35,191 nucleotides of DNA from Actinoallomurus spadix (GTDB lineage: Bacteria > Actinomycetota > Actinomycetes > Streptosporangiales > Streptosporangiaceae). How positions within the stretch are numbered: the first letter of the stretch is position 1; each line of letters begins with the position of its first letter. The stretch is taken from the NCBI RefSeq assembly GCF_024055725.1, contig NZ_JAMXMX010000044.1:1-35191 (forward strand), written 5' to 3'. The notes under the pieces were generated by a model. The model was not told the origin of the DNA. It made no database searches and worked only from the letters and a program-made list of their open reading frames with translations. Below, piece after piece: positions 1 through 35,191 of this stretch. Both the position numbers and the translations under genes were made by a program.

Positions 1-44
1 ACTGACGCGGCGGGCCCGGCGCGGGCCCGAGACAAGGAGAGTGC

Positions 45-1010
45 GTGCGGAGCCCTGACGCCCGCGTCGTCGCGGTCGCCGGTGAAGCGATCATCGATCT
101 CGTCGCCGGGGAGCCCGGCGGCCCGTACCTCGCGCTGCCCGGCGGCAGCCCGGCGAACGTGGCCGTCGGGCTGGCCCGGCTCGGGGTCCCGACCCGGATG
201 ATCGCCCGGATCGGCGAGGATCCGTTCGGCCGGACCCTCCGGGAGCACCTCCTGCGGAACGGGGTGGACACCGGCGCGGTGGCGACCGCCGCGGAGCCCT
301 CGTCCGTGGCGTTCGTGCACCACGAGGCGGGCGGGCCGGCGTACGACCTGCGGCTCGCGGGGACCGCCGACTGGCAGTGGACCGCCGAGGAGCTGGCCGC
401 CCTGCCGCTCGGTGACGTCGCCGCGCTCCACGTCGGCTCCCTCGCCATGGTGCTGCCGCCGGGGGCCGAGGCGCTGGCCGGTCTCGTCCGCCGCGCCCGG
501 GAGACCGCGACGATCGCCTACGACCCGAACTGCCGCCCGGACGTCATGGCGGCCGTACCCGACGCCCGGGCCCGGATCGGGACGCTGCTGCACACGGCGG
601 ACATCGTCAAGATCAGCGACGCGGACCTGGCGTGGCTGCGGCCCGGCGACGACCCGCGGCGATTCGCGGCCGGGCTGGTCGAGGAGACCGGCGGCGTGGT
701 GATCGTGACGCTGGGGGCGGAGGGCGTCCTCGTCACCGCGCCGCGCCTGGCGCCACTCCCCCTGCCGGCGCGCGCGGTGGAGGTCGTCGACACGGTCGGC
801 GCGGGCGACTCGTACATGAGCGCCGTGCTCGCCGGCCTGTACGAGCGCGGGCTGCTCGGGGCGGAGCGCCGCGCCGCCCTCCGCGCCGTCCCGGGGCCGG
901 TGCTCACGGAGGTGTGCGCGGAGGCGGCGCGGGCGGCCGCGATCACGTGCGGGCGGCGGGGCGCCGACCCGCCCACGCGCGCGGAGCTGACGGCCTCTTC
1001 CGCGGACTGA
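45..1010 (+). CDS. PfkB-family carbohydrate kinase (fructokinase/ribokinase type)
   Basis: This is a cytoplasmic ATP-dependent sugar kinase of the ribokinase/PfkB family, 321 aa, which is the normal length. The N-terminal substrate-side glycine pair is in GGSPANVAVG (about residues 33-42). The C-terminal PfkB signature DTVGAGD (residues 249-255) holds the catalytic base Asp255 and the anion-hole glycines. The fold looks complete. The GTG start at 45 is preceded by AAGGAGA (34-40), a good ribosome binding site. The substrate cannot be read from sequence: fructose is the usual choice for this subgroup, but other ketoses or nucleosides are possible. It lies 82 nt upstream of the transglycosylase-like gene on the same strand, with no obvious functional link. 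Any upstream operon partner lies outside the window. Confidence 0.9.
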   Translation: MRSPDARVVAVAGEAIIDLVAGEPGGPYLALPGGSPANVAVGLARLGVPTRMIARIGEDPFGRTLREHLLRNGVDTGAVATAAEPSSVAFVHHEAGGPAYDLRLAGTADWQWTAEELAALPLGDVAALHVGSLAMVLPPGAEALAGLVRRARETATIAYDPNCRPDVMAAVPDARARIGTLLHTADIVKISDADLAWLRPGDDPRRFAAGLVEETGGVVIVTLGAEGVLVTAPRLAPLPLPARAVEVVDTVGAGDSYMSAVLAGLYERGLLGAERRAALRAVPGPVLTEVCAEAARAAAITCGRRGADPPTRAELTASSAD

Positions 1011-1092
1011 GGCGCGCTTCGTCGCAGATGTCACAACCGGATATCTGGACAAACGGGGTCACCACTGTCGCGACTGGTGCAAGCTAGGGTGC

Positions 1093-1770
1093 ATGTCCCC
1101 CCGGAAGTCCCCCACTCCCGCACGGCCGGCGGGCTCACGCGCGCTGCGGATCCTCCGGCGTACGCTCGGCAGCACGGGCGTGATCCTGACGCTCGTCGTC
1201 GTGGCCGCCGTCGTGGTCGTCGCGAACATCGACTTCGGCAAGGGGAAGCCTCCTTCCGGCGCGGCGGCGGACGTCTCCGCGAACGACCTCGCGCGGACCC
1301 TCGAGGGCTACACGATGGACCCGATGATGGCCCAGGCCCAGGCCACCGCGCGGGAGCGCGCCTACAAGGCGCAGCTCGCCGCCGAGCGCGACGCGCGCAA
1401 GCGCGCCGAGGCCGAGCGGAAGCGCCGGGCGTGGGAGGCGTTCAAGCGGAAGATGAGCCACAACCCCAGCGCGGCGGACAACCAGAAGTACGCCAAGAAG
1501 ATGAACGCCCTGAAGGGCTGGGGCCGCTGCTGGCCGTCACTGCTGACCATGTGGAACCACGAGAGCGGCTGGAACGAGCACGCCGAGAACCCCAGCAGCG
1601 GCGCGTACGGCATCGCCCAGGCCCTGCCCGGCTCGAAGATGAACTCCGTCGCGCCCGACTGGCGGAACAACGCGATCACCCAGATCACCTGGGGCCTGAC
1701 CTACATCGGCTCGCGCTACGGCGACCCCTGCCGTGCCTGGTCCTGGTGGCAGGCCCACCACTGGTACTGA
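1093..1770 (+). CDS. Membrane-anchored lytic transglycosylase-like protein
   Basis: The 225-aa protein has a short basic N-terminus, one hydrophobic segment (about residues 31-48), a charged Ala/Lys/Arg/Glu-rich probable coiled coil (about 77-125) and a C-terminal lysozyme-like domain. The C-terminus carries MWNHESGWN with candidate catalytic Glu157, followed by AYGIAQALPG and a tail ending WSWWQAHHWY. This arrangement is typical of actinobacterial transglycosylase-like (SLT/Rpf-related) proteins that cut peptidoglycan outside the membrane. The hydrophobic segment lacks a clear signal-peptidase site, so it is probably an anchor. The ATG at 1093 follows CTAGGGTGC: AGGG can serve as a weak ribosome binding site, and TAGGGT also resembles a -10 box. 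The family call is firm; the exact cleavage chemistry is inferred. Confidence 0.85.
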   Translation: MSPRKSPTPARPAGSRALRILRRTLGSTGVILTLVVVAAVVVVANIDFGKGKPPSGAAADVSANDLARTLEGYTMDPMMAQAQATARERAYKAQLAAERDARKRAEAERKRRAWEAFKRKMSHNPSAADNQKYAKKMNALKGWGRCWPSLLTMWNHESGWNEHAENPSSGAYGIAQALPGSKMNSVAPDWRNNAITQITWGLTYIGSRYGDPCRAWSWWQAHHWY

Positions 1771-1800
1771 CGGCCCGGCCCGTATCGCCCGCCGCCGGGC

Positions 1801-1827
1801 GCGGCCGGGTCCCCGGTCACCGGCCGC
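1801..1827. terminator. Possible bidirectional hairpin between convergent genes
   Basis: An 8-bp inverted repeat (GCGGCCGG at 1801-1808, CCGGCCGC at 1820-1827) with an 11-nt loop sits between the converging transglycosylase-like gene (stop 1770) and glpK (stop 1817) and overlaps the last glpK codons. There is no T tract, as is common in actinobacteria. In DNA this GC-rich, an 8-bp stem is weak evidence. Confidence 0.35.
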
Positions 1828-3328
1828 CGGGTTTGATCCAGTCGAAGGTGCGCTCGACGGCCCGGCGCCAGTTGTCGTACTCCGTGTCACGGCGGACGGG
1901 GTCCATGCCGGGCAGCCACTGCGCGGCGCGGTGCCAGTTGCGGCGCAGGCCCTCCAGGTCCGCCCAGTAGCCGACGGCGAGCCCGGCGGCGTACGCGGCT
2001 CCGAGGGAGACGGTCTCGGCGGCCATCGGGCGGATGACCGGGACGTCCAGGACATCGGAGATGAACTGCATGAGCAGGTTGTCGGCGGTCATGCCGCCGT
2101 CGACCTTCAGCGCCTTGAGCGCGAGCCCGGAGTCGGCGTTCATCGCGTCGACGACCTCGCGCGTCTGCCAGCCGGTCGCCTCCAGGACGGCGCGGGCCAG
2201 GTGGCCCTTGGTGATGTAGGACGTGAGCCCGACGATGATGCCCCGCGCCTCGCTCCGCCAGTACGGCGCGAACAGCCCGGAGAACGCGGGCACGATGTAG
2301 CAGCCGCCGTTGTCCTCGACGGTCCGGGCGAGGGTCTCGATCTCCGGGGCGCTCGCGATGAGCCCGAGTCCGTCGCGGAACCACTGGACGAGCGCGCCGG
2401 TGATGGCGATGGATCCTTCGAGGGCGTACACCGCCGGCTCGTCGGCGATCTGGTAGCCGACGGTCGTGAGCAGCCCGTGGGTGGAGCGCACGGGCTCGGT
2501 CCCGGTGTTGAGGAGCAGGAAGCTGCCCGTGCCGTACGTGCACTTGGCCTCGCCGGGCGCGAAGCAGGTCTGGCCGAACAGCGCGGCCTGCTGGTCACCG
2601 AGCGCGGCGGCGATGCGCACGCCGGGCAGCACGCGGCTCGCGCGGGCGTACGTCTCGGTCGAGGGACGGATCTCGGGCAGCATGGCGCGCGGCACGCCGA
2701 AGAACGCCAGCAGGTCGTCGTCCCAGGCCAGCGTCGTCAGGTTCATCAGCAGGGTACGGCTGGCGTTGGTGACGTCGGTGATGTGCAGGCCGCCGCCGGG
2801 ACCGCCGGTGAGGTTCCAGATCAGCCAGCTCTCCATCGTGCCGAACAGCACGTCGCCGCGCTCGGCGCGCTCGCGCAGGCCCGGCGTGTTGTCCAGCAGC
2901 CAGCGGACGCGGGACGCCGAGAAGTACGTCGCGATGGGCAGGCCGCACCGCTCGCGGACCATGTCGGCGTCCGGGCGCGCATTGAGCTCGCTCACGAGGG
3001 AGTCGGTCCGGGTGTCCTGCCAGACGACGGCGCGGCCGACCGGCCGGCCCGTGTGCCGGTCCCACAGCACGGAGGTCTCGCGCTGGTTGGCGATGCCGAG
3101 CGCGGCGACCTGGTCCGGCGTCGCCCCGGCGTGCTCGAGGGCCTCGGGGGCGATCCGCTCGAGGTTGCGCCAGATCTCCATCGCGTCGTGCTCGACCCAG
3201 CCGGGTCGCGGGAAGTGCTGCTTGTGCTCCCGCTGGGTGACCGAGACCAGCCGCCCTCCGTGGTCGAACAGGATGCAGCGCGTCGACGTCGTGCCCTGGT
3301 CGATGGACATCACATAGCGCTCTACCAT
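1817..3328 (-). CDS. glpK: Glycerol kinase, copy 1, downstream of the IclR regulator
   Basis: A full-length FGGY-family glycerol kinase (503 aa from this start) that makes sn-glycerol 3-phosphate from glycerol and ATP in the cytoplasm. It has the phosphate-binding start [10 protein letters not shown], the glycerol-site region GWVEHD, the conserved WQDTRT, the [12 protein letters not shown] segment and the C-terminal VDGGMTADN and [12 protein letters not shown]. The start is set at ATG 3328, four nt after an AGGA-type site; the adjacent ATG at 3331 is equally possible. A longer reading to 3382 would run into the regulator gene and has no support. It follows the IclR gene by 34 nt on the same strand, so the two are probably co-transcribed. 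It is clearly diverged from the second glpK at 5372 but keeps the catalytic motifs, so both copies are probably active. Confidence 0.93.
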
Positions 3329-3362
3329 CATGTCCTGCCGTTCCGGGCGTCGCGGGCGGTGC

Positions 3363-4139
3363 TCACCACCGGGAGGCCCCAAGATCTCGGGAGACGGCGC
3401 GCGCGGCGTCGCGCACGTACGTCACCAGCGTCGGTTTCGGCCGGCCCCTCGGGTCGCACAGGCGCTCGATGGCCCCCGAGATGCCCATCGCGCCGACCAC
3501 CAGGCCCCCCTGGCCGCGGATCGGCGCGGCCACGGCGGCCTCCCCCACCGTGAACTCCTCCACCTCGGACGCCCAGCCCATCTCGCGGATCTCGGCCAGC
3601 GCCCGGCCGAGCTCACGGTGCTGGGTGATGGTCCGCCGGCAGAAGGGCTCGAGGCCGGTCTCCTGCAGCGCCGCGGCGGCTCCGGCGTCGAAGGCGAGCA
3701 GCACCTTGCCCAGCGCGGTGGCGTGCGCCGGGAGGAGCGCGCCGACCTCGAGGGCCTGAAGGGTGTCGTCCGGCCGGAAGACATGGTGCACGACGAGGAC
3801 CCTGCCGTCCAGAGGGGTGCCGATCCGGACCGCCTCGCCGCTGCGGGCGGCGAGGGCGTCGGCCCAGTTGATCGCGCGCGACCGCAGCTCGTTGACGTCG
3901 AGGTAGCTCGTGCCGAGGTGGAGCAGCGCCGCGCCGAGCTGGTACTTGCCGGTCTCCTCGTCCTGCTCGACGAAGCCGACCCCCTGGAGGGTCCGCAGGA
4001 TGCCGTGCGCGGTGGCGCGGGCCAGCCCGAGTGAGGCCGCGATCTCGCTGACTCCGAGGCGGCCGGAACCGCGGGCGAGCAGGCGGAGGATGGCCGCGGC
4101 TCGCTCGATCGACTGGACCGGTCCTGGCACGCACGCCAT
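3363..4139 (-). CDS. gylR: IclR-family regulator of glycerol genes (GylR-like)
   Basis: A 258-aa IclR-family transcription factor. The N-terminal winged helix-turn-helix is at about residues 8-70 ([33 protein letters not shown]). The C-terminal effector domain includes [32 protein letters not shown] and [17 protein letters not shown]. In Streptomyces coelicolor, GylR of this family controls the gylCABX glycerol operon and responds to glycerol or glycerol 3-phosphate. Here the gene diverges from glpF-glpK-glpD and precedes glpK copy 1, which strongly supports the same role. A 21-bp operator-like repeat lies only 17 bp upstream of its start codon, so autoregulation is likely. The ATG at 4139 gives the normal family N-terminus. 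The symbol is assigned by context and family, not by alignment. Confidence 0.9.
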
Positions 4140-4156
4140 GTTAGTGCAGGTCGGCG

Positions 4157-4177
4157 CCTGTTCGACAATGTCGGCAC
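4157..4177. promoter_or_regulatory. Candidate GylR operator, copy 1 (gylR-proximal)
   Basis: A 21-bp sequence centred on the perfect inverted repeat CGACA-A-TGTCG (4163-4173) is repeated without mismatch at 4284-4304. The 24-bp context matches with one difference. This copy ends 17 bp from the gylR start codon, where it would block gylR transcription. The size and odd-spaced dyad fit IclR-type operators. Assignment to GylR is inferred from position. Confidence 0.75.
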
Positions 4178-4283
4178 ATATGCCGCGTCCGGCCGCCCGT
4201 CCACCGCGCGGAGAGGCGGAATTCCCGCCTGCCTGTGAGTCACGTCACTCTGTCAGGATTCCGGCGAGACACGGACGCTGGCA

Positions 4284-4304
4284 CCTGTTCGACAATGTCG
4301 GCAC
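4284..4304. promoter_or_regulatory. Candidate GylR operator, copy 2 (glpF-proximal)
   Basis: An exact copy of the 21-bp element at 4157-4177, 127 bp away (about 12 helical turns, so both copies would lie on the same face). It ends 7 bp upstream of the glpF -35 box at 4312. It is flanked on both sides by GCACCTGT, making an extra direct repeat. Position suggests control of glpF-glpK-glpD by the divergent IclR protein. Confidence 0.78.
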
Positions 4305-4311
4305 CTGTCTG

Positions 4312-4340
4312 TTGACCATGACTTACCCGCGACTTAGCGT
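4312..4340 (+). promoter_or_regulatory. Promoter of the glpF-glpK-glpD operon
   Basis: TTGACC (4312-4317), a 17-bp spacer and TAGCGT (4335-4340) match the principal actinobacterial sigma-factor consensus (TTGAC, then TAnnnT). Transcription would begin near 4347, giving a leader of about 82 nt before the glpF GTG. Candidate operator copy 2 abuts the -35 box. Confidence 0.7.
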
Positions 4341-4391
4341 CCCCTCAGTCGTGAGGGAGCTCACAGCCTCCTCGCGGACGGTGTCTCACGG

Positions 4392-4416
4392 TGCCCCTGA
4401 GCTGGGGCATCGCCCC
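4392..4416 (+). promoter_or_regulatory. Mutually exclusive hairpins in the glpF leader
   Basis: GGGGC (4404-4408) can pair upstream with GCCCC (4393-4397; six pairs if extended to 4392 and 4409) or downstream with GCCCC (4412-4416, 3-nt loop). The second hairpin ends three nt before the glpF ribosome binding site GGAGGAGA (4420-4427). The two folds cannot coexist, so the leader could gate translation. Short GC stems also arise by chance in this DNA. Confidence 0.35.
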
Positions 4417-4428
4417 CTAGGAGGAGAC

Positions 4429-5253
4429 GTGGCAGAGCGACTAAAGATCCCCGGGCTGGCCGGTGAACTGGCCGCCGAATTCGCGGGAACCCTGGTGCTC
4501 ATCCTGTTCGGCACGGGCGTGGTGGCGCAGGTCGTGGCGGGGGGGTTCGGCGACCACGACAGCATCGCGTGGGGCTGGGGCCTCGGCGTCACGCTCGGCG
4601 TGTACGTCGCGGGCCGGATCAGCGGCGCGCACCTGAATCCCGCGGTCACCGTCGCGCTGGCGGTGTTCAAGGGATTCTCCTGGCGCAAGGTCCTGCCGTA
4701 CTCGCTGGCCCAGCTGGTCGGCGCGTTCGTCGCGGCGCTGATCGTGCGCTGGAACTACAGCGAGGTGCTGGCCAAGCTCGACCCCGGCCACACCATCAAG
4801 ACCCAGGGCGTCTTCTCGACCCTGCCCGGCAACGGCTCGATGCCCGTGCACGCCGGCGGCGCGCTGCGCGACCAGATCATCGGCACCGCGATCCTGCTGT
4901 TCCTGATCCTCGCCGTCACCGACCTGCGCAACTCCTCCCCCGCCGCCAACCTGGCACCGTTCATCGTCGGTCTGATCGTCGTCGCGATCGGCATGGCCTG
5001 GGGCACCGACGCGGGCTACGCGATCAACCCCGCGCGTGACCTCGGCCCGCGTCTCGCCTCGTTCTTCACCGGATACGGCACCGCGTTCCGCGACCAGTAC
5101 GGCGGTCTGTACTTCTGGGTGCCCATCGTCGGCCCGCTCATCGGCGCGGTCGCCGGCGCGGGCCTCTACGAGGTGCTCATCGGGCGGTTCCTGCCGGCCG
5201 ACGAGCAGGAGCCCGGCCGCGTCCCCAGCGAAGGCGAGCTCGAGAAGCTCTGA
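4429..5253 (+). CDS. glpF: Glycerol uptake facilitator (aquaglyceroporin)
   Basis: A MIP-family channel for passive glycerol entry, 274 aa with six predicted membrane helices. Both pore half-helices are present: HLNPAVTVAL in the first half and YAINPARDLGPRL in the second. The Asp after the second NPA motif (NPARD) marks the glycerol-conducting GlpF subgroup rather than strict water channels. The GTG at 4429 is chosen because GGAGGAGA (4420-4427) precedes it and because the protein then starts just before the first helix; the reading frame stays open upstream but without family resemblance. It is the first gene of glpF-glpK-glpD, in the same order as gylC-gylA-gylB of Streptomyces. The last residues form a charged cytoplasmic tail. 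Confidence 0.94.
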   Translation: MAERLKIPGLAGELAAEFAGTLVLILFGTGVVAQVVAGGFGDHDSIAWGWGLGVTLGVYVAGRISGAHLNPAVTVALAVFKGFSWRKVLPYSLAQLVGAFVAALIVRWNYSEVLAKLDPGHTIKTQGVFSTLPGNGSMPVHAGGALRDQIIGTAILLFLILAVTDLRNSSPAANLAPFIVGLIVVAIGMAWGTDAGYAINPARDLGPRLASFFTGYGTAFRDQYGGLYFWVPIVGPLIGAVAGAGLYEVLIGRFLPADEQEPGRVPSEGELEKL

Positions 5254-5306
5254 CGCGCCGCACCAGGCCTGATCGGTTTCCCCCCGCGCGGAATGATCCG
5301 CGTGAC

Positions 5307-5345
5307 CCGTCCGGCCGGGCATCCCCCCATGGCCCGGCCGGACGG
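5307..5345 (+). other. Strong intra-operon hairpin between glpF and glpK
   Basis: A perfect 14-bp stem (5307-5320 with 5332-5345) and an 11-nt loop lie in the 118-nt gap between glpF and glpK copy 2. It is followed by a purine-rich stretch with the glpK ribosome binding site (AAAGG, 5361-5365). Without a T tract it could be a partial terminator, an RNase barrier or an mRNA-stability element that sets glpF against glpK-glpD expression. Confidence 0.65.
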
Positions 5346-5371
5346 CCTAGAAAGAAGTAGAAAGGCGAGAC

Positions 5372-6889
<1,518 letters not shown>

Positions 6890-6974
6890 CCCCTTCCCCC
6901 GCGGCGGGCCGGCGGTGCGCCCCCACACCGATCCCCGCGTACCGCCCGCCCACACCTCGGAGGAGAACCCGAAC

Positions 6975-8681
6975 GTGAAAGCCGTATCCCTCGGACCGGC
7001 CTACCGCGCGCAGGCCGTGCGGAACCTGGCGGAAGGCGAGTTCGACGTGCTGATCGTGGGCGGCGGAGTCGTGGGCGCCGGGGCGGCGCTCGACGCCGTG
7101 TCGCGCGGCCTGTCCGTCGCGCTGGTCGAGGCCGCGGACTGGGCGGCCGGGACGTCCAGCCGGTCCAGCAAGCTCATCCACGGCGGCCTGCGCTACCTGG
7201 AGCAGCGCGACTTCGGTCTCGTACGGGAGGCGCTGCGCGAACGCGGCCTCCTGCTGAACCGCCTCGCGCCCCACCTCGTACGCCCGGTGCCGTTCCTCTA
7301 CCCGCTCACCCACCGCATGTGGGAGCGCTTCTACGTCGGCGCCGGCGTCGGCCTGTACGACACGATGGGCGGCGCCCGGTCGATGCCGCGCCACCGCCAC
7401 CTGAGCCACCGCGGCGCCCTGAAGATCGCCCCGGCGCTGCGCGGCGACACGTTCGTCGGCGCGATCCAGTACTTCGACGCGCAGGTCGACGACGCGCGGT
7501 TCACGCTGACGCTGGCCCGGACGGCCGCCGCCTACGGCGCGTCCGTGCTGACCCGGGCCCGCGCCGTCGGGTTCCTCCGCGAGGCGGACCGCGTCATCGG
7601 GGCACGGGTCCTCGACCTGGAGAACGACCGGGAGCTGACCGTCCGGGCCCGGCACGTGATCAACGCGACCGGCGTGTGGACCGACGAGGCCGGCCGGCTC
7701 GCGCACGCGCGCGGCGGTCCGCACGTGACCGCGTCCAAGGGCGTGCATCTGCTGGTCCCGCGCGACCGGATCCGGCTGGACACCGGCCTGATCCTGCGCA
7801 CGGAGAAGAGCGTGCTGTTCGTCATCCCGTGGGGCCGGCACTGGATCATCGGCACCACCGACACCCCCTATGACCTGGACAAGGAGGAGCCGGCCGCCAG
7901 CCAGGCCGACGTGGAGTACATCCTCGAGCACGTCAACGCGGTGCTGCGCACCCCGATCGTCCCCGAGGACATCGAGGGCGTGTACGCCGGCCTGCGCCCC
8001 CTGCTGTCCGGCGGGGCCGACGACACCACCAAGCTGTCCCGCGAGCACACGGTCGCCCAGCCGGTCCCGGGGCTCACCGTGATCGCCGGCGGCAAGTTCA
8101 CGACCTACCGGGTGATGGCGAAGGACGCCGTCGACGCGGCGGCCGAGGACCTGCCCACGACCGTCCCCGCCTCCGTCACCGACCGGGTACCGCTGATCGG
8201 CGCCGTCGGGTACGAGGTCCTGTGGAACGAGCGGCACCGGCTCGCCCGGCGCAGCGGCCTGCACGTCGCCCGCGTCGAGCACCTGCTGAAGCGGTACGGC
8301 TCGTGCGTCGACGAGCTGCTGGGACTGATCGAGAAGGATCCCTCCCTCGGCGAGCCGCTCGGCGCCGCCCGCGACTACCTGAAGGCCGAGGCCGTGTACG
8401 CCGCGTCGCATGAGGGGGCGCTGCACGTCGAGGACATCCTGCGCCGCCGTACCCGCGCCGCGATCGAGGAGTGGGACCAGGGCTCCGCCGCCGCGGCCGA
8501 GGTCGCCGCGCTCGTCGCGCCGGTGCTGGGCTGGGACGACGAGACGGTGAAGCGCGAGACCGAGCACTACGTGCGCCAGGTCGAGGCCGAGCGGCAGGCG
8601 CGCCGTGAGGCGGACGACGCCGCCGCGGCCGCCGCCCGCGGCCGGGCGCCGAGCCTGTTCGCCGAGCGGGCCGCCTCCTGA
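6975..8681 (+). CDS. glpD: Glycerol-3-phosphate dehydrogenase (FAD-dependent)
   Basis: A 568-aa aerobic-type GlpD that oxidises sn-glycerol 3-phosphate to dihydroxyacetone phosphate at the membrane, passing electrons to quinone. The N-terminal FAD-binding motif is VLIVGGGVVGAGAALDA. Typical GlpD blocks follow: GTSSRSSKLIHGGLRYLEQ, INATGVWTDE, FVIPWGRHWIIGTTDTPY and the C-terminal helical cap domain. The GTG at 6975 is chosen because GGAGGAGA (6959-6966) is placed correctly before it; a reading from 6915 adds 20 residues of non-family sequence. It is the last gene of glpF-glpK-glpD, 85 nt after glpK. A strong hairpin after it ends the operon. The C-terminus carries an Ala/Arg-rich low-complexity tail. 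Confidence 0.94.
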   Translation: MKAVSLGPAYRAQAVRNLAEGEFDVLIVGGGVVGAGAALDAVSRGLSVALVEAADWAAGTSSRSSKLIHGGLRYLEQRDFGLVREALRERGLLLNRLAPHLVRPVPFLYPLTHRMWERFYVGAGVGLYDTMGGARSMPRHRHLSHRGALKIAPALRGDTFVGAIQYFDAQVDDARFTLTLARTAAAYGASVLTRARAVGFLREADRVIGARVLDLENDRELTVRARHVINATGVWTDEAGRLAHARGGPHVTASKGVHLLVPRDRIRLDTGLILRTEKSVLFVIPWGRHWIIGTTDTPYDLDKEEPAASQADVEYILEHVNAVLRTPIVPEDIEGVYAGLRPLLSGGADDTTKLSREHTVAQPVPGLTVIAGGKFTTYRVMAKDAVDAAAEDLPTTVPASVTDRVPLIGAVGYEVLWNERHRLARRSGLHVARVEHLLKRYGSCVDELLGLIEKDPSLGEPLGAARDYLKAEAVYAASHEGALHVEDILRRRTRAAIEEWDQGSAAAAEVAALVAPVLGWDDETVKRETEHYVRQVEAERQARREADDAAAAAARGRAPSLFAERAAS

Positions 8682-8713
8682 CCGGGTCCCGCGCGGACCA
8701 CCGCGCCGATCAC

Positions 8714-8745
8714 GCGGGCGGGGTGCCAGGGGCCACCCCGCCCGC
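8714..8745. terminator. Bidirectional terminator between glpD and the permease gene
   Basis: A perfect 12-bp stem (GCGGGCGGGGTG at 8714-8725 with CACCCCGCCCGC at 8734-8745) and an 8-nt loop lie between two convergent genes. The rest of the 138-nt gap shows no other feature. There is no T tract, so it is of the hairpin-only type common in actinobacteria. Confidence 0.75.
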
Positions 8746-8819
8746 CCGTACGTCCGCGACGGCCGGCCGCCGGCCCCCGCCGCCCGCGGAGCGGGGCGGG
8801 CGCCGGCGATCCTCCTCGG

Positions 8820-10235
8820 TCAGGCCGTCGCCGTCCGGGCGGCGACCGGGCGCATCCAGGCGTAGTACAGCGCGGAGGCGACGATGAGGCCGATGATCCA
8901 GGAGATGTCGGCGCCGCCCAGGTGCTTCACGAACGGGCCGGTGTAGAAGGTCGAGCTCACGAACGGCACCTCCACCAGGACGCCGATCGCGTAGGCGCCG
9001 ATGGTCCGCCAGTTAAACCCGCCGTACACGCCGTCCGGGCGGAAGATCGCGTCGATGTCGTACCGCTCCTTGCGGACGAAGTAGAAGTCGACGAGGTTGA
9101 TCGCCGTCCACGGGATCAGGAAGTACGCCAGGAACAGGATAAAATTCTCGAAGTTGTGCAGGAAGTCGGCGCTGGCGGCGAGCGCGACGATCGTCCCGAC
9201 GAGGGCGGCCACGACGACGAACCCGAGACGGACGCCGCCGTTCATCCGCATCGGCCGCAGCGCCGTCAGCGTCGTCGCCGCCGACATGAACATGCCGTAG
9301 AGGTTCAGCACGTTCACCGCGATGACGCCCAGCACGATGATCAGCGAGAACGCCCAGTGCGGGCGGCCCAGGCCCACCACGAACGACACCGACCCGCCCT
9401 CGAACGACTTGGCCGCCACGGCGGCGCAGACGCTGCCGAACGCCATCATCCAGACGGTGCCGATCACGCTGCCGGCGTACGTCCACCAGAACGCCGCCCG
9501 CACCGACGTGGTCTCCGGCAGGTAGCGGGAGTAGTCGGCGACGTACGGCGCGTACGTGATCTGCCAGGTCGCCGCGATCGCCATGACGAGGAGGAACGTG
9601 CCCGCCCCGACGTGCCCCGAGTGCCACACGCGGCCCACGTGGTGGCCGGTCAGCAGCCGGTAGGTCAGGTAGAGGAAACCGATCGCGGCGATGAGGCTGA
9701 TCCACCGCTCGTACTGGTGGATCAGCCGGTACCCGTACGCGGCGAGGACCGTGCAGACCGCCGACACGATGATCGTGGCCGGCGTCCGGCCGATCCCCCA
9801 CCAGCCGGCGAGCGCGGACCCGCCGAGCACCGCGCTGGTCGCGAAGAACCCGACGTACATCAGCACGACGAGCAGCAGCGGCAGGATCGCGCCGTAGAAG
9901 CCGAACTGGGCCCGGCTCTGGATCATCTGCGGGATCCCGAGCTTCGGCCCCTGCGCCGAGTGCAGCGCCATGAAGATCGCGCCGAGCAGGTTGCCGAGGA
10001 CGAGCGCGACGATCGCCCAGGGCAACGGCAGCCCGAGGATCACTCCCAGCGCCCCCGTGACCGCCGTGGTCACCTGCATGTTCGCGCCGAACCACACGGT
10101 GAACAGGCTCCGCACCGACCCGTGCCGCTCCTCGGGCGGGACGAAGTCGATGGATCGCCGCTCGACTCCGAGCGCACCACCGTCCGCCTGCCCGCCGGCG
10201 ACCCGCGAGCCGCCGCTGACCTCCTGTTTTGCCAT
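8820..10235 (-). CDS. NCS1-family purine/pyrimidine permease
   Basis: A 471-aa integral membrane transporter of the nucleobase:cation symporter-1 family, with about 12 hydrophobic segments. The N-terminal cytosolic stretch SIDFVPPEERHGSVRSLF and the first helix with FTVWFGANMQ are typical of the purine-cytosine permease group. The motif GPKLGIPQMIQSRAQFGFYG is the conserved helix 2-3 region. Substrates are likely cytosine, purines or a related vitamin precursor; the exact one cannot be read. The ATG at 10235 follows GAGGG with 8-nt spacing and gives the family N-terminus; a longer reading to 10277 has no support. It is divergent from the sensor-phosphatase gene with 145 nt between them, including a 16-bp palindrome that may regulate either gene. 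Confidence 0.88.
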   Translation of the reverse strand: MAKQEVSGGSRVAGGQADGGALGVERRSIDFVPPEERHGSVRSLFTVWFGANMQVTTAVTGALGVILGLPLPWAIVALVLGNLLGAIFMALHSAQGPKLGIPQMIQSRAQFGFYGAILPLLLVVLMYVGFFATSAVLGGSALAGWWGIGRTPATIIVSAVCTVLAAYGYRLIHQYERWISLIAAIGFLYLTYRLLTGHHVGRVWHSGHVGAGTFLLVMAIAATWQITYAPYVADYSRYLPETTSVRAAFWWTYAGSVIGTVWMMAFGSVCAAVAAKSFEGGSVSFVVGLGRPHWAFSLIIVLGVIAVNVLNLYGMFMSAATTLTALRPMRMNGGVRLGFVVVAALVGTIVALAASADFLHNFENFILFLAYFLIPWTAINLVDFYFVRKERYDIDAIFRPDGVYGGFNWRTIGAYAIGVLVEVPFVSSTFYTGPFVKHLGGADISWIIGLIVASALYYAWMRPVAARTATA

Positions 10236-10290
10236 GTGCGCACCCTCACGCCCCCGCCCCACGGCCCGCAAGGACACTTTCCGACGAACC

Positions 10291-10306
10291 GTCTCGGATC
10301 CGAGAC
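10291..10306. promoter_or_regulatory. 16-bp perfect palindrome, candidate operator
   Basis: GTCTCGGATCCGAGAC is a perfect dyad placed in the middle of the 145-bp divergent region between the NCS1 permease (start 10235) and the SpoIIE-type phosphatase (start 10381). It is the only long symmetric element there. Its binding protein is unknown. Confidence 0.55.
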
Positions 10307-10380
10307 ACCCGGCCGGGGCCCGCCGTGAGACGGCGCCGGGCGGCCCCAGGGAGCACGCAGGGTGATGTTATGAATAGGAC

Positions 10381-13182
10381 ATGGAGGCATTCCTCCGGCG
10401 GAACCGGAGGCATCGGCGCCACCCGCCCGCCGGACGCCCGCGCGACCACCGCGGGTCTCTGCTCAGCCTGCGCAGTGTCGCCGGGCAGGTGCTCCTTCTC
10501 CAGTTCTTGATCGTGACCCTGCTGGTCGCGGCGTCGGTGGCGATGGAGGTCTACCAGGCGACGCACGACGCCCTGCGCCAGAGCATCCGGGAGTCGGTCG
10601 TCGCCGCCCAGACGTTCGCGAACTCCCCCGGCCTGGTCCAGGCGCTGCGCGCCCCGGATCCCACGGCGGTGCTGCAGCCCCGCGCCGAGGCGGCGCGGAA
10701 GAGGGCGGGCGTGGACTACATCGTCGTGCTGAACACCCACGGGATCCGCTACACGTACCCCTACAAGGAGTACATCGGCGGAAAGTTCAGCACCGACATC
10801 CGGCCGGCGCTGCAAGGCCGCACCGTCATCCAGAAGGGAGGCGGGCCGCCCCTTCCGGCGGGCACCGGAACGGACGTCCGCGCGGTGGTCCCGGTGACCG
10901 ATGACCGCGGCGCCGTGGTCGGTGTGGTCGCCGCCGGGATCACGGTCAAGAGCGTGGCGAGATACTGGACGCCGCAGCTCCCGATGACCGTCGGGAGCGG
11001 GCTGGCCGCGCTGGCGCTGGGCGCCGCCGGAACGGCGCTGGTGTCCCGGCGGCTGCGGCGGCAGACGCACGGCCTGGGCCCGGCCGAGATGACGCGGATG
11101 TACGAGCACCACGACGCCGTCCTGCACGCCGTGCGGGAAGGGGTGCTGATCACCTGCGCCGACGGGCGGCTGCTGGTGGCCAACGACGAGGCGCGGCGGC
11201 TACTGGACCTGCCGGAGGACGCGGAGGGACGGCAGGTCCGGGATCTGGGACTCTCGGACCAGATGGTGCGCCTGCTGCTGTCGGAGGACCCCGTCACGGA
11301 CGAGGTGCACCTGACGCGGGACCGGCTGCTGGCGGTGAACAAGCGGTCGACGTTCCCCAGCGGGCCGGAGGGCGGCAACGTGGTGACGCTGCGCGACACC
11401 ACCGAACTGGCGGCGGTGACCGGACGGGCGCAGGTGACCCGGGAACGCCTGAAACTGCTGTACGAGGCGGGGGTACGGATCGGGACCACCCTGGACGTGA
11501 CCCGGGAGGCGGAGGAACTGGCCCAGGTGGCCGCGGCGGGGTTCGCCGACGTGATCACGGTCGATCTGCTCGACGCGGTCCTGCGCGGAGAGGAGCCCGT
11601 GGCCGGGCGATGGCGGCCGCTGCGGCGTGTGGCGGCCGGCGGCGAGCGGCTGATGCCGTCGCTGTGGCCGGTGGGCGAACAGGTCATGTTGTCGCCGGCG
11701 GCACCGCAGATACGAGCGCTGAAGCAGGAGTACGGAGTGCTGCAGGCGGACCTGCGGCAGGCCCGCGGGTGGCAGGAGCAGGCGCCGGAGCGCGCCCGCG
11801 AGGCGCTGGAGCAGGGGTTGCACTCGCTGGTGACCGTGCCGTTGCAGGCGCGGGGCGTCTCCCTGGGCGTGGCGAGCTTCTACCGCATGCGCGGCAGGCC
11901 GGCCTTCGAGAACGAGGACCTGCTGCTGGCCGAGGAGCTGACCGCGCGGGCCGCCGTGGCCATCGACAACGCCCGTCGTTTCGCCCGGGAACACGCCATG
12001 GCGGTCACGCTGCAGCGCAGCCTGCTGCCGCGGAGGCAGCCGGAGCAGGACGCCCTGAAGGTGGCCTGGCGGTACCTGCCCGCGGAGGCGGGAGTGGGCG
12101 GGGACTGGTTCGATCTCATCCCGCTGCCGGGGGCGCGGGTGGCGCTGGCGATGGGCGACGTCGTCGGTCACGGGCTGCACGCGGCCGTGACGATGGGGCG
12201 GCTGCGCACCGCGGCGCACAACTTCGCCACGCTGGACCTCCCGGTCGACGAGGTCCTCGGCCACCTGGACGAGCTCGTCGAGCGGATGGACAGCGAGGAG
12301 AGCACCGGTGGGAACGGGAAGGGCCAGGGCGGCGACGGTGTGACGGGCGCGACGTGCCTGTACGCGGTCTACGACCCGGTGGCCGGGGCGTGCACGATCG
12401 CCCGCGCGGGACACCCCGGCCCCGCGGTCGTGTACGAGGACGGAACGGTCGCCTTCCCGGACGTGCCCGCCTCGCCTCCGCTCGGACTCGGCGGCCACCC
12501 CTTCGAGACGGCCGAGCTGAACCTGCCGGAGGCCGCACGACTGGTGCTGTACACCGACGGGCTCATCGAGACCCGGACCCGCGACATCGACGGCGGGCTG
12601 GAGGAGCTGCGCCGGGCGCTGAAACGCACGGAGGGGCTCACGCCGGAGGAGACCTGTCAGGCCGTGATCGAGGCGGTCGCGCCGGAACATCCCGCCGACG
12701 ACATCGCGCTGCTGGTGGCGCGTACCCGCGCGTTCCCACGGTCGCGCGTGGCGGAGTGGGACGTCCCGGGCGACGCCGCGGCCGTCCCTCCGGTGCGGGC
12801 CGGCTGCGCCAGGACGTTGCGCGAGTGGGGGCTGGAGCAGGTCGTCTTCACCACCGAGCTGATCGTCAGCGAGCTGGTCACGAACGCGATCCGGTACGGG
12901 GCGCCGCCGATCAAGGTGCGGCTGCTGCACGGGCGCTGCCTGACCTGCGAGGTGTGGGACGGCAGCAGCACGTCCCCGCGGTTGCGGCGCGCCGCGACCA
13001 CCGATGAGGGCGGGCGGGGCCTGTTCCTCGTCGCGCAGCTCTCCCAGCGGTGGGGAACCCGCTACACCTCCCAGGGCAAGGTCATCTGGGCCGATCAGGT
13101 TCTCGACGGTGGCGCACCGGCCGGCGGGGGCGAGGCACTGGCCGACGCCCTCCTCGGACAGTTCGACGGCACGTCCTTCTGA
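10381..13182 (+). CDS. Sensor-PAS-GAF-SpoIIE phosphatase-HATPase multidomain regulator
   Basis: A 933-aa one-protein signalling device. After an Arg-rich N-terminus come a membrane helix (about 34-57), an extracytoplasmic sensor (about 58-200) resembling CitA/DcuS Cache domains (GVDYIVVLNTHGIRYTYP), a second helix (about 203-222), a PAS domain (about 240-345) and a GAF domain (about 354-537). A PP2C/SpoIIE phosphatase follows (about 560-783) with the metal-binding residues in GGDWFD (D575), MGDVVGHG (D593), YTDGLIE (D726) and DDIALL (D773-D774). The C-terminus (about 790-930) is an RsbW-like ATPase with SELVTNAIRYG (E831, N835) and GGRGLFLVAQL. It probably senses an external carboxylate and adjusts an anti-sigma/anti-anti-sigma switch by both dephosphorylation and phosphorylation. 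No partner STAS protein or sigma factor gene lies nearby. The ATG at 10381 follows AGGA by only two nt; TATGAA (10369-10374) could be a -10 box giving a leaderless mRNA. Confidence 0.88.
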   Translation: MEAFLRRNRRHRRHPPAGRPRDHRGSLLSLRSVAGQVLLLQFLIVTLLVAASVAMEVYQATHDALRQSIRESVVAAQTFANSPGLVQALRAPDPTAVLQPRAEAARKRAGVDYIVVLNTHGIRYTYPYKEYIGGKFSTDIRPALQGRTVIQKGGGPPLPAGTGTDVRAVVPVTDDRGAVVGVVAAGITVKSVARYWTPQLPMTVGSGLAALALGAAGTALVSRRLRRQTHGLGPAEMTRMYEHHDAVLHAVREGVLITCADGRLLVANDEARRLLDLPEDAEGRQVRDLGLSDQMVRLLLSEDPVTDEVHLTRDRLLAVNKRSTFPSGPEGGNVVTLRDTTELAAVTGRAQVTRERLKLLYEAGVRIGTTLDVTREAEELAQVAAAGFADVITVDLLDAVLRGEEPVAGRWRPLRRVAAGGERLMPSLWPVGEQVMLSPAAPQIRALKQEYGVLQADLRQARGWQEQAPERAREALEQGLHSLVTVPLQARGVSLGVASFYRMRGRPAFENEDLLLAEELTARAAVAIDNARRFAREHAMAVTLQRSLLPRRQPEQDALKVAWRYLPAEAGVGGDWFDLIPLPGARVALAMGDVVGHGLHAAVTMGRLRTAAHNFATLDLPVDEVLGHLDELVERMDSEESTGGNGKGQGGDGVTGATCLYAVYDPVAGACTIARAGHPGPAVVYEDGTVAFPDVPASPPLGLGGHPFETAELNLPEAARLVLYTDGLIETRTRDIDGGLEELRRALKRTEGLTPEETCQAVIEAVAPEHPADDIALLVARTRAFPRSRVAEWDVPGDAAAVPPVRAGCARTLREWGLEQVVFTTELIVSELVTNAIRYGAPPIKVRLLHGRCLTCEVWDGSSTSPRLRRAATTDEGGRGLFLVAQLSQRWGTRYTSQGKVIWADQVLDGGAPAGGGEALADALLGQFDGTSF

Positions 13183-13268
13183 TCATCTCGAGCGGATCGC
13201 GTCGGTGAGCAAGAGCGGCGTCACCGCACCGTCGCGGCCTGCGATCGCGAATCGCCGCAGACCGCCCA

Positions 13269-14150
13269 TCAGAAGGTCGGCGGTCCCTGTTCGACGCGGG
13301 CGAGCACTGGGGTGAGGCGGTCGAGATCGTCGCTGTCGATGCGCTGTCGTTCGTCCCACCAGGTGGCACCCGCCTCGGCCAGCGGCCCGAGCAGATCGGC
13401 TGCCTGACCAGCGCCGGTCGGGCTGACACCGCCGACGACGATCTCGAAGGGCCGTCCATCGGGACCGTCCTGCCGCGCCTCTCGCTGCTCGCTTATATAG
13501 GTGACCAGGGCCCGCACTTCGCCGGCCGGTGGCGCGTAGCCGTGCGGCGCAGAGGTGAACATCGGGACTGCCCCGTCGAATCGGGCGGCACGGCGCATGG
13601 GAGGGCGCCGCGGCCAGAAGCCGGCGACCCAGATCGGCGGCCGAGGGCGCTGCACCGTGGCGGGGAGGAGCGCCACGTCGTCGGCCTGGTGATGGCGTCC
13701 CTGGTAGGTCACAGGTTCGCCGGTCCAGTAACGCTCCAACAGGTCCAATCCTTCGTCCAGGCGCTCGGCGAGAAGACGTGGATCGGTGGGTTCCCCGAAG
13801 CAGGCGAAGTCGTCCCGGTCGCCCAGCCCGACTCCGAAGATCACCCGTCCGCCGCTCAGAACGTCCAGCGTGGCGACCTGGCGAGCGAGCTGCTGTGGTC
13901 GACGCCTGGCGACCGGCGTGACGAGCGTGCCGATCCTGATTCGGGTGGTGGCCAGCGCTGCGGCGGTCAGCAGCATCCACGGATCACCGAATGGCCGCCG
14001 TTGGCGGTCGTACGTCAGAAGGTCCCAGACGAACAGCGCGTCCCAGCCTGCCTGTTCCGCCGCCACGGCGACCGCGGCCACTGCCCTTGGGTCGGCGAAG
14101 TCCCCGAAGTTCGGGATGTTGATCGACGAGCGCATCTCCCTATGATGCAT
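13269..14150 (-). CDS. LLM-class (luciferase-like) F420-dependent oxidoreductase
   Basis: A 293-aa flavin/F420 TIM-barrel oxidoreductase of the bacterial luciferase superfamily. The start SSINIPNFGDFADP is the typical first strand. WDALFVWDLL, TRIRIGTLVTPVARRRP and VIFGVGLGDRDDFACFGEP are standard LLM blocks, and the C-terminal half contains RPPIWVAGFWPRRPPMRRAARFDG. Actinobacterial members of this type usually use F420, but FMN cannot be excluded. The substrate is unknown. The ATG at 14150 is used; ATG 14135 gives an equally good N-terminus, but its GGGAG lies directly against the codon. It converges on the phosphatase gene and diverges from the Rrf2 gene. Confidence 0.87.
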   Translation of the reverse strand: MHHREMRSSINIPNFGDFADPRAVAAVAVAAEQAGWDALFVWDLLTYDRQRRPFGDPWMLLTAAALATTRIRIGTLVTPVARRRPQQLARQVATLDVLSGGRVIFGVGLGDRDDFACFGEPTDPRLLAERLDEGLDLLERYWTGEPVTYQGRHHQADDVALLPATVQRPRPPIWVAGFWPRRPPMRRAARFDGAVPMFTSAPHGYAPPAGEVRALVTYISEQREARQDGPDGRPFEIVVGGVSPTGAGQAADLLGPLAEAGATWWDERQRIDSDDLDRLTPVLARVEQGPPTF

Positions 14151-14265
14151 TCTTCCGCCACCCCGACGGTCACCGCGCGCCCGGCTCATCCCCGCCCGTC
14201 CGTCCGGCGCGGGTCCCGGCGGCATGTCCCTGATGATCGATCCTGGCGATCTCCGGCAGGGAGCG

Positions 14266-14290
14266 AATCTGGACGTGTAACATCCAGGTT
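14266..14290. promoter_or_regulatory. Candidate Rrf2 operator A (own promoter)
   Basis: The imperfect dyad CTGGACGT-GTA-ACATCCAG (14269-14287) has one mismatched pair between 8-bp arms and ends 4 bp before the Rrf2 start codon. A 25-bp window around it matches 20 of 25 positions with 14813-14837 at the MFS gene start. A shared operator bound by the Rrf2 protein is the simplest reading. Confidence 0.55.
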
Positions 14291-14291
14291 C

Positions 14292-14771
14292 ATGCGCATG
14301 GGCGAAGGGGTCGAGTGGGGCCTGCACTGCTGTCTGGTGCTGGCGTGGATCGGCGACGACGAGGCGCTGTCGACGGCGAAGCTCGCGAAGTGGTTCGAGC
14401 TGCCGCCCGCGTACCTGAACAAGCGCCTCCAGGCGCTCGTACGGGCCGGGGTGCTGACCTCCACCGCCGGCGCCCGCGGCGGCTTCCGCCTGGCCCGGCC
14501 ACCGGAGAAGATCACGCTGATGGACGTCGTCTCCGCGATCGAGGGGCCGGAGGAGGCGTTCCGCTGCAGTGAGATCCGGCAGCGGGGCGCGGGCGCCGAG
14601 GCGCCCGCGAGCGAGTTCCGGCACGCGTGCGGCATCTCCATGGCGATGCGGCGGGCGGAACTGGCGTGGCGGCGCGAACTCGCCGCCCGGACGCTGGCCG
14701 ACCTGATGGCCGAGGCGCCGCCCTCCGCCGGCGCACGCGCCCGGCGCTGGCACGAGCGCGTCAACGGCTGA
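14292..14771 (+). CDS. Rrf2-family transcriptional regulator
   Basis: A 159-aa DNA-binding protein of the Rrf2/NsrR/IscR family. The winged helix covers about residues 1-80, with LAKWFELPPAYLNKRLQALVRAG as recognition helix region and the wing ARGGFRLARPPEKITLMDVV. The C-terminal half has only two widely spaced cysteines (in FRCSEI and HACGIS) instead of the classic three-Cys iron-sulfur set; two more lie at C13-C14. It may therefore be a thiol or ligand sensor rather than an Fe-S protein. The ATG at 14292 fits family length; ATG 14298 is an alternative. It is followed after 48 nt by an MFS exporter on the same strand, and both genes carry a similar operator-like sequence, so it probably represses the exporter and itself. 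Confidence 0.87.
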   Translation: MRMGEGVEWGLHCCLVLAWIGDDEALSTAKLAKWFELPPAYLNKRLQALVRAGVLTSTAGARGGFRLARPPEKITLMDVVSAIEGPEEAFRCSEIRQRGAGAEAPASEFRHACGISMAMRRAELAWRRELAARTLADLMAEAPPSAGARARRWHERVNG

Positions 14772-14812
14772 CCGGAACATCGGTGAACGATCGCGGAGAG
14801 AACCGTGAGGAG

Positions 14813-14837
14813 AATCTGGATGTCTAATGTCCTGGTT
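14813..14837. promoter_or_regulatory. Candidate Rrf2 operator B (over the MFS start codon)
   Basis: This 25-bp sequence matches operator A (14266-14290) at 20 of 25 positions, including the flanks AATCTGGA and GGTT. It spans the MFS start codon (14820). Since it contains coding sequence, its symmetry is poorer than in copy A. Confidence 0.45.
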
Positions 14838-16007
14838 GATCGCGCCGCCGCGCGGGCGAGGGCGGGCGGCCTGACCTCGACGCTGGTCCTGGCCCTGGGG
14901 ACCTTCGCCGTCGGGACCGACGCGTTCATCGTGGCGGGCTTCCTGCCGTCCATGGCCCGTACGCTGCACGTCTCCGCCGGGGCGGCCGGCCAGTCGGTGA
15001 CGGTGTTCGCCGTCGCGTACGCCGTCCTCGCGCCCGTCCTCGCGACCGTGACGGCACGGCTGCCGCGCCGCACGCTGCTCGTCTGCGCGCTCATCGTGCT
15101 CGGTCTCGCCAACCTCGCCTCGGCGCTCGCGCCGGACCTGCCCCTGCTGATCGCGAGCCGGGTGCTGGCGGCGGCGGGCGCCGCCGTGTACACGCCGGGG
15201 GCGGGCGCGGTGAGCGCGGCCCTGGTCCGCCCGGAGGTGCGGGCGCGCGCGCTGGCCGTGGTCGTGGGCGGGCTGACCGTCGCGACCGCGATCGGGGTGC
15301 CGCTCGGCGACCTGGCCGGGCACTGGTTCGGCTGGCGTACCGCACTGGGCCTGGTGGCGGCGCTGTCCCTGGTCGCCGCGGCCGGGGTCGCCCTGATCAT
15401 GCCGTCGCTGCCCGGCGGCCCGCGCGTGCCGCTGCGGGCGCGCCTGGCACTGCTGCGGCGGCCCGCCGTGGCGTCCGTGCTGCCGCTGACCGTTCTCGGC
15501 ATGGGGGCGAGCTACACCGTGTACGCCTACAGCGTCCCGGCGCTGAAGGGCGTCGGCGTGCCGGAGGGGTCGATGGTCTTGATGCTCTTCCTGTACGGCG
15601 CGGGCGCCGTCGCCGGGAACCTCGTCGCCGGTTACGCCACGGACCGGTGGGGGCCGGTCCGCGTCCTGAGCGGCGGTTACCTCGCCATGGTCGTGTCCCT
15701 CGCCGTGCTCGGGATCGTCGCCGCGGCCGGGACCGGCTCCGCGCCGGTGGCCGGAGTCCTGGTGCTCCTGTGGGGGGCGAGCACGTGGACGCAGACGCCT
15801 CCACAGCAGCACCGCCTCATCGACGCCGCGCCGCGGGAGGCCCCGCTCGCCGTCTCGCTCAACGCGTCCTCGATCTACGTCGGGATCGGCGCCGGCACCG
15901 CCCTCGGCGGCGTGACCCTCGGCGCGGGCCCGTCCGTGATGTACGCCCTGGCGGCCGGGGTCGCGGCGCTCGCCTGGGTCTTCCTGCGCTGGACGGCCCG
16001 GGGGTGA
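14820..16007 (+). CDS. MFS transporter, DHA1 drug/sugar efflux type
   Basis: A 395-aa major facilitator with 12 predicted helices, most like the AraJ/Cml chloramphenicol-resistance branch of DHA1. Helix 1 has FAVGTDAFIVAGFLPSMA, and the loop between helices 2 and 3 carries the short basic motif ARLPRRTLL. The antiporter motif region in helix 5 reads GGLTVATAIGVPLGDLAG, typical of drug:proton antiporters. The ATG at 14820 has AGGAGA six nt before it; a reading from 14805 adds MRRIW without a ribosome binding site. It is probably controlled by the adjacent Rrf2 regulator. The substrate is unknown, and resistance to a specific drug cannot be claimed from sequence. Confidence 0.88.
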   Translation: MSNVLVDRAAARARAGGLTSTLVLALGTFAVGTDAFIVAGFLPSMARTLHVSAGAAGQSVTVFAVAYAVLAPVLATVTARLPRRTLLVCALIVLGLANLASALAPDLPLLIASRVLAAAGAAVYTPGAGAVSAALVRPEVRARALAVVVGGLTVATAIGVPLGDLAGHWFGWRTALGLVAALSLVAAAGVALIMPSLPGGPRVPLRARLALLRRPAVASVLPLTVLGMGASYTVYAYSVPALKGVGVPEGSMVLMLFLYGAGAVAGNLVAGYATDRWGPVRVLSGGYLAMVVSLAVLGIVAAAGTGSAPVAGVLVLLWGASTWTQTPPQQHRLIDAAPREAPLAVSLNASSIYVGIGAGTALGGVTLGAGPSVMYALAAGVAALAWVFLRWTARG

Positions 16008-16029
16008 TCGAGGCGTCACGCCCGGGGCG

Positions 16030-16053
16030 CCGGTCGGTGTCCGTCGCGACCGG
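16030..16053. terminator. Possible hairpin between the MFS gene and feoC
   Basis: A 7-bp stem (CCGGTCG at 16030-16036, CGACCGG at 16047-16053) with a 10-nt loop sits in the 55-nt gap between convergent genes. The nearby repeat of GGGGCGCCGG (16024-16033 and 16052-16061) adds possible pairing. It is weak by itself but correctly placed. Confidence 0.4.
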
Positions 16054-16062
16054 GGCGCCGGG

Positions 16063-16335
16063 TCAGGGGCGGCGGACGCTGATGGCGAGCAGGACCGGGC
16101 CGTCGCGCCGGGTGCCGCAGCCCGGCTTGCCGTGGTCGCCCTGAGGGCAACCGCCGCAGCCCCCGCTCGGGCAGGCGGCCGCCATGTCCTCGGCCGACAG
16201 GCGGCCCTTGCGGACCCAGTAGTCGACCATCGACTCGGCCTCCTCGCGGCTGACGCCGACCCGGCGGGCGATCTCGTCGAGGCTCGCCCCGCGCGAGGTG
16301 GTGATCTCCTTCAGGATCTGCCGCAGCGCACTCAC
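16063..16335 (-). CDS. feoC: FeoC-like ferrous transport regulator with Cys cluster
   Basis: A 90-aa protein with a winged-helix N-terminus (LRQILKEITTSRGASLDEIA, VGVSREEAESMVDYWVRKG) followed by a cysteine loop with CPSGGCGGCPQG and a later Cys in KPGCGT. The four cysteines fit the oxygen-sensitive Fe-S site of FeoC, which is thought to regulate FeoB stability or activity. The GTG at 16335 has GGAGGAGG upstream. It lies 64 nt after feoB on the same strand, completing feoA-feoB-feoC. The Arg-rich tail after the Cys loop is longer than in enterobacterial FeoC. Confidence 0.85.
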   Translation of the reverse strand: MSALRQILKEITTSRGASLDEIARRVGVSREEAESMVDYWVRKGRLSAEDMAAACPSGGCGGCPQGDHGKPGCGTRRDGPVLLAISVRRP

Positions 16336-16399
16336 GCGGCCTCCTCCGCCGGGAGAGTGACCGGAGACGCCGTGCTCATGGCTCGCTCACTACGCGCAC

Positions 16400-18553
16400 T
16401 CACAGGAACATCGCTCCGATCTGGAAGACGGCGACGGCGAGCAGCCAGGCGACCACCAGCTGCATGCCGATGCCGAACAGGGTCATCCTGCCGCCGAGTT
16501 CGGCGCGCTGGGCCGCGACGGTCGTCATGCACGGGGTGTACGCCAGCAGGAAGACCATGAACGCCAGGACGGCCGGGATCTTGTGGCCGTGGGAGGTGCG
16601 CTCGAACGTCTGCCGCAGGGCGGGCCCGAGGCTCCCGGCCCGGTGCTCGTCGGCCGGCTTGCCCATGCTGTACGTCTGGGCGACCGTGGACACGACGGCC
16701 TCCTTGGCGACGAAGCCGGTGATCAGCGCGGCGGACGGGTGCCAGTCGCCGAACCCGGCGGGTTCGAACGCCGGGGCGACCACCCGGGCGGTGCTCCCGA
16801 ACAGGCTGTGCTCGATGGGGGTCCGGCCGAACCCGCCCTGGCCGCCGCCCGCCGGGACGGAGGCGAGGAGCCACACCGCCGTGACCGTCGCGACGATGAG
16901 GCCGCTCGCGGTCCGCAGGAACGCCCAGAGCTTCTGCCAGGTCTGCGTGCCGATGACCCGCAGGGTCGGCAGGCGGTACGGCGGCAGGTCCAGGACCAGG
17001 GGTTCGTAGCTCATGCCGCGGAACAGCGTGCCCCGCAGAAGCAGGCCCATGCCGACGACCAGGACGATGGACAGGACGTACATCGCGAACACCACGGTGC
17101 CCGCCTGGCTGCCGAAGAAGACGCCGGCGACCAGGACGTACACGGTGAGGCGCGCGCTGCAGCTCACGAAGGGGATCAGCAGGCCGGTCAGGAGACGGTG
17201 CCGCCGGTCCGAGAGGATGCGCGTGCCTGCCAGGGCGGGCACGTTGCAGCCGAACCCGACGACGAGCGGCAGGAACGCCCGGCCGGGCAGGCCGATCAGG
17301 CGCATCAGCCGGTCGACGACGAACGCCGCCCGCGCCATGTAGCCGGAGTCCTCCAGCACCGACAGCAGCACGAACATGATCGCCATCAGCGGCACGAAGC
17401 TGAGGAGCTGGCCGACGCCGGCGATGATGCCGTTCAGCACCAGGCCGGACAGCCAGGCCGGCGCCGACATCCCGCGCAGGGCGTGGGCCGCGCCGGTGCT
17501 GACCGGGCCGTCGATGAGGTCCTGCAGGCCCGTCTGGAGCGGCGCCGCGATCTTCGTCGTGAGGATGAACACGCCCCACATCACGAGGAAGAAGATCGGC
17601 AGGCCGGCCCAGCGGGAGGTCAGCGCCCGATCGACCCGGTCGGACACGGTGGCGCGCACGTCGCCCTTCCGGTGGACCGTCTCGGCGATCAGCCGGTGCG
17701 CCCAGGCGTACCGCTGCTCGGCCACGACGATCTCGAGGTCGTCGAGGTCGTCGAGGTCGTCCGTGTCGTCTCCGGCGAGCAGGCCCGCGCCGGCGGCCCG
17801 CGCCCGTGCGCCGGTCTCGTCCGGGACGCCCGGAACGGTCTCGCCGGTGAGGAGCGCGGTGGCCAGCCAGCGCTCGGGGTACCGCAGCAGCGCGTCGGCG
17901 GGCAGGAAGGCGGTGACCTCCGCCAGGACCGCCTCGACGTCCTCGCCGAGGTCCGGCTCGCCCGGCGGGCGGCGCGCGGCGAGCGCGCCCTCGACGGCGT
18001 CGCGCAGCGCGTCCAGCCCGCGGTTCTGCCGCGGCACCACCGGGACGACCGGCGCGCCGATGAGCTCGGCGAACCGGCCGACGTCGACTCGGATGCCGCG
18101 GCTCTCGGCGATGTCGACCATCGTGAGGGCCACGACGATCGGGACGCCGGTCTCCATCACCTGGGCGAGCAGGTAGAGGTTGCGGGCGAGGTTGGAGCAG
18201 TCGAGGGTGAGCACGACGACGTCGGGACGGTCGTCCATGCCCCGGTCGACGAGCAGGTCGCGGGTCAGCGCCTCATCCGGTGAGTCGGGCAGCAGGCTGT
18301 AGGTGCCGGGCAGGTCGATGAGCGTCATCTCGCCGGCCGGGGTCCGCCAGGTGCCGCGCGCGACGCTGACGGTCTTGCCGGGCCAGTTGCCGACCCGCTG
18401 GCGGGCCCCGGTGAGGACGTTGAACAGTGTGGACTTGCCGACGTTGGGGTTGCCGACGAGCGCCACCCGCGCGTGGCCCTCGTCGACGCCCGGCAGGTCG
18501 GCGTCGCAGCAGGGCTTCTCCAGGACGAGGCGGGTCAGCGGGCGCTCAGACAT
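16400..18553 (-). CDS. feoB: Ferrous iron transporter FeoB
   Basis: A 717-aa Fe(II) permease with an N-terminal G domain, a helical region and a polytopic membrane domain. G1 is GNPNVGKST (34-42) and G3 is DLPG. The G4 position, normally NxxD, reads TMVD (144-147), so the guanine-specifying Asn is replaced by Thr. The membrane part has the Gate motifs GFGCNVPALAGTRIL and FVSCSARLTVYVL with conserved cysteines. Between the G region and the first helix is an acidic Asp-Asp-Leu repeat encoded by a 9-bp tandem repeat (17733-17768). The ATG at 18553 overlaps the end of feoA by 8 nt, implying translational coupling. An IdeR/DtxR-type box before feoA suggests induction when iron is scarce. Confidence 0.94.
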   Translation of the reverse strand: MSERPLTRLVLEKPCCDADLPGVDEGHARVALVGNPNVGKSTLFNVLTGARQRVGNWPGKTVSVARGTWRTPAGEMTLIDLPGTYSLLPDSPDEALTRDLLVDRGMDDRPDVVVLTLDCSNLARNLYLLAQVMETGVPIVVALTMVDIAESRGIRVDVGRFAELIGAPVVPVVPRQNRGLDALRDAVEGALAARRPPGEPDLGEDVEAVLAEVTAFLPADALLRYPERWLATALLTGETVPGVPDETGARARAAGAGLLAGDDTDDLDDLDDLEIVVAEQRYAWAHRLIAETVHRKGDVRATVSDRVDRALTSRWAGLPIFFLVMWGVFILTTKIAAPLQTGLQDLIDGPVSTGAAHALRGMSAPAWLSGLVLNGIIAGVGQLLSFVPLMAIMFVLLSVLEDSGYMARAAFVVDRLMRLIGLPGRAFLPLVVGFGCNVPALAGTRILSDRRHRLLTGLLIPFVSCSARLTVYVLVAGVFFGSQAGTVVFAMYVLSIVLVVGMGLLLRGTLFRGMSYEPLVLDLPPYRLPTLRVIGTQTWQKLWAFLRTASGLIVATVTAVWLLASVPAGGGQGGFGRTPIEHSLFGSTARVVAPAFEPAGFGDWHPSAALITGFVAKEAVVSTVAQTYSMGKPADEHRAGSLGPALRQTFERTSHGHKIPAVLAFMVFLLAYTPCMTTVAAQRAELGGRMTLFGIGMQLVVAWLLAVAVFQIGAMFL
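17733..17768 (-). repeat. 9-bp in-frame tandem repeat within feoB
   Basis: Three perfect copies of TCGAGGTCG (17733-17759) and a fourth degenerate copy encode the Asp-Asp-Leu run in the linker between the FeoB cytosolic region and its membrane domain. Because the unit is a multiple of three, slippage would change linker length without breaking the frame. Confidence 0.8.
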
Positions 18554-18773
18554 GGGCGGGCTTGACGAGCAGGGTCTCGGCGGTGAAGGAGTCGACCGCG
18601 ATCCGCGAGTCGCCGAGGGCGAGGACCAGCCCGCCCATCGTGCCCCTTCCGATGACCGACAGGACGGCGCCCCGCACGAACCCGAGCTCGATGAGACGCC
18701 GCCGGTGCCGCCGGCCGCCGGTGACCCGGCAGACCTCGAGACGCGACCCGACCGCGCAGCCCCGCAGTGTCAT
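18546..18773 (-). CDS. feoA: FeoA, small SH3-like partner of FeoB
   Basis: A 75-aa FeoA protein with the SH3-like fold: GCAVGSRLEVCRVTGG, RRRLIELGFVRGAVLSVIG and a final SRIAVDSFTAETLLV. It works with FeoB in ferrous iron uptake on the cytoplasmic side. The ATG at 18773 follows GGAGG with suitable spacing. It is the first gene of feoA-feoB-feoC and overlaps feoB by 8 nt. A promoter and iron box lie just upstream. Confidence 0.93.
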   Translation of the reverse strand: MTLRGCAVGSRLEVCRVTGGRRHRRRLIELGFVRGAVLSVIGRGTMGGLVLALGDSRIAVDSFTAETLLVKPAHV

Positions 18774-18798
18774 CGATCCTCCAGTAGCCTGATGCTGC

Positions 18799-18817
18799 TA
18801 AGGCTAGCCTTACCTAG
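18799..18817. promoter_or_regulatory. DtxR/IdeR-type iron box upstream of feoA
   Basis: TAAGGCTAGCCTTACCTAG matches 15 of 19 positions of the actinobacterial iron-box consensus (TTAGGTTAGGCTAACCTAA) when read on the feo strand. It lies 25 bp upstream of the feoA start and overlaps the putative -10 box (TAGCCT, 18806 to 18801), as expected for repression by an Fe(II)-loaded DtxR/IdeR protein. Confidence 0.82.
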
Positions 18818-18828
18818 CCACATATCAA
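18801..18828 (-). promoter_or_regulatory. Candidate promoter of feoABC
   Basis: On the minus strand TTGATA (18828-18823), a 16-bp spacer and TAGCCT (18806-18801) form a plausible promoter about 30 bp before feoA. The -10 box lies inside the iron box, giving a direct mechanism for iron repression. Confidence 0.55.
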
Positions 18829-18917
18829 CCCTCGTGAGGTTCAAATCACGCGCTAAGGCATGACCGTGATGATGGATTGGAAACCGGGACTCACCGCCCA
18901 GGTTCCTCACCGGCCGG

Positions 18918-20222
18918 TCAGGGGAGGGCGCGGGCGGCGGTCAGCGCCTCGGCCAGCACGTCGCGTACGGGACGGCCGGTGCGCTCGGCGGCGGCCCGGG
19001 CATCGTCGTACTCCGCCTGCGCGGTCACGACCCTGCCTCCGAGCAGGCCGCGCTTGACCGCGACCACCGCTCCCCCGGCCACGGTCACCGCGACCTGGTC
19101 GCGGTGCAGCGAGCGCCGCTCCACCGAGGACACCCGGACGCCGAGGGTGGTCGTCTGCTCGAAGACGACGCGGCACACGGCGTCGAGCCGGTCCGGCGGC
19201 ACGAGGACGCTCAGCACCTGACCGGGCCGGCCCTTGCGCATCAGCGCGGGGGCGCACCAGGCGTCGGCGGCCCCGGCGGAGCGCAGCGCCTCCAGCACGT
19301 CCGGCCAGAGCCGTGGGTCCAGGTCGTCCACGGTCGTGTCGACGCGCCGCATCTCCGCCGTCGCCCAGCCGGAGGCGCCGGCGGACTCCCCGATCAGTAC
19401 GCGCAGGACGTTCGGGTGACCCTCGGGGTCGGCGCGGCCGGCGCCGGTTCCGGTGGCGCGCGGCACGCAGTCCGGTGCGGGGCCCCAGCCGGTGGCCAGT
19501 GTGGCGAGCAGCGCGGCGCCGGTCGGGGTGCACAGCTCCATCGCGGCGGGGTGCGCGCGCAGCGGAGCACCGGCCTCGGTGAGCAGCTCCAGGACGGCGG
19601 GCACCGGGACGGGCAGCGGCCCGTGGGCCGCGCGGACCGTTCCGGACCCCGCCGCGACCGGCGAGACCACGCGGGCCGCGGACCCGAGCAGGCCGAGGTC
19701 GTGCAGGGCGAGCGCGCAGCCGGTGACGTCGGCGATCGCGTCCAGGGCGCCGACCTCGTGGAAGTGGATCTCCGAGACGGCCACGCCGTGCACCCGCGCC
19801 TCGGCGCGGGCGAGCCGCTCGAACACGGCGAGCGCGAACTCCCGTGCCTCGTCCGGGAGCGTGGCGGCGGTGAGGATCGCGGTGACGTCGGCGAGGTTCC
19901 GCGAGACGTCGCTGCGCGGCGCCCGTACGTCGGCGTGCAGGGCACGAAGCCCGTGCCGGCGCACCTGGGTCACCTCGACGTCGATGGGCTCGACGGCGAG
20001 CCCGCGCAGGCCGGCGCGCACGGCCTCCGGGTCGGCGCCGGCGTCCAGGAGCGCGGCGAGCAGCATGTCACCGGCCGCGCCGTTGCCCGCGTCCACCCAC
20101 AGCGTCCGCGCCGGGCGCGTTCCCCCGGAAGAGCCCACCGGCTCCCCCAGAGAGCCCACCGGTTCCCCGGAGGGGCTCACCGGCTCCCCGGATGAGTGCA
20201 CGTGCGCCTCGGAAGGGTTCAC
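18918..20222 (-). CDS. larC: LarC, nickel insertase for the NPN cofactor
   Basis: A 434-aa LarC/DUF111 protein, a CTP-dependent cyclometallase that inserts nickel into the pyridinium-dithiocarboxylate nucleotide. The core begins at TLWVDAGNGAAGDMLLAALL and includes EIHFHEVGALDAIADVTG, ELCTPTGAALLATLA and a C-terminal domain with RKGRPGQVLSVL. It is one continuous frame, unlike Lactiplantibacillus plantarum larC, which is made by a ribosomal frameshift. The GTG at 20222 overlaps the larB stop in a 4-nt GTGA junction, which sets the start. About 35 residues precede the family core; they come largely from 21-bp tandem repeats and look like a spacer. Confidence 0.92.
   Translation of the reverse strand: MNPSEAHVHSSGEPVSPSGEPVGSLGEPVGSSGGTRPARTLWVDAGNGAAGDMLLAALLDAGADPEAVRAGLRGLAVEPIDVEVTQVRRHGLRALHADVRAPRSDVSRNLADVTAILTAATLPDEAREFALAVFERLARAEARVHGVAVSEIHFHEVGALDAIADVTGCALALHDLGLLGSAARVVSPVAAGSGTVRAAHGPLPVPVPAVLELLTEAGAPLRAHPAAMELCTPTGAALLATLATGWGPAPDCVPRATGTGAGRADPEGHPNVLRVLIGESAGASGWATAEMRRVDTTVDDLDPRLWPDVLEALRSAGAADAWCAPALMRKGRPGQVLSVLVPPDRLDAVCRVVFEQTTTLGVRVSSVERRSLHRDQVAVTVAGGAVVAVKRGLLGGRVVTAQAEYDDARAAAERTGRPVRDVLAEALTAARALP
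20131..20193 (-). repeat. 21-bp tandem repeats encoding the LarC N-terminal extension
   Basis: Three adjacent 21-bp units (20131-20151, 20152-20172, 20173-20193) share the core CACCGG(C/T)TCCCC and encode a repeated Gly-Glu-Pro-Val-Gly-Ser-type heptapeptide near the LarC start. A fourth stretch (20194-20214) looks like a decayed unit. The unit length keeps the reading frame. Confidence 0.82.
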
Positions 20223-20911
20223 GGGCGCGTCCGCGCGGTGCGGCGGGCGATGCGCGCGGCGGCGACACCCGCGCCGAAGCCGTTGTCGACGTTGACCGAC
20301 ACGATGCCGGGGGCACAGCTGTTGACCGTGGCCAGCCAGGCCGTGACACCCTCCATGTGCCAGCCGTAACCGACGCTCGTCGGCACCGCGATCAGCGGCG
20401 CGCCGACGAGCCCGCCGAGCACCGAGGGCAGGGCCGCCTCCATGCCCGCGATCGCCACGACGACGTCGGCCTCGGCGATCCGGTCGCGCTGGGCGAGGAG
20501 GCGGTGCAGGCCCGCCACGCCGACGTCCACGATCTCGTCGGGCTCGGCCCCGAACACCCGCACGGTGGTCGCGCACTCGCGGACGACGGGCAGGTCGGAC
20601 GTGCCCGCGGCGACGACGGCGACCGTCCCGCGCGTCTCGGCCGTGCCCAGCACCGCCGTACGGCCGACGGGGTCGACCTCGGCGTCCGGCAGCCGCTCCG
20701 CGCACAGCGCGATCGCCTCGTCCGACAGCCGCGTGGCGAGCACGGCGCGATCGGAGTGCGCCTCGTGCAGCGTGCGCAGCGCGGTGACGATCTGCTCGGG
20801 CGTCTTGCCCTGGCCGAACACCACCTCCGGGTCACCGGTCCGGGCGGCGCGGTCGACGTCGAGCCGCGCGAAGCCGAGATCGGCGACGCCGTCCGGCTGA
20901 GATACCGTCAT
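20219..20911 (-). CDS. larB: LarB, NPN cofactor biosynthesis carboxylase/hydrolase
   Basis: A 230-aa LarB that carboxylates the pyridinium ring of nicotinate adenine dinucleotide and releases AMP, the first step of NPN synthesis. The N-terminal block FARLDVDRAARTGDPEVVFG and the PurE-like C-terminal domain (VAIAGMEAALPSVLGGLVG, VPTSVGYG) are typical. The catalytic Cys is in NSCAPGIVSVNVDNGFGAG (C199). The ATG at 20911 has GAGGA six nt upstream. It is coupled to larC by the GTGA overlap and diverges from larE with only 27 nt between start codons, so promoters must overlap or lie inside the neighbouring gene. Confidence 0.93.
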   Translation of the reverse strand: MTVSQPDGVADLGFARLDVDRAARTGDPEVVFGQGKTPEQIVTALRTLHEAHSDRAVLATRLSDEAIALCAERLPDAEVDPVGRTAVLGTAETRGTVAVVAAGTSDLPVVRECATTVRVFGAEPDEIVDVGVAGLHRLLAQRDRIAEADVVVAIAGMEAALPSVLGGLVGAPLIAVPTSVGYGWHMEGVTAWLATVNSCAPGIVSVNVDNGFGAGVAAARIARRTARTRP

Positions 20912-20938
20912 GCGAGTTCCTCAACGGATCGGGGTTGC

Positions 20939-21766
20939 ATGGTGGACGTCGTGGTCCTCTCCGACTCACTGCTGACCGAGATGGCAGGCTACGGCAGAAC
21001 GCTGGTCGCGTTCTCCGGCGGCGTGGACTCCAGTGTCGTACTCGCCGCGGCGGCGCGCGCGCTCGGCCCCGAGCGGGTCGCGGCCGTCACGGCCGTGTCG
21101 CCGTCGCTGCCGGCCGCCGAACTCGACGCGGCCAGGCGGTTCTGCGCGGACCTGGGCGTGACGCATCACACGCCCGCCACCTCCGAACTGGAGGTGCCCG
21201 GCTACCGGGAGAACAGCCCGCAGCGCTGCTACTTCTGCAAGAGCGTCCTGCTCGACACCGCGAACGCTCTCGCCGACCATCTGGGCTACGCGACCATCAC
21301 GACCGGCACGAACGCCTCGGACGTCGTCGCCGGGTTCCGGCCCGGCATCCGCGCCGCCGCCGAGCGCGGCGCCCGTACGCCACTGGCCGACCTGGGCCTG
21401 GACAAGGACGCGGTGCGCGCCATCGCCCGGCACTGGGACCTGCCGATGTGGGACAAGCCGGCCGCGGCGTGCATGGCGAGCCGCGTCGCGTACGGCATCG
21501 AGGTGACCTCGGCGCGCCTGGCGCGGATCGAGCGGGCGGAGACGGCCGTGCGCGGGCTGTTCGGCGGGGCGGTCCGGGACCTGCGGGTCCGCGACCTCGG
21601 CGACGCCGTGCGCCTGGAGGTCGACCCCGACCTGGTCGACCGCGCCCGCGACGACGAGGCCGTGCACGCCGCGATCCGCGAGGCCGGGTTCGCCGCCGCG
21701 CCGATCCGCGTCGAGGTGTTCCGGTCCGGTTCGATGAACGACCGGCTCGCCGCCTCCGAACGCTGA
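20939..21766 (+). CDS. larE: LarE, sulfur transferase for the NPN cofactor
   Basis: A 275-aa LarE of the PP-loop ATPase family, which adenylates the LarB product and replaces its two carboxylate oxygens with sulfur. The PP-loop is TLVAFSGGVDSSVVL. The sacrificial Cys position is in KPAAACMASR (C178). In addition there is a CxxC in RCYFCK (C97, C100), giving the three-Cys set reported in LarE proteins that hold a [4Fe-4S] cluster and transfer sulfur catalytically instead of sacrificing their own Cys. The ATG at 20939 is used; GTG 20942 is possible. The ribosome binding site is weak (GGG, six nt upstream). Together with LarB and LarC this makes a full NPN pathway. Confidence 0.92.
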   Translation: MVDVVVLSDSLLTEMAGYGRTLVAFSGGVDSSVVLAAAARALGPERVAAVTAVSPSLPAAELDAARRFCADLGVTHHTPATSELEVPGYRENSPQRCYFCKSVLLDTANALADHLGYATITTGTNASDVVAGFRPGIRAAAERGARTPLADLGLDKDAVRAIARHWDLPMWDKPAAACMASRVAYGIEVTSARLARIERAETAVRGLFGGAVRDLRVRDLGDAVRLEVDPDLVDRARDDEAVHAAIREAGFAAAPIRVEVFRSGSMNDRLAASER

Positions 21767-21839
21767 CCACGAACGGGCCCGCGGGCCACCCGGCGGTGAG
21801 ATGTGCGAGACATGAACGACGGGTGACGCGTCCGGCCGT

Positions 21840-21867
21840 TTGTGGAGTGTCCATTAACCGTTAGGGT
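21840..21867 (+). promoter_or_regulatory. Candidate promoter of the SDR-ADH-LarA-like-PlsC operon
   Basis: TTGTGG (21840-21845), a 16-bp spacer and TAGGGT (21862-21867) lie about 57 bp upstream of the first gene of the operon. The surrounding bases are locally AT-richer (CCATTAACCGTTAGGG). The -35 box is imperfect. Confidence 0.45.
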
Positions 21868-21924
21868 TTCCCTGTCAGATCGCGGCCGGGACGGCTCATG
21901 CCCACGATCGGAGAAGAACAGCGG

Positions 21925-24210
21925 ATGACGCCAGACCGACCTCACGAGTTCCCGTCCCTGGGTGACTCCCACATCCTGCTGACCGGTGCCACCGGCTTCC
22001 TCGGGCAGGCGACCCTGGAGAAGCTGCTGTCGGCGCATCCGGGCGTGCGCGTCTCGGTGCTGATCCGGCCGCGTGGCGGCACGTCCGCGCAGCGCCGGTT
22101 CGACGGCCTGCTGCGCAAGCCCGTCTTCCGCACGATGCGGGAGCGGATCGGCGAGGACGAGCTGCGGCGCATCGCGGCCGAGCGGGTCGACGTCATCGAG
22201 GGCGACCTCGGCGAGGTCACCCTCCCCTCCGACATCGACGTGGTCATCCACGGCGCGTCCACGGTGTCCTTCGACCCGCCGATCGACGAGGCGTTCCGCA
22301 CGAACGTCTCCGGCGTCGTGACGCTGTACGAGGCGCTGCACAAGGCCGGTGCGGACCCGCACGTGGTGCATGTGTCCACCGCGTACGTCGCGGGTGTCCG
22401 CAAGGGCGTCGTGCCGGAGGCCCGGCTCGACCACGGCGTCGACTGGCGCACCGAGCTGGCCGAGGCCCTCGCGGCCCACGCCGACGTCGAGCGCGACTCG
22501 CGGCGCCCGGAGGTGCTGCGCAAGTCGATGGCGCGGGCGCAGGGCGAGCACCGCAAGGCCGGCCCGCAGTCGGTGGTGGCGGCCGCCGAGGAGGCGCGGC
22601 AGGCGTGGGTCGGCGAGCGCCTCGTCGACTACGGCCGGGCGCGGGCGCAGAGCCTCGGCTGGCCGGACGTCTACACCTTCACCAAGGCGCTCGGCGAGCG
22701 CGCCGCCGAGGAGCTGTGGGGCGAGCGGCGGCTGTCCATCGTCCGCCCGGCGATCGTCGAGAGCTCGCTGCGCCACCCGTACCCCGGCTGGATCGACGGC
22801 TACAAGATGGCCGACCCGCTGATCATCGCGTACGGCCGGGGCGTCCTGCCGGAGTTCCCCGGCCTGCCCGACAGCGTCGTCGACATCATCCCGGTCGACC
22901 TGGTCGTCAACGCCACGATCGCGGTCGCGGCCACGCCGCCCGAGCGCGGCACCCCCGGCTACTTCCACGTCGGCTCCGGCTCGCGCAACCCGCTGTCCTT
23001 CCGCGGCCTGTACGAGAACGTCCGCGACTACTTCCGGCGGCACCCGATGCCGGCCGGCGAGCGCGGCCACATCCGCGTCCCGCAGTGGCGGTTCCCCGGC
23101 AGTCGTCAGGTCGAGATGATGCTGAGCGGCAGCGAGCGGGCCACCTCCGCGGCCGAGCGCGCGCTGCTGCGGCTGCCCGCCTCCGCCAAGACCCGCGAGT
23201 GGATGACCGCGGTGCACCGGCAGCAGACGAACCTCGACTTCCTGCGCCGCTACTCCGACCTGTACCAGGCGTACACCAAGGCCGAGGTCATCTACGACGA
23301 CAGCCGCACGCACGCGCTGCACGAGACCGTGCCGGCCGACCGGATCGACGAGCACGGCTTCGACCCGTCGGTCATCGACTGGGAGCACTACCTGCAGGAG
23401 GTGCACTCCCCCAGCGTCACCGAGCTGATGCGCGGCTTCTCCCGTGGCCGCGGCGGCGGCCGCAAGAGCGCCGACCCGGTGCTGCCCGAGCGCACCGACG
23501 TGGCCGCCGTGTTCGACCTCGAGGGCACGATCATCGCCTCGAACCTCATCGAGTCCTACCTGTGGGCCCGGCTGTCGTCCATGCCGCGCTCGCAGTGGAG
23601 CGGCGAGCTCGCCGACCTCGCCCGCTCGCTCCCCCGCTACCTGCGCGCCGAGCGGCGCGACCGCGGCGACTTCGTCCGGGCGTTCCTGCGGCGCTACGAG
23701 GGCGCCGACATCGCCGAGCTGCGCGCGCTCGTCAAGGACGTCCTCGGCGAGGCGGTGCTGCAGCGGGTCATGCCGGAGGCCGTCCGCAGGATCCGGGCGC
23801 ACCGCGCCGCCGGGCACAAGACGATCCTCATCACCGGCACGATCGACGTGTTCGTCGAGCCGCTGTCCACGCTGTTCGACGAGGTCGTCGCCAGCCGCAT
23901 GCACGAGCGCGACGGCAGGCTGACCGGCTACCTCGACACGCCCCCGCTGGTGGACGAGGCGCGGGCCGCGTGGCTGCGCCGCCACGCCGCCGACACCGGC
24001 CTGGACCTGTCACAGTCCTACGCCTACGCGGACAGCTACTCCGACCGGCCGCTGCTGGAGGCCGTCGGCAACCCCAACGCGGTCAATCCGGACCCCTCGC
24101 TGTACCGCCATGCCAAGCGCAAGCACTGGCGCATCCAAGAGTGGGGCGCCCATACCCGTGGACGGGGCGACGTGCTGATCGACACCGTGGGAGCGAGGTC
24201 CGCCCGATGA
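21925..24210 (+). CDS. Fatty acyl-CoA-reductase-like SDR fused to a HAD-IB phosphatase domain
   Basis: A 761-aa two-part protein. Residues about 10-370 are an extended SDR of the acyl reductase type (male-sterility/NAD_binding_4): the nucleotide motif TGATGFLG (20-27), the active-site YTFTK (Y250, K254), and VHVSTAYVAG with a conserved Ser/Thr. Residues about 525-740 are a HAD phosphatase with motif I FDLEGTI (D531, with Glu533 in place of the usual second Asp), motif II ILITGTIDVF and motif IV YADSYSD followed by NPNAVNPD. Likely roles are reduction of an acyl thioester to aldehyde or alcohol and removal of a phosphate from a lipid. The ATG at 21925 has GGAGAAG upstream; ATG 21898 would add nine residues. 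It overlaps the alcohol dehydrogenase gene by an ATGA junction. Confidence 0.85.
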   Translation: MTPDRPHEFPSLGDSHILLTGATGFLGQATLEKLLSAHPGVRVSVLIRPRGGTSAQRRFDGLLRKPVFRTMRERIGEDELRRIAAERVDVIEGDLGEVTLPSDIDVVIHGASTVSFDPPIDEAFRTNVSGVVTLYEALHKAGADPHVVHVSTAYVAGVRKGVVPEARLDHGVDWRTELAEALAAHADVERDSRRPEVLRKSMARAQGEHRKAGPQSVVAAAEEARQAWVGERLVDYGRARAQSLGWPDVYTFTKALGERAAEELWGERRLSIVRPAIVESSLRHPYPGWIDGYKMADPLIIAYGRGVLPEFPGLPDSVVDIIPVDLVVNATIAVAATPPERGTPGYFHVGSGSRNPLSFRGLYENVRDYFRRHPMPAGERGHIRVPQWRFPGSRQVEMMLSGSERATSAAERALLRLPASAKTREWMTAVHRQQTNLDFLRRYSDLYQAYTKAEVIYDDSRTHALHETVPADRIDEHGFDPSVIDWEHYLQEVHSPSVTELMRGFSRGRGGGRKSADPVLPERTDVAAVFDLEGTIIASNLIESYLWARLSSMPRSQWSGELADLARSLPRYLRAERRDRGDFVRAFLRRYEGADIAELRALVKDVLGEAVLQRVMPEAVRRIRAHRAAGHKTILITGTIDVFVEPLSTLFDEVVASRMHERDGRLTGYLDTPPLVDEARAAWLRRHAADTGLDLSQSYAYADSYSDRPLLEAVGNPNAVNPDPSLYRHAKRKHWRIQEWGAHTRGRGDVLIDTVGARSAR

Positions 24211-25403
24211 TCCTCGCGCTCGAGTACCACCGCTCGCCGGGCCGGTTCGTGGCCGCCCGCGGCCTGACCTCCACCCGGATGGGGAGCCGGCTCAGCGGCA
24301 TGGTCGCCGGGAACGTCGCGCCGCTGCGCCTGGTCAACCGGCAGGCCCCCGAGCTGCCCGGTGACGGCTGGACCCGCGTCACGCCGATCCTGTCCGGCAT
24401 CTGCGGCTCGGACCTCAGCCTGCTCACCGGGCACTCCTCGCCGTACCTCTCGCCGATGACGTCCATGCCGTTCGTGCCCGGTCACGAGGTCGTCGGCCGG
24501 ACCATGGACGACCTGCCCGGCGTCCCGAAGGGCAGCCGCGTCGTCATCGACCCGGTCCTGTCGTGCGCCGTGCGGGGCATGGAGCCCTGCCGCTGGTGCG
24601 CCTCCGGACAGCAGAGCCGCTGCGACCACGTCACCGCCGGCCGCATCTCGGCGGGCATCCAGACCGGCACCTGCGCCGACACCGGCGGCGGCTGGAGCCG
24701 CCAGATGGTCGCGCACGCCAGCCAGCTGCACGTCGTGCCCGACGAACTGCCCGACGAGCGCGCGGTGCTCGCCGAGCCCCTCGCCTGCGCGGTCCACTCC
24801 GTACGCCGCGTGCCGATCGAGCCGAACTCCACGGCCGTGATCGTCGGCGCGGGCACGGTCGGGCTGCTGACGCTGATCGCGCTGCGGGAGCTGACCCAGG
24901 TCGGCGCGGTGTACGTCATCGCCAAGCACGGCCACCAGAAGGAGAAGGCCAAGGCGCTCGGCGCGACCGCCGTCATCGAGCCCCGCAAGGCCGTGCGCGC
25001 GCTGCGGCGCGTCACGACCGCGCGGATGCACACGCCGGAGATGGGCGCGGACTTCCTGCTCGGCGGCGTCGACACCGTCTTCGAGTGCACCGGCGGCGCG
25101 AGCGGGCTGGACACCTCCCTGCGGCTCGCCCGCGCGGGAGGTACCGTCGTGATGTCCGGCATGCCGTCCGGCGGCGTCGACCTGACGCCGCTGTGGTTCC
25201 GCGAGCTGGAGCTGGTCGGGGCGTACTGCTCCGGCGCCGACGGGGCCGACTTCGCCGACGCCCTCCGGCTCGCCGGCTCGGCTCCGCTGGACGGCTACGT
25301 CGGCACGACCTACCCTCTCGCCCGCTGGCGGGAGGCGCTGAACCACGCGGCCGACTCCGGGCGGCTGGGAAGCGTCAAAGTCGCCTTCGACCTGGCGCGC
25401 TAG
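24207..25403 (+). CDS. Zinc-dependent medium-chain alcohol dehydrogenase
   Basis: A 398-aa MDR oxidoreductase. Catalytic zinc ligands are Cys66 in GICGSD and His93-Glu94 in PGHEVVG, with the NAD(P)-binding motif VGAGTVG in the second half. Structural zinc cysteines are C120, C128, C131 and C139: the last three have the standard spacing, but the first lies five residues further upstream than usual, because of an insertion. It probably interconverts an alcohol and an aldehyde or ketone, which fits the neighbouring acyl reductase. It overlaps the upstream gene by 4 nt (ATGA), and a 74-nt gap separates it from the LarA-like gene. The substrate is not readable. Confidence 0.88.
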   Translation: MILALEYHRSPGRFVAARGLTSTRMGSRLSGMVAGNVAPLRLVNRQAPELPGDGWTRVTPILSGICGSDLSLLTGHSSPYLSPMTSMPFVPGHEVVGRTMDDLPGVPKGSRVVIDPVLSCAVRGMEPCRWCASGQQSRCDHVTAGRISAGIQTGTCADTGGGWSRQMVAHASQLHVVPDELPDERAVLAEPLACAVHSVRRVPIEPNSTAVIVGAGTVGLLTLIALRELTQVGAVYVIAKHGHQKEKAKALGATAVIEPRKAVRALRRVTTARMHTPEMGADFLLGGVDTVFECTGGASGLDTSLRLARAGGTVVMSGMPSGGVDLTPLWFRELELVGAYCSGADGADFADALRLAGSAPLDGYVGTTYPLARWREALNHAADSGRLGSVKVAFDLAR

Positions 25404-25477
25404 GACGTGTAGGCGAAATTGATGCACAAGGACCGGGAGGTAGGCCGGGTGCTGGTTGGTTTGGAAAGGAACTACGA

Positions 25478-27055
25478 GTGAGCAGACCAGGCTTCGTACT
25501 CGATGTGGATGAGCGGACGCCACCGCTCATCGTGCACCAGGGCGAGGGCTTCCGGCTGGAGCGGCTGCCGCTCGGGTCCAAGGTCATCTACCCGCCGGAC
25601 TCCCTGCCCGGCATCCGCGACGTCGACGCCACGATCCGGCACGCGCTGCTGAACCCGCACGGCACCGAACCGCTCCCGGAGCTCCTGCGCCCCGGCATGC
25701 GGCTCACGATCGTCTTCGACGACCTGTCGCTGCCGCTGCCGCAGATGCAGACCCCGGACGTGCGCCAGCGCATCATCGAGCAGGTCCTGGAGATGGCGGC
25801 GGCCAAGGGCGTCGACGACGTCGAGCTGATCGCCGCCAACGCCCTGCACCGCCGGATGACCCCGGCGGAGCTGCGGCGCACCGTCGGCGACCGGGTCTTC
25901 CGCGCGTTCTTCCCCGAGCACCTGAAGAACCACGACGCCGAGGACCAGGACAACCTGACCTACTTCGGCAAGACCCGCCACGGCGAGGACGTCGAGATCA
26001 ACCGGCGCGCCGCCGAGAGCGACCTGATCGTCTACGTCAACATCACGCTCACCGCGATGAGCGGCGGCGCGAAGTCCGTGTCGGTCGGCCTGGCGAGCTA
26101 CCGCAGCCTGCGGCACCACCACAACGTGCACACGCTGCGGCACTCCAACTCGTTCAACGACCCGCCGAACTCCGCGATGCACCACTCGTACGAGCGGATG
26201 AAGGGCCTGATCGACGAGCACGTCAAGGTCTTCACGATCGAGACGACGCTCAACAACGACACCTTCCCCTCCTCGATGGGCTTCCTGAACAAGCGCGAGT
26301 GGGAGTGGAACGTCCGCGACCAGGCGACCTACCTCGGGGTCAAGCGGGCCAACGAGCTGATGCCGAAGAAGACGCGGCGGCGCATCTGGCAGAACACCGC
26401 CGCGCCGTACGGCGTGACCGGCGTGCACGCCGGCCTGCAGTCCGAGGTGCACCCGCTGACGCTGAAGAACGTCCACCGGCAGCAGCGCACCGAGGTGAAC
26501 GGCCAGTCCGACATCGCGATCTACGGACTGCCGTACATCTGCCCGTACAACGTCAACTCGGTGATGAACCCGATCCTGGTGATGTCACTCGGGCTCGGCT
26601 ACTTCTTCAACCTGTACATGAACAAGCCGATCGTCCGGCAGGGCGGCGTGGCGATCTTCTACCACCCGGTGCCGAACGAGTTCCACCCGGTGCACCACCC
26701 GAGCTACATCGACTTCTTCGAGGAGATCCTCACCGAGAGCACCGACCCGGTGCTCCTGGAGACGAAGTACGAGGAGCAGTTCGCCACGGACCCGTGGTAC
26801 ATCCAGCTGTACCGCAACAGCTACGCCTACCACGGCGTCCACCCCTTCTACATGTGGTACTGGGGGGCGCACGCGCTGGAGCACCTCGGCGACGTCATCT
26901 TCGTCGGCGGCAACCGCAAGACCACCGCGCGGATGGGCTTCCGTTCTGCCAGCACCCTCGCCGACGCGCTGGAGATGGCCAAGGACACCGTCGGCGGCAG
27001 CCCGTCGATCTCCTACCTCCACGCCCCGCCGCTCGCTTTGGCGGACGTGCGATGA
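25478..27055 (+). CDS. Divergent LarA-family (nickel-pincer nucleotide dependent) protein
   Basis: A 525-aa protein, about 100 residues longer than lactate racemase LarA. It has the LarA/DUF2088 N-terminal region with FDDLSLPLP (D81-D82), NALHRRMTPAEL (H124), and MSGGAKSVSVG with K199, followed exactly 16 residues later by H215 in RHHHN. From memory of LarA these match D72, H108, the NPN-anchoring K184 and the Ni ligand H200. The partners of R75 and H174 appear to be Leu85 and Ile189 (or Thr190), so the lactate-racemase active site is not intact. The C-terminal half is rich in Tyr, His and Trp (YPICPYNV-like region, FYHPVPNEFHPVHHP). The GTG at 25478 has AAGGA seven nt upstream. Neighbours are lipid-type enzymes and larB/C/E. 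Confidence 0.82.
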   Translation: MSRPGFVLDVDERTPPLIVHQGEGFRLERLPLGSKVIYPPDSLPGIRDVDATIRHALLNPHGTEPLPELLRPGMRLTIVFDDLSLPLPQMQTPDVRQRIIEQVLEMAAAKGVDDVELIAANALHRRMTPAELRRTVGDRVFRAFFPEHLKNHDAEDQDNLTYFGKTRHGEDVEINRRAAESDLIVYVNITLTAMSGGAKSVSVGLASYRSLRHHHNVHTLRHSNSFNDPPNSAMHHSYERMKGLIDEHVKVFTIETTLNNDTFPSSMGFLNKREWEWNVRDQATYLGVKRANELMPKKTRRRIWQNTAAPYGVTGVHAGLQSEVHPLTLKNVHRQQRTEVNGQSDIAIYGLPYICPYNVNSVMNPILVMSLGLGYFFNLYMNKPIVRQGGVAIFYHPVPNEFHPVHHPSYIDFFEEILTESTDPVLLETKYEEQFATDPWYIQLYRNSYAYHGVHPFYMWYWGAHALEHLGDVIFVGGNRKTTARMGFRSASTLADALEMAKDTVGGSPSISYLHAPPLALADVR

Positions 27056-28020
27056 GCAGGAAATCGTCGAGCATCCGCAAGGAGCTCCGCCTGCTGCGGC
27101 ACGGGCGGGACTGGCGCGGGCGCTCCACGGTGCCCCGCTCGGCGGAGCCGCACGTCGTCGAGCCCGAGGAGAAGGTCTTCCCGACCGCCTGGGCGCGTAC
27201 GCCGGTCGCGGTCGCGGCCCGGTCCGTGCTGCGCAAGGGGCTGCTGAAGCCGGTCGCGTGGCGGCAGATCACCCCGGTCATCGAGGGCGCGGAGTACCTC
27301 GACGGCGTGCGCGGCCCGGTGGTGTTCGTGGCGAACCACTCCAGCCATCTGGACACCCCGCTGATCCTCGGCTCGCTGCCGGAGCGGTTCGCCAACCGCG
27401 TCGCCGTCGGCGCCGCGTCGGACTACTTCTTCGACGTACGCTGGCGCGCGACGCTGACGGCGGTGTTCTTCAACGCCTTCCCCGTCGAGCGGTACGGCTC
27501 GAAGCGGCTGCGCAGCCTGGCCATCGACCTGGTCGACGACGGGTGGAGCCTGCTGCTCTATCCGGAGGGCACCCGGTCGGAGGACGGCTGGATGAACCCC
27601 TTCAAGCTCGGCGCGGCGGTGCTGTGCGTCTCGAAGCGCGTCCCGTGCGTGCCGATCGCGATCCGGGGCTCGTACGCCGCGATGCCGCGCGGGCGCAACT
27701 GGCCGCAGCCGGGCAAGCCGCGTGTCACCGTCCGGTACGGCCGTCCCCTCGTTCCCGAGGAGGGTGAGGACGTCCGGGCGTTCCGCGCGCGGATGGCCAA
27801 GGCGGTCGCCGCGCTCGCCGCCGAAGAGGACCTGGGCTGGTACGACGCGCTGCGCGCCTCGGCCGACGACCGCCTCGAGATCCCGGGCGGCTCCCAGCCG
27901 ACCCGTCCCGGCGCGGTGCGCGAGGACGGCGACAAGCCGGGCACGGCCGCCGACTGGCGGCGGATCTGGGCCTCGACCGAACCCCTCACGAACCGCCGGC
28001 GCCGCGTCTGGCGCGCCTGA
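27052..28020 (+). CDS. PlsC-type lysophospholipid acyltransferase
   Basis: A 322-aa glycerolipid acyltransferase family protein. The catalytic HX4D motif is NHSSHLD (H96, D101), the acceptor-phosphate motif is YPEGTRS (E172-G173-T174-R175), and a later motif reads VPIAIRG. The N-terminal 60 residues are basic and amphipathic and may bind the membrane; there is no clear membrane helix. It would transfer an acyl group from acyl-CoA or acyl carrier to a lyso-lipid or an unusual alcohol. The ATG overlaps the LarA-like stop by 4 nt (ATGA), and the gene is closed by a strong terminator, so it is the last gene of the operon. The C-terminal tail is charged and disordered-looking. Confidence 0.88.
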   Translation: MSRKSSSIRKELRLLRHGRDWRGRSTVPRSAEPHVVEPEEKVFPTAWARTPVAVAARSVLRKGLLKPVAWRQITPVIEGAEYLDGVRGPVVFVANHSSHLDTPLILGSLPERFANRVAVGAASDYFFDVRWRATLTAVFFNAFPVERYGSKRLRSLAIDLVDDGWSLLLYPEGTRSEDGWMNPFKLGAAVLCVSKRVPCVPIAIRGSYAAMPRGRNWPQPGKPRVTVRYGRPLVPEEGEDVRAFRARMAKAVAALAAEEDLGWYDALRASADDRLEIPGGSQPTRPGAVREDGDKPGTAADWRRIWASTEPLTNRRRRVWRA

Positions 28021-28035
28021 CCTACGACACCGCCG

Positions 28036-28077
28036 AGCCCCGGGCCACGCCGTACGGCGTGGCCCGGGGCTTTTTTT
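28036..28077 (+). terminator. Rho-independent terminator of the LarA-like operon
   Basis: A perfect 15-bp stem (28037-28051 with 28056-28070; 16 with the flanking A-T pair) and a 4-nt loop are followed by seven T residues. This is the clearest intrinsic terminator in the window and an unusual form for actinobacteria. It also separates the operon from the AT-rich promoter at 28084. Confidence 0.93.
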
Positions 28078-28083
28078 CTCGGC

Positions 28084-28099
28084 AGATAATCGATTATCT
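28084..28099. promoter_or_regulatory. AT-rich 16-bp palindrome, candidate operator
   Basis: AGATAATCGATTATCT is a perfect dyad, strikingly AT-rich for this DNA. It lies 25 bp upstream of the SCO6745-family start. The sequence TCGATTATCT is repeated with one mismatch 12 bp downstream (TCGATCATCT, 28102-28111). A dedicated repressor is likely; its gene is not evident next door. Confidence 0.7.
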
Positions 28100-28110
28100 T
28101 GTCGATCATC

Positions 28111-28119
28111 TATTATATT
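28111..28119 (+). promoter_or_regulatory. -10 region for a leaderless mRNA
   Basis: TATTATATT contains overlapping -10 hexamers (TATTAT at 28111-28116, TATATT at 28114-28119). From the first, transcription would begin at about 28123, next to the ATG at 28124, so the mRNA would be leaderless. No convincing ribosome binding site is present. Confidence 0.5.
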
Positions 28120-28123
28120 GGGC

Positions 28124-28987
28124 ATGCCTTCCTTCGATACGGGCGCGGGCCGCCGCTGCCACGCCGTCGTCAACCCCCTGCACACCTGCGTGTACTTCGC
28201 CCCGGAATGGCGAGGCGAACTCGCGGCGATCGGGCTGGAGCATGAGGCCATGGCCTACCTCGCGAGCCGCGCGGCCCCACTCGGAGCGGTCGGAGCGGGC
28301 ACCGTCACAGCGACGTTCTACAACTTCGACCACGGGCATGTGCGGCGGTACATCCCCGCCGCGTGGACCGTCACCACGCCACAGGCGGTGCTGGCGGCCC
28401 GGCTGCGCGGCGCGGACAGAACGCTGCGGCGGCTGCTCGGAGAGAAGGCCCTCACCTCGGAGGAAATGGCCGAGGCCGCCGAACTGGCGCTGCGTGCCAC
28501 TCAGGCATGCCGCCGAGAGGCGCGGCCGCTGTACGCCGCCAACGCCGATCTTCCCGTTCCCGAGGAACCGCACCTGGCCCTGTGGCACGCCGCGACGCTG
28601 CTGCGCGAACACCGGGGCGACGGTCACCTCGCCGCCCTGGCGATCGCCGGACTGTCCGGGATCGAGGCGCTCGTCCTGCACAACGCCACCGGCCGGGCGC
28701 CGACGTCGGCGACGTTCATGCGGACCCGAGGATGGTCCGCCGAGCAGTGGGCCGCCACACGGGACCGGTTGCGGGAGCGCGGCCTGCTGGATGAGGCGGG
28801 GAACCTCACCGAGTCGGGCACGGCCCTGCGGGAGGAGGCGGAAGTGCTCACCGACCGCCTCGACGCCGCCCCGTACGACCATCTCGGCCCGGCCGCCACC
28901 GCGCGCCTCACCGAACTGGCCGGCCGCTTCACCACAGCCCTCAGGGCGGCGGGCGCCTTCCCCGCGGCGCTCTTCGGCAAGGGCTGA
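28124..28987 (+). CDS. SCO6745-family protein
   Basis: A 287-aa protein of the actinobacterial SCO6745 (SalK-like) family, recognised by PLHTCVYFAPE near the start, YLASRAAPLGAVGAGTV, ATFYNFDHGHVRRYIPAAW and the later THMR-like region TSATFMRTRGWSAEQW. The last part (from about residue 200) reads like a winged helix (WSAEQWAATRDRLRERGLLDE, LTESGTALREEAE), so the protein may sense a ligand or bind DNA. No enzymatic function is established to my knowledge. The ATG at 28124 is preceded by a -10 box and a palindrome, suggesting a leaderless and tightly regulated mRNA. It converges with the serine hydrolase gene. Confidence 0.8.
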   Translation: MPSFDTGAGRRCHAVVNPLHTCVYFAPEWRGELAAIGLEHEAMAYLASRAAPLGAVGAGTVTATFYNFDHGHVRRYIPAAWTVTTPQAVLAARLRGADRTLRRLLGEKALTSEEMAEAAELALRATQACRREARPLYAANADLPVPEEPHLALWHAATLLREHRGDGHLAALAIAGLSGIEALVLHNATGRAPTSATFMRTRGWSAEQWAATRDRLRERGLLDEAGNLTESGTALREEAEVLTDRLDAAPYDHLGPAATARLTELAGRFTTALRAAGAFPAALFGKG

Positions 28988-29025
28988 GGGCCCCGGAACC
29001 ACGGAGTCTCACGCGTACCCGCCGA

Positions 29026-29063
29026 AGTGAGGAGGGAACCGGAGGCCCGGTCCCCTCCTCACT
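29026..29063. terminator. Bidirectional terminator between convergent genes
   Basis: An 11-bp perfect stem (29026-29036 with 29053-29063), one mismatch and five further pairs (29038-29042 with 29047-29051) with a 4-nt loop lie between the SCO6745-family gene and the serine hydrolase gene. Nothing else is seen in this 85-nt gap. Confidence 0.78.
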
Positions 29064-29072
29064 CCTGGGCGG

Positions 29073-30491
29073 CTAACGGCCGGCTTCGTAGTCGTCCATG
29101 GCGCGGCCGAGCTTGGCGAACTTCTCGGTGCGGTTCACCGCGGGCTGGACGCCCGGGTCCGGACGGTTCGTGTCCTTGTAGCGCCAGCCGAGGTTGCTGA
29201 ACGCGACGATGATGTAGTCGCGCTTCGCCTGGCCGGGCAGGGAGTGCACGATGCCCGCGTCACCGGCCGCGACCGCCGTGAGCCCCGTCTTGTGGGCGAA
29301 CGTCACCTGCGCGGCGTCCTGGCAGGGCTGCACGGGGTACAGGTACTTGCCGTCGGTCGGGTCCTCGTTGACCGTCACGGTCCCGTCGGGGCCGATCCAC
29401 CGCTGCGCGATCCGCTGCGGCATGCCCGCCGCCGGGTAGGTGTAGCCGCAGTAGTTCGTCGTCGACAGGACGTTGTTCCAGCCCTGCTCGCCGAGCTCCT
29501 TCAGGAAGAACTCCCGGGAGGACCTGCTCAGGACGTCACTGGTGACCGCCTTGCCGTTAGGAGCGGTCCACGCCTTGCCGGGAACCCCGTTGAGGAGCAT
29601 CAGCAGCTTGGCGGTGTCCAGCGACGACATGGTGACCTGCGGGGACCAGTCGCCGTTGGCCGGGTCCGTGCCCTTCAGTTGCAGCATGTCCAGGCCCAGC
29701 TCCTGGAACCGCTGGTTGAGCCAGTCGACTCCGCCGTGCTCGTGCATCAGCTTGATCAGCGAACACGTCGCGCCGTTGTCGGAGATGGTGATCATCCGGT
29801 CGAAGTACTCGCCGATGGTCCGGGTGGTCGCACCCTCGCAGCGGTCGGAGGCCTTCGTCGGCGTGTACGCGTAGGTGTCGCTCAGCTTGATGACGCCCTT
29901 GTCCACCAGCTGCAGGATCCCGAAGCCGACCGTCAGCTTGATGATCGACGCCGGGTAGGGCTCCATGAAGTCGATGGGCGCGTTCTCGCGGCCCGGGACG
30001 GTGTCCGTCGTGCCCCGGCCGTTGTTCGCGTCCCACTCGGTGTCGTTCCACAGGCGGTACCGCACGGCGGTGGTGCGGAGGTTCTTGTCCACCGGGACGA
30101 CGACGCCGTCCTTGTACTGCGGGCTCATCAGGACGGTGCCGGAGGAGACCGGCCGTCCCTTCTTGTCGAGCTCGATGACGGTCACGTCGACCTGCGGCTG
30201 CTGGTGGATCGTCGTGCCGGCCGCGGCCTTGAGCGCGGGAGCGTCCTTCGGCCGGCCCGACTCGCTCTCCGGCTGGGCGGCGAGCGCGCGGGCCTGGGCC
30301 GATCCGGGCGGGGCCGAGTCGACGAGGTCGCCGAAGGTCAGCCCTGCCATGGTCTGCTGGAGCCGCTGGGCGAGTTCGCCGGACGGGTGCGTGGCCGCGT
30401 GTGCCGGCGGGACCGTGGCGGTCAGGAGCGCCGCGGCGCCGCCGAGCGCGACCAGAACTTGACGGGGATGTCGAATCCGAGGTGAGATCAC
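29073..30491 (-). CDS. Secreted class-A-like serine hydrolase (penicillin-recognising fold)
   Basis: A 472-aa exported protein with a signal peptide (basic start, hydrophobic core, AHAA cleavage region near residue 33). It has the serine beta-lactamase/D,D-peptidase triad: SxxK in PASIIK (S182, K185), SDN (237-239) and KTG (401-403, in HKTGLT). The class A omega-loop motif ExxLN is not visible between SDN and KTG, so true beta-lactamase activity is unlikely; a peptidoglycan D,D-peptidase or another serine hydrolase is more probable. The GTG at 30491 has TAGGCT seven bp upstream as a possible -10 box, suggesting a leaderless mRNA. It is 99 nt downstream of the MarR gene on the same strand. Confidence 0.85.
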   Translation of the reverse strand: MISPRIRHPRQVLVALGGAAALLTATVPPAHAATHPSGELAQRLQQTMAGLTFGDLVDSAPPGSAQARALAAQPESESGRPKDAPALKAAAGTTIHQQPQVDVTVIELDKKGRPVSSGTVLMSPQYKDGVVVPVDKNLRTTAVRYRLWNDTEWDANNGRGTTDTVPGRENAPIDFMEPYPASIIKLTVGFGILQLVDKGVIKLSDTYAYTPTKASDRCEGATTRTIGEYFDRMITISDNGATCSLIKLMHEHGGVDWLNQRFQELGLDMLQLKGTDPANGDWSPQVTMSSLDTAKLLMLLNGVPGKAWTAPNGKAVTSDVLSRSSREFFLKELGEQGWNNVLSTTNYCGYTYPAAGMPQRIAQRWIGPDGTVTVNEDPTDGKYLYPVQPCQDAAQVTFAHKTGLTAVAAGDAGIVHSLPGQAKRDYIIVAFSNLGWRYKDTNRPDPGVQPAVNRTEKFAKLGRAMDDYEAGR

Positions 30492-30590
30492 CGCGCCAGC
30501 CTAGAACAGAAGATGATCTTGGTCGCCACCTTTGTCACAGAACGGTTAAGAGAACCGCGGGCTGGAGCGGAGCGGGAGCTCTGGTCTTGG

Positions 30591-31094
30591 TCAGAACCGC
30601 ACGCCGCCGAGGCGGCCTTCGAGGAGGACGAGCAACTCGCTGAGGACGTCGGCGAGCTCCCGCTGCCTGTCCGTGCCGAGCGCGGACAGCAGCGACGCCT
30701 CATAGCCGACCTGTTCGGGGACGAGACGGGCGATGAGCCGCCGGCCCTCCTCGGTGAGGGAGACGCGGGCGACCCGGCGGTCGCGCTCGTCGGCGCGGCG
30801 TTCGACCAGCCCGCGCTCCTCCAGCCGGCGCAGGCGCTTCGTGACGGCGGCACCCGACGAGAACGTCTCCCGGGCGAGTTGCGTCGGGGTGAGGTCCCGG
30901 CCGACCCGCTGCAGCGCGCCGAGCAGGTCGAACTCCGGCCGGGCAAGGCCCTCCCGGGTCAGCGGGGCGCCGGCCGCCTGCTGGAGCAGGACCGTGCAGC
31001 GGGTGAGCCTGCCGATCACCGCGATCGGAAGGGTGTCCAGATCGGGATGGATCCTCCGCCACTGGCGCAGGACCTCCGCGACCGCGTCTTCCAT
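30591..31094 (-). CDS. MarR-family transcriptional regulator
   Basis: A 167-aa winged-helix regulator. The DNA-binding core is LTPTQLARETFSSGAAVTKRLRRLEERGL, the wing has ERRADERDRRVARVSLTEEG, and the flanking helices form the dimer interface. The ATG at 31094 follows GGAAGGAAGAACCC. It lies 18 nt downstream of the FUSC-type gene on the same strand, so it is probably co-transcribed with it and controls it. A candidate operator overlaps the promoter of that gene (32799-32812). Confidence 0.9.
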   Translation of the reverse strand: MEDAVAEVLRQWRRIHPDLDTLPIAVIGRLTRCTVLLQQAAGAPLTREGLARPEFDLLGALQRVGRDLTPTQLARETFSSGAAVTKRLRRLEERGLVERRADERDRRVARVSLTEEGRRLIARLVPEQVGYEASLLSALGTDRQRELADVLSELLVLLEGRLGGVRF

Positions 31095-31112
31095 GGGTTC
31101 TTCCTTCCACGG

Positions 31113-32779
31113 TCAGGAGGCGAGTGCCGTCGAGATCGGCGCCGACAGGCGCAGGGCCACCTGGGCGAGCGTGCGGTGCCCTTCCCGTTCGGCCGACGCG
31201 ATCCGCTCCTCGGGAAGCGGCTGCCGCCACCACTCCCCGTTCACGGCGTCGACCGCCGCGCGCAGCTCCACCAGCGACGCGACCAGGCGGTCCCGGGCCG
31301 CGGCCAGGTCTCGCGGGTCCATGCCCCAGGTTGTGCCGAGCACGGCACGGGCGGTGGCGTCCGCGAGGACGACCCGGTCCACGAGGTCGTCGATCCGGTG
31401 CCCGGCCCGGCGATCGGTGATCAGGAAGCAGCCGAGCAGGCCGATGACCGCGCCCACGCAGGTGTCGAGCCAGCGGTCGGCGATGAGCCGTCCGGCGGGC
31501 TGCGCCCCGGCGAACTCGACGACGAGTAGCGCCATCGGCGTGACACAGACCGTTCCGAGCCAGTAGTTCCGGCTGATCAGCGCCTCCGCGCCGAACTGGA
31601 ACGCCAGCGCGGTCAGCACGAGCGCCACCTGGCCGGTGCGGGTCAGCGGCAGGGCCGCCGTGAAGACGAGCAGGCCGACCAGGTTGGCGAGCACCCGCTG
31701 CAGGGCGCGCTGCCAGGTGAGCGACAGGTTCGCCTGGAAGACGGCGGCGGCGGTGACCACCGCCCAGTAGGGGCGGCCCACGCCGAGAGCGGCCGAGCAC
31801 CACCCGGCGAGGGCGGCCCCGACGGCCACCCGCGCGCCGATCGGGATGACCGGCGAACCGGGACGCAGCGCGCGCAGAAGGTGCCGGGAGCCCCGGGCCC
31901 GCTCGACGGCGAGCCCGGCCAGCTCACCGGCCTCCGCCGGGCTGGGCGCGGGCATCGGCGGGGTCCGGCCGTGGCGCAGGTCCCGGGCCCACCGGACGAG
32001 CCGCGCGGCCTCCTCGGCGTGTCCCGGTCCGGCCGCGAGGGCGGACTCGGCGCGGGCGACGAACCGTTCCAGCGCCGCGCGGGCGGCGGCGCGCCCGGGC
32101 GTACGGGCGGGCACGTGAGCCAGGGTGTGCCACGCGGCGTTCGCCGCGGCGGCGGCGTCGTGCCGGGCCCGTGCCTCCTGACCGGGCGCGGCGCGGAGGA
32201 GCCGGGCCGCCGCGTCCAGGGCACGGGCGGCGGCGACGCGCTCCGGGCCGTCCGGGCGCACCAGCGCCGGCGCCATGCACACCAGCCAGGCGACGCAGCC
32301 GCCGAGCAGGCCGAGTCCCACGTGCGCGGGGATGTCGGCGAGCCGTTGCGGCACGAACGCGCAGCTCGCGGAGATGAAGGGAAGATCAGGCCACCGGGCG
32401 GGCCGATGCGGACGGCGTCGCAGACCACCTTGTGCGCGGCGGCGAGAAGTGCGGCCACGGCCACCCGGATCACCACCGACTCGGTCGACGCGGAGGTGAG
32501 GAGCGCGACCGCCGTGCTCACGAGCATGCCGAGCAGGACCCACAGCAGGGTCCGGGCGCGGGCGGCGTACGGCCGGCCGTGGGCGTACAGGGCGCACAGC
32601 GCCCCGGCCGAGGTGTAGAGGACCAGGTCGAGCCGGCCCAGGGCGAGGAGCGTGAAGTCGGGCACGGCGAGAGCCACTACGACGCTCAACGCGACCTTGT
32701 GCCAGATGTCGCTGCCCCGGCCGACCCGCAACACGCCCTTCAGCGGCAGCAGCCGCCTCCACGCCCTCTCTCGCTCCAC
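31113..32779 (-). pseudogene. FUSC/aromatic-acid exporter-type membrane protein, frameshifted
   Basis: Two adjacent frames together form one FUSC-family protein of about 555 aa. The 5' frame (from GTG 32779) gives the first membrane helices and reaches VRIGPPGGLIFP. The second frame takes over at LPFISASCAFVPQRL and continues through the second membrane half (RPYWAVVTAAAVFQANLSL, the typical FUSC block) to the stop at 31113. The break maps to a run of three G at 32379-32381 (CCC in the mRNA); one extra C restores the frame. It may be a true mutation or a sequencing error. No standard -1 slippery heptamer is present. Such proteins export aromatic or hydrophobic acids and are often controlled by a MarR regulator, here the next gene. 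Confidence 0.75.
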
Positions 32780-32785
32780 CCAAAT

Positions 32786-32812
32786 AGATTAACAGGTGTT
32801 TTACTCGTAAAA
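32786..32812 (-). promoter_or_regulatory. Promoter and candidate MarR operator of the FUSC-marR pair
   Basis: On the minus strand TAATCT (32791-32786) is a good -10 box, seven bp from the GTG at 32779, so the mRNA may be leaderless. The dyad TTTTAC-TC-GTAAAA (32799-32812) lies over the spacer and -35 region. The stretch 32781-32817 is AT-rich against its surroundings. Confidence 0.6.
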
Positions 32813-32842
32813 GTTTTCCGTGGCCGTGGGGCGCGGTTGCGG

Positions 32843-34873
32843 TCACACGTCGAGGGTCAGGTCCGGCGGCACGCCGATGAGGGACACGGCGCCCTGGGGG
32901 TCGACGTCGATCGAGACGGCCGCGGCGCCGACGCGGACGTTGCTCACGGACAGCGGCCCGAACCCGGGCAGCGGGGACACGGCCAGCCGGCCGGACGGCA
33001 CGTCGACGTCCAGGCCGAGCAGCGCGGTGACCAGCGCCGGCGAGACCGCGGCGGCCCACGCCTGGGGCCGGCACGCCGCCGGGTACGGCACGGGGCCCGC
33101 CGTCGCGCCGTCATCGGTCCGGCCGGCCGGGCCGCTGTGCCCGGAGTGCTCGACCGCCCGGCGGCTCCGCTCGGCGTGCGAACCGTGCCCCGGCGGGGCG
33201 GCCTGGCCGCCGAACAGTTCGGGCAGCCGGTGGCCGAAGCCCGGCGCGGCGGCGATCAGGCCGCGCGCCAGGCCGGCGGCGACGCCGGGGTGACCGGCGC
33301 GAACCAGGCCGAGGACGGCGATCACCGTGTCGTGCGGCCAGACCGAGCCCAGGTGGTACGACAGCGGGTCGAAGCCCGCCGAGGCCGTGCCCAGGGTCCG
33401 CAGCCCCCACCCGGAGTCGAGCTCGGCCAGCCGGGCGGCGACCAGGTCCTCCTCGGCCGGGGTGAGCAGGCCGGTGCCGAGGAGGTGTCCCATGTTGGAG
33501 GCCGGGCCGTCCACGGGTTCTCCCCGGCCGTCCAGCGCGATGGCGGGGTACCCGTCGACCCAGAACCGCGCGCGGAAGCGTTCCGCGAGGGCGGCCGCCC
33601 ACTCCCGGCGGCGTTCACCGCCCGGGCGGCCGAACGCGTCCAGCAGGCCGGCACCGAGCACGGCGGCCTGGTAGGCGTACGCCTGGACCTCCGACAGGGC
33701 GACGGGCGGCGTCGCCGTGCGACCGTCGGCGTGCTGGACGCCGTCAGTGGAGTCCTTCCAGCCCTGGTTGACGAGCCGGTCCGGCGACCCGGTGTAGGAC
33801 AGGAAGGCGTCGCCGAAGCCCTCGATCCACGTCAGTGCCCGCTCGGCGGCGGGCAGCAGCGCCTCGACCTCCGCGTCCGGCATCCCCCATCGCCACGCCT
33901 CCACGAGCGTGGTGACGAACAGCGGCGTGGCGTCGACCGTGCCGTAGTACACCGGCGGGAGCCACCCCGCGGCGTGTGCGGGGCGCAGCTCGTGGGGGAT
34001 CTTCCCGGGCGCCTCCTCCGTCTCCGGGTCGTGGCGGGCGCCCTGGTGCCGGGCCAGCGCCCGCAGCGTTCCGGCGGCGAGTTCCCATCCCAGGGGGAGG
34101 GCCAGCCGGGCGGTCCACAGGGAGTCCCGGCCGAACAGCGTGAGGTACCACGGGCTGCCGGCCGCGCAGTACGGGTCGCCCTCGTCGGCGAGCAGGAGCG
34201 CGCCGAGGTCTGCGATCCCCTGGCCGACCAGCGCGTCCAGGCGCCGGTCCTCGGACCGTACGGTGAGGGGCGTCGCCGACCAGGGCGGTGCCGTGTCCGG
34301 AGGCGCCTGCCGGAACCCCTCCACCGGCGGAGGCGTCGCCCGTACGGTCAGCGTGGTCGTGAACTCCTCCCCCGGCGCCAGCGCCGGCTCGGCCCGCAGG
34401 CGCCCGGTCAGCAGCACCGTGTAGCCGTCCGGGCCCGTGTGCGCGATTCCGTCGCGCAGCGGCGCCTCATCCGGTCCCTCCCGGCCCGGTTCCCCGGCGT
34501 GCCACGCCTTGACGTCGCTGATCTCGGCCAGGTCGGCGGCGGCCTCGACCGAGACGGTCACCGTGACCGGCTCGGCGCCGTCGTTGCGGACGCGGATCTC
34601 CTCGGTGCCGCCGTCGCGGCGGGCCGTACGGGTCCGCTCGACGGTCAGGTCACCGAGCGCCGCCGTGAAGCGGGCGGCGTCCGCGCCGAGCATGGTCGCG
34701 CCGGCCGGCTCGGGTTCGGCCCCGTCGAGGGTCAGCACCAGCCGTGACAGGACCCGGCGGTCGGCGACGTACAGTCCGTCGGCACCGCCGGTCAGCTGCC
34801 CGCTCGGCGGGGAGAGCCAGAGCGCCGGCGCGGCCAGACAGGTCAGGTGCTCGTGGAGGGAGGACTGGGACAC
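32843..34873 (-). CDS. Glycogen-debranching-type glycosidase (amylo-alpha-1,6-glucosidase family)
   Basis: A 676-aa protein with an N-terminal beta-rich domain (GDE_N_bis type: LSPPSGQLTGGADGLYVADRR near the start) and a C-terminal (alpha/alpha)6 barrel. Barrel signatures include YLTLFGRDSLWTARLALPLG, GKIPHELRP, YYGTVDATPLFV (Asp314) and NQGWKDSTDGVQ. It would act on alpha-glucans or a related oligosaccharide in the cytoplasm; the true substrate of this actinobacterial branch is uncertain. The GTG at 34873 is chosen because it begins just before the conserved N-terminal domain and has GGGAG six nt upstream; a reading to 34996 adds Pro-rich sequence. A Gly/Ser/His-rich insertion lies at about residues 550-590. 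It ends 63 nt before the FUSC-type gene. Confidence 0.85.
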   Translation of the reverse strand: MSQSSLHEHLTCLAAPALWLSPPSGQLTGGADGLYVADRRVLSRLVLTLDGAEPEPAGATMLGADAARFTAALGDLTVERTRTARRDGGTEEIRVRNDGAEPVTVTVSVEAAADLAEISDVKAWHAGEPGREGPDEAPLRDGIAHTGPDGYTVLLTGRLRAEPALAPGEEFTTTLTVRATPPPVEGFRQAPPDTAPPWSATPLTVRSEDRRLDALVGQGIADLGALLLADEGDPYCAAGSPWYLTLFGRDSLWTARLALPLGWELAAGTLRALARHQGARHDPETEEAPGKIPHELRPAHAAGWLPPVYYGTVDATPLFVTTLVEAWRWGMPDAEVEALLPAAERALTWIEGFGDAFLSYTGSPDRLVNQGWKDSTDGVQHADGRTATPPVALSEVQAYAYQAAVLGAGLLDAFGRPGGERRREWAAALAERFRARFWVDGYPAIALDGRGEPVDGPASNMGHLLGTGLLTPAEEDLVAARLAELDSGWGLRTLGTASAGFDPLSYHLGSVWPHDTVIAVLGLVRAGHPGVAAGLARGLIAAAPGFGHRLPELFGGQAAPPGHGSHAERSRRAVEHSGHSGPAGRTDDGATAGPVPYPAACRPQAWAAAVSPALVTALLGLDVDVPSGRLAVSPLPGFGPLSVSNVRVGAAAVSIDVDPQGAVSLIGVPPDLTLDV

Positions 34874-34898
34874 GGGGAGCTCCCGGGGAGGTGGCGTT

Positions 34899-34937
34899 CG
34901 CGGGGACGCCCCGCCGGGCGGGCGAGGCGTCCCCGCG
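34899..34937. terminator. 12-bp hairpin upstream of the glycosidase gene
   Basis: A perfect 12-bp stem (34899-34910 with 34926-34937) and a 15-nt loop lie 26 bp upstream of the glycosidase start codon. It could end a transcript arriving from the right or act as a leader element in the glycosidase mRNA. Confidence 0.55.
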
Positions 34938-35077
34938 GGGTCAGCGGAGGGTGACGGCGAGCGCAGAGGGCCGGCCACGGATCCGGCGTCGGCCACGACC
35001 TCGGTGCCGCGCGCCGTCCTGCGAACCCTGGTACGTCACGGCGCGCCCTCTCGTGGATCGCCCCCGAGCGTGCGCGG

Positions 35078-35114
35078 GCCCTCGGAGCCCGCCGGTCGGG
35101 CCGGCTCCGAGGGC
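35078..35114. terminator. 12-bp hairpin in the right-hand intergenic region
   Basis: A perfect 12-bp stem (GCCCTCGGAGCC at 35078-35089 with its complement at 35103-35114) and a 13-nt loop. Terminator-like by size, without a T tract. Confidence 0.6.
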
Positions 35115-35118
35115 TGCG

Positions 35119-35140
35119 GTCCGCCGCCGCGGCGGCGGAC
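35119..35140. repeat. 22-bp perfect palindrome
   Basis: A perfect 22-bp dyad with arms GTCCGCCGCCG and its complement, no loop, five bp after the hairpin at 35078. The arms are partly CCG triplet repeats, so part of the symmetry may come from simple sequence. Confidence 0.7.
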
Positions 35141-35150
35141 GTTCCTATGT

Positions 35151-35180
35151 CGGACACCGCGTGCCAGGCGGCGGTGTCCG
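35151..35180. repeat. 10-bp stem-loop at the window edge
   Basis: A perfect 10-bp stem (CGGACACCGC at 35151-35160 with GCGGTGTCCG at 35171-35180) and a 10-nt loop. It is the third of three consecutive stem-loops within about 100 bp. Confidence 0.65.
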
Positions 35181-35191
35181 CGGGCAGCAAC

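Follow-up and report, generated by a model that had tools for sequence, protein, structure and literature searches.

What does a LarA-superfamily protein with a single predicted catalytic histidine do in an operon of lipid-type genes? The role of single-histidine LarA homologues has been raised as a question in print (accessible portions of PMC7583248 and PMC12611868). A locus in a 35,191-nucleotide stretch of an Actinoallomurus-like genome (contig NZ_JAMXMX010000044.1; the whole stretch is referred to here as the window) narrows that question by placing such a protein in a lipid-type pathway, among partners whose activities are defined.

Gene content and conservation of the locus

An earlier note on this DNA had read larC-larB diverging from larE, followed by a reductase-phosphatase fusion, a zinc alcohol dehydrogenase, a LarA-like protein, and a PlsC acyltransferase. 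NCBIfam profiles scored over curated cut-offs, together with Pfam domains, confirmed all seven identities (Table 1). The ATGA junctions described in that note are present between FAR-HAD and ADH and between LarAH14 and PlsC, but ADH and LarAH14 are separated by 74 bp and have no such junction. The GTG start of larC overlaps the larB stop (GTGA); because larB and larC lie on the opposite strand, the transcript of the four-gene operon does not include them. FAR-HAD may instead start at an ATG at 21925, which has a better ribosome site, and the inverted repeat with its T-run 3′ of PlsC is probably the operon end. A tRNA-Arg call within larE was taken as spurious.

Table 1. Features of the LarAH14 locus in the window
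Feature	Position	Strand	Evidence
larC (single LarC1-LarC2 ORF; nickel insertion into the NPN cofactor)	18918..20222	-	PF01969 404.6 bits; TIGR00299 193.1 (cut-off 90); LarC2 NF052512 120.2 (cut-off 50)
larB (carboxylase/hydrolase of NPN synthesis)	20219..20911	-	NF033503 252.4 bits (cut-off 175)
larE (NPN-synthesis sulfur transferase; diverges from larBC)	20939..21766	+	TIGR00268 278.7 bits (cut-off 150)
Fatty acyl-CoA reductase (FAR) fused to HAD-IB phosphatase	21898..24210	+	NAD_binding_4 E 4.9e-49; HAD E 5.5e-35
Zinc alcohol dehydrogenase (ADH), polyol/ketose-reductase-like MDR	24207..25403	+	ADH_N; ADH_zinc_N E 1.9e-16
LarAH14, LarA-superfamily protein, predicted NPN site, one catalytic histidine	25478..27055	+	NF052592 918.5 bits (cut-off 740)
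PlsC-type acyltransferase	27052..28020	+	PF01553 E 4.9e-16
Terminator-like inverted repeat with T-run	~28037..28078	+	Read by eye in the sequence

The comparison of actinobacterial gene neighborhoods that the earlier note had proposed revealed that the order FAR-HAD, ADH, LarAH14, PlsC recurs across the Actinomycetota, which rules out a chance neighborhood. Among 136 distinct LarAH14 loci (six found twice were merged), and counting those with enough fetched flank, same-strand neighbors included FAR in 113/117, HAD in 120/121, ADH in 125/129, and PlsC in 111/127 loci, with 15 of the 16 loci that missed PlsC being Rubrobacter-like. ADH was missing from the operon in loci L066, L135, and L136. 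In a draw of 296 genomes across the phylum, 71 encoded both LarAH14 and the FAR-HAD fusion, 1 encoded LarAH14 alone, 7 the fusion alone, and 217 neither.

After the four core genes, clustering of called neighbors returned larC (32 loci), a TetR regulator (30), larE (25), and larB (18); beyond these, only lineage-specific genes were found, and a further shared pathway gene was rejected. A diiron, desaturase-like protein lies near the operon in 11 loci; it had no Pfam or NCBIfam match and only a weak match to DesA2 (E 0.13). The distribution of LarAH14 is patchy: at E 1e-100 it was detected in 0/18 genomes of the window's own family, among those listed. In the tree, the six-row clade containing the window mixes four families, so that mostly vertical inheritance is unsupported and transfer of the operon in places is likely.

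LarAH14 and the NPN cofactor genes

The window contains larB, larC, and larE, which together serve the nickel-pincer cofactor NPN. In the phylum draw, larC was present in 63 of 72 genomes with LarAH14 versus 130 of 224 without it. In a class draw (216 genomes), the counts were 28/29 versus 35/187; the draws share lineages, so Fisher tests overstate independence. Where LarAH14 was the only Lar_N protein, larC was retained in 34/40 genomes of the phylum draw, and larC in 21/22 and larB in 20/22 of the class draw. This retention speaks against an operon unrelated to NPN and makes LarAH14 very probably a client of NPN. The earlier note had named as counting against its reading a four-gene operon widespread in genomes that lack the cofactor genes. 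Such genomes are few and leave that reading standing: larB, larC, and larE over cut-off were all absent in 7 of the 72 phylum-draw genomes that encode LarAH14, each with an intact site (two of the seven are 96% and 98% complete), and larB and larC were both absent in 1/29 of the class draw. Two further phylum-draw genomes with LarAH14 have larB and larE and no larC. Among 80 named loci, larB was within the fetched flank in 28, in several arrangements. The phylum draw held 71 other genomes with LarAH14, of which 61 were fetched; larB of single genomes was judged by the best E-value among the matches listed, and the larE search covered 24 genomes, a set separate from the Frankia-like genomes described below. 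On the other side, larC occurs widely in genomes lacking LarAH14 as well, and the window genome also encodes a lactate racemase (L094) and a third LarA-like protein, which could be further users of NPN.

Natural decay in one genus ties LarAH14 both to NPN and to one partner, the zinc ADH. Four Frankia-like genomes lack larB and larC; in all four, LarAH14 has lost the cofactor lysine Lys199, and in the three where ADH was readable, its zinc ligands C66 and H93 are gone as well. These genomes, which nest inside the Frankiaceae with support of 100/100, keep the FAR and PlsC motifs and the HAD aspartates, with HAD T544 replaced by Ala. Frankia alni and CcI3 carry the degenerate LarAH and ADH, and Parafrankia has intact ones. 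The joint decay suggests that LarAH14 most likely uses NPN and works together with the ADH; the retention of FAR-HAD and PlsC indicates that the LarAH14 step is not indispensable to these two proteins.

The LarAH14 site and its partner enzymes

Residues 6-525 of LarAH14 match NF052592 (LarAH14/15/16) over the full profile (1-520 of 520), and both the Lar_N domain and the two-domain LarA fold are present, placing the protein in the LarA superfamily. The LarAH14 group was defined in 2020 by Desguin et al. (PMC7583248), who purified a Frankia member that was inactive in seven assays (Table 1 of that paper) and tabulated the most frequent COG neighbors. The earlier note's statement that no pathway with this gene set had been described therefore holds in part: the group, the assayed protein, the COG neighbors, and an NCBIfam model already exist, and the literature searched yielded no description of a LarAH14 operon or pathway. 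The accessible portion of PMC7583248 names no pathway for LarAH14, and its COG table may already list these neighbors; the co-occurrence counts, the sole-client comparison, and the Frankia decay come from the present analysis.

Site residues were assigned by alignment to solved LarA chains. K199, H215, and D82 (LarA Lys184, His200, and Asp72) are present in 144/144 relatives. These 144 rows represent 138 distinct sequences, include 5 rows of a LarAH15-like group, remain from 148 once the 4 with fewer than 480 residues were removed, and are separate from the four degenerate Frankia-like proteins. The 80 named loci were found by two peptide patterns, one of which contains His452 and His455, so the conservation of these two residues arises partly by selection; K199, H124, H215, and Y357 lie outside both patterns. 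At least 569 relatives were confirmed in one scan.

Two features of 2-hydroxyacid racemases are missing throughout. The position of Arg75, which in LarA-type racemases binds the NPN phosphate and the substrate carboxylate, is L, I, C, or V in 144/144 relatives, and histidine is absent from the His174 loop in 144/144, the loop being ~3-4 residues shorter. N188 lies near the His174 position in 143/144, in a shortened loop where the alignment is gapped. Because the second catalytic histidine and Arg75, both required to invert a 2-hydroxyacid in the manner of LarA, are missing, 2-hydroxyacid racemization by LarAH14 appears unlikely, and we rejected a simple lactate or malate racemase on the same residues and on L094 of the same genome scoring as lactate racemase. 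Compared with LarA (5huq, a lactate racemase) and the other racemases of 2-hydroxyacids, LarAH14 lacks the His174 and Arg75 equivalents, is ~90 residues longer, and sits in a lipid-type operon. The single-histidine LarA-like structures 9q2u/9q3k and 9q3j (Gatreddi et al. 2025; accessible portion of PMC12611868) show 28% identity to LarAH14 in the alignment. In these proteins Asn takes the place of His174 within a longer loop and Lys that of Arg75; their His306 aligns with Pro356 of LarAH14. The neighbors of 9q2u/9q3j are carbohydrate genes, whereas those of LarAH14 are lipid-type in nearly all loci with enough flank.

The partner proteins resemble enzymes of lipid and polyol metabolism. FAR-HAD carries NAD_binding_4 at residues 28-340 and HAD at 537-721, its best PDB match is the fatty acyl-CoA reductase 7eoz (E 1.9e-51 over 21-524), and its catalytic residues are conserved among aligned relatives. 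ADH matches 4ej6 (E 1.3e-24) and the ketose reductase 1e3j (E 2.6e-20). PlsC matches the 1-acyl-G3P acyltransferase 5kym (E 3.8e-16); its relatives retain HX4D and the PE of the PEGTR motif in 111/111 and the G of that motif in 110/111. An acyl-CoA ligase-like cluster, recognized by eye, occurs in 13 fetched loci, kilobases away from LarAH14.

Candidate reactions of the operon

On this evidence we favor, with moderate confidence, a LarAH14 that is an NPN enzyme distinct from 2-hydroxyacid racemases and that would transiently oxidize a glycerolipid intermediate or shift a hydride on it, with ADH, FAR, HAD, and the acyltransferase in linked steps. His124 would accept the proton of a substrate hydroxyl while the substrate hydride passes to NPN, tethered on Lys199, with nickel held by His215. 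LarAH14 lacks both a second histidine on the opposite face and an Arg75 to bind a carboxylate, so the hydride would return either to the face it left, once a different bond has changed, or to the neighboring carbon, as a hydroxyaldehyde/hydroxyketone shift. Transient oxidation of the first type is known from S-adenosylhomocysteine hydrolase. The zinc ADH would perform a linked NAD(P)H step, FAR would supply a fatty aldehyde or alcohol, HAD would remove phosphate, and PlsC, or PlsY in Rubrobacter-like genomes, would acylate. The product would likely be a modified glycerolipid, possibly of the alkyl-ether type. If this is true, the reach of NPN would extend beyond hydroxyacid isomerization to the making of lipids, and there would be a testable gene set for actinobacterial lipids that still lack an assigned origin.

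A bolder version, rather doubtful as a whole, is that LarAH14 and the zinc ADH constitute the first NPN-dependent step of lipid biosynthesis. Noninverting hydride borrowing would let a neighboring bond change on a glycerol-type backbone, in an aerobic pathway of the Actinomycetota for alkyl-ether or otherwise modified glycerolipids that would include the unexplained Rubrobacter ether lipids. Core Frankia would then represent a natural double knock-out of this redox module, with both inactive enzymes retained as a scaffold.

The earlier note had proposed chemistry on a fatty or polyol substrate, giving hydride shuttling or epimerization of a hydroxyl as examples. An NPN client in a lipid-type operon fits our results well; an epimerase that inverts a lipid-precursor hydroxyl ahead of acylation fares less well, and we consider it unlikely. 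Reported LarA-family activities do invert C2 of hydroxyacids (PMC7583248 and PMC11770544, accessible portions), and a one-histidine, one-way racemase has been proposed for the relatives 9q2u/9q3j (PMC12611868, accessible portion). However, the missing histidine and Arg75 and the shortened loop argue against inversion, and the decay of ADH along with LarAH14 suggests linked redox steps over a simple inversion.

It seems distinctly unlikely that LarAH14 replaces alkylglycerone-phosphate synthase as a hydride-borrowing enzyme that forms the 1-O-alkyl glycerol bond. In its favor, the ether-lipid elb operon of Myxococcus (PMC9131029, accessible portion, as for the rest of this comparison) shares a FAR-type reductase, an HAD phosphatase, an AGPAT-type acyltransferase, and oxidoreductase genes. 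The LarAH14 operon differs in its FAR-HAD fusion and in having a zinc ADH as oxidoreductase. Acyl-CoA synthetase and ACP domains, NAD-dependent epimerase/dehydratase-type proteins, and one gene of unknown function belong to the elb operon, for which an NPN enzyme is not mentioned. Pfam domains of the acyl-CoA synthetase, ACP, and ElbE types were absent from the window's FAR-HAD, ADH, LarAH14, and PlsC. Dominant mixed ether/ester lipids have been reported in Rubrobacterales by a paper cited in PMC11150832 (accessible portion). PlsY precedes FAR-HAD in 10 Rubrobacter-like loci, and among 9 such genomes searched, 5 carry no PlsY other than the operon copy. Against a synthase replacement, FAR-HAD and PlsC persist in the Frankia-like genomes, whose LarAH14 no longer works.

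Those Frankia-like genomes also bear on a fourth reading, quite improbable in our estimate, in which LarAH14 and ADH serve chiefly to scaffold or regulate a complex of FAR-HAD and the acyltransferase, with NPN catalysis a side role or a means of redox sensing. After loss of their metal and cofactor ligands, both proteins are kept at full length with dN/dS of 0.15-0.51 (0.15-0.37, purifying selection, for the degenerate LarAH), which suggests that LarAH14 may have a noncatalytic role in addition. A scaffold, however, would not need the NPN-site residues that are invariant in the other 144 relatives, nor the larC retained in most genomes that have no client other than LarAH14. Very improbable is a sugar or hydroxyacid route merely sharing a transcript with lipid genes: related single-histidine enzymes adjoin carbohydrate genes (PMC12611868, accessible portion) and the ADH resembles polyol and ketose dehydrogenases, but the link to FAR-HAD is nearly obligate and Rubrobacter-like loci swap PlsC for another acyltransferase, PlsY. 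The glycerolipid reading of LarAH14 remains the one that we prefer. The paper on Rubrobacterales lipids reportedly remarks on a "putative operon."

Gene content and conservation of the operon

The gene set reported in the earlier note was borne out, with larB, larC, larE (the genes for synthesis of the nickel-pincer cofactor, NPN) and the LarA-like gene all scoring over curated cut-offs, and gene limits were refined. ATGA junctions join FAR-HAD (a fatty acyl-CoA reductase fused to a HAD-IB phosphatase) to the alcohol dehydrogenase (ADH) and the LarA-like gene to plsC, whereas ADH and the LarA-like gene do not overlap and are 74 bp apart; larB and larC overlap by GTGA. The LarA-like protein covers the whole LarAH14/15/16 profile (cut-off, 740 bits) and is 93% identical to its Actinoallomurus iriomotensis counterpart. 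An ARAGORN tRNA-Arg call antisense within larE (21301-21390, minus strand) is probably a false positive.

Features of the cofactor genes and the adjoining operon in the window
Feature	Position	Strand	Remark
larC	18918-20222	-	over curated cut-off
larB	20219-20911	-	over curated cut-off
larE	20939-21766	+	over curated cut-off
FAR-HAD	21898-24210	+	FAR half resembles 7eoz
Zn-ADH	24207-25403	+	ketose reductase among PDB matches
LarA-like (LarAH14)	25478-27055	+	NF052592, 918.5 bits
PlsC	27052-28020	+	resembles 5kym
Inverted repeat and T-run, 3' of PlsC	about 28037-28078		read by eye

To compare neighborhoods, 142 LarAH14 loci (the window, 61 loci, and 80 named loci) were assembled, 136 of them distinct. 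Among distinct loci with enough flank, same-strand partners were found for FAR in 113/117 (three of the four misses lie beyond the fetched stretch), HAD in 120/121, ADH in 125/129, and PlsC in 111/127, with 15 of the 16 PlsC misses at Rubrobacter-like loci. Four-base overlaps recur at 71 of 125 called FAR-HAD/ADH pairs and 35 of 111 LarA/PlsC pairs. Catalytic motifs are nearly invariant: the FAR YxxxK Tyr and Lys (each 113/114), HAD D540, D712, and D716 (114/114), PlsC HX4D (111/111), and the ADH zinc ligands C66 (123/124) and H93 (124/124). ADH is absent at loci L066, L102, L135, and L136; the L102 genome carries FAR-HAD on another contig. At L066 and at L135 and L136 (Streptomyces altiplanensis and Streptomyces sp. 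DH37), FAR-HAD and LarAH14 occur without ADH between them, and in both Streptomyces loci larE-larB-larC lies directly upstream of the operon.

The co-occurrence that the earlier note proposed to examine was strong: across 296 Actinomycetota genomes (phylum draw), LarAH14 was present in 72, FAR-HAD in 78, and both in 71. The one genome with LarAH14 alone has a contig that begins inside FAR-HAD, and four of the seven with FAR-HAD alone carry fragmentary LarAH14. None of the 18 genomes listed for the window's own family carried LarAH14 at E 1e-100. In the LarAH14 tree, four families are mixed within the six-row clade that includes the window protein. Given this patchy distribution and mixed clade, the operon has likely spread by transfer besides descent.

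Two side observations concern neighboring or related genes. A diiron-like protein of approximately 270 to 300 residues, with EExxH-type motifs seen by eye, is encoded near the operon at locus L110 (5724-6530), where it overlaps the FAR-HAD start, and at 10 other loci; it is perhaps a desaturase relative, and one member searched had no Pfam or NCBIfam match. A related LarA-like group (L092, L093, and L096-L100; about 419 to 540 bits, 35 to 41% identity to the window protein), perhaps LarAH15, has the same NPN residues in five counted members; no lipid operon was found beside these genes.

Probable links to lipid assembly

The FAR half matches the solved fatty acyl-CoA reductase 7eoz (E 1.9e-51), PlsC matches the 1-acyl-G3P acyltransferase 5kym, and ADH matches many dehydrogenases, ketose reductase among them. 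At 10 loci that we take to be Rubrobacter-like, no PlsC was called and PlsY directly precedes FAR-HAD (gap, -11 to 30 bp, once 184). This PlsY is the genome's only one in five genomes (G011, G053, G076, G195, and G237), and further PlsY matches occur in four (G041, G087, G098, and G026). We consider it probable that the operon encodes a lipid pathway. A putative 1-O-alkyl glycerol phosphate operon is reportedly noted in the abstract of a Rubrobacterales lipid paper. Mixed ether/ester lipids are reported as dominant in Rubrobacterales (title of a work cited in PMC11150832), and the myxobacterial elb ether-lipid operon (PMC9131029) likewise combines FAR, HAD, and acyltransferase. These parallels are resemblances, not proof.

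Supply of the nickel-pincer cofactor

In the phylum draw, larC was detected in 63/72 LarAH14 genomes versus 130/224 others; of the nine without it, two still carry larE scoring over cut-off together with larB (E 1.9e-66 and 1.1e-68). Among 216 genomes of the class draw, larC was found in 28/29 LarAH14 genomes versus 35/187 others and larB in 27/29 versus 30/187, where the others include three fragmentary-LarAH14 genomes, all with larB and larC. In a more discriminating comparison, restricted to genomes with LarAH14 as the sole LarA-family (Lar_N) protein, larC was present in 34/40 genomes (phylum draw) and 21/22 (class draw), and larB in 20/22 (class draw); NPN has no other known client in those genomes. 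In the flanking DNA retrieved (no more than 10 kb and frequently cut short), larB occurred at 28 of the 80 named loci, upstream or downstream and in varying order and orientation, as if placed beside LarAH14 repeatedly.

An operon widespread in genomes that lack larBCE would have told against cofactor use, and this was not what we found. Seven of the 72 genomes, on the other hand, have larB, larC, and larE all below cut-off (G181, G213, G160, G106, G263, G084, and G294). These are 81 to 98% complete and keep all LarAH14 NPN residues. Draft gaps may account for some, but two of the seven belong to a single genus and completeness reaches 96% and 98% in two, making real exceptions possible.

The window genome (8.02 Mb in 71 contigs, the window being contig 38) encodes two further Lar_N proteins, so its larBCE could in principle serve others. 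One, at 551.9 bits against a cut-off of 460, passes as a nickel-dependent lactate racemase. The second (L095, G000:C44:149000-167000, gene at 8597-9871) is nearest a hexonate-epimerase model (184.8 bits, below the cut-off of 500) and lies a few kilobases from genes resembling, by eye, phosphoketolase and acetate kinase. Elsewhere, PF01969 matches on four contigs (G342:C9, G356:C159, G305:C1, and G324:C30) span only the first ~180 to 235 of 375 positions, possibly stand-alone LarC1-like proteins; G305 and G324 have no listed LarAH14. In three genomes of family f17 (G051, G075, and G226; loci L054, L047, and L050), larE-larB-larC lies closely downstream of PlsC and larC matches more weakly than most (E ~1e-44 to 1e-50), LarC being divergent or split.

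Joint decay in Frankia-like genomes and a proposed reaction

Four Frankia-like genomes of one genus, two of which are presumably close to Frankia alni ACN14a and Frankia CcI3, encode a diverged full-length LarAH (541 to 624 bits, below the cut-off of 740); searches of all four found no other Lar_N protein, larB, or larC. Gene order is kept in three, and the fourth contig ends before FAR-HAD. LarAH has lost the NPN-tethering K199 (4/4), H214 (4/4), the catalytic H124 (2/4), and the nickel ligand H215 (1/4). ADH, readable in three, has lost C66, H93, and the structural-zinc loop. Motifs are intact in FAR (3/3) and PlsC (4/4), and HAD keeps its aspartates with T544 changed to Ala. The loss is derived, since these proteins nest on a long branch within Frankiaceae LarAH14 (12 rows, 100/100). 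dN/dS for LarAH is 0.15 to 0.37 in degenerate pairs (three) versus 0.05 and 0.11 in intact Frankia (two pairs), and for ADH 0.22 and 0.51 versus 0.18 and 0.17; selection is relaxed, not neutral. Seen in one lineage, this joint decay connects LarAH14 with NPN supply. It also points to LarAH14 and ADH forming a single redox module, and it gives a hint that the two may retain a noncatalytic role. The degenerate LarAH may be the "group 16" that Desguin et al. excluded for missing NPN residues (PMC7583248).

Our literature search of titles and the opening lines of abstracts found no account of the pathway, the sole-client pattern, or the joint decay. The earlier note's view that no such pathway has been described holds only in part, as the LarAH14 protein group is already known by name.

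The NPN site is conserved, and we are highly confident that ordinary LarAH14 uses NPN. The sole-client counts and partner co-occurrence uphold the NPN use and lipid-type operon first suggested; the epimerization suggested with them fits poorly with a site that has one general base and no carboxylate-binding Arg. FAR-HAD is a nearly obligate partner, and ADH decays together with LarAH14. We slightly favor a combined account in which H124 and NPN would transiently oxidize a substrate hydroxyl, the hydride would be given back either on that face or at the adjacent carbon, ADH would finish the redox step, and FAR, HAD, and PlsC or PlsY would assemble and acylate the lipid. Ether lipids as the specific product are less probable than this account, because FAR-HAD and PlsC persist in the Frankia-like genomes, where no working LarAH14 is left.
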